Positions 1 to 36,171 of a DNA stretch of 36,171 nt are shown here, one piece after another. The notes under the pieces are model-generated. The model did no database searches and was not told the DNA's origin. It saw only the letters and a program-made list of their open reading frames with translations. The first letter of the stretch is position 1, and each line of letters starts with the position of its first letter. The DNA is from an uncultured Eubacteriales bacterium (GTDB taxonomy: Bacteria; Bacillota; Clostridia; Christensenellales; Aristaeellaceae), in NCBI GenBank assembly GCA_902798105.1, contig CADBVG010000042.1, positions 1-36,171 on the forward strand. The letters run 5' to 3'. The translations under genes and the position numbers were made by a program.

Positions 1-62
1 CCTTGACTTGCCGCCAGCAAGCCTGCGGAGTCTTTCCTTGCCAGGACGAAAAATCTGCTACA
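1..62. repeat. Partial copy of dispersed repeat (family A relative), cut by window edge
   Basis: Read on the minus strand, this stretch contains the block CCGCAGGCTTGCTGGCGGC followed by AAGTCAAGG. It matches the middle of the family A element at 19565-19735 (CCGCAGGTTTACTGGCGGT, AAATCAAGG). The flanking bases differ, so it looks like a related subfamily rather than the same element. The other end lies outside the window. Confidence 0.5.
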
Positions 63-150
63 CAGCTTTCGCTGTTTTAACCTGAGAGTAGTATCACAAT
101 CCGGGATACCTGTTCAGATTGGGCTTAGTCAGTATTACTTCATGTATTCC

Positions 151-1749
151 TCATTCAATCACAAAGCCATATACATCGTTTACGCCCAGCTCCGCGCGAA
201 GAGTGAGTACCCCATTGGCCCACTCATATTGCCAGTCCTCGGCGTTCACGGCGCTGCGCTGCTTGAGTTCCTCCACCTCGGCGCGGTTCAGGGCATCAGG
301 CCTGCCCATTGCCTCCCAGAGCTTCAGCGGGTTGCCGTGGTCCTCGTCGATGCGCCTGGCGATCACGCGACCGGGCCTGTTGGCGCAGGCCAGGCGGACA
401 ACCGCCTCCTCCTTGGGGAGTTCCAAGTTCTTCATCTTCTGCCTGAAAAGGATCACGTGGGTCTCCCCGTTCCCCTCAAACGCCGCCGCGCCGATCTCAC
501 CGTCCAGTGCCTCCGGCCCCAGGTCGATGCGGGTATCCGGCGCGTCCGCCAGCAGCTTCATGGCATGGTACACGGGCTTAGGGATGCCGTTCTGGGTGAT
601 CATGCCGAAGCCGCCATGGAATTCCTGTGGGAAGGGGTGCAGCTCTTCAAAGATGTCGCTGAAGCACCAGATGGAGCTCCCGGCCACATAGTCGGCCACG
701 GCGAGGGCCATCTTCACGTCATAGGCGGCCACCTTGCGGGTATCGTTGGTATAGGCCGAGAAGATGGCGTTTTCATTCCATTCGGTGTAGTACAGGGGCA
801 GGCCCTGGGCCTGTTCATGGGCACGGGCCGCGTTCCTGCGGAACAGGTCGTCGGGAATGTCGGTGGTCTCCGACTTGTCCGGCGTGACGGCACGATAGCC
901 CGCCAGGAAGGTCTTCTCCTCCACGCCCTTCAAGGTCTCCTCCGCCTGGCGCAGACGCTCCTGCCAGGCGTCAAAGCCGCCTGCCTGGCCCTTCCCGTCG
1001 CCCTGGTCCTCCACGCCGCCCAGCGGATCGCCCGCGTACTAGTGCGTGGTGACGAAGTCCACCGGCACGTCGTTCTCCCGGCAATACTTCAAAAAGCTGC
1101 TGATCCACTTGCTGCCGCTGGTGGCGGGGCCGCCCACCTTGATCTGCGCGTCCACATCCTTGATGGCCCGGACAGACTCGGCGTACAGCTGGAAATACTC
1201 ATCCCGGCTGCCGTTCCAGAATACGAAGGGCAGGTCGGGCTCGTTCCAGACCTCAAACAGCCAAGTGCGCACCTCCTCGGCGCCGTAGCGGTAGATCAGG
1301 AAGCGGATGAAGGCTTGCAGGTATTGACGCCATTGGGCATAATCCGCAGGCGGCACGATGTTGGGCCGGTAAAAGAAACCGCCCTTCACAGGTCGTCCCT
1401 CCTCCTTCAACGCCAGCTTCTCCGGCATAAAGGACAGCTCCACCAGCGGCTTCATCCCCGCAGACAGCACGTTGTCGTAGGCAATGCCACAGGCGCCAAA
1501 GTTGTATTCCGAAAACGCTTCCGCCCCCGGCACGTCCAGCTGCATGGACAGGTCGTTCACTGTGCGCATGTCGTCGCAGAAGATACCGTGGAAACGCACC
1601 CTCTGGATACCCAGCGTATCGTGGATAAACTTGAGCTGCCGGGTATAGTCCGTGCGCAGCGCCATCTGCGCGTGGGCGGAGCCCACGCAGAACTGCCAGT
1701 GCTTTTTATGCGGGATTCTGGGAAGGCTGCTGTCGATTTTGAATTCCAT
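151..1749 (-). pseudogene. GH39-type beta-xylosidase, interrupted by an in-frame TAG
   Basis: The product resembles GH39 retaining glycosidases (xylan beta-xylosidase type). The start is ATG at 1749, eight bases after AAAGGAG. The acid/base Glu lies in FEVWNEPD (about residue 170). The frame reaches DFVTTH and stops at TAG (1039-1041, codon 237). It then continues in the same frame with YAGDPLGG for about 295 more residues with no other defect, and this second part carries the likely nucleophile Glu in YYTEWN (about residue 323). The stopped product therefore lacks one of the two catalytic carboxylates. From memory, family members often have Gln before the Tyr here, and CAG to TAG is a single transition. 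It is the last gene of the glycosidase operon, 14 bases after the HAD gene. Either a recent nonsense mutation or a suppressed codon would fit. The full frame would encode 532 residues including the stop position. Confidence 0.8.
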
Positions 1750-1763
1750 GTCTTTTTCTCCTT

Positions 1764-2594
1764 TCACCGGCCGAGGTTGGCGTTGAAGGCATCGACCAGG
1801 GTTTGCTGGTACGCCCCGGCGAAGGTTCCCTCTGTGAAGCGCTCCAGCGCTTCATCCAGGAAGCGTCGCCAGCTCTCGTCCTCATGGCTTACAAGTATGG
1901 GATAATACAGCACATGATTCTTCCGGGCCGCTTCCTCGTCCCCGGGGGCGTCGCCACACATCAGTATGGCGTCGTAGCCCTTCTCAACCAGCTTGCCGAT
2001 GCAGTAAGCCTTGCTCCCCATCTCCTGGGTGCAGAGCAGGTCCACGTCCCCGATCAAGCCGAAGCGCTTCCACTCGTCCCGCACGGCTTCCGGGTTGGCG
2101 CTGGAGACGACCACCACGTCCGCGACGCGATGCGCCGCGGCCAGCGCTTCCTTCACGCGAGCGAAGGGCTTGACCTCCTCCGGGGGCAGCGCTTCGATGG
2201 CCCGGTTGACCGCCTGGCTCCAGCGCAGCGCCTTATCAAAGATCGGATGTTCGGCGGCCTTCTTCGCCACGGCATCGTTGGAGAGCTCCGGCGCGTGCCC
2301 GGCCCAGTCCACAAGCAGCTCAATCCCATCGATGGGCGTGTATTGCCTGTTGATCTCGCCCAGGGCCATCGCCAGACCCTTGAAGCGGTTGATGCCCCGG
2401 GTACCGGAATAGAGGTTGATCACGTTCCAGCGTAAAAGGATATCGTCCCGCCATTGCTCCAGCCCCCATTCTTCAACCATACAGGGACCAAAGCAGCGGA
2501 AGTGCTTGATGTTCATGGTGTCCATGGCGCAGCCGTCGGAATCCACGCATACCGCGAACCGCTCATTTCTTTTGAAATCATCCAGCGCTGACAT
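1764..2594 (-). CDS. HAD-superfamily hydrolase
   Basis: A 276-residue HAD-superfamily protein, most likely a cytoplasmic phosphatase. Motif I is VDSDGCAMDT, with the nucleophile and general acid/base Asp at about residues 18 and 20. Motif II is the VVSSAN strand, motif III is probably the Lys in GSKAYCI, and motif IV is CGDAPGDEEAA. A large helical cap lies between motifs I and II. The start is ATG at 2594, eight bases after AAGGAGG, and only two bases follow the TAG of the esterase gene, so the two are probably translationally coupled. Its place between esterase and GH39 genes suggests removal of phosphate from a sugar phosphate. The substrate cannot be read from sequence. Confidence 0.8.
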   Translation of the reverse strand: MSALDDFKRNERFAVCVDSDGCAMDTMNIKHFRCFGPCMVEEWGLEQWRDDILLRWNVINLYSGTRGINRFKGLAMALGEINRQYTPIDGIELLVDWAGHAPELSNDAVAKKAAEHPIFDKALRWSQAVNRAIEALPPEEVKPFARVKEALAAAHRVADVVVVSSANPEAVRDEWKRFGLIGDVDLLCTQEMGSKAYCIGKLVEKGYDAILMCGDAPGDEEAARKNHVLYYPILVSHEDESWRRFLDEALERFTEGTFAGAYQQTLVDAFNANLGR

Positions 2595-2596
2595 CG

Positions 2597-3604
2597 CTAT
2601 GCCTCCTTGCTTCGGTTGTCGATGGCGTTCAGCTTTTCCCCGATCTCGCGTATCCGGCCTACATCCATGCCCATGTATCTCAGGGTGTCCCCCAGCCGGA
2701 TGACCGTCGCCCGACCGCTGGGCGCGTCGCTGTTCCAGCCGGATACCGCAGTGTCGAGCAGCGCCTTGGCCGCCGGATTGCCCATCAGATGGGCCAGCGT
2801 GCAATCCAGGTTCAGCGTCTTTTCCCGGTTGCCATTCACCTTCGCGCCAAAGCGCGGCGCTGCCAGGCCCTTGGGCGTGACGCCGCCCAGTACGTCCTTG
2901 AGCCAGGAGATGCTGTCCTCCACCCACCTGGGATAGCGTTCGCAGAAGGGGTTGCCTTCGATGCTGGCATCGCCGGTGGACAGCCCATGGGGCCCGTTGG
3001 AATAGATGTGGCTTTCAAAGGCCACCTCATTTCGATACAGCGCATCGACCAGGTGGATGGTATTCACCGCGGGCACCAGGTTGTCCGTGCGGGTGGCGAA
3101 CACGAAGCAGGGGCAGGTATTCCCGTCCACGTGCGCCACCACGTCCGGCGCGGTCCGCTGGTATTCGCGGACGCAGTCGCCGTCGATGACCGGATAGCCC
3201 AGTATGGCGGCGTTTGGCCGGTGCTTTGACATCGTCGCCGCGCATGCGGCCAGGTGTCCTCCGGCAGAAAAGCCCACCACCGCGATCCGGTCCTCCGCCA
3301 CATGCCACTGGTCCGCGCTTTGGCGGATCAGCGCCATGGCCTGCTCGTAGTCGTCCAGCGGATTGGGCCAGATGGACTGCGCATCCAGGGAATAGCGCAG
3401 TATAAACGCCTGGTAGCCCGCCTTCAGATAGGCGAAGGCGACGGGCTCCGCCTCCCGGTCGGAGCAGAAGTGATAGCCGCCGCCGGGAATGACCAGCACG
3501 CCGGGACGGCACTCGATTTGGCCGAACTCCCCGCCCACGGGCTGGATATACGCCGTCAGGCTGACGTTTCTCTCCGGGTTCAGAACGATGCGTTCGATTG
3601 TCAT
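2597..3604 (-). CDS. Alpha/beta-hydrolase, acetyl-xylan-esterase-like, with extra C-terminal module
   Basis: A 335-residue cytoplasmic alpha/beta-hydrolase of the carbohydrate-esterase/BD-FAE-like type. An oxyanion-hole region VIPGGGYHF lies near residue 38. The nucleophile Ser is in GFSAGG (about S113), the acid is probably Asp in TRTDNLVP (about D174), and the His is in NGPHGLS (about H206). The hydrolase fold ends near residue 240. The rest (about 262-331) is a helical tail that resembles the C-termini of the GH78 and GH2 enzymes in this window. The start is ATG at 3604 with GGAG upstream; the open frame extends further but without family similarity. It ends in TAG, two bases before the next gene. 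Removal of acetyl or acyl groups from imported oligosaccharides is the likely role. Confidence 0.8.
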   Translation of the reverse strand: MTIERIVLNPERNVSLTAYIQPVGGEFGQIECRPGVLVIPGGGYHFCSDREAEPVAFAYLKAGYQAFILRYSLDAQSIWPNPLDDYEQAMALIRQSADQWHVAEDRIAVVGFSAGGHLAACAATMSKHRPNAAILGYPVIDGDCVREYQRTAPDVVAHVDGNTCPCFVFATRTDNLVPAVNTIHLVDALYRNEVAFESHIYSNGPHGLSTGDASIEGNPFCERYPRWVEDSISWLKDVLGGVTPKGLAAPRFGAKVNGNREKTLNLDCTLAHLMGNPAAKALLDTAVSGWNSDAPSGRATVIRLGDTLRYMGMDVGRIREIGEKLNAIDNRSKEA

Positions 3605-3617
3605 GCGTGTTTCTCCT

Positions 3618-5366
3618 TTACAGCCGGGTATCCCAGCGCCCGCAGAACACGGTGTCGTCCGCCGTGCCGCGGAAGGCGCTCCTGCCCGTGATTTTCTCGA
3701 TGGCTGCGCGCACATTTTCCCGGTTCGGCCCATAGGCGTTCACGAAGGTGTGTATGTTGGCGCAGTCCACCAGGTGGTTGGTATAGTTCAGGCTGACGCC
3801 CACGGTGGGCACTTCCTCGGTGTACCAGGGCATCTCCATGGAATGGCCGCTGCTCCAGGACAGGCGCTCCACATTGCGCTGGGCATAGCCCTTCACGTAG
3901 ATGAACACGAACACCACGTCGTATTGCTTTTTGAAGTCCTCGCGTCGTCCCATCTGCATCATCCTGACAAAGTTCATCGGATGGGGGCCGTTTTCGACCT
4001 CCAGGTCGTAGAAGCTGGGGCACTGTGTGACGGCAAAGCCCGCCCGCTCCAGCTCCTCAGCAATCAACCCGCGCATACCGTCGCCCTGCCAGGCCTTGCT
4101 GTTGGGCGTGCTCTGCACGTAGATCAGCAGGGCGTTCTTCCGCTGCGCCGGGTCGATGGGCAGCAGGTTCCGGGTATCCTTCACCAGCGTCACACCCGCG
4201 TCTGCGGCCTGGGCGGTGTACTGCCTGTGCGCCTCGCAGCCGATCACGTCCAGCCCGGCTTCGTCAGGATAGCGCACCGCGTCGTCATACAGCCGCAAGC
4301 GCGCCTTCAGGCCCAGCACGCGCAGCAGCGCGTCCCGCAGCCTTTCCCCGGTTACGATTCCGCGCTCATAGCCCGCCTTCAGGTAGCCCAGGTCCTCCTC
4401 AAAATCGTTGGTGAACAGGAACATGTCGCAGCCCGCGGCGATGCACCGGGGCACGGCCTCGCTGCGCGCCATCACGCCGGACATGCCGATCATGTGGGAA
4501 GCATCCGAGATAATCAGGCCGTTGAAGCCCAGCTCGCCGCGCAGCAGGTCATTCAGCAGCTCCGGGGCCAGGGAGGCCGGCATGATCTCCTCGTTTCGGA
4601 TGCCGGGACGCAGCCTGCGGCTCATGGCGGGCAGGGAGATCTGGCCCGTCATGACGGTCTCCAGGCCCTCGTCGATCATCGTCCGATACACCCTGCCGTA
4701 GCTTTCCAGCCATTCCTCCGCACCCGCCTCGTTGTGGGCCGGGGAGATGTGGGGGTCCAGCTCGTCCCAGCCGTCGCCGGGAAAGTGCTTGCAGGTGCAG
4801 GCCATGTGTGGCGCGGCGTCCTTGATGCCCCGGATGTACGCGCGCACGCATTCGATGACGCGGTCCGGATCGCTGCCGAAGGAGCGGGTGTTGACGATGG
4901 TGTTGCGCCAGTTTTTATACACGTCCGCCACCGGGTTGAACATCCAGTTCACGCCGATGGCCGCCGCTTCCCTTCCGGCCACATAGCCCATGCGGTAGGC
5001 CGTCTGGGTGCCCTCGCTGGCCCCGGCCTGGGCTGCCGTGGCCACGAAGGTGCCCTCCTGGGGCAGCACGCCGTTGCCGCCGTCGTCGCAGTTGCCCGCG
5101 ATCAGCACGGGAATGCGGCTGTATTGCTGGAAATAGCGGTTCTGCCGCCACACACTGCATTTGTCTCCGCCCTGCCAACGCATGCCGCCCGGCCGCGCGG
5201 TTTCCATCAGATGCTTGATTTGCCCCTCGTCGACGCCGGGAACTGCCTTGAGCAGCACGAACAGCTGGCTCAGCTTTTCCTCCAGCGTCATGGAGGCCAG
5301 GGTGTCCTCCACCCATTGGATCTGGCTGTCCGTCAGGTAAAAGGGCCTGGCTTTCAGATCGACCAT
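3618..5366 (-). CDS. GH3 family glycosidase (copy 1)
   Basis: A 582-residue GH3 enzyme. It has the (beta/alpha)8 domain and a second alpha/beta sandwich domain, but not the fibronectin domain of longer GH3 enzymes. The nucleophile Asp is in IISDASHM (about D288). A KHFPGDG motif at 193-199, followed by DELDPH, resembles the NagZ-type KHFPGHG signature with Asp in place of the second His. The start is ATG at 5366, nine bases after AAGGAG. No signal peptide is seen. It is paralogous to the GH3 at 6037-7737, with the same N-terminal DLKA-PF and MT-EKL-QLF pattern. Both lie in one operon, separated by pgmB. Specificity (beta-glucoside, beta-xyloside or N-acetylhexosaminide) is uncertain. Confidence 0.88.
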   Translation of the reverse strand: MVDLKARPFYLTDSQIQWVEDTLASMTLEEKLSQLFVLLKAVPGVDEGQIKHLMETARPGGMRWQGGDKCSVWRQNRYFQQYSRIPVLIAGNCDDGGNGVLPQEGTFVATAAQAGASEGTQTAYRMGYVAGREAAAIGVNWMFNPVADVYKNWRNTIVNTRSFGSDPDRVIECVRAYIRGIKDAAPHMACTCKHFPGDGWDELDPHISPAHNEAGAEEWLESYGRVYRTMIDEGLETVMTGQISLPAMSRRLRPGIRNEEIMPASLAPELLNDLLRGELGFNGLIISDASHMIGMSGVMARSEAVPRCIAAGCDMFLFTNDFEEDLGYLKAGYERGIVTGERLRDALLRVLGLKARLRLYDDAVRYPDEAGLDVIGCEAHRQYTAQAADAGVTLVKDTRNLLPIDPAQRKNALLIYVQSTPNSKAWQGDGMRGLIAEELERAGFAVTQCPSFYDLEVENGPHPMNFVRMMQMGRREDFKKQYDVVFVFIYVKGYAQRNVERLSWSSGHSMEMPWYTEEVPTVGVSLNYTNHLVDCANIHTFVNAYGPNRENVRAAIEKITGRSAFRGTADDTVFCGRWDTRL

Positions 5367-5379
5367 CGCAAATCGCTCC

Positions 5380-6027
5380 TTATTCTTTCACAATTTCCAT
5401 AAGCTCCCTGATGCTCTTCATGTTCCAGTCGCCGGCCCCGTGCGCCGCGGCGTCGCCCAGGCAGGCCACCTTCATGCCGCCCGCGTGCCCCGCCTCGGCG
5501 CCCGACACGGCGTCCTCCACCACCAGGCAGCGCTCCGGGGGAATGCCCAGCATTTGGGCGGCCTTTACGAACACCTCGGGATCGGGCTTGGAACGGGTGA
5601 TGTTGTTGCCGTCGCTGACCGCGTCAAAATACCCTGCCAGGCCAATCTGGCCCAGAATAAAGGGGGTGTTTTTTGAAGAGGAGCCGATGGCCAGCTTCAA
5701 ACCCATGGCCCGCAGGCCGTCCAGCGTTTCCCTGACCTCGTCGCTCAGGTCCTCCGGGCTCATCTCATGCAGCGATTCCCGATAGAGCTCGTTTTTCTGT
5801 GTGGCGAGACTCTCCTTGTCCGCCTGGCTCAGGGCGGGGCCGTCGTATCGCTCCAGTACGATCTCCAGGCTCTCCATGCGGCTGACGCCCCGCAGCCGGT
5901 TGTTGATGGTTCGGTCAAAATATATGCCCATGCCGTCCGCCATGGTCTTCCAGGCGCGATAGTGGTATTCGTCGGTGAAGCAGATCACGCCGTCCAGGTC
6001 AAAAATGACCGCTTGAAATTTCATCAT
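5380..6027 (-). CDS. pgmB: Beta-phosphoglucomutase-family HAD
   Basis: A 215-residue HAD subfamily protein close to beta-phosphoglucomutase, which interconverts beta-glucose 1-phosphate and glucose 6-phosphate. Motif I is FDLDGVI, with the nucleophile and acid/base Asp. GVSRMESLEIVL in the cap is typical of PgmB, as are GSSSKNTPFIL (motif II) and RSKPDPEVF with VVEDAVSGAEA (motifs III and IV). The start is the first of two ATGs (6027), close to GGAGGCGGC; the second ATG is also possible. It lies between two GH3 genes, which suggests that a disaccharide phosphorolysis product or sugar 1-phosphate arises in this pathway, although no phosphorylase gene is in the window. Confidence 0.85.
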   Translation of the reverse strand: MMKFQAVIFDLDGVICFTDEYHYRAWKTMADGMGIYFDRTINNRLRGVSRMESLEIVLERYDGPALSQADKESLATQKNELYRESLHEMSPEDLSDEVRETLDGLRAMGLKLAIGSSSKNTPFILGQIGLAGYFDAVSDGNNITRSKPDPEVFVKAAQMLGIPPERCLVVEDAVSGAEAGHAGGMKVACLGDAAAHGAGDWNMKSIRELMEIVKE

Positions 6028-6036
6028 GCCGCCTCC

Positions 6037-7737
6037 TCAGTAGCGCAGGTAGTCCTTCCCACAGAAGGGATCGACGGGGCTTACGCCCTTGAATTCACTC
6101 TTGCCCACCAGCTTTTCCACCACGGTGTCGATCATCAGGTCGTGGTTGGAATAGGCATTGATATAGGTCTTGACCATGGGTACGTCCAGCAGGTGATAGG
6201 GGTTTTGCAGCGAGATGAACAGCGTGGGCACCACCTCCACAAACCAGGGAATGTTGTTCCCCGCGCCGTAGGGCGCGTGCCAGTTCAGGCGGGCGGTGGT
6301 CTTGTTGGAGGCGTTCTCCACGTTGCCGATGTAGATCACCAGGTCATACTTGCCGCGGAATTCCTCCACCGTCTCCATGTGCATGGGCTTGGAGAAGTCA
6401 AAGACCTCCTCCTGATAGGGGATCATCTCGAAGCCTTCTCTTTCCATGTCCTCAATGAAGCGCCGGGCCACGCGCTGCTCGCTGGGGCACTTGCCCATGA
6501 TCTCAAACAACACCCGATGATGCTTTACGGGGTCGATGGGCAGCAGGTTCTGCGTGTCCTTCACCAGCGTTACGGCCCTGTCCGCGCATTCCTTCGCCCA
6601 GGCCCGATGCTGCTCGCAGGCGATCACGCAGAGGTTCTCCCTCTTCGGCGCCAAATTGCCGTTTTGCTGCTTTTCGTGCAGCTTCAGCGCGGCCTTGGCA
6701 GCCAGGATGCGGGTGACGGCCTCGTCTAACCGCTGTTCGGAGAGGATGCCGTCGGCATAGCCCTGCTTCATGTAGCCCAGGTCCTCCCCGTAATCCTTGT
6801 TGAAAAGCAGCATGTCACAGCCCGCTTCAATGCAATATGGCACGGATCTGCGCCGGTCCATAGCGCACAGGAAGCCCACCATGGGCGAGGCGTCGGTGAT
6901 GATCATGCCGTTGAAGCCCAGCTGCTGACGCAGCAGGTTCTTCAAAAGCTCGGGCGACAGGGTGGCAGGCATCAGCCTGTCAGGGTGATTGGGGTTGAAC
7001 TTTTTCTGATAGGCGGGCATGGCGATGTGGCCCACCATCACGGTCAGCGCGCCGTTTTCGATCAGCGTCTTATAGATGTCCCCGTAGCTCGCGTCCCATG
7101 CCTCGCAGGACAGGGCGTTGACACTGGTGAGGATGTGCTGGTCGGTTTCATCCACGCCGTCGCCCGGGAAGTGCTTGATGGAAACGGCGCTGCCGCATTC
7201 CATCGCGCCCTTCATGTAGGCGAGGCCGCAGGCCTTCACCATGTCCACGTCACTGCCGTAGGTGCGCACGTTGGTGATGGGGTTGTGATAGTTCAGGTCG
7301 ATGTCCACCACCGGAGCGAAGGCGTAATTACAGCCCACCGCCTGCCCCTCGGCACAGGCGATTTTTCCCAGCCGGTAGGCCTGCTCTGGGTCGCCCGTGG
7401 CGGCGCACTGCATCTGCTTGCCGAAGGCGGTGCCCTCCTCCACGATGCCGTCGCCGCCGGCCTCCAGGTTCGCCGCCAGAAACAGAGGAATCTTCGTGTT
7501 GTTTTGCAGATAGGAATAGGCGGAGAACAGCTCTCCGGTCTTGCCTGTGCGGAACATGACGCCGCCCGGATGGCGGTTCAGCAATTCATATTGCAGATAA
7601 CCCTCGTTGGACGAATAGCCGATGGGGAAAAACAACTGTTCCAGCTTTTCGTCCGTGGTCATTTGCGCTTTCGTCTCCTCGACCCAGCGGACGGCTTCGT
7701 CGTCCAGGAAAAACGGATTGGCTTTCAGATCGATCAT
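6037..7737 (-). CDS. GH3 family glycosidase (copy 2)
   Basis: A 566-residue GH3 enzyme, paralogue of the one at 3618-5366. The nucleophile Asp is in IITDASPM (about D282). IKHFPGDGVDETDQH (about 188-201) is the equivalent of KHFPGDGWDELDPH in copy 1. The start is ATG at 7737, eight bases after AAGGAGG. There is no export signal. The sequences have diverged well beyond a recent duplication, so the two enzymes probably differ in linkage or sugar preference. The gene follows GH78 by 13 bases and precedes pgmB by 9 in what appears to be one transcript. Confidence 0.88.
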   Translation of the reverse strand: MIDLKANPFFLDDEAVRWVEETKAQMTTDEKLEQLFFPIGYSSNEGYLQYELLNRHPGGVMFRTGKTGELFSAYSYLQNNTKIPLFLAANLEAGGDGIVEEGTAFGKQMQCAATGDPEQAYRLGKIACAEGQAVGCNYAFAPVVDIDLNYHNPITNVRTYGSDVDMVKACGLAYMKGAMECGSAVSIKHFPGDGVDETDQHILTSVNALSCEAWDASYGDIYKTLIENGALTVMVGHIAMPAYQKKFNPNHPDRLMPATLSPELLKNLLRQQLGFNGMIITDASPMVGFLCAMDRRRSVPYCIEAGCDMLLFNKDYGEDLGYMKQGYADGILSEQRLDEAVTRILAAKAALKLHEKQQNGNLAPKRENLCVIACEQHRAWAKECADRAVTLVKDTQNLLPIDPVKHHRVLFEIMGKCPSEQRVARRFIEDMEREGFEMIPYQEEVFDFSKPMHMETVEEFRGKYDLVIYIGNVENASNKTTARLNWHAPYGAGNNIPWFVEVVPTLFISLQNPYHLLDVPMVKTYINAYSNHDLMIDTVVEKLVGKSEFKGVSPVDPFCGKDYLRY

Positions 7738-7750
7738 GGAAAGGTCCTCC

Positions 7751-10498
7751 TTAGTTTGCTTTCAATTCAAGCAGACGCCTTGCGCCCTCCGCCACCATTT
7801 GCGGGTTAAACCCCCGGAAGAACAGGGTTTTCAACTCCTCCAGGCTCATGGTCATGAATTCCTCGTCGCTGGAGGCGATCATCTCCCAGGCGCCGGGAAG
7901 GTCCGTTTTGAGTATCTCCAGCGCCTCCGGGTCGTCCTTCATCTCGCCCAGGCGGCTGTTCATGGTGTATTTCAGGCGATAATCCACCTCTGGCCGGTAG
8001 GTTTCCTCGTAGACGCCCGCCGGCAGCTCGACCACCCGGCCGCAGCCCGGCAGCACGGCCTCCGCCGTGCAGCCGAAGGGCACCTGGAAGCGCACCGCCA
8101 GCGTGCCATCGTCGTTGACGCGCCAACGGGACGCATATTCGCCGCTGACGGAATCATAGGCGCAGGACAGCTCCTTCAAGCGCCAGGTGGGCTGGGGCGC
8201 GAAGCGCACCCTCGTAAAGCCCGGCTCCAGCGGACGGATGCCCGCCAGGTCCCGGAACACGTATTCCATCACCGAGCCATAGGAATAATGGTTCAGCGAG
8301 TTCATGCCCGTGCCGCTGATGCTGCCGTCATCCAACACGGAATTCCAGCGCTCCCAAATGGTCGTGGCCCCCAGGTTCACGCAGTGCAGCCAGCCCGGGA
8401 AGCCCTCCTGGAACAGGAAGTGGGCCGCCAGGTCCTCCATGTCGTTTTCCGCCAATACCCGGCACATCATGGTCGCGCCCACGAAGCCGCCCTTGATTTT
8501 GAAGCAGTCCTTTTTGAATCGCTTCTTGAGGCCCTCCAGCAGGCGGCCCTTGTCCACGTACACGCCGAAGTTCAGGCACAGCAGGTAAGCCGTTTGGGTG
8601 TCCACGCACAGCCGCCCGTTGGGGCTGAAATACTCCCGCAGGATCGCAGTGCGGATCTCCTCCGCCAGCCTGCTGTATCTCTCGGCGTCCTCTTCCTTCT
8701 CCAGGATGCGAGCGGCCCGCTCCACCTTGCGGGCGGAGGCGTAATAGTACATGCTGGCCACGAAGAAGTCGTCGGTGCCGCCCTTCATGCTCTGGGGCGT
8801 CACGCCGTCCTGGGCCAGCCAGTCACCGAAGTGGAAGCCGAAGTTCCACAGCCTTTGGCCGCCGTTTTGCGCGTCCTGCCGAACAATCCATTCCAGCCAG
8901 TCCCGCATCAGGGGATACTGGCCGCGCAGTTCTGCGCTGTCGCCATAGTAATCATAGAGCGTCATGGGCAGGAAGGTAGCGATGTCGCCCCACACGCTGC
9001 TGCCGCTGGGTATGCCGCCAAAATTGGGCAGGTAGTTGGCCACCGCGCCGTCGTGCTTCAGCTGGTCGACGCGCAGGTCGTCCAGAAACTTGCGATAGAA
9101 GGCCCTCGTGTCCATCTGGAAGCAGGCCGTAGGAGAAAACACCTGGGCGTCGCCCGTCCAGCCCAGTCGCTCGTCGCGCTGGGGGCAGTCGGTGGGCATA
9201 TCCAGGAAATTGCTGCGCTGGCCCCAGAAGGCGTTTTTTGCCAGGCGATTCAGCTTTTCGTGGGAGCAATGGAAGCGAACGGATGTATCCAGGTCGGAAT
9301 AGACGACCCGGCCTGTGAAATCCCCGGGCCTGACCTCCTCCGGCCAGCCCGTCACCCGCACATAGCGGAAGCCGAAATAGGTAAAGTGGGCCCGTACCGT
9401 CTCCCGCTTCCCGTCAGACACATAGATCATCTGTGCCCTCGCGGTGCGATAATTGTCGTTGTAGAAATTCCCGTTCTGCAGGATCTCGCCGTGATCCAGC
9501 GTGATCCGCGTCCCGGCGGGAAAATCGGCGATGTACTCCAGATAGCCGGTGAAGTTCTGCCCCATGTCAAGCACGATCTCCCCCGCCGGCGTGCGGATGA
9601 CCTCGCGAACCGGCAGGCTGTCCTTTACCACGACAGGCAGGCTGTAGCGGTCCACCAGCGTCTTTTCCGGCATCAGGCAAACCGGTTTTCTTTCGTTTTC
9701 CTTCCCCTTCCACAGCAGGCGGTTCAGGCACTCGCCGTCATAGAGATCCGTAGCCTCGAAATCGCTGCCCCGGTACTGCCAGGCCTCGTCCGTGCCGATC
9801 ACCCGCTCGGTGCCGTCGGCCAGGGTCAAACGCAGCTCGGCGATCGCCTGGAAGCGACTGCCGTAGACCTCATTTCGGCCCTCGTAGCCCAGGCGGCCCT
9901 TGTACCAGCCGTTCCCGGTGAGGATTTCCAGCTCGTTTTCGTCGGCTTTCAGCAGCGCGGTCACATCATAGGCCTGGGCCTGCACGTGCTCGTCATAGTC
10001 GTTGCAGAATGGAGCCAGCAGATCGTCCCCGGCCTTTTCGCCATTGATGTACGCCTCGTACAAGCCCAGTCCGGATACATACAGTCTGGCGGAAACGACG
10101 TCCTTCGGCAGGGAAAAGCCGCGGAAGAACACGGGATGAAAGCAATCTTCCACCGCCTGGCCGATCCACTTCGCCTGCCATGGCTCCTCCAGCTTGCCGG
10201 TTTCGAACCAGCTCTCGCCCACGGCGGCGTCCCCGGCGTCGCCCTTCACCTCCACCCGCACATAATACCGGGTGCGGGGGCGCAGCGCCATGTGCACCTC
10301 CTCCCCGATGCTGCGCAGCTTCATGCCTTCCTTTTCAAACAGAATTTGAGAAAAGCCGGGGTCGGCGGCCACCCAAAGGCGCGAAAACACCGGCGCTTTG
10401 GAATCCGTCTCCACCGTCTTCCAGGAGACGGACAGGTGCGGCAGCGAAAAGCCCAGCGGCTCACGTATGCCATTAATGCGGATATCTGCAATCTTCAT
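7751..10498 (-). CDS. GH78 alpha-L-rhamnosidase-type enzyme with extra C-terminal module
   Basis: A 915-residue GH78 family protein, an inverting enzyme that removes terminal alpha-L-rhamnose. Beta-sandwich domains fill the N-terminal 400 residues, including DMGQNFTGYLEY near 311-322. The (alpha/alpha)6 catalytic domain follows, with DCPQRDERLGWTGD at 437-450 (general acid about E443) and TTIWERWNS (base about E716). A C-terminal beta domain ends near 835. The last 75 residues form an additional helical segment that resembles the tails of the esterase (2597-3604) and GH2 (12708-14927) proteins. The start is ATG at 10498 after AAAGGAAATT. No signal peptide. It is the first gene of the minus-strand glycosidase operon; a miniature element lies just upstream, between it and the ABC gene. 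Confidence 0.9.
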   Translation of the reverse strand: MKIADIRINGIREPLGFSLPHLSVSWKTVETDSKAPVFSRLWVAADPGFSQILFEKEGMKLRSIGEEVHMALRPRTRYYVRVEVKGDAGDAAVGESWFETGKLEEPWQAKWIGQAVEDCFHPVFFRGFSLPKDVVSARLYVSGLGLYEAYINGEKAGDDLLAPFCNDYDEHVQAQAYDVTALLKADENELEILTGNGWYKGRLGYEGRNEVYGSRFQAIAELRLTLADGTERVIGTDEAWQYRGSDFEATDLYDGECLNRLLWKGKENERKPVCLMPEKTLVDRYSLPVVVKDSLPVREVIRTPAGEIVLDMGQNFTGYLEYIADFPAGTRITLDHGEILQNGNFYNDNYRTARAQMIYVSDGKRETVRAHFTYFGFRYVRVTGWPEEVRPGDFTGRVVYSDLDTSVRFHCSHEKLNRLAKNAFWGQRSNFLDMPTDCPQRDERLGWTGDAQVFSPTACFQMDTRAFYRKFLDDLRVDQLKHDGAVANYLPNFGGIPSGSSVWGDIATFLPMTLYDYYGDSAELRGQYPLMRDWLEWIVRQDAQNGGQRLWNFGFHFGDWLAQDGVTPQSMKGGTDDFFVASMYYYASARKVERAARILEKEEDAERYSRLAEEIRTAILREYFSPNGRLCVDTQTAYLLCLNFGVYVDKGRLLEGLKKRFKKDCFKIKGGFVGATMMCRVLAENDMEDLAAHFLFQEGFPGWLHCVNLGATTIWERWNSVLDDGSISGTGMNSLNHYSYGSVMEYVFRDLAGIRPLEPGFTRVRFAPQPTWRLKELSCAYDSVSGEYASRWRVNDDGTLAVRFQVPFGCTAEAVLPGCGRVVELPAGVYEETYRPEVDYRLKYTMNSRLGEMKDDPEALEILKTDLPGAWEMIASSDEEFMTMSLEELKTLFFRGFNPQMVAEGARRLLELKAN

Positions 10499-10536
10499 CT
10501 CGAATTTCCTTTCAAAAATGGCGGGCGCGGCGTATA

Positions 10537-10695
10537 GGGAGTGTTTCTAAAATTCAGGATGTGCAGTTTCGAGTGGATTTGACTGCATTTCAAGGCGATT
10601 TTCCGCAGGCTCAGTGGGGCTAAGTCAAGGAAAATCAACGCAGAAATGCAGGCAAAGATGCCGAAAATGCACGTTCGGGGTTTTGAAACACGCCC
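10537..10695. repeat. Family A miniature inverted-repeat element (MITE-like), 159 bp
   Basis: The ends are GGGAGTGTTTCTAAAA on the left and TTTTGAAACACGCCC on the right, an imperfect terminal inverted repeat. The left end is preceded by TA; the right end is followed by TC, so one target base may have mutated. The internal sequence (CAGTTTCGAGTGGATTTG, GAAATGCAGGCAAAGA, CCGAAAATGC) matches the copy at 19565-19735. It contains no coding frame. It sits in the roughly 240-base gap between the GH78 gene and the ABC chimera and may carry or displace the operon promoter. Confidence 0.8.
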
Positions 10696-10739
10696 TCAGC
10701 CTTCGCTCGCCATAAGGTGGTTGGTTGAAATTCGGTCGG

Positions 10740-12386
10740 TCACGCCTTGATCGGATTGTGTGTGGCCGTCATCTTTCCGAACAGCTTCTTGATGTTGCCA
10801 CTCTGTCCGGCCACCAGGTTTACCAGGAACACGAACAGGTCCATCATTGCCGTGGAGATGGCGCCGCCCAACTCGGCCTTGAACACCATGGTCAGGCCGG
10901 TCTTCATCATGCAGATGGCCAGGGAGCCCATGATGATGCCGATGGTATCGCCGCAGAACGCGCCGATGTACAAGCCTACGAACACGGGCAGTATGTTGGA
11001 GAACAGCTCGCCTACCGTGCTCAGGGAGGAGAAGCTGGCGTCGCGTTTGCCCAGGGAACCCCAGATGATGGTGGCAAAGCCGAAGATCAGGCCGCTGTAC
11101 ACATAGCTGAGGATGACGTTCTTGTTCTCGTTCACGCCAATGTTCACCGCCGCCTGTTGGTTCTTGGCCAACAGCAGGCTCTGCTTGCCACCGTGGCATT
11201 TGATGCGATAGTTGGCGATCTCCACATCGCTCAGCTTCTTCTCCGCCCGGGGGCTGATGAAGGTGTTGTGCTCCAGGGCCGGGATGGAGAGCAGCACGAT
11301 GTTGTCCTGGATGGGACCGTTCAGGATCAGGGCCTCGCTGTCGCGGTTCTTGGAAATATAGCCGATGCCGTTGTTGATGGCCTGCAACGGCGTTTTAATC
11401 TCGTGGCCGTTGCGCACCACCCTGCCGCCGCTGAGCTTCTCCAGGCCGTAGGCGATGCGCCCGATGTCATGCATGCCGCAGCCTGAAAGGCCGCCCATGC
11501 CGATGATCTCGCCCTTGTGCAGCTTCAGGTTGAAGTGCTGTATCCGTCCCAGGGATACGTCCTGCAATTCCAGCGCCACCTCGTCGGAATGGCTGGTATC
11601 ATAATCCTCGCGGTAATACTTGTCGCCGATCTCCCTGCCCACCATCATGTAGCGGATGGTCTTCACCGAATCCGGCGCGTCCATCTCCTCGCGAGTCAGG
11701 TGGCCGATGATGTCGCCGTCCCGAAGGACGGTCAGGTCGGTGCACTGCTCCAGGATCTCGTCCATGTCGTGGGAGACGAACACGACGGCCTTGCCCTGCT
11801 CCGCCATCCTGTGGATCAGCTTGTACAGGATCTCGCGGCCCTCCAGCGACAGGGCCGTGGTGGTCTCGTCCACTACCAGAATCTCGGTCTTGTCGGTGAC
11901 GCAGCGCACCAGCTCCACCAGCTTGCGGTCCTCGAAGGTGTATTGGTCAATGGGATCGCCAGCCTTGATGTGGCTGATGCCGAAGCTCTCCAGCACTTTC
12001 TGGGCTTCCTTCTTCATCTTCCGCATGTTGATGACGCCGAATTTGGAGAATTCCGCCTCGTGGCCGGAGAAGATGTTCTGCGCCACGGTGACGCCGGGAA
12101 TGGTGTTGGCTTCCTGAAGGATCATGGAAATGCCCGCATCCTGCGCTTCCACCATGTTGCCGGGATTCCAGGGCTTCCCCTTGTAGGTCATATCGCCTCG
12201 GGTAGCGGGCTGCATGCCGGAAGCAATGGACATGATCGTGGATTTGCCGGACCCGTTCTCCCCCACCAGGCCGCGAATCTCACCCCTGCGCAGGGTATAA
12301 TCCACATCCTTGAGGGCGATGGTGGGGCCGAATTCCTTTCGCATGTGTCTTGCTTCAAAAATGATTTCCTTCTGCATTTGCACCAT
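10740..12386 (-). pseudogene. Chimera: sugar ABC ATPase fused in frame to the C-terminal half of a permease
   Basis: Residues 1 to about 401 are an RbsA/MglA-type sugar-import ATPase. Walker A is GENGSGKST (42-50), the NBD1 Walker B region is ILVVDETTTALS (169-180), and the second NBD starts at about 275 with the degenerate loop GGLSGCGM. At IKCHGGKQ (about 401) the sequence leaves the ATPase, just before the expected second signature and Walker B. It continues as the back half of an RbsC-type permease: LLLAKNQQAAVNIGVNENKN, then about four membrane spans. The missing part is the end of the ATPase and the front of the permease, as expected from an in-frame deletion of about 1 kb between adjacent genes. 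A working importer is unlikely. Starts at 12386 or 12377 are possible; neither has a strong ribosome binding site. No binding-protein gene remains nearby. Confidence 0.8.
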
Positions 12387-12449
12387 CTCACTTTTTAAAG
12401 AATCGGAAGCGCTCGCGTCAGTCGGTCATGGAGGTCTCTCCTTTTACAA
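12387..12449. other. Probable deletion junction between ABC chimera and AraC fragment
   Basis: On the minus strand, AAAGGAG (12438-12444) is followed eight bases later by an ATG (12429) that reads only MTD before a TGA. A few codons reading ERFRFFKK and a stop then lie directly ahead of the ABC gene start. This looks like the beginning and end of a lost gene brought together. On the plus strand, AraC homology begins abruptly at about 12450. Together these suggest that one or more genes were deleted here. Confidence 0.35.
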
Positions 12450-12692
12450 TGGTACCTCTCCAACCGCTTTCACAGGGAGGTGGGCAGGACGTTGACCGAT
12501 TATATCAACCAGATCCGCGTCCAGCGCGCGGTCCGACTGCTGGAAAGGACGCCCCTTCCCATGCAGGAAATTGCGGAGCAGTGCGGCTTTTCTGACGCCA
12601 ATTACTTCACCCGCACCTTCAAGAAGATCAACGGCATCTCCCCCAACGAATACCGGAAATCCCTGGGCAAACTGGCGCGTCCCCATTCATAA
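12450..12692 (+). pseudogene. AraC-family regulator, C-terminal DNA-binding fragment
   Basis: The frame encodes most of an AraC double helix-turn-helix domain. WYLSNRFHREVGRTLTDYIN is the recognition helix of the first HTH and the linker. EIAEQCGFSDANYFTRTFKK is the second HTH, followed by the typical GISPNEYRKS end. Similarity starts abruptly at about 12450; helix 1 of the first HTH and the whole effector domain are missing. The only in-frame start before the surviving DNA-binding part is GTG at 12480, which would give about 70 residues. It lies 15 bases upstream of the GH2 gene on the same strand, so it was probably the regulator of that gene or of the divergent sugar transporter. The remnant is unlikely to respond to a ligand. 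Confidence 0.75.
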
Positions 12693-12707
12693 TCAGGAGG
12701 AAAACCC

Positions 12708-14927
12708 ATGCAAAAGATCTCACTGAACCCAAGCTGGAAATTCAGGAAGCTGCCCGGCATGACGCTGGATACCCTCCCCGATATGCTGCCCGACGGCCCG
12801 TGGGAGGCGGTTTCCCTGCCCCACACCTGGTACAGCGACGACGAACCCTATCAGGGCCTGGCTGTCTATGAGAGAACGATCGAGCGGGATGCACACTGGC
12901 AGAGGGTTTTTCTTTCCTTCGACGGCGCAGACCAACGTTGCCGCGTGTTTGTCAACGGCTACTTCGCCGGGGAGCATCGCGGGGGCTATGCCCGCTTCCG
13001 ACTGCCCATCCCCGTCGCCGCGATGGGCGATGAAGTCTGGCACATACGGGTTTTCCTGGAAAACAGCGTCAACGAGGATATCGCCCCGTCCTTCGGGGAT
13101 TTCACCGTGTTCGGAGGGCTGTACCGGAACGTCGATCTGCTTGTCTGCCATAAAAGCCACTTCGACCGCTGCTATTACGGCACGGACGGGATGATCCTTC
13201 GAACCTGGGTTGGCGACGACGGACAGGGCGTTATAGATGTGGCGCCCCACGCCATCTGTGAAGGCGACAGCGGCAGCATCGCCTATGCGCTGACCGATGA
13301 AAGCGGAGCGGTCATCCGCGCCTTGGAAGCCGGAACCAACGAAGTGATAGCCATTGACGTGGATACCCCCATGCTTTGGGATGGCGTGGGAAAGGCTCGC
13401 CTCTACACGCTTGCAGCCGATCTGGTTGTAGATGGAGAAGTCGTCGATCACACTGACCTGCGCACGGGGTTCCGCCGCATCGAAATGACCGGAGAGGCCG
13501 GTCTTCGCCTGAACGGACAGCCCTGCCAGATTCACGGCGTATCCAAACACCAGGACCGCGCCGACACGTTCAGCGCCACGACGCCGTCGGATATCCGGGA
13601 GGATTTTGCCATCATCCGGGAAATGGGGGCCAACGGCGTGCGGCTGTCCCATTACCAGCACCCCCAGGCAGCCTACGACTGCTGCGATGAGCTGGGGCTG
13701 CTCTGCTGGGCTGAAATTCCCATGCTGAAGATGACGGAGAGCCCCGCCCTTATGGAGAATGCCTCGCAGCAGCTCACCAAGCTGATTTTGCAGAACATTC
13801 ATCATCCCTCCATTTTCTGCTGGGGCATTCAAAACGAAATCGCCATGTTCCGGGACGCGCCCTTCATGCACGAAAACTGCAAGCGGCTGCACGAACTGGT
13901 TAAGGCCCTGGACGGGCATCGCCTCTCCACGGCAGCCAACCTGTATCCTCTGAAGGCGTCCAGCAAGTTGAATGAGATCACGGATATGATCGGCTACAAC
14001 CTCTATTTCGGCTGGTATTACGGGGAGATGGCGGACTTCGGCCCCTGGCTTGACCGCTTTCACGCCCTGCGCAGCCAGCTTCCCCTGGGCATCAGCGAAT
14101 ACGGCGTGGACGCCAACCTGGCGCTGCACAGCGAAGCGCCAGCGGTCAAGGACTACTCCGAGGAATACCAGGCGCTGTGGCACGAAACGGTCTATCCCCA
14201 GATCGCGGCCCGCCCCTGGCTGTGGGGCAGCTTTGTCTGGAACATGTTTGACTTTTCCAGCACCCGCAGAAATGAAGGCGGCCAGCGCTTCATCAACGCC
14301 AAGGGCCTTGTAACCCATGACCGCAGGACCCGCAAGGACGCCTTTTACTACTACAAGGCCCGCTGGTCGGAGGAGCCCTTTGTCCACCTGTGCGCCAGGC
14401 GGTTTGAAAACAGGGGCCAGGAAGAAATCGACGTGAAATGCTATACCAACCAGCCCTCGGTGAAGCTGCTGGTGAACGACCGCCCCTTCGGGGAGACCCG
14501 GTCTGAAAACGGCGCGGCTGTGTTTCGCCAGGTTCCACTGGACATGGGCGATAACGCCGTCCAGGCCGTTGCCGGCGATTGCGTCGACAGTGTCCTGTGG
14601 CGTCGTGTCCCCGATCCGGACACCAGCTATCGTCTGCCGAATGAGAAAGCAGGCGGCGCCGTGCTCAACTGGTTCCTGACGGAGGACGACATGCGCAAGG
14701 AGGGTTTCTTCTCCATACAGAATACCGCCCAGGAGCTGCTGGACCACGCAGACGCGAGAGCCGTGCTGGAAAAGTATGTTCCCGACCTGGTACACGTGAT
14801 GGTAGAACAGAGCGTCATCCCCCTGGGCCTGTCACTGAAGAGCATCCTCAGCCGGGACGCGGACGAAAAGCTGGATGTTAAGGCACTAAATGAAGAACTG
14901 AACCGGATTTCCGACACGGACGAATAA
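12708..14927 (+). CDS. GH2 family beta-galactosidase-like enzyme with extra C-terminal module
   Basis: A 739-residue GH2 retaining glycosidase. The jelly-roll sugar-binding domain covers about 1-150 (VSLPHTWYSDD, HRGGYARF) and the immunoglobulin-like domain about 155-260. The TIM barrel starts with the GH2 landmark LNGQPCQIHGVSKHQD. The acid/base is Glu in WGIQNE (about E377), and the nucleophile is Glu in GISEYG (about E464). A further beta domain (about 560-635) is followed by a helical tail (about 667-735) that resembles the tails of the GH78 and esterase proteins. The start is ATG at 12708, seven bases after AGGAGG. There is no signal peptide. It is followed by the nucleoside-hydrolase-like gene after 19 bases. 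Exact sugar specificity (galactose, glucuronate, mannose) cannot be assigned from sequence alone. Confidence 0.88.
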   Translation: MQKISLNPSWKFRKLPGMTLDTLPDMLPDGPWEAVSLPHTWYSDDEPYQGLAVYERTIERDAHWQRVFLSFDGADQRCRVFVNGYFAGEHRGGYARFRLPIPVAAMGDEVWHIRVFLENSVNEDIAPSFGDFTVFGGLYRNVDLLVCHKSHFDRCYYGTDGMILRTWVGDDGQGVIDVAPHAICEGDSGSIAYALTDESGAVIRALEAGTNEVIAIDVDTPMLWDGVGKARLYTLAADLVVDGEVVDHTDLRTGFRRIEMTGEAGLRLNGQPCQIHGVSKHQDRADTFSATTPSDIREDFAIIREMGANGVRLSHYQHPQAAYDCCDELGLLCWAEIPMLKMTESPALMENASQQLTKLILQNIHHPSIFCWGIQNEIAMFRDAPFMHENCKRLHELVKALDGHRLSTAANLYPLKASSKLNEITDMIGYNLYFGWYYGEMADFGPWLDRFHALRSQLPLGISEYGVDANLALHSEAPAVKDYSEEYQALWHETVYPQIAARPWLWGSFVWNMFDFSSTRRNEGGQRFINAKGLVTHDRRTRKDAFYYYKARWSEEPFVHLCARRFENRGQEEIDVKCYTNQPSVKLLVNDRPFGETRSENGAAVFRQVPLDMGDNAVQAVAGDCVDSVLWRRVPDPDTSYRLPNEKAGGAVLNWFLTEDDMRKEGFFSIQNTAQELLDHADARAVLEKYVPDLVHVMVEQSVIPLGLSLKSILSRDADEKLDVKALNEELNRISDTDE

Positions 14928-14946
14928 GCATAGGAGGCGCATTTTC

Positions 14947-15873
14947 ATGAAGCGCAGCGAGATTCTGAACCGCATCGGCATCACCCCGCCCCCCGACGCA
15001 CGCATTCGCCTCATCGTGGATACGGACGCGAAAAACGAAGCGGACGACCAATACGCCATCATGCATCACCTGCTGACGCCCATGTTTGACGTTCGCGGCA
15101 TCATCGCCACGCATTTCGAGCAAAAGGCGGAGTATGGCGGACAATCCATGGAGGCGAGCTATCTGGAAATCGAAAAGGTGCTCCAGCTTGCGCAAATCGA
15201 TGACGTTCCATACTTCCACGGCTGCGCCCTCCCCTTGAAATCAATCCATGACGCGCCGGACAGTGAAGCCGTTCGGTTTATCATCCAGGAGGCACGCAAG
15301 CCAGGAAAGCTGTACATCGCCCAACAAGCGGCCCTGACCAACACAGCCGCGGCGATCAACGCCGCCCCGGACATCGCTGAAAACCTGGTGGTACTGTGGA
15401 ACGGCGGCGGGCCCTACCCCGGGGGACGCCCGGAATTCAACGTCATGCAGGACCCGGACGCCGTGCGCGCGGTGCTGGCCAGCCCTGCGGAGGTCTGGCA
15501 GACTGACCAGAGCGTCTACTGCACCCTGGAGGTAACGCTGGGCGAGCTGAAGCACAGGGTATTCCCCTGCGGCAAAATCGGCCACTATCTGTACGAACAG
15601 CTTGAAGCTGAAAACCACGCGGAATACAACCCGGATTTCCTGCTGCGCACCGGCGAAAACTGGACGCTGGGCGACAACACCACCGCCGCTGTCCTGCTGA
15701 TGAATCGATGGAGGGGCAACTGGCACATGGCGCACGCGCCCATCATCAAGGATGATCTGACCTACCAGGCCAATCCTGACGGCAAACTGATCCGCATCTA
15801 TGACAGCATCGACGTGCGCATGACGCTGGAGGATCTGTTCGCCAAGCTCGCCCTGGCCTACGGAAAAGATTAA
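14947..15873 (+). CDS. Nucleoside-hydrolase-family protein
   Basis: A 308-residue protein of the inosine-uridine nucleoside N-ribohydrolase fold. The N-terminal calcium/ribose motif reads VDTDAKNEADDQYA, where the classic family has DTDPGIDDA-A, so spacing and residues are altered. TNTAAAINAAPDI and the NGGGPYPGG plus FNVMQDPDAV segments match the conserved core (NxxxDPxA). Near the C-terminus GDNTTAA replaces the usual His/Asp site. These changes suggest a substrate other than ordinary nucleosides, perhaps another N- or O-glycoside, given its coupling to GH2. ATG at 14947 follows TAGGAGG. The TAA stop lies on the left edge of a family B repeat, so the original C-terminus may have been altered. 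Confidence 0.8.
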   Translation: MKRSEILNRIGITPPPDARIRLIVDTDAKNEADDQYAIMHHLLTPMFDVRGIIATHFEQKAEYGGQSMEASYLEIEKVLQLAQIDDVPYFHGCALPLKSIHDAPDSEAVRFIIQEARKPGKLYIAQQAALTNTAAAINAAPDIAENLVVLWNGGGPYPGGRPEFNVMQDPDAVRAVLASPAEVWQTDQSVYCTLEVTLGELKHRVFPCGKIGHYLYEQLEAENHAEYNPDFLLRTGENWTLGDNTTAAVLLMNRWRGNWHMAHAPIIKDDLTYQANPDGKLIRIYDSIDVRMTLEDLFAKLALAYGKD

Positions 15874-16144
15874 GGAACTACCGCACAATATGGCGGCACA
15901 TCTGGCGGTGCCTTTTCCGCCAGTCATCTCTTGCAGATTTTTTGATTTACCGCCAGTAAACCTTCAAAATCTGCAAGAGCGCCTGACGAAAGAAAAGGAA
16001 AAGGCCCTTCGCTTCGCTCAGGATGACAAGCGTACCGGTGCCATCCTGAGCGAAGCGAAGGATCCTCTGCATTGAAATCGAGAGCACTTTGAAAGTATCC
16101 AAAATCCACACCATAAGTACAGGAGCAGCACGGTATTGTCATTC
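15873..16144. repeat. Family B inverted-repeat element, enlarged and degenerate copy
   Basis: The left half (AGGAACTACCGCACAATA, then CATCTGGCGGTGCCTTTTCC, then CTCTTGCAGATTTT paired with AAAATCTGCAAGAG) matches the element at 25607-25774 almost base for base. After GCGCCTGACGAAA the copies diverge; here a long hairpin is inserted (16006-16061). The right end is only weakly recognisable (GCACGGTATTG near 16129). The TA of the neighbouring TAA stop forms the left target dinucleotide. No coding frame is credible. It fills most of the 295-base gap to the ATP-grasp gene; the right boundary is approximate. Confidence 0.65.
16006..16061. repeat. 20-bp perfect inverted repeat with 16-base loop
   Basis: CCTTCGCTTCGCTCAGGATG (16006-16025) pairs exactly with 16042-16061. 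It lies inside the enlarged family B copy and looks like a separate palindromic repeat nested in it. It could also stop transcription between the converging nucleoside-hydrolase and ATP-grasp genes, but no T-run follows on either strand. Confidence 0.7.
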
Positions 16145-16167
16145 CTGTCTACAGATGTGCCCCATTA

Positions 16168-17349
16168 TCAACCCTGTACAAAATCAATAAAAGCCTGAAC
16201 TACCTCCATTCTTTTCAGTCGGGCCGTGTACATGTAGCGTCCCATCTGGGGCCAATTCATGGGCGGCATTTCCTCCTGCATCACCATGTCCGCACCGTAG
16301 CGGGCCATGATCTCCTCGTGGGTGCGGGCATAGCGGTGACCGTCCTTTCGGCTGGCGTATACGCAGTAGAAATGCTCACTGGGTTCCGGCACTCGGCGCG
16401 CGTCCCAGCACACCATGTCGGCATAGATTTGGTAAACATCCGTGGAGTGGGCAAAGTCCATCATATCCGGGGTATAGCCGCCCGCCGGTCGCATATTCAC
16501 CTCCAGCGCCACAAAATCGCCCGCGTCGCCCAAACCCGGCTTCGCCCGGGTCAGCCGAAAAAATTCCAGGTGCACAAATCGGCGATCCACGCCGAAGGCC
16601 TTGACGGTGCGGCGGCCCAGCTCCCGGAGCGCATCCGGAACCTCTGGGCAGGTGTAGTACATCAGGTCCATGTCCCGATTGACGATGTCCATCACCGGCG
16701 GCCAGACCGTCATGCTCTCAAACAGGGGCTCGCATTTGGAGTTGAGGATGGCGTCATAGGAGCAGATGTCCCCTTCGATGAACTCCTCCATCACATAGGG
16801 AACGCCGGGCAGGTTGGCATAGAAGGCTTCAAGGTCGCCGTCGTTTTCCAGCTTCCAGGTATTCGTCGCGCCTACGCCCACGTCCGGCTTGACGATGACC
16901 GGATAGCCCACCTCGCCGATGAACGCGCGCCCGGCGTCGGCGTCGGACACCACGTGCTGGCGCGCAGTGGGAATGCCCGCCTGGCGATAGACCTGCTTCA
17001 TGGACGACTTGTTCTTGATGATGCCGATCCTGTCGCTCCGGATTCCCGTGGTCACGTTGAAATCCTGCCGCAGCCGGGCATCCTGCTCCAGCCAGTATTC
17101 ATTCATGGATTCTATCCAGTCCACCCTGCCGTACTTGAAGGCGAAGAAGGCCACGGCCCGATAGACCTGGTCGTAATCCTCCAGGCTGTCCACGCGATAG
17201 TATTCCGTCAGCGCAGCCTTCAGCGGCGCTTCCAGGCCGTCGTAGGGTGCGTCGCCGATGCCCAGCACATTGACGCCGTTGCGGCGTAGTCGGTCGCAGA
17301 ACTGCCAGTAGGTGTGGGGAAAATGCGGCGATATAAAGATGAAATTCAT
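16168..17349 (-). CDS. ATP-grasp domain protein
   Basis: A 393-residue protein with an ATP-grasp fold, of the carbamoyl-phosphate-synthase/carboxylate-amine-ligase-like type. The N-terminal preATP-grasp domain starts FIFISPHFPHTYWQF. The nucleotide-binding part has VIVKPDVGVGATNTWKL (Lys and small loop) and MEEFIEGDICSYDA. The metal and catalytic end has VHLEFF and VALEVNMRPAGGYTPD, where Glu and Asn bind Mg. Such enzymes join a carboxylate, through an acyl phosphate, to an amine or thiol. ATG at 17349 follows AAGGGG by eight bases. It lies 17 bases after the esterase gene in one transcript. The substrate is unknown. The pairing suggests that one makes and the other cleaves or transfers an acyl conjugate. 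Confidence 0.8.
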   Translation of the reverse strand: MNFIFISPHFPHTYWQFCDRLRRNGVNVLGIGDAPYDGLEAPLKAALTEYYRVDSLEDYDQVYRAVAFFAFKYGRVDWIESMNEYWLEQDARLRQDFNVTTGIRSDRIGIIKNKSSMKQVYRQAGIPTARQHVVSDADAGRAFIGEVGYPVIVKPDVGVGATNTWKLENDGDLEAFYANLPGVPYVMEEFIEGDICSYDAILNSKCEPLFESMTVWPPVMDIVNRDMDLMYYTCPEVPDALRELGRRTVKAFGVDRRFVHLEFFRLTRAKPGLGDAGDFVALEVNMRPAGGYTPDMMDFAHSTDVYQIYADMVCWDARRVPEPSEHFYCVYASRKDGHRYARTHEEIMARYGADMVMQEEMPPMNWPQMGRYMYTARLKRMEVVQAFIDFVQG

Positions 17350-17366
17350 GGTTTTCCCCTTCTGTA

Positions 17367-18113
17367 TCACTTCTCGCCAACGACGTACGGAATGAAATAG
17401 CGCATTTGCTTGAACCACCACGGCCAGTCGTGGTTGACATCATAGCCCCAGAAATCGCACCAGGCGTGAATCCCCTTTTCCTGGAAGATGCGCTCAAGGT
17501 GCCTGAGTGTGCGCACGCCGTCCTCCTCCCAGGCACCCTGGCCCACACAGAAGATCATCCGCTTTTGGTTGTACAGGTTCACATAGGGATGATCCGCTGG
17601 CAGATTCGGCAAAAATCGCTCCGGGGAGTTTTCATACAAGGTGGGATTCATCCAGCCATGGAAGAAGTAATCGGAATCGTAGACGCCGGATAGGGCCACA
17701 ATGCCCCGGAACAGATCCGGGCGGCGCAGGAACACGATGGCCGCGTGGTTCGCGCCCAAGCTGAGGCCGGTCACGACAGGCAGCGCATCATTATAGGCGC
17801 GCATCAGCGGTATGACTTCATCCACGATGTAATGATAATAATGCTCCTGACGCTCAGCCCGCCAGGCGTTGTCCCCGCCTTCATTCGACCAGCTCTCTAT
17901 ATCCACGGTGTCCACCACGAACAGCTGAAGCCTGCTGCCGTCGATATAATCGGCCAGTTGCCCCGTCATGCCGAAGTCTTCATAATTCCTGCACATGGAA
18001 TTCTGGGTCGGGAACGCCAGAAAGGGCACGCCACCCTGTCCGTAGATCATCATGTGCATTTCCCTGTCAAGGCTTTGGCTGTAGTGGGTGATCGCTTCTG
18101 TACCCATCGTCAT
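17367..18113 (-). CDS. Esterase-family alpha/beta-hydrolase
   Basis: A 248-residue protein resembling the putative-esterase (esterase D/Fes-like) alpha/beta-hydrolase group. The nucleophile Ser is in TGLSLGANHA, and the likely His is in WGYDVNHDWPWWFKQM near the C-terminus, with an Asp in the same loop. The N-terminus MHMMIYGQGGVPFLAFPTQN forms the first beta strands. No signal peptide. The start is ATG at 18113 (GGAG only four bases away) or 18107 (ten bases away). It is the first gene of a two-gene transcript with the ATP-grasp gene, behind a leader of about 120 bases and a promoter at 18242-18283. Confidence 0.78.
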   Translation of the reverse strand: MTMGTEAITHYSQSLDREMHMMIYGQGGVPFLAFPTQNSMCRNYEDFGMTGQLADYIDGSRLQLFVVDTVDIESWSNEGGDNAWRAERQEHYYHYIVDEVIPLMRAYNDALPVVTGLSLGANHAAIVFLRRPDLFRGIVALSGVYDSDYFFHGWMNPTLYENSPERFLPNLPADHPYVNLYNQKRMIFCVGQGAWEEDGVRTLRHLERIFQEKGIHAWCDFWGYDVNHDWPWWFKQMRYFIPYVVGEK

Positions 18114-18241
18114 TCACTCCTCGCTCTTGTTACGGTCGTCTGTATATTGTCGTAGGTCTCCAAAAAGCTGTGCGGATGTACTGGTGGAATAGTCCGGATA
18201 AACCACAGGTCAATATCTCCTCACAGAACCAAATCTCATAC

Positions 18242-18283
18242 ATTATATCACATAATGCCTATCATATAAATAGTATTATGTGT
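18242..18283 (-). promoter_or_regulatory. Promoter with overlapping palindromic site for the esterase / ATP-grasp operon
   Basis: On the minus strand a perfect -10 box TATAAT lies at 18242-18247. A weak -35 (TTTATA) lies 17 bases upstream, at 18265-18270. An imperfect palindrome spans the -35 region at 18250-18283: CACATAAT..CTAT facing ATAG.ATTATGTG. That arrangement is typical of a repressor or activator binding site. The surrounding 18240-18340 stretch is AT-rich, unlike its neighbours. The regulator is not identified. Confidence 0.55.
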
Positions 18284-18351
18284 AAAACCTCGGTTCTTCA
18301 TACTATTGAAAAGCCATCACCCAACATTTAAAAAGAATATTGGACATTTGA

Positions 18352-18640
18352 TACTATGCCCCCACCGGCATGTGCAAGCAGTCCCCGATCATACTGGTCG
18401 TCAGGGATCCGGAGATCCGCGCCACGCTGACCAGGCTCAACGCCGCAGCGATGGACATGGACATCGATCCCTTCTACGGCGCGCCGGAGCTGCTGGTGAT
18501 GCTAGCGAACAAGGCCATGCCGACCTACACCTACGATGGCAGCCTGGTGATGGGCAACATGATGAACGCCGCCGCGGACCTTGGCGTGGCAAGCTGATGG
18601 ATTAACCCGGAAGCGTATCAGTTGGGTAAATTCTGATTTA
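18352..18640 (+). pseudogene. Nitroreductase-family fragment, truncated and decayed
   Basis: YYAPTGMCKQSPIILVV followed by PFYGAPELLVMLA and YDGSLVMGNMMNAAADLGVAS is the central part of a nitroreductase-fold flavoprotein (FMN-binding region and dimer core). A TGA stops the frame just left of the homology. A second TGA (18595-18597) falls where the family usually has Cys in SCWIHR, and after it WINPEA is a damaged WIHRE. The first 50-60 and last 70-80 residues of a normal 170-190 residue enzyme are missing. The longest frame, from ATG at 18370, gives 75 residues and is unlikely to be functional. Confidence 0.7.
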
Positions 18641-18667
18641 TCGAACAGAGCTCGATAAATCAGAATT
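18629..18667. repeat. 16-bp perfect inverted repeat, 7-base loop
   Basis: AATTCTGATTTATCGA (18629-18644) pairs perfectly with TCGATAAATCAGAATT (18652-18667). It lies between the nitroreductase remnant and a family A terminal repeat. No T-run follows on either strand, so it is not a classical terminator; it may be the remains of another palindromic repeat. Confidence 0.6.
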
Positions 18668-18683
18668 GAGTGATTAGTGGTTA

Positions 18684-18698
18684 GGGCGTGTTTCTAAA
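18684..18698. repeat. Solo terminal repeat of family A
   Basis: TA followed by GGGCGTGTTTCTAAA is one end of the family A element (compare 19565 and 10537). The rest of the element is absent; coding sequence of the truncated gene at 18694-18828 follows directly. This points to a deletion that removed most of an inserted element together with the end of that gene. Confidence 0.6.
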
Positions 18699-18828
18699 TC
18701 GGCATCGCCAGGCCCTCTTCGACGCTGTTTTCCCGGTCCCGCGCATAGACCGTACGCGCTTCGTTGTCAATCAGATGGATATACCCGTTGGCACCAAGCC
18801 CTGCTTTCAAAGAATATAGATCATTCAT
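18694..18828 (-). pseudogene. Truncated gene of unknown function downstream of the methyltransferase
   Basis: ATG at 18828 starts one base after the methyltransferase stop (TGACATG), a typical coupled arrangement. The frame reads 44 residues (MNDLYSLKAGLGANGYIHLI, then an ARTVYARDRENSVEEGL stretch) and ends MPI at a TAG that belongs to the solo family A terminal repeat. The gene therefore lost its C-terminal part when the element inserted and was later deleted. I do not recognise the family. Confidence 0.45.
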
Positions 18829-18829
18829 G

Positions 18830-19546
18830 TCATTTTCTCGCAGTGATGCAGAAGATGGGCGTGGGATTGTAGAATTTGTCAATCTCATGGTAGATGCGGT
18901 GCCAGCAGTCCCGATCCACCCTGTGGTCCCGATACCCCGCGCCAGCCAGCAGCGCCATATCCCAGTTCGGGCGGGGCTGTTGAAGCTCCCGCATCTCACT
19001 TTCGATGTGGGCATAGGCCTCATTCTGCTGTGCCGTCAGGTCCTTGTGGGCGTGGTTTTCCGGCAGCGGAGCATCCGAATGGTCGTGGTGGTAATCCCCA
19101 TCGAAGTTGATGAGGATGCCGCCCTTTCTGAGCAGGGCGTGCCACTTCTTATAGGCCTCCGGCAGGTTTGGCAGGAAGGAGGTCAGGTTTCGGGTCACGA
19201 TGGCATCGAAGGACTCGGGTTCAAAAGTCGGGTTTTCCGCGTCCATCACCAGGAACGTGGGGTGCAGGTCGAGCAGCTTCGCCGAATGCTTTGCCCCGCG
19301 GATCATCTCCTCCGTCAGGTCGATGCCAGTCACATTGTGCCCCTCCGCCGCCAGCAGGAAGCTGAAAAAGCCGGTACCGGTGCCGATGTCCAGTATGTCC
19401 AGCTTTCTTCCCGTGGGGAGGTAACGGTGCAGTTCATAAAGCCACCGCTCACGCTTGTTGCTGTTCAATTCGTCCAGCCGCAGCGCCTCGAATTTCTCCA
19501 CACGCCCCGTCCAGTAATCGGTGATTTCTCTTTTGATGCTTTCCAT
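18830..19546 (-). CDS. Class I SAM-dependent methyltransferase
   Basis: A 238-residue Rossmann-fold methyltransferase. Motif I is LDIGTGTGFFSFLLA, the motif II acidic residue is in VTGIDLTEEMI, and MDAENPTFEPESFDAIVTRN is motifs III and IV. The C-terminal part (WDMALLAGAGY and on) shapes the acceptor pocket and is not diagnostic. GAGG lies eight bases before ATG at 19546. It is clearly related to the disrupted methyltransferase at 25186-26099. Each sits at the downstream end of a Dpp/Nik-type importer gene set, which suggests that it methylates the imported compound or a ligand for it. It lies 400 bases after the importer's last gene, with a terminator-like hairpin and two repeat elements between, so it may be separately transcribed. 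Confidence 0.85.
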   Translation of the reverse strand: MESIKREITDYWTGRVEKFEALRLDELNSNKRERWLYELHRYLPTGRKLDILDIGTGTGFFSFLLAAEGHNVTGIDLTEEMIRGAKHSAKLLDLHPTFLVMDAENPTFEPESFDAIVTRNLTSFLPNLPEAYKKWHALLRKGGILINFDGDYHHDHSDAPLPENHAHKDLTAQQNEAYAHIESEMRELQQPRPNWDMALLAGAGYRDHRVDRDCWHRIYHEIDKFYNPTPIFCITARK

Positions 19547-19564
19547 TTTTACCTCATTATACTA

Positions 19565-19735
19565 GGGTGTGTTTCTAAAGTCGAAGTGTTGCAGTTTCGA
19601 GCGGATTTGCCTTCATTTCAAGGCACTTTTCCGCAGGTTTACTGGCGGTAAATCAAGGAAAAATCAAGGAAAAGTAACGCCGAAATGCAGGCAAAGACGC
19701 CGAAAATGCGGCGCGGCGATTTTAGAAACACGCCC
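19565..19735. repeat. Family A miniature inverted-repeat element, intact 171-bp copy
   Basis: The ends GGGTGTGTTTCTAAA and TTTAGAAACACGCCC form 15-base terminal inverted repeats with one mismatch, flanked by TA on both sides (19563-19564 and 19736-19737). A TA duplication is the mark of IS630/Tc1-mariner-type transposition. The interior carries CAGGTTTACTGGCGGTAAAT, whose complement is also in family B. No protein frame is seen, so movement would need a transposase in trans. Confidence 0.85.
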
Positions 19736-19739
19736 TAAG

Positions 19740-19884
19740 CTCAATCTAAAAGTGAACATATGCGGAGCAGATTTTTCGTTCTGCCTAGGCGGAGCGGAGG
19801 GAGGCGATGCAGCGCATCGTTGACCGCAGCGAGGCAACGGCAGGGCGGAAAAGATGCCCGCAGATGCTTGCAATTTAGATTGAG
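19740..19884. repeat. 145-bp element with 11-bp terminal inverted repeats and internal palindromes
   Basis: CTCAATCTAAA (19740-19750) and TTTAGATTGAG (19874-19884) are perfect inverted ends. The interior is itself roughly symmetrical (GCGGAGCAGATTTTTCG against CGGAAAAGATGCCCGC). Near the centre lies a hairpin, CGATGC-AGC-GCATCG (19805-19819). It abuts the family A copy on its left. Only one copy is in the window, so its repetitive nature is inferred from structure. Confidence 0.55.
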
Positions 19885-19902
19885 ATTAGTATTAATACAG
19901 CG

Positions 19903-19931
19903 CGAAACGCCGGGAGCCGAAACTCCCGGCG
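19903..19931 (-). terminator. Terminator-like hairpin after the first importer operon
   Basis: A nine-base GC-rich stem (CGCCGGGAG at 19908-19916 with CTCCCGGCG at 19923-19931, loop CCGAAA) lies 16 bases after the stop of the binding-protein gene. On the minus strand it is followed by TTTCGC, a weak T-run. It probably ends or attenuates transcription before the downstream methyltransferase. Confidence 0.6.
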
Positions 19932-19946
19932 CAAGATGTCTTTAAA

Positions 19947-21473
19947 TTACTTGTCGATGTCCAGATCAGCCGTCACCTGATAGTAGTCGCAGGCGTGGGC
20001 GGTGTAACCCGTCACATTGACCTTGGAGATCATGTTCATCTGCAGGAAGGAGCAGAAGATGTAGGCGTTGTCGTCCAGTATCGCCTGCTGCAGCTCAATG
20101 GCCAGCTCGCCGCGCTTGGCGGTGTCGAACTCCGTGGACATCTGGTTCATCAGGTCGTTCACGTGCTCGTTCTCGTAGGCACCGAAGTTGTAGCTCATGC
20201 CCGGCAGGCAGGAGGTGGTGAAGAAGTACTGGGGGTCGCCGGAGGGCGCGGTCACCAGCGCGGAGGCGTAGATGTCGAAGCTGGTCATGTCGGCCAGGAA
20301 CTCGCGGCGGCTGGCGGTGCAGTTGATGTCCACGTCGATACCGATGTTCTTGAGCGTCGCCTGTACGCTCTCGGCCAGCAGGGGCAACTCCTGGCGGCTG
20401 GGATAGGTCAGCCAGCGGATGACCAGCTTGGTGCCGTCCTTTTCTCGGATGCCGTCGCCGTCGGTGTCCACCCAGCCGGCCTCCTCCAGCAGGGCCTTCG
20501 CGCCTTCGGGGTCGTAGCCCTCGGTGGTCACGTGCTCGCCGCCGAAGGTGGAGAAACCGTCCGGGAACGCCCCGTGGCCCACCACGCCGTGGCCGTCCAG
20601 CAGCACCGCCACGAAGCCCTCCTTGTCGATGCCCATGGCGATGGCCTTGCGCACGGCGGGGTCCTGAATGACGGGGGAGGTCATATTCATGGAGGCGAAG
20701 AAGGCGCGGGAGGTCTGGATGGCGGAGAACTGGAAGTTGCCGTTTTCAAACAGCGGATAGCTCTCATAGGCCATGCCGTAGGCCGCGTCGATCTCGCCCG
20801 CCTGCAGCGCCATGGCCAGGGTGTTGCCGTCGGAGATGGTGCGGATGGTCAGCTCGTCCAGCTTCGGCGTGCCGTTCCAGTAGTATTCGTTGGGGACCAG
20901 GGTCAGGTGATCATCGGTCACCATGTCCTTGACCTTGTAGGGGCCGGTGCCCACGGCGATGCCCGCGTCAAAGTCGCTGGCGTCCACGTCGATGATGCAG
21001 CCGTAGGGGTCGCCCAGGTAGTTCATCAGCGCCGGCAGGGGCTCCTTGGTGGTGATAGTCAGGGTCTGGCCGTCGGCCTCGATGGTGTCGATCATGGTGT
21101 CGCTGGGCGCGCGGTCGTGGACCTCCAGCAGGTGCTCCAGGCACTGCTTCACCGCCGCGCCGTCCATGTCGCGGCCACTGGAGAACTTCACGCCGTCCCG
21201 CAGGGTGATGGTCCAGGTCAGGTTGCCGTCGTTGGTCCACTCGGTGGCCAGCCAGGGCTCCAGTTCCATGGTGTCGGTGTAGTGCACCAGGGTTTCGCCG
21301 ATGCCGTAGCGGATACAGGCCCATCCGTTGTAGGTGCGGTGGGGATCGACGGTCTCCTCCCAGTTTTCGGAGTTGAAGGTGGTGTCGCCGATGGTCATGG
21401 TCTTGCCCTCAGCGAAGGCGCTGAAGGACAGCAGCAGACACAGTGCGAGGATAAAGATCAATACTTTCTTCAT
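19947..21473 (-). CDS. Dpp/Nik-type substrate-binding protein (family 5), importer 1
   Basis: A 508-residue extracytoplasmic binding protein of the peptide/nickel/opine class. The N-terminus MKKVLIFILALCLLLSFSAFAEG is a signal peptide with a type I cleavage site after AFA and no clear lipobox. ACIRYGIGETLVHYTDTMEL, EPWLATEWT and LRDGVKFSSGRDMDGAAV are the conserved family 5 blocks. EEAGWVDTDGDGIREKDG is the usual late loop. ATG at 21473 follows GGAGG by eight bases. It is the last gene of the five-gene importer 1 set. The ligand is not readable from sequence; the GIGETL region is closer in feel to NikA-like than to oligopeptide-binding members, which is weak evidence. Confidence 0.85.
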   Translation of the reverse strand: MKKVLIFILALCLLLSFSAFAEGKTMTIGDTTFNSENWEETVDPHRTYNGWACIRYGIGETLVHYTDTMELEPWLATEWTNDGNLTWTITLRDGVKFSSGRDMDGAAVKQCLEHLLEVHDRAPSDTMIDTIEADGQTLTITTKEPLPALMNYLGDPYGCIIDVDASDFDAGIAVGTGPYKVKDMVTDDHLTLVPNEYYWNGTPKLDELTIRTISDGNTLAMALQAGEIDAAYGMAYESYPLFENGNFQFSAIQTSRAFFASMNMTSPVIQDPAVRKAIAMGIDKEGFVAVLLDGHGVVGHGAFPDGFSTFGGEHVTTEGYDPEGAKALLEEAGWVDTDGDGIREKDGTKLVIRWLTYPSRQELPLLAESVQATLKNIGIDVDINCTASRREFLADMTSFDIYASALVTAPSGDPQYFFTTSCLPGMSYNFGAYENEHVNDLMNQMSTEFDTAKRGELAIELQQAILDDNAYIFCSFLQMNMISKVNVTGYTAHACDYYQVTADLDIDK

Positions 21474-21486
21474 GGTTTCTTCCTCC

Positions 21487-22251
21487 TTATAATATGCTCT
21501 CAATGAGCCGTTTGGTGTAGTCGTTCTGCGGATTCCGGATGACCTCGTCGGGCACGCCTTCCTCCACGATGCTGCCCTTGTACATCACCAGCACCCAGTC
21601 GCAAAATTGCTGGACCAGCGCAATGTCGTGGCAGATAAACAGAATGGAGAGGTTCAGTTCTCGCCGCAGATCGGACAGCAGCGCCAGGATCTCCGTCTGG
21701 ATGGTCACATCCAGCGCGGAAGTCGCCTCGTCGCAGATCAGCAGCTTCGGCTGGATGGCGATGGCCCGGGCGATGGCAGCGCGCTGGCACTGGCCGCCGG
21801 AAACCTGGTGGGGGTAGCGCTTCGCAAACTCCGGGGGCAGGCCGCACTGCTTAAGCAGTTCCGCCACCTCTCGATTGACCTCTGATTGATCAAGGCCGAA
21901 GTTCCGCAGGCTCTCGCCGACGCCGTCCCCCAGCGTGTGCCGGGGGTCGAAGGATTCGGTGGGCGTCTGGAACACCATCTGCATCTTCCGGTAGGCCGTT
22001 TGCAACTGCCTGCCCTTCAGGCGGGTGATGTCCTCCCCGTCCAGAACGATCTGTCCCTCGGTGGGGTCGATCAGCCGCGTAATCAGGTTTGCGACGGTGC
22101 TCTTGCCGCTGCCGCTCTCGCCGATGATGCCGAGGCACTGACCGGGCTCGACCTCAAAGCTGATGTGATCGACCGCAGTGAAGTCGGGTTGTCCCTTTCT
22201 TGTGAACACCTTCGTAAGGTTGTCCACCCTCAAAATCGGTCCCACCGGCAT
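21487..22251 (-). CDS. Dpp/Nik-type ABC ATPase (F-type), importer 1
   Basis: An approximately 254-residue ATPase subunit. Walker A is GESGSGKST, the Q-loop is MVFQTPTESFDPR, the signature is VSGGQCQRAAIARA, Walker B is LLICDEATSALD, and the switch His is in ICHDIALV. It ends YTKRLIESIL, as the second ATPase (DppF/OppF/NikE) of this class does. The stop of the preceding gene overlaps its start region. AGGAGG is only two bases from ATG at 22251 but eight bases from GTG at 22245, so the GTG may be the true start. Confidence 0.87.
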   Translation of the reverse strand: MPVGPILRVDNLTKVFTRKGQPDFTAVDHISFEVEPGQCLGIIGESGSGKSTVANLITRLIDPTEGQIVLDGEDITRLKGRQLQTAYRKMQMVFQTPTESFDPRHTLGDGVGESLRNFGLDQSEVNREVAELLKQCGLPPEFAKRYPHQVSGGQCQRAAIARAIAIQPKLLICDEATSALDVTIQTEILALLSDLRRELNLSILFICHDIALVQQFCDWVLVMYKGSIVEEGVPDEVIRNPQNDYTKRLIESIL

Positions 22252-23030
22252 CACCTCCTGAGCCTCGGCACGGCGGCCATCAGCTTCTGGGTGTATTCCA
22301 TCTGCGGATGCTCAAGCACCTGCCGAGTCTCGCCATATTCCACCATTTTGCCGTCCTTCATCACCAGCACCTTGTCCGCCATCGCGCCGATGACGCCGAT
22401 GTTGTGGGTGACGATGACGATGGCCGTGCCAAAGGTCTTCCGCACCAGCAGCATCTCCTCCACCACCTGCTTCTGGACGGAGACGTCCAGTGCCGAGGTG
22501 GGCTCGTCTGCCAGCAGGATCTTGGGGTTCAGCAGCATCGCCGCCGCGATGCTCACGCGCTGCTGCATGCCGCCGGACAGCTCGAAGGGATAGCTGTCCA
22601 GGATGCGCTGCGGGTTGTCGAAGCCGATCTTTTGAAGCAGCTCCACGGCGCGGTGGTTGAAATCGTCCTTGCCGATGGATTCATGCTCGGTCATGCTCTC
22701 GAAGAGCTGCGCGCCCACGGTGCGAATTGGGCAGAAGGACGCGCCCGCCGCCTGGAAGATCATGCCAAGCTCCGGGCCATTCAGCTTCCTGATCTGCGCC
22801 GGAGACAGGTCGGGAAGATCATTCCCATTATAGTAGATGTCGCCCCGGGTCACCTGACCGGCAGGCCCCAGCAGCCCCATGGCCGCCTTGATGACGGTGG
22901 ACTTGCCGCTGCCACTCTCGCCGACGATGCCGAGAATCTCGCCATCCTCCAGCGTGAAGCTGACATCCTGCACCACGACTTTTCCGTTGTAGGCGATGTC
23001 CACGTGCTCGTATCGAAGTATCTCAGCCAT
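22251..23030 (-). CDS. Dpp/Nik-type ABC ATPase (D-type), importer 1
   Basis: A 259-residue ATPase subunit from ATG at 23030. Walker A is GESGSGKST, the Q-loop is MIFQAAGASFCPIRT, the signature is LSGGMQQRVSIAAA, Walker B is ILLADEPTSALD, and the H-loop is VTHNIGV. It ends YTQKLMAAVPRL, as first ATPases (DppD/OppD/NikD) do. The upstream permease gene ends one base before this start; the longer open frame to 23165 comes from a palindromic repeat. The ribosome binding site is weak (GGGGGCG), so it probably depends on coupling. The start of the next gene overlaps its stop. Confidence 0.87.
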   Translation of the reverse strand: MAEILRYEHVDIAYNGKVVVQDVSFTLEDGEILGIVGESGSGKSTVIKAAMGLLGPAGQVTRGDIYYNGNDLPDLSPAQIRKLNGPELGMIFQAAGASFCPIRTVGAQLFESMTEHESIGKDDFNHRAVELLQKIGFDNPQRILDSYPFELSGGMQQRVSIAAAMLLNPKILLADEPTSALDVSVQKQVVEEMLLVRKTFGTAIVIVTHNIGVIGAMADKVLVMKDGKMVEYGETRQVLEHPQMEYTQKLMAAVPRLRR

Positions 23031-23031
23031 G

Positions 23032-23970
23032 TCAACGCCCCCCGCGGTGGCGCGCCTCAAATCTTCGATTTGAGCCGTCGCCAGTTTTGCCTTTGGCAAA
23101 ACCAGCTTTGCCAGGGCAAAGCTGCCTTGCTCTTGGATCAGCGTAATCCCGAACGGTATCTCCAAGCAGATTGAAGATCATCACCGATACGAAGATCGCC
23201 AGGCCGGGGGCCATGGTGATCCACGGCACCGTGGTCATCAGCGCTCGGTTCTCGCTCATCATACTGCCCCACTCCGCGATCGGCGGCTTTGCGCCGAGGC
23301 CCAGGAAGGAAAGCCCCGCCAGCTCCATCATCATGGTGCCGATGTCCAGCATGGACGTGACCAGTATGGGGCCGATGATGTTCGGCAGGATGTGCTTGGC
23401 CAGTATCTTGACTGTGCCGCTGCCGGACAGCCGCGCCGCCCTCAGATAGGGCGTCTCCTTCTGGGAGAGCGTCTGGCTTCGGGCAATGCGGGCGTACTTC
23501 GGCCAGCTGATGGCCGCCAGCGCGAATATGGCGTTGTGCAGGCCGCCGCCCAGCACGCCGGCCACCGCCAGCGCGAACACCAGGCCCGGGAAGGCCAGGA
23601 ACATATCCGATATGCGCATCAGCACCGTGTCGATCTTCCCGCCGTGCCAGCCACAGAACACGCCGATCACCGTGCCGATGACCGTGATCACCGCCACCAA
23701 CAGCAGCGTCGAGAAGATGGACGTGCGGCTGCCGACGATCACCCGGGAGAGCATGTCCCGCCCGTAGCGGTCCGTGCCGAAGATGTGCTGGGCGCTCGGC
23801 GCGGCCTTGGCGTTGGAGAGGTCCTGCAAATAGGGATCGTATGGGGTCAGGTACTCCGAGAACAGCGAGCAGAGTATCAGCAGCGCGGCCAGTATGCCGA
23901 ATATGATCAGCCGCGCCTTGACGGTGTCCCGCCTGATCCTCGCAGGACGAATGGCAGGCTGCTTCATCAT
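23032..23970 (-). CDS. Dpp/Nik-type ABC permease (C-type), importer 1
   Basis: A 312-residue inner-membrane permease with about six spans. An N-terminal cytosolic tail is followed by LIIFGILAALLILCSLFSEY and the family block FGTDRYGRDMLSRVIVGSR. The coupling EAA-like loop is RAARLSGSGTVKILAKHILP, and LGLGAKPPIAEWGSMMSE marks the DppC/OppC/NikC type. After GDTVRDYADPRAR the protein should end, but about 30 odd residues (CPGKAGFAKGKTGDGSNRR and on) are encoded by a triple-hairpin repeat. The start ATGATG (23970) overlaps the TGA of the upstream permease. Confidence 0.87.
   Translation of the reverse strand: MMKQPAIRPARIRRDTVKARLIIFGILAALLILCSLFSEYLTPYDPYLQDLSNAKAAPSAQHIFGTDRYGRDMLSRVIVGSRTSIFSTLLLVAVITVIGTVIGVFCGWHGGKIDTVLMRISDMFLAFPGLVFALAVAGVLGGGLHNAIFALAAISWPKYARIARSQTLSQKETPYLRAARLSGSGTVKILAKHILPNIIGPILVTSMLDIGTMMMELAGLSFLGLGAKPPIAEWGSMMSENRALMTTVPWITMAPGLAIFVSVMIFNLLGDTVRDYADPRARQLCPGKAGFAKGKTGDGSNRRFEARHRGGR
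23056..23123. repeat. Triple-hairpin palindromic repeat inside the permease 3' end
   Basis: Three adjacent hairpins are visible: CTCAAATC-TTC-GATTTGAG (23056-23074), GTTTTGCC-TTT-GGCAAAAC (23084-23102) and AGCTTTGCC-AG-GGCAAAGCT (23104-23123). They are read as the last codons of the permease. It looks like a REP/PU-type intergenic repeat that has been captured in a coding frame. Only one copy is in the window. Confidence 0.6.
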
Positions 23971-24908
23971 CCGTCGATCGCCCCCAGTCTGATCCTCGGG
24001 TCGAGGGCATGATACAGCAAATCAGTAATGAGGTTCACCAGCACGTAGATCACTGCCATCCACACCACATAAGCCTGGATCAGCGGATAGTCGCGCATGG
24101 TGATGGCGTCCACCGCCAGCTTGCCCACGCCGTCCCACATGAATATGGATTCGATAATGGCCGTACCACCCAGCAGACTGCCGATGGACAGCGCCAGCAG
24201 CGTCACGATGGTGAGCATAGAGGACTTGATGACGCTCCGCCACAGTATGACGCTGCCGCGCACGCCCCGCGCCTGCGCGCCGATGACATAGTCCTTGTTC
24301 AGCTCCTCCAGCACCGTGGCCCGAACCTGGCGCATGTACTTGGCGGACATGGAGATGGCCAGCGTCAGCGTGGGCATCATGGCGCTGCGGATGGAGGTGC
24401 CGCTGGAGATGACCGGCAACCAGCCCAGCTTGATGGCAAGCAGCTGCATCAGCAGCAGCGCCACGAAGAAGTTCGGCAGGGAGTTGCCGATAAAGCTCAG
24501 AAAGCGCAGGCAGTAATCGGTGATCTTGTCATGCTTCACCGCCGCCAGCACGCCCAGCGGGATGGAGATGACGACGGTCAGCAGGATGGACAGCGCCGTC
24601 AGCAGCAGCGTGGCCGGGAGCTTCGACACGAAGGTCTGGAACACATCGCGCCCGGAGACATAGCTGACGCCCATGTCGCCCCGCAGCATTCCGCCCAGCC
24701 AGGCGAAGTACTGGGTCACGAAGGGCTTGTCCAGGCCCAGCTCAGCACGCTTCAGGTCAATGACCTCCTGGGACACCGCGCCTTTGTTGGCATACATCTC
24801 CGTCACCGCGTCGCTGCCCGCCAGCCGCATCATCGCAAAGGACAGGAAGGTGATGCCGATCAGTATCGGGATCAGCTGAATCAGGCGCCTAAGCGTGTAT
24901 CGCCCCAC
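23967..24908 (-). CDS. Dpp/Nik-type ABC permease (B-type), importer 1
   Basis: A 313-residue permease with six membrane spans. The N-terminus RLIQLIPILIGITFLSFAMM is typical of DppB/OppB/NikB. LGLDKPFVTQYFAWLGGMLRG and GDMGVSY are conserved family blocks. The coupling loop lies around GAQARGVRGSVILWRSVIKS, and the end is TDLLYHALDPRIRLG. The start is GTG at 24908, nine bases after AAGGAG. It is the first intact gene of importer 1. A remnant of a MATE-like gene lies just upstream. Confidence 0.88.
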   Translation of the reverse strand: MGRYTLRRLIQLIPILIGITFLSFAMMRLAGSDAVTEMYANKGAVSQEVIDLKRAELGLDKPFVTQYFAWLGGMLRGDMGVSYVSGRDVFQTFVSKLPATLLLTALSILLTVVISIPLGVLAAVKHDKITDYCLRFLSFIGNSLPNFFVALLLMQLLAIKLGWLPVISSGTSIRSAMMPTLTLAISMSAKYMRQVRATVLEELNKDYVIGAQARGVRGSVILWRSVIKSSMLTIVTLLALSIGSLLGGTAIIESIFMWDGVGKLAVDAITMRDYPLIQAYVVWMAVIYVLVNLITDLLYHALDPRIRLGAIDG

Positions 24909-25105
24909 GAAGCCTCACTCCTTTCCGGTACCCAGCAGTCGGTTTTGTAATAGATAAACAGGCACAACGACGTACAGATCCAGGTGATCGGGTAGACCCA
25001 GGCCACACTGCCCACCATCGGCGATTTCGCCGTGATGAGCTTCAGCGCACCGATGCGCACGCCGTACGTGTTGACGAGTATGATCAGCTTCCTCTGTATT
25101 TTCAA
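24881..25105 (-). pseudogene. C-terminal remnant of a membrane transporter, possibly MATE family
   Basis: The frame (74 residues) reads RIGALKLITAKSPMVGSVAW, then VYPITWICTSLCLFIYYKTD. It has one or two membrane spans of the kind that ends MATE-family efflux proteins (SVAWVYP-TW-cts-iYYK). The last 20 residues overlap the start of the permease gene and are probably beyond the real stop context. No upstream part of the gene survives. The family call is from pattern memory only; if right, an exporter once stood next to the importer. Confidence 0.4.
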
Positions 25106-25130
25106 CTAACTCATACAATAATTATAAAGG

Positions 25131-25158
25131 CAAAAAAATAGCTCCGGAAGCCCCGGAG
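25131..25158 (-). terminator. Rho-independent terminator after the second importer/methyltransferase operon
   Basis: On the minus strand a hairpin CTCCGG-GGGCTT-CCGGAG (25142-25158) is followed by CTATTTTTTTG (25131-25141). It lies about 28 bases after the stop of the disrupted methyltransferase and separates operon 2 from operon 1. Confidence 0.85.
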
Positions 25159-25185
25159 GGGGATATTGGAGCCATGATTTAATGA

Positions 25186-26099
25186 CTATTTTACTTTCCT
25201 CGCGCAGATCTCAAACAGCGGCGATTCGGCGTACAATTCCTTCTCCCAGTCGCCGTACACGAACCTGCCGATGTCCCGCTGAATCTCTACCTTGAAACCC
25301 AAATCCGTGAGCACCCTTTCGTCCCACTCGGGCCTCTGATATCGGGTCATCGGACAGGTGGCCAGGAATTCCGGGTCGTCCTCGGTGACGATCTCCCGAG
25401 TGCCGTACTTGCGGAAGTGGGCCTCTTCCCGCGCCATGACCTTCTTCATCAGCTCCGGGTCATACAGGTGGGCGTGCCAGTTGGCGTCGTAGACCAGCAG
25501 CGTCCCGCCCGGTTTCAATACGCGCTTGAAACTGGCATAGACCTTCTCGGGGTATTGCAGCGTCCAGGTGACGTTGCGGCTCACGATCAGGTCGAAGGAT
25601 TCGCTAGGGAACTACCGCACAATACGGCGACACATCTGGCGGTGCCTTTTCCGCCAGTCATCTCTTGCAGATTTTTTTTTTTTGATTTACCGCCAGTAAA
25701 CCTTCAAAATCTGCAAGAGCGCCTGACGAAAAAATCACTCGCCAGCTGACCACCTTAATTGCGCGGTATTTCCCTAGGAAAGTCCAGCCGGTTCACGTTC
25801 ATCCGCAAAAAGGACGGGCTGACCCCCAGCTTCTTCGCGTTCTCCCGCGCCACTTCAAGCATGCCCTCGGACTGGTCGATGGCCGTGACCTCCAGGCCCT
25901 CCTCCGACAGGATGCAGGCGAAGAAGCCCGGACCGGTGCCCACGTCCAGCGCCTTTATTTTGTCCCTCGCGTCGAAGTGCTGCAATATCTGCTTCTTCCA
26001 CGCCGCCTTCCGAAAGGACGTAAGCTCAGCGGTAATGTAGCGGTTGTAGCCCTCGCCGCTCTCCCACTGGCTGTATCTCTGCCTGTCATCCATTTGCAT
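25186..26099 (-). pseudogene. Class I SAM methyltransferase split by a family B miniature element
   Basis: The N-terminal part starts at ATG 26099 (eight bases after AAGGAG, overlapping the upstream ATPase stop) and carries LDVGTGPGFFACILSE (motif I) and VTAIDQSEGML. It runs to NRLDFP, then enters the inserted element and stops at TAA (25755-25757). The C-terminal part resumes at 25604 with SESFDLIVSRNVTW. Removing the 168-bp element plus one TA restores a continuous frame of 247 residues, and the junction DFP-SESFD aligns with EPESFD in the intact paralogue at 18830-19546. It is the last gene of the second importer operon. The broken gene yields only the SAM-binding half. Confidence 0.88.
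25607..25774. mobile_element. Family B miniature inverted-repeat element (168 bp) with TA duplication
   Basis: The ends GGGAACTACCGCAC and GCGCGGTATTTCCC are imperfect terminal inverted repeats, flanked by TA at 25605-25606 and 25775-25776. The interior has TGGCGG/CCGCCA and CTCTTGCAGATTTT/AAAATCTGCAAGAG stems and a T-run of 11. The left two thirds is almost identical to 15873-15999. There is no transposase. TA duplication and GGG termini fit an IS630/Tc1-mariner-type transposase acting in trans. Confidence 0.88.
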
Positions 26100-26907
26100 T
26101 GTCTCTCTCCTTCTGCCAACGGTCCATGGTCGCTTCATCCGCCGTGAATACGGAGGCGATCAGGTTCCGGGTATAGTCATTTTGGCTGTTGTGGATGATG
26201 TCCGCCGTCGCGCCATCCTCCACAATCACGCCCTTGTACATCACCAGCAGCCGGTCGCACAGCATGCTCACCAGCGCAATGTCGTGGGAGATGAACAGCA
26301 TGGACATGTCGCTCGTACGCCTAATGTCCATCAGCAGCGCCATCACCTGGGCCTGTACGGACACGTCCAGCGCGCTGGTGATCTCGTCGCACAGCAGCAG
26401 GTCCGGGTTCGCCATCAGCGCCCTTGCGATGGCCGCCCGCTGGCACTCGCCACCGGAGAGCTGCGCGGCCTTTTTGTCGGCATAGGTCTCGGGCAATCCC
26501 ACCTGCCGCAGCCGCTCCAACATCATGCCATGCCGCTGCTTCGCGGGGATGCGCTGGTAGTACCGCACCGCTTCCTCAATGCCCTGGCCGATGGTCATGG
26601 CGGGGTTGAAGGACAGGCGTGGGTTCTGGAAGATCATTTGCAGCTTGCTCCGACAAGCGCGCACCCCAGCGCGGTCTTTCCTGTCCAGCAAGTCGGTACC
26701 GTTCATGACGATCCGCCCGCTGTCCGCTGTTTCCAACCCGGCGATCAGGTTCGCCACGGTGCTCTTGCCGCTGCCGCTCTCGCCGATCAGGCCCACGCAT
26801 TCGCCGCGGCGCAGCTCAAAGCTCACGTCCCGAACCGCTTCGATCCGCTCTCCGTCCTTGGAAAAAGACTTGCACAGGTGCTCCACCTTCAGTATCACAT
26901 TGCTCAT
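26086..26907 (-). CDS. Dpp/Nik-type ABC ATPase (F-type), importer 2
   Basis: A 273-residue ATPase subunit. Walker A is GESGSGKST, the Q-loop is MIFQNPRLSFNP, the signature is LSGGECQRAAIARA, Walker B is LLLCDEITSALD, and the H-loop is ISHDIALV. It ends near YTRNLIASVF plus a short tail. Its start overlaps the end of the D-type ATPase gene by four bases, and its TGA overlaps the methyltransferase start (ATGCAAATGGATGA), so the three genes are translationally coupled. Confidence 0.88.
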   Translation of the reverse strand: MSNVILKVEHLCKSFSKDGERIEAVRDVSFELRRGECVGLIGESGSGKSTVANLIAGLETADSGRIVMNGTDLLDRKDRAGVRACRSKLQMIFQNPRLSFNPAMTIGQGIEEAVRYYQRIPAKQRHGMMLERLRQVGLPETYADKKAAQLSGGECQRAAIARALMANPDLLLCDEITSALDVSVQAQVMALLMDIRRTSDMSMLFISHDIALVSMLCDRLLVMYKGVIVEDGATADIIHNSQNDYTRNLIASVFTADEATMDRWQKERDNANG

Positions 26908-27782
26908 GCCGTCGCCTCCCCCAATACCCAGTGGGTCGGGGAAAGCTGCACCTTCACGGCGTTTTCCTCATCCCGACCCTCGTAGCGCTTCGGCGGCACG
27001 AAGGGCTCGCCCAGCTTGGGGATGGCGCTGATCAGGGCGCGGGTGTAGTCGTGGGCGGCGTGTAAAAGTATATCCTGCCGGGTGCCCCACTCAACGATGC
27101 GGCCCTTATACATCACGCCCACCCGGTCCGCCATGTAGGCGATCACCCCCATGTTGTGGGTCACCAGCAGGATCGACGTGCCGGAGTCCTCCCGCAGCTT
27201 CATCAGCGTGCGCACGGTCTCGGCCTGCACGGTCACGTCCAGCGCGCTGGTGGGTTCATCCGCCAGCAGCAGCCTCGGACGGCAGGCCATGCCCACCGCG
27301 ATGGCCGCCCGCTGGCACATGCCCCCGGACAGCTCGAAGGGGTAGGATCTCAGCACCCGCGCCGGGTCGTCGAAGCCCAAGCCACGCAGTATGGCGCCTG
27401 CCCGCGAAAGCGCGTCGGCCCTCGTCGCCCGCTCGTGCAGCTTCATCGTCTCGCAAAACTGATCGCCGATGGTGCGGATGGGATCGAAGGAGCTCTCCGG
27501 CTGCTGGAAGATCATGGCGATTTCACCGCCGCGCACGTCCCTCAGCTGCCCGGGCGTCATGGTTTCAAGGTGCTTTCCCTGAAACACGATGCTCCCGGAG
27601 GTGATCCTGCCCTCCCTGCCCAGCAGGCCGATGACGGCACGAATCAGCGTGCTCTTGCCGCTGCCGCTCTCGCCGACGATGCCTATAATCTGGTTTTCCC
27701 CCACGGCGAGGGACACGTCCTTCACCGTGGGGATATCGTTGTAGGCGATGTTCAATTGTTGTATGGACAACAGTTCAGACAT
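26904..27782 (-). CDS. Dpp/Nik-type ABC ATPase (D-type), importer 2
   Basis: A 292-residue ATPase subunit. Walker A is GESGSGKST, the Q-loop is MIFQQPESSFDPIRT, the signature is LSGGMCQRAAIAVG, Walker B is LLLADEPTSALD, and the H-loop is VTHNMGV. The C-terminal extension past YTRALISAIPKL is longer than in importer 1 and lacks the family's usual Cys cluster. The start ATG (27782) is one base after the binding-protein stop, with no clear ribosome binding site, so it relies on coupling. Confidence 0.88.
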   Translation of the reverse strand: MSELLSIQQLNIAYNDIPTVKDVSLAVGENQIIGIVGESGSGKSTLIRAVIGLLGREGRITSGSIVFQGKHLETMTPGQLRDVRGGEIAMIFQQPESSFDPIRTIGDQFCETMKLHERATRADALSRAGAILRGLGFDDPARVLRSYPFELSGGMCQRAAIAVGMACRPRLLLADEPTSALDVTVQAETVRTLMKLREDSGTSILLVTHNMGVIAYMADRVGVMYKGRIVEWGTRQDILLHAAHDYTRALISAIPKLGEPFVPPKRYEGRDEENAVKVQLSPTHWVLGEATA

Positions 27783-27783
27783 A

Positions 27784-29328
27784 TTATTCGGCGATGTCGA
27801 TGGTGTTGGTGATCAGGTAATACTCAGTGGGATTGACCACGAAGCCGGTCACCTTGTCGGAATAGGCGCAGATCAGCTGCTGGTGGCATACGAAGTCGTA
27901 CACGCGATCATTGACCACCTGCTCGCACACAGACTTGGCGATAGCGATGCGCTCATCCTCGTCGAAGGTCGCCTTCAGCTGGTTGGACAGCTCGTCCACC
28001 TTCTCGTTGGAATAGTGGGCCACATTGCCGCTGGAGGCGCTCTCGAACAGCATGCTGATCAGGTACTGGGCGCTGCCGGTGGGAGCCATGGCATAGTTCA
28101 TCACGGCGAAGTCGAAGTCGTCCGCAGCCACGGTGTCGTCCAGCACGTCCATGGTCTCGATCTGCACGTCCACGCCGATGCCAGCCAGCTCCGCCTGGAG
28201 CATGTCGGCCAGCTGGATGCACTGGTTGTTGTAGCTGTAGGTGATGAGCTTCAGGCTCACGGCCTGGCCGTCCTTCTCCAGGATGCCGTCGCCGTCGGTG
28301 TCCTCATAGCCGTTTTCAGCCAGCAGTGCCGCCGCGCCTTCAGGATCGTAGCCGGTCACCTTCAGCTCAAAGCCGTCGGTGCTGCCATAGGGCAGGGACG
28401 CGGGATAAACACCATAACTGGCGGTGGCGTAGCCATTGTAGACGACTTCGGCAAAGGCCTCGCGGTCGATGCACATGCCGATGGCGTCGCGCAGCGCCTG
28501 ATCCTGCACCAGGGGCCGATTCTGGTCGTAGCACAGGAAATTGGCGCGGGTGGAGGTCTTGGCGTCCATCACGATGCCCTCGGCATCGGCGAACACGGCG
28601 GTACCGGCGGCGGGAAGCTGGGCGATCAGGTCGATCTCGCCGTTCTGCAGGGCCATGTTCAGGGCCTCATTGTCATCGATGATCTTGAGCTCGACATTGT
28701 CCACCAGCGGACGGCCACCCCAGTAGTTCTCGTTGGCGACCATGGAGACCTCGGTCATGGCGGTGAAAGCCGTGGCGATGAAGGGGCCGGTGCAGGCCAC
28801 GCCCAGCTCGGGGTCGGGCTCCTGGGAGGCGTCGTAGATGCCCATCAGCGGGTCGCACAGGTCGTTGATGACGGTGGGGTTCGGCGTAGCGGTGACCAGG
28901 GTCAGCACCTGCCCGTCCGCCTCCATCGAAGCGATGTCCAGCGTGGAGGCCGCGCGGTCGTTGATCTGGTAGGTGCGCTCGAAGCAGGCCTTCACGGCGG
29001 CGGCGTCCACGGGATTGCCGTTGGAGAAGGTCACGCCCTCGCGGATGGTGAACTTCCAGGTCAGCTCGTCCACGTTTTCATAGCTCTCGGCGATCCAGGG
29101 CTGGGGCACGTAGTTCTCGTCCAGGCGGAACAGGTTCTCGGAAATGCCGTAGATGGACATGATCCAGCCGTCCCAGCCGGCGGCCACGTCCAGGCTCTCC
29201 GCGCCGAAGAAACCAGTGGTCGCGCCGGCGGTGAAGGTCTTGCCCCCAGCGGGGGACGCTCCCTCCGCGAACGCAACGCAGCCAAGCGCCAGCATCATTG
29301 CCAGCACGAGCGCCAAAATCTTCTTCAT
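27784..29328 (-). CDS. Dpp/Nik-type substrate-binding protein (family 5), importer 2
   Basis: A 514-residue binding protein of the peptide/nickel class. The signal peptide MKKILALVLAMMLALGCVAF leads into AEG; cleavage after AFA is likely, though ALGC is a poor lipobox candidate. IYGISENLFRLDENYVPQPW, FTIREGVTFSNGNPVDAAAV and ENGYEDTDGDGILEKDG are family blocks also seen in importer 1, but overall similarity is modest, which suggests a different ligand. ATG at 29328 is nine bases after GGAGG. Here the binding-protein gene lies between the permeases and the ATPases, unlike importer 1, where it is last. Confidence 0.86.
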   Translation of the reverse strand: MKKILALVLAMMLALGCVAFAEGASPAGGKTFTAGATTGFFGAESLDVAAGWDGWIMSIYGISENLFRLDENYVPQPWIAESYENVDELTWKFTIREGVTFSNGNPVDAAAVKACFERTYQINDRAASTLDIASMEADGQVLTLVTATPNPTVINDLCDPLMGIYDASQEPDPELGVACTGPFIATAFTAMTEVSMVANENYWGGRPLVDNVELKIIDDNEALNMALQNGEIDLIAQLPAAGTAVFADAEGIVMDAKTSTRANFLCYDQNRPLVQDQALRDAIGMCIDREAFAEVVYNGYATASYGVYPASLPYGSTDGFELKVTGYDPEGAAALLAENGYEDTDGDGILEKDGQAVSLKLITYSYNNQCIQLADMLQAELAGIGVDVQIETMDVLDDTVAADDFDFAVMNYAMAPTGSAQYLISMLFESASSGNVAHYSNEKVDELSNQLKATFDEDERIAIAKSVCEQVVNDRVYDFVCHQQLICAYSDKVTGFVVNPTEYYLITNTIDIAE

Positions 29329-29389
29329 AACTCTCATCCTCCGTTGATATGGTTTTCTATCCAAACAGACGCTTCGTCCGTTTTGATCC

Positions 29390-30202
29390 TCAGATCTCGC
29401 CCTTCGTGTCCAGGGCGTCCCGCAGGCTGTCGCCCAGCAGGTTGAACACCGTGACCACCAGGAACAGCGCGATGCCGTTGAACACGATGATCCACGGAGC
29501 CTTTTGCAGGTAGTCCTTGGCCTCGCTCATCACCGCGCCCCACTCGGCGGTGGGCCGAACCGCGCCTAGACCCAGGAAGGAAAGCCCCGCCATGCTCAAT
29601 ATCACGCTGCCCACGTCCAGCGCCGCGGTGACCAGCACCGGCGCGACCACATTCGGCAGCACGTACTTGAACAAAATCGACAGCTTCCCGGCTCCACATA
29701 CTTTCGCCGCCTTGATGTAAGGCGCGTTGCGCATGGACACGGTCAAGCTTCGGGCCAGGCGCGCATAGGTGGTCCAGTACACCGCGCACAGCGACAGTAT
29801 GCTGTTGCCCATGCCGTTTCCCAGTATGCCCGCCACGGCCACCGCCAGTATGAACGACGGGAATGCCTGGAAGATCAGCGTGACCCGCATGAGGACGTGA
29901 TCCATCACGCCGCCGATGTAACCCGCCGTGATGCCCAGCACTGTGCCGATGGCAAACACGATAGCCACCACGGCCAGCGCCGCGAACAGCGACGTGGACG
30001 CGCCCGCCACGATGCGACAGGCCACGCAGCGCCCCAGGTTGTCCGTGCCCAGCAGGTGCTCGTGGGACGGCGGCTGCAGCGCCGTGCGCATGTCCGGCTT
30101 GAAGGGCTGGTGCGGCAGGTAGTTCGGCCCGATGATGGCGACCAGCGCCAGCAGAGCAATCAGCGTCAGGGATATAACCAGTCCCGCTTTATTGCGCTTC
30201 AC
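29390..30202 (-). CDS. Dpp/Nik-type ABC permease (C-type), importer 2
   Basis: A 270-residue permease with six spans, starting with a membrane span right after MKRNKAG. LLGTDNLGRCVACRIVAGAS is the family block, with Cys residues in the usual DxxSR region. AAKVCGAGKLSILFKYVLPN is the coupling loop, and LGLGAVRPTAEWGAVMSEA is the C-type signature. The start is GTG at 30202, three bases after the TGA of the B-type permease; the ribosome binding site is poor (GGGGG). It ends GDSLRDALDTKGEI. Confidence 0.87.
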   Translation of the reverse strand: MKRNKAGLVISLTLIALLALVAIIGPNYLPHQPFKPDMRTALQPPSHEHLLGTDNLGRCVACRIVAGASTSLFAALAVVAIVFAIGTVLGITAGYIGGVMDHVLMRVTLIFQAFPSFILAVAVAGILGNGMGNSILSLCAVYWTTYARLARSLTVSMRNAPYIKAAKVCGAGKLSILFKYVLPNVVAPVLVTAALDVGSVILSMAGLSFLGLGAVRPTAEWGAVMSEAKDYLQKAPWIIVFNGIALFLVVTVFNLLGDSLRDALDTKGEI

Positions 30203-30205
30203 CGG

Positions 30206-31144
30206 TCACGCCCCCTTCCTGATCCTCGGGTCGAGGAAGCGATAGGAAAGGTCCACCAGGAAGTTGATGGCCAGGAAGATCAGCGCCATCCATACCACAT
30301 AGCCCTGGATCATCGGGTAGTCCCTCGCGGTGATGGAATCCACCGCCAGCTTGCCCACGCCGGGCCAGGAGAAGATGCTCTCGACGATGGTCGCGCCGCC
30401 CATCAGGTTGCCGATGGAGATGCCGAACAGCGTCACCAGCGGCACCATGCAGTTGCGCAGCACGTGTCTGAACAGTATGCTGCCCGTGGACAGGCCGCGG
30501 CTCATCAGGCCGTCGATGTAGCCCTTCTCCATCTCCCGCAGCACGATGGCCCGCACCTGCCGGATGTACCAGGCGGACAGCGTCAGCGACAGCACCAGCG
30601 CCGGCATCACGATCCCCTTCACGCTCACCGAGCCGATCACCGGAAACCATTTAAGCCTCAGCGACAGCACGTACATCATGATCAGCGATATGAAGAACGA
30701 CGGCAGCGACGCGAACAGGTAGGTCACGAACCGGAATGCGTTGTCAAGCGGTCCGTCCTTCCACCAGGCGCACAGCAGCCCCACCGGCGTGGAGATGGCG
30801 ATCACCAGCAGCATAGACACCACCGCCAGCAGCGCCGTGTTGGGCAAGCGCTTTCCCAATTCCAAGGCCACCGCCTTGCGGGATTTCACCGACGTGCCCA
30901 TGTCGCCCTTCACCAGATTCCTGAGCCACAGTCCGTACTGAACCAGCATCGGCTGATCCAGCCCCAGCTCGTGCCGCGCCTTCTGGAGCGTCTCCTCCGT
31001 CACCATCATGCCTGAGCGCTTCAGCATCTGCTGAGCCGGGTCACCCGGTGAAAGATAGGACAGCGTAAAGGAGAGGAACGTGATGCCCACAATCAATATC
31101 AGGGTCTGCGCCAGGTTGCGCAGGAATTTTCTCATCCCATTCAT
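30206..31144 (-). CDS. Dpp/Nik-type ABC permease (B-type), importer 2
   Basis: A 312-residue permease, six spans. RNLAQTLILIVGITFLSFTL begins the protein; LGLDQPMLVQYGLWLRNLVKG and GDMGTSV are family blocks. The coupling loop is around GLMSRGLSTGSILFRHVLRN and the end is DLSYRFLDPRIRKG. Three in-frame ATGs (31150, 31144, 31135) are possible and none has a clear ribosome binding site; 31144 is a compromise. It is the first gene of the operon, just after a terminator-like leader hairpin. Confidence 0.86.
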   Translation of the reverse strand: MNGMRKFLRNLAQTLILIVGITFLSFTLSYLSPGDPAQQMLKRSGMMVTEETLQKARHELGLDQPMLVQYGLWLRNLVKGDMGTSVKSRKAVALELGKRLPNTALLAVVSMLLVIAISTPVGLLCAWWKDGPLDNAFRFVTYLFASLPSFFISLIMMYVLSLRLKWFPVIGSVSVKGIVMPALVLSLTLSAWYIRQVRAIVLREMEKGYIDGLMSRGLSTGSILFRHVLRNCMVPLVTLFGISIGNLMGGATIVESIFSWPGVGKLAVDSITARDYPMIQGYVVWMALIFLAINFLVDLSYRFLDPRIRKGA

Positions 31145-31151
31145 TCCCATC

Positions 31152-31182
31152 AAAAGGACGCGCACCGATGCGGCACACGTCC
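31152..31182 (-). terminator. Leader hairpin with T-run upstream of importer 2 (candidate attenuator)
   Basis: On the minus strand GGACGTGTGCCG (31171-31182), loop CAT, and CGGTGCGCGTCC (31156-31167) form a 12-base stem with three G-U pairs, followed directly by TTTTG. It lies in the roughly 100-base leader between the putative promoter and the first start codon, so it would stop the operon's own transcript. That is the geometry of an attenuator. No known riboswitch class is recognised upstream of it. Confidence 0.5.
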
Positions 31183-31256
31183 CTCTTTCAATGCATTCTT
31201 TATGATAGTCCCCTGAAAAAACCAGTGCAAGCCCCCCTGGGGGATGATTTACGCAA

Positions 31257-31262
31257 ATTATA
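31257..31262 (-). promoter_or_regulatory. Putative -10 box for the importer 2 operon
   Basis: A perfect TATAAT lies on the minus strand about 115 bases ahead of the first gene. No good -35 is found 16-18 bases upstream, so an activator may be needed. The sequence between it and the gene (31151-31256) holds a CCCCC/GGGGG palindrome (near 31231-31242) and the terminator-like hairpin. Confidence 0.4.
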
Positions 31263-31271
31263 ACACTGTTT

Positions 31272-31364
31272 AGGAAAGAACGCTATTTCATATACGTCGG
31301 CAGCAAAAAGCTGGTCAAGCGCAAAGAGTTTGAGCAGTACATCCAACATAAATTAGTGATCTGA
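31272..31364 (+). pseudogene. C-terminal remnant of a Tn916-type excisionase
   Basis: The frame reads ERYFIYVGSKKLVKRKEFEQ followed by YIQHKLVI and TGA. This matches the end of Tn916-type Xis/excisionase-family proteins (iGxrkLinrkkFeeyl). The N-terminal HTH is gone. It lies 91 bases upstream of the integrase gene on the same strand, the normal xis-int order, so an element deleted everything left of this point. Confidence 0.65.
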
Positions 31365-31455
31365 TTACACGTCCGCTATTGAGAAAAAGATGACTTCGTG
31401 GTACAATATAGTTGTTGCATGGAGCTCTTTTCTCAATGCGGGAAAGGAGTTCAAA

Positions 31456-32640
31456 ATGGGAAAAAACCTCAAGGGGAAAGAAATTGGCAAGGGGATCTGC
31501 CAAAGAAAGGATGGTTTGTTCGTCGCAAGGCTCGTTGAGAAATCAGGCAAGCGCCATGCCAAGATTTTCAAGACGATTCCTGAAGCGCGCAACTGGCTGG
31601 AGGATACCAGACAAGCTGACAAGCATGTCACCCTTCCGCTTGTATCTGAAATCACCGTCGATCAATGGTTCGATTACTGGATTGAGAACATCGTCGGAGA
31701 TCGGGCGCCTAATACGTGCAGGAATTATCGTGAACGTTATGTTCACAATATCCAACCGTATATCGGACGTATGTTGCTGACCGAAGTCAAGCCCATGCAC
31801 TGCAAGATGGTTCTGAACAATATGGAAAAGACTTATGCGGGCGGCACAATCCGACAAGCGTACATCGCGATGGGGACCATGTTCAAATCGGCTCTGATGA
31901 ACGATATGATTTCAAAGCACCCGATGAACGGTGTTCTCTACACAAAACCCACTCGATCGGTGGACGATATTCACTTTCTGACAATCGACGAGCAGGAGAA
32001 GTTCCTCGAAATCGCCAAGCGTTCTCATAACTATCGACAGTACGTTTTGATTCTGGAAACAGGATTGCGAACGGGCGAACTGATCGGTCTGACATGGGAC
32101 GCGATCGACTTCGAGAAGCGCACGCCGACCATCAACAAGACGTTGGAATATCGCCACAAGTATAAGGAATGGCGTGCCGGGCCTCCGAAGACCGTCAAGA
32201 GTTATCGAACGATTCCATTGACCACCCGGGCCGTGGAGATTTTGAAAGAGGTGTACGCGGAACGCGACACCCAGAAAAAGTCTGACACACTCACGCTGGA
32301 ATTGGAGTACATGGATCGCCGTACGGGGCAGGTAATGATGCTTCACATGAGCGATTTGGTGTTCATCAACTGGCGGACGGGAGAGCCTGCGAAAAACAGC
32401 TCGTATGATACCCACCTTTACAAGCTGTGTGATGAAGCGGGCATCAAGCGCTTTTGTATGCACGCGCTGCGGCACACCTATGCGACACGGGCGATTGAGC
32501 GTGGCGTACCGCCCAAGGTGCTGCAAAGACTGCTGGGGCACGCGAGCATGAAAACAACCATGGACAGGTACGTTCATGTGACGGACGAGTCCATGGAAAG
32601 TGCCATTCGGCTGTTCGAGAACGGAGAAAATGGTACATAA
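31456..32640 (+). CDS. Tyrosine site-specific integrase (Tn916-like)
   Basis: A 394-residue tyrosine recombinase. The N-terminal AP2-like arm-binding domain (ICQRKDGLFVARL) is followed by a SAM-like core-binding domain (TVDQWFDYWIENIV, NYRERYVHNIQPYIGRMLL). The catalytic domain holds Arg in ETGLRTGEL, Lys in the beta-hairpin near PPKTVKSYRTIPL, HALRHTYATR, LGHAS, and Tyr in MDRYVHV. All active-site residues appear intact. ATG at 31456 follows AAAGGAG. Only the excisionase stub remains beside it, so the element is probably stranded. The integration site seems to be just upstream of ychF. Confidence 0.92.
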   Translation: MGKNLKGKEIGKGICQRKDGLFVARLVEKSGKRHAKIFKTIPEARNWLEDTRQADKHVTLPLVSEITVDQWFDYWIENIVGDRAPNTCRNYRERYVHNIQPYIGRMLLTEVKPMHCKMVLNNMEKTYAGGTIRQAYIAMGTMFKSALMNDMISKHPMNGVLYTKPTRSVDDIHFLTIDEQEKFLEIAKRSHNYRQYVLILETGLRTGELIGLTWDAIDFEKRTPTINKTLEYRHKYKEWRAGPPKTVKSYRTIPLTTRAVEILKEVYAERDTQKKSDTLTLELEYMDRRTGQVMMLHMSDLVFINWRTGEPAKNSSYDTHLYKLCDEAGIKRFCMHALRHTYATRAIERGVPPKVLQRLLGHASMKTTMDRYVHVTDESMESAIRLFENGENGT

Positions 32641-32648
32641 ATGGTACA
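32628..32648. repeat. Direct repeat at the integrase end, possible attachment-site core
   Basis: AAATGGTACA occurs at 32628-32637 and again at 32639-32648, overlapping the integrase stop codon. Attachment cores often lie next to the int gene, so this may be part of the att site. No matching copy was found at the other side of the remnant. Confidence 0.35.
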
Positions 32649-32703
32649 AAGAGCCTTGAAAGAGGCCCGAAAACCCCTGAAAAACAAGGAGATGTGAGGA
32701 AAA

Positions 32704-33801
32704 ATGAAGTTAGGCGTCGTTGGCCTGCCGAACGTGGGCAAGAGCACGCTGTTCAACGCCATCACCTGTGCGGGCGCGCAGGCGGCAAACTATCCCTTCT
32801 GCACCATCGAACCGAACACCGGCGTAGTGGCCGTACCCGACCACCGCTTGGACGTGCTGGCCGAAATGTATCATCCCGAAAAGTACACCCCCGCCACGCT
32901 GGAATTCGTGGACATCGCCGGCTTGGTGAAGGGGGCCAGCCGGGGCGAGGGTTTGGGAAACAAGTTTCTCAGCCACATCCGCGAGGTGGACGCCATCGTG
33001 CATGTGGTGCGCTGCTTTGAGGACGACAACGTCATCCACGTGGACGGCAGCGTGGACGCCGCCCGGGACATCGACGTCATCAACACCGAGCTGATCCTGG
33101 CCGACATCGAGACCATCACCAAGCGCACAGAAAAAGCCGCCGCCATGATGAAAAAGGGCGAGAAGAAATTCGCCGTGGAGGCCGAGGCAGGAAAGCTGCT
33201 GCTGGAGCACCTGAACGCCGGCAAGCCCGCCCGCACCTGCCCCCTGGACAAGGATCAGCAGGCCGTAGTGCACGACTGGTTCCTGCTGACCAGCAAGAAA
33301 GTCATCTACGCCGCCAACATCGGCGAGGAGGACTTGGGCAAGGACGAAGCCGAGCTGCCCCTGGTGAAGCCCGTGCGGGAGATTGCCGACAGCGAAGGCG
33401 CGGAGGTGTTGGTCATATGCGCGTCCGCTGAAGAAGAAATTTCCCAGATGGAGCCGGACGAAAAGGCCATGTTCCTGGAGGATATGGGCATCGGCGTCTC
33501 CGGCCTGGATCGCCTGGTGGTACTGGGCTACCGGCTGCTGGGCCTGATCTCGTTCCTGACCGCCGGCCCTAAGGAGGTCCGCGCCTGGACCATCGTGAAC
33601 GGCACCAAGGCGCCCCAGGCCGCCGGCAAGATTCACACCGACTTCGAACGCGGCTTCATCCGCGCTGAAATCGTCGCCTACGACGACCTCATCCGTGAGG
33701 GCAGCATGAACGCCTGCAAGGAGAAGGGCCTGGTGCGCAGCGAGGGTAAGGAGTATGTGATGAAGGACGGCGACGTGACGCTGTTCAGGTTCAACGTATA
33801 A
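32704..33801 (+). CDS. ychF: Redox-regulated ATPase YchF
   Basis: A 365-residue Obg-related P-loop protein, full length for the family. G1 is [10 protein letters not shown]3 is [10 protein letters not shown], and the fourth motif is NIGEEDL in place of NKxD, which is why YchF prefers ATP. A coiled-coil helical insert covers about 125-205, and the C-terminal TGS domain includes [12 protein letters not shown]. It binds ribosomes and is a conserved housekeeping protein. ATG at 32704 follows GAGGAAAA. The intact gene directly after the integrase indicates insertion into its upstream region rather than into the gene. Confidence 0.95.
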
Positions 33802-33817
33802 CTTCGGTTTGATCGAT

Positions 33818-34756
33818 ATGCAAGACCCGATTTATTCCAAAATAGAAAGACAGCCCCGCCCGACGCTCTTTGCGGCGAGCGGGTTTGTGTTGCTCGCCGC
33901 CGTGGGGCTCTGGATTTCCACACTTTTGGAGCTCCTTCTGCCCGACGCAAGCATGGCCATCGTAAATGCGCTGTACTACCTGCCCTTCATGTTGCTGCCC
34001 GTAGGACTGTACATGCTGCGTCGGCCGGGGCTTGGGTCTGCCATGCGCCTGAACGCCCTTCCGGTGATGCCCACGCTGTCTGCGGCACTGCTGGGACTGC
34101 TGAGCGTCTATGTCGCCAGTATGTTGTCCGCGGTCTGGGGCGCCGCCCTGGACGCCTTAGGACTACACGGCCTTGGCGGAGCGCCCGTCCCCCAGAACGA
34201 AGCAGAGTTGATGACCTCCATACTCACACTGGCCGCAATGCCCGCCATCTGTGAGGAACTGCTGTTTCGGGGCTTTGTGCTGTCTGCCTGGGAGAGCCGG
34301 GGCACCTGGTTCGCCATGGGCGTGACGGCGGTGCTGTTCGCACTGCTTCACGGCAACCTGTACGGCATCCCCGCCTACCTGCTGGTTGGCGCAGTGGCCG
34401 GATACCTGGCCTTTGCGCTGGATTCGTTGTATGCGGCCATGGTGTATCATACCGTCTATAACGCGAGCTGCCTGGTACTCCCCTACCTTGCCGCCGGTCA
34501 GGGTGAGGCAGATGTAGCCATCGACGCCGCGACGGTGTTTTCCCTTTCACTGCAAACGATGATGATCATCGCAATGATGGCCATGCTGATGGCAACGCTG
34601 CGCCTGCGCGCCCGACGCGAGGGCATCGAACCCATTCCCCGCATCCGCCGCCCCCTTGAAGGGCGGGACAAAGCCATGTTGCTGGCCGCGGTGCTGGTTA
34701 TGGCCGCCTCCATGCTGATTCTTCTCGTCGTATCGACCCAGGGGGGCGTCGCATGA
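33818..34756 (+). CDS. CPBP-family intramembrane metalloprotease
   Basis: A membrane protein of about 312 residues with seven or eight spans. It carries the CPBP (CAAX protease/bacteriocin-processing) motifs: CEELLFRGF (motif 1), FALLHGNLYG (motif 2) and HTVYNASC (motif 3). The Glu and His residues should bind zinc. The N-terminus is cytosolic, and a last hydrophobic span lies near the C-terminus (LLAAVLVMAASMLILLVVS). The start is taken as ATG at 33818, although its ribosome binding site is poor; an upstream TTG at 33809 is possible. The end overlaps rlmH by four bases (ATGA). The substrate is unknown. Confidence 0.85.
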   Translation: MQDPIYSKIERQPRPTLFAASGFVLLAAVGLWISTLLELLLPDASMAIVNALYYLPFMLLPVGLYMLRRPGLGSAMRLNALPVMPTLSAALLGLLSVYVASMLSAVWGAALDALGLHGLGGAPVPQNEAELMTSILTLAAMPAICEELLFRGFVLSAWESRGTWFAMGVTAVLFALLHGNLYGIPAYLLVGAVAGYLAFALDSLYAAMVYHTVYNASCLVLPYLAAGQGEADVAIDAATVFSLSLQTMMIIAMMAMLMATLRLRARREGIEPIPRIRRPLEGRDKAMLLAAVLVMAASMLILLVVSTQGGVA

Positions 34757-35229
34757 ACGGCATCATACTCTGCGTGGGCAAGCTAAAGGAGAAGTGGCAA
34801 CAGCAGGGCTGCGCCGAATACCTGAAGCGGCTGTCACGCTACGGCAGATACGAGATCATGGTCGTGGATGACGTGAAGGACCCCGACAAGCCCAGCGAAG
34901 CCCTGATTCGGCAAAACATGGATCGGGAAGGTCAGGCACTGCTCCGGCACATCCGCTCCACGGACCGGGTAATCTGCCTGTGCATCAAGGCTGAGGCGCC
35001 GGATTCGGTGGCGCTGTCCCAAAAATTGACTGCCTGGAGTGGCGACGGGCGGCGAAATGTGTTCGTCATCGGGGGGAGCAACGGGCTATCCGACGCAGTG
35101 CTGGCCCGGGCCGACGGGAAACTGTCCTTCTCCAACCTCACCTTCCCCCACGGCTTGATGCGGGTAATACTTCTGGAACAGCTGTACCGGGCCGAGCGCA
35201 TACGCACCGGCGAACCGTACCATAAATAA
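34753..35229 (+). CDS. rlmH: 23S rRNA (pseudouridine1915-N3)-methyltransferase RlmH
   Basis: A 158-residue SPOUT methyltransferase, full length. The N-terminus IILCVGKLKEKW, FVIGGSNGLSDAVL (knot loop that binds SAM) and FSNLTFPHGLMRVILLEQLY followed by RAERIRTGEPYHK are all diagnostic. It methylates pseudouridine 1915 in helix 69 of 23S rRNA. Its start overlaps the CPBP protease stop, so it is coupled to it. A hairpin at 35245-35284 follows. Confidence 0.95.
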   Translation: MNGIILCVGKLKEKWQQQGCAEYLKRLSRYGRYEIMVVDDVKDPDKPSEALIRQNMDREGQALLRHIRSTDRVICLCIKAEAPDSVALSQKLTAWSGDGRRNVFVIGGSNGLSDAVLARADGKLSFSNLTFPHGLMRVILLEQLYRAERIRTGEPYHK

Positions 35230-35244
35230 ATATATCTGATCAAC

Positions 35245-35284
35245 GATAGCGCTCCGACAGTTTCATCACCGTCGAAGCGCTATC
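35245..35284. terminator. Stem-loop between converging rlmH and XRE genes
   Basis: GATAGCGCT (35245-35253) pairs with AGCGCTATC (35276-35284). After a one-base mismatch four more pairs follow (CGAC/GTCG), with a 12-base loop. It lies between the converging stops and could serve both strands, but neither side has a T-run. Confidence 0.5.
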
Positions 35285-35285
35285 C

Positions 35286-35594
35286 TCATGCCTTTCGTCC
35301 GAACCCATAAGCGCTGTATAGCGCTTCCAAGTCCGCAAACAGCGGGCAGGCATCGCCCTCGCATCGCTGCCTTTCTCCAAATACAAGCCACTCCATTGTC
35401 GTATCCAGCGCCTTGCTCAGCCTGGCGACGGTCTCGAGCGACGGTATCTTCTCAGCACGCTCGATGTGGCCGATGAAAGAAGCGATTACACCGGTGCGCT
35501 CGGCCAAATCCTTTTGTATCCAATTCATTTCCTCCCTTCTCTGCCGTACCCTTATTCCCAATTCCTGATAATTCATTAATGTCTTATCGAACAT
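35286..35594 (-). CDS. XRE-family transcriptional regulator
   Basis: A 102-residue Cro/C1-type HTH protein. The HTH spans about residues 10-64 (ELGIRVRQRREEMNWIQKDL, ERTGVIASFIGHIERAEKIP, SLETVARLSKALD). The C-terminal 30 residues contain CEGDACPLF, with two Cys, and are not recognised. ATG at 35594 follows AAGGAG by eight bases. It is divergent from the small HTH gene at 35684, with two palindromes between, and its own promoter overlaps one of them, so it probably regulates itself. Confidence 0.85.
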   Translation of the reverse strand: MFDKTLMNYQELGIRVRQRREEMNWIQKDLAERTGVIASFIGHIERAEKIPSLETVARLSKALDTTMEWLVFGERQRCEGDACPLFADLEALYSAYGFGRKA

Positions 35595-35618
35595 AGACAC
35601 ATCTCCTTCCAGTAGCAT

Positions 35619-35654
35619 TATAGTGATTATATTCACTATATATTAAAACCACAA
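35619..35654 (-). promoter_or_regulatory. Promoter of the XRE gene with overlapping palindromic operator
   Basis: On the minus strand, -35 TTGTGG (35649-35654) and -10 TATAAT (35626-35631) are 17 bases apart. TATAGTGA (35619-35626) and TCACTATA (35633-35640) form a perfect 8-bp inverted repeat with a six-base spacer that covers the -10 box, a good candidate for XRE autorepression. Confidence 0.7.
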
Positions 35655-35655
35655 G

Positions 35656-35676
35656 CCTCATATAATGCATATGAGG
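35656..35676 (+). promoter_or_regulatory. Second palindrome overlapping the ribosome binding site of the small HTH gene
   Basis: CCTCATAT (35656-35663) and ATATGAGG (35669-35676) are a perfect 8-bp inverted repeat with a five-base spacer. The right arm contains GAGG, the ribosome binding site for ATG 35684, and TATAAT at 35661-35666 could be its -10 box. It may be an operator, or an RNA hairpin that hides the ribosome binding site. Confidence 0.55.
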
Positions 35677-35683
35677 TGACGAT

Positions 35684-35902
35684 ATGGCTATTTCCTTTCA
35701 ACCCATGCGAGAATATATGCAGAACAATCATATATCTTATTACCGCTTGGGCAATGAAGGGATTGATGCCCAAACCCTTCAACGCATACGTCACGACCAG
35801 CCAATTACAACCACTACATTGGGGATGCTATGCAAAATTATGCATTGTCAGCCAGGAGACCTCATAGAATACGTCGATGAAGATCCAGATGAAAAATATT
35901 GA
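35684..35902 (+). CDS. Small Cro/C1-type HTH protein
   Basis: A 72-residue protein that is almost entirely one HTH domain: SFQPMREYMQNNHISYYRLG, IDAQTLQRIRHDQPITTTTL and GMLCKIMHCQPGDLIEYV. This resembles the short HTH_26/XRE type common in Firmicutes. ATG at 35684 follows GAGGTGACGAT. It faces the other XRE gene across an 89-base intergenic region with two palindromes, an arrangement like a simple phage or element switch. Confidence 0.8.
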   Translation: MAISFQPMREYMQNNHISYYRLGNEGIDAQTLQRIRHDQPITTTTLGMLCKIMHCQPGDLIEYVDEDPDEKY

Positions 35903-35940
35903 TATAGAGCCGTGCATCGCCGGCTCGATTATTATATACA

Positions 35941-35972
35941 GAAAAGAGAGTCATTCAAAATGAATGACTCTC
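35941..35972 (-). terminator. Terminator of the rRNA operon
   Basis: A perfect 12-bp stem (35946-35957 with 35961-35972, loop AAA) is followed on the minus strand by TTTTC. It lies seven bases after the 5S rRNA 3' end and closes the rRNA transcript. Confidence 0.9.
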
Positions 35973-35978
35973 ACTGAG

Positions 35979-36097
35979 ATCCGGCGACGACCTACCCTAC
36001 CGGGCCGTTTCCAGCCAAGTACTATCAGCGTGCTGAGGCTTAACTTCTGTGTTCGGGATGGGAACAGGTGGGTCCCTCAGGCTATTGTCACCGGAAA
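35979..36097 (-). rRNA. rrf: 5S ribosomal RNA
   Basis: Read on the minus strand the segment has the 5S landmarks: GTTCCCATCCCGAACACAGA, AGTTAAGC, GTACTTGGCTGGAAACGGCC and the closing TAGGTCGTCGCCGGA. The ends TCCGGTGAC and GTCGCCGGA pair as helix I, placing the gene at about 35980-36095. It is followed by a strong terminator. The 16S and 23S genes would lie upstream, beyond the right edge. Confidence 0.95.
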
Positions 36098-36171
36098 TAT
36101 GGGGTTGTCAAGGTCCTTGGCCGCTCTGCTTCCTTCCACGCTCTCGCGCTTCTCTTCCGTTCCGCTCCTGC
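36098..36171 (-). other. Probable 23S-5S spacer
   Basis: The 74 bases beyond the 5S gene show no gene, tRNA or hairpin that I can support. They are pyrimidine-rich on the plus strand and are most likely the internal spacer of the rRNA operon. Confidence 0.5.

Follow-up and report, generated by a model that had tools for sequence, protein, structure and literature searches.

One portable helical domain at the C-termini of a hydrolase, a GH78 and a GH2 enzyme in a gene cluster of an uncultured Eubacteriales bacterium

Three unrelated enzymes of one gut-bacterial gene cluster, encoded in the stretch of DNA analyzed here (the window; 36,171 nucleotides from an uncultured Eubacteriales bacterium), end in helical tails that look alike, which raises the question of whether the tails are copies of a single domain and, if so, what that domain does for an alpha/beta-hydrolase, a GH78 and a GH2 enzyme alike. 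The genes and tails concerned are as follows.

2597..3604, minus strand: alpha/beta-hydrolase of BD-FAE / sugar esterase type, 335 aa (Pfam BD-FAE, 8.2e-20)
2600..2848, minus strand: module of the alpha/beta-hydrolase, C-terminal and helical, motif from residue 263 of 335
3618..5366, minus strand: GH3 (a), in the operon of the hydrolase and GH78, without the module (Pfam Glyco_hydro_3, 1.8e-52)
5380..6027, minus strand: pgmB-like HAD gene, same operon, without the module (Pfam Hydrolase, 8.5e-26); the label pgmB comes from an earlier note on this DNA
6037..7737, minus strand: GH3 (b), same operon, without the module (Pfam Glyco_hydro_3, 2.1e-57)
7751..10498, minus strand: GH78 alpha-L-rhamnosidase, module carrier, 915 aa (Pfam Bac_rhamnosid6H, 3.7e-103)
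7754..8014, minus strand: module of GH78, C-terminal and helical, motif from residue 844 of 915
12708..14927, plus strand: GH2, nearest to FMN-binding beta-glucuronidases by its solved relatives, module carrier, 739 aa
14664..14924, plus strand: module of GH2, C-terminal and helical, motif from residue 668 of 739
14947..15873, plus strand: nucleoside-hydrolase-like gene after GH2, without the module (Pfam IU_nuc_hydro, 8.9e-21)

The tail positions proposed in the earlier note from the letters alone were correct, with motifs starting at residues 263, 844 and 668, and the tails do lie beyond the known domains: Bac_rhamnosid_C ends at residue 819 of GH78, DUF4982 occupies 572-622 of GH2, ahead of the motif, and neither Pfam nor NCBIfam has a model covering any of the three. 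The closest solved relatives of the hydrolase are 4q3k and 3hxk. Within the genome of the window (3.24 Mb, 89.7% complete), these three were the only module matches at E<=0.01. The HMM gave no match in GH3a, GH3b, pgmB or the GH39 pieces of the window, as the note had observed, yet GH3 proved to be the commonest host found elsewhere.

To assess whether this likeness reflects common descent, we compared the tails by profile. BLASTP of GH78 against GH2 did not detect them. Profiles made only from the closest orthologues of each enzyme (5 GH2, 4 GH78 and 4 hydrolase tails) gave E-values of 1e-4 for GH2-hydrolase, 0.03 for GH2-GH78 and 0.28 for GH78-hydrolase, and a bridging set, the tails of four other GH78 enzymes, matched GH78 at 2e-11 and GH2 at 4e-7 over 29 columns. 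Searching 120 genomes of the window's taxonomic family with an HMM of 13 tails (A3) gave more matches, the stronger ones at the extreme end of long ORFs. The window tails themselves scored 2.3e-25 (hydrolase), 2.6e-27 (GH78) and 1.2e-29 (GH2), or 6.7e-19, 2.7e-19 and 1.8e-18, respectively, with a later HMM of 30 tails (A4); as they are rows of both HMMs, independent support comes from the family-profile and catalytic-body tests. In the former, larger profiles chosen with the joint HMM (25 GH3, 18 GH2, 16 GH78 and 6 hydrolase tails) aligned significantly in all six pairs of the four families, at E 2e-12 to 5e-6, whereas 360 column shuffles, 60 for each pair, gave nothing better than 0.003.

Since the tails in these larger profiles had been preselected with the joint HMM, the test was repeated on loci chosen by catalytic body, a less circular design in which the tail is whatever comes after the body. 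Tails of at least 90 aa followed the body in 17 of 30 GH78 loci, and 16 of them matched the module HMM; for GH2, 26 of 30 loci had tails of at least 110 aa, with 25 matching; and 8 of 26 hydrolase loci (4 of 30 having been removed by the body-end filter) had a tail, all 8 matching. Without the four A4 rows in each set, the matches were 12/13, 21/22 and 4/4 for GH78, GH2 and hydrolase, several of these non-row tails being close orthologues of rows and the GH2 tails of loci L190 and L196 being identical. At most 52 residues extended past the matched body in 13/30 GH78, 4/30 GH2 and 18/26 hydrolase loci, and the module is thus optional. Among 10,957 ORFs, most of them from loci retrieved because of the module, which means that the count is not a rate, 167 matched at E<=1e-3, compared with none of the reversed ORFs. 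A chance resemblance of amphipathic helices would suit the two of three orthologue-only pairs that were not significant, but it is exceedingly improbable in view of the family-profile, catalytic-body and reversed-ORF results and the matching structures described below, and the reversed-ORF and shuffle controls practically exclude it. Together, the family-profile pairs and the catalytic-body test bear out the shared module that the note had seen on three unrelated enzymes: the tails of the hydrolase, GH78 and GH2 are homologous copies of one portable helical domain.

Structure prediction gave a concordant picture. AF2 folded the GH2 tail into five helices (pLDDT 87.7, pTM 0.79) and, using 8 hydrolase tails only, produced a hydrolase-tail model at pLDDT 70.9 and pTM 0.60. 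The two separate predictions have the same helix order, and each of them also matches the C-terminal stretch of GH3 beta-glucosidases of known structure. The module is predicted to consist of an extended start, a short helix, a ten-residue helix, a variable linker and two helices, spanning about 70-100 residues.

The first searches returned 66 distinct carriers, comprising 25 GH3 (the commonest host found), 18 GH2, 16 GH78, 4 alpha/beta-hydrolases and 3 small or cut ORFs, classes that correspond to body clusters with Pfam run on representatives. The module was present in 90 of 150 genomes of the window's taxonomic family (E<=0.001), in 41 of 291 of its class (E<=0.01) and in 16 of 398 of a phylum sample (E<=1e-4), the last including N-terminal copies on two GH13 enzymes and one SDR. 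A single copy was found in 62 of the 90 carrier genomes in the family and multiple copies in 28 (E<=0.001; many are incomplete drafts). All five examined ORFs of about 1,000 aa were GH2-module-hydrolase fusions with the module between the catalytic domains, and ORFs of 70-75 aa carrying the module alone occurred in two Clostridia-class genomes.

Free copies were also found outside this group. A plasmid search with the SDR-type copy led to sphingomonads, where one such protein finds 54 places in 20 plasmid records. Eleven annotated free proteins of 95-109 aa were taken from these places (11 of the 54, several from close strains); against the A5 HMM they scored 34-49 bits, and against the 13-tail HMM built from the window's family 23-40 bits. 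All 11 have signal-peptide-like starts, as judged by eye, and are apparently secreted. By annotation or Pfam, a glycosidase gene lies near the free copy in 10 of the 11 stretches; the neighbors include GH3 with a rhamnosidase or GH106, GH106 beside a PQQ dehydrogenase, GH97, GH2 with GH39, and genes named beta-glucosidase, beta-galactosidase and beta-xylosidase. The remaining stretch (L309) showed no glycosidase gene near the free copy and has a 3beta-HSD/epimerase-like gene. In another (L311), a cytochrome P450 gene carries a C-terminal module (48.5 bits) and lies close to genes for GH2 and GH39 and to a free copy; besides this P450, no ORF of at least 200 aa in the 11 stretches had the module. 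Several of the strains bear TomMM and TomTYG names, and by search count TomMM occurs as a word in PMC10653915, the accessible part of which deals with tomato-root Sphingobium as degraders of steroidal saponins. The sphingomonad plasmids carrying the module may thus serve saponin breakdown.

For the whole window GH2, the six best PDB chains were 7kgz, 6mvg, 8get, 8ges, 6mvf and 6mvh (464-484 bits), the next best reaching 351 bits, and by this similarity its catalytic body belongs to the clade of FMN-binding beta-glucuronidases. Of these, 6MVG, 6MVH and 7KGZ are described as FMN-binding gut beta-glucuronidases in excerpts of the literature, and 6MVF, 8GES and 8GET were grouped with them by similarity. 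Besides GH3, the strong PDB matches of the A5 profile were the C-termini of the same six chains; in 7kgz, the A4 profile covered 651-732 (5e-15) and the A5 profile 650-733 (7e-17). The module follows the GH2 barrel and an Ig-like domain, as does the C-terminal domain (CTD) of the FMN-binding enzymes, and from sequence it can be identified as that CTD, or its main part. According to excerpts of PMC8748916, the CTD is mobile, unresolved in crystals, put at about 150 residues and required by Rh3 GUS (7KGZ) for triclosan-glucuronide, and the mutant proteins of that study are stated to be structurally unchanged. For Rh2GUS (6MVH), excerpts of PMC9377255 report that a stop after residue 644 gave an eightfold lower specific activity on mycophenolate-glucuronide, and that in models the CTD sits outside the active site, where it could act as a gate. 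The profile puts the module at 655-754 of 757 in 8get, whose alignment is identical to that of 6mvh apart from an offset of 23, so the Rh2GUS truncation probably takes off the module plus about ten preceding residues.

We consider it most likely, albeit with somewhat less than even confidence, that the module is a mobile lid or aglycone-contact module of its host enzymes. Placed at the mouth of the catalytic domain, it would help to recruit and position glycosides, acylated ones included, whose non-sugar part is bulky, and the enzymes of a small-molecule glycoside pathway would as a result work well on bulky glycosides. Three points favor this reading: a role has been measured in GH2, the hosts seen most often come from families known to trim small glycosides, and conservation of the GH2 tail comes close to that of the body. 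All experiments on the module that we found in the literature concern GH2, and we are not aware of any in which the tail was removed from GH78, GH3 or the hydrolase. A lid role on these three, as well as contact with the aglycone, would follow by analogy with GH2, where truncation lowers activity and models put the CTD outside the active site (PMC9377255, in excerpt).

Several observations sit less easily with a lid. A simple C-terminal lid is hard to reconcile with free-standing copies or with the N-terminal ones on GH13 and SDR, GH13 hosts give no hint of a bulky aglycone, and the tail changes faster than the body in GH78 (0.58 against 0.71) and the hydrolase (0.42 against 0.71). Since it exists in free and N-terminal form, the domain is not confined to the position of a C-terminal lid, which leaves room for docking, assembly or ligand binding. 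Hosts of the P450 and SDR types favor a link to the aglycone over a link to the sugar, and the most likely job of the domain is to help with the non-sugar part of the substrate.

Docking had been the proposal of the earlier note, in which the tails, by binding one another or a shared scaffold, build up a cytoplasmic complex of GH78, GH2, the esterase and others. The three carrier genes do belong to one conserved gene cluster: across 34 related loci, mostly from gut/rumen Clostridia drafts and also from Agathobacter ruminis, Faecalicatena orotica and a Bacillus sp., GH78, GH3b, pgmB, GH3a, the hydrolase and the next gene (HAD-like by eye) form a recurrent but variable set, with GH2 and the nucleoside-hydrolase gene close by in some of the loci. 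No assigned ORF among the other cluster genes had the module. Docking gains from the retention of the module on GH78 (28/34; of the six without it, one is cut by the contig end and five are distant), GH2 (13/14) and the hydrolase (10/11; the missing ones in both cases cut by the contig end), from the location of the genome's three matches in one cluster, and from the GH2-hydrolase fusions, which unite two of the enzyme types within a single chain. GH78 and hydrolase tails were, moreover, more alike within than between 11 loci (permutation p 0.0005 by pairwise and 0.0002 by joint alignment, phylogeny uncorrected), an excess that fits a joint role better than a lid. However, the same permutations, which ignore phylogeny, gave no signal for GH78-GH2 (p 0.69/0.97) or GH2-hydrolase (0.81/0.85), tails of different enzymes in one locus are about 16-23% identical, the module is missing from GH3a, GH3b and pgmB in the same operon, and it also occurs N-terminally on GH13 and SDR, on P450 and as free proteins. 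With one detectable copy in 62/90 carrier genomes and tails that group by host enzyme, docking to a common scaffold is weakly supported, and not as a general role; we regard it as quite unlikely.

The module might alternatively serve quaternary assembly, mediating homo-oligomerization of each host, in which case the loss of activity on truncation would be indirect. Single-copy genomes are compatible with homo-oligomers, the five GH2-module-hydrolase fusions retain the module between domains, and excerpts of PMC6351562 tie the quaternary state of gut glucuronidases to C-terminal domains, though other ones (DUF, CBM57). Yet a domain that is mobile and unresolved in FMN-binding glucuronidase crystals would be an odd assembly interface, and the mutant proteins were without structural change (both from excerpts of PMC8748916), so this role seems unlikely. 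Rather unlikely, too, is a free ligand-binding domain with no lid action, whose ligands, bound in cis or in trans, would be hydrophobic aglycones or some other small molecule: the free copies with signal-peptide-like starts near glycosidase genes, and the fusions to SDR and to a P450 whose cluster also holds a free copy and genes for GH2 and GH39, would fit it, but GH13 hosts would not, and no ligand is known.

We found no literature description of a cross-family module, Pfam has no model for it, and its GH2 version is known as the CTD; thus, as far as we found, the module is an undescribed domain family and a variant of a known general kind, the accessory domain of carbohydrate-active enzymes. 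This widespread add-on has no name; in soil bacteria it is also encoded as a separate protein, close to genes for sugar-cleaving enzymes. Tentatively, it may be a portable aglycone-handling domain of small-molecule glycoside catabolism, fused to glycosidases and esterases that free aglycones and to P450 and SDR enzymes that would attack them, or secreted as a helper near sphingomonad glycosidases, capturing or presenting bulky aglycones in cis or in trans; if this is true, such aglycones would be, for example, drugs, saponins and flavonoids. The crystal-unresolved domain that aids gut beta-glucuronidases in reactivating mycophenolate and triclosan proves to be a general module, and solved GH3 examples and natural free-standing versions make its mechanism directly testable. 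The module also marks uncharacterized enzymes (in 90/150 sampled family genomes) as candidates whose substrates may be plant or drug glycosides.

Among known systems, DUF1858 (PF08984; 2K53, 2K5E) has a weak sequence link to the module. PF08984 matched 0/30 tails at E<=1 in a Pfam search, its cysteine pair (by eye) is present in 28/29 DUF1858 rows versus 0/30 A4 tails, and a fold search with the GH2-tail model alone did not return 2K53 or 2K5E. The potato-glycoalkaloid clusters of Arthrobacter and Glutamicibacter (PMC10653915, in excerpt) group the same three glycosidase families, GH2, GH3 and GH78, but in other bacteria than that of the window. The GH3 beta-glucosidases 7MS2 (C. thermocellum) and 9LQL/8J9F (PSTG1) match the module by profile, at 668-754 of 7ms2 and at 696-780 of the 8j9f/9lql sequence, and by fold, at 675-750 and 675-753 in entry numbering. 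The module has coordinates in these structures, although the catalytic domain differs from those of the window hosts; we found no account in the literature of a function for this C-terminal stretch. By profile, the CTD of the FMN-binding beta-glucuronidases is the same domain. There, in the excerpts cited above, it is a feature of about 150 residues in one enzyme class, whereas the module described here has 70-100 residues and occurs on GH3, GH78, GH13, alpha/beta-hydrolases, SDR and P450 and as free proteins.

The helical module that ends the alpha/beta-hydrolase, GH78 and GH2 of the window is also found as a small protein of its own, as in two stretches from other genomes:

L114, 1462-1689: free-standing module ORF, 70-75 aa
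L122, 1498-1710: free-standing module ORF, 70-75 aa

In L122, the neighbors of the free module resemble, judged by eye, polysaccharide deacetylase and ferredoxin reductase genes rather than a glycosidase gene. In seven sphingomonad plasmid stretches (L301-L303, L307, L308, L310, and L313), the free module gene adjoins a TetR-family gene and often runs divergently to a glycosidase or PQQ dehydrogenase gene. The module also ends a cytochrome P450 on a Sphingobium yanoikuyae plasmid:

L311, 7315-8937: cytochrome P450 with the module at its end

Five genomes (L209 and L344-L347) carry GH2-module-alpha/beta-hydrolase fusions of ~1,000 aa.

Within the window, three further loci were delineated:

151-1767, minus: GH39 gene, split over two ORFs that share a frame
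1039-1767, minus: ORF, GH39 N-terminal part
151-1014, minus: ORF, GH39 C-terminal part
10740-12386, minus: ABC ATPase plus permease-like ORF
31390-32640, plus: phage-type integrase, adjoining a ychF-like gene

The integrase also borders peptide-type ABC transporter genes. As read, an in-frame stop splits the GH39 gene into its N- and C-terminal ORFs. The ORF between GH78 and GH2 encodes a sugar-type ABC ATPase domain (ABC_tran, the sole domain recognized) followed by permease-like membrane segments, identified by eye, and may represent a shortened or rearranged transporter gene.
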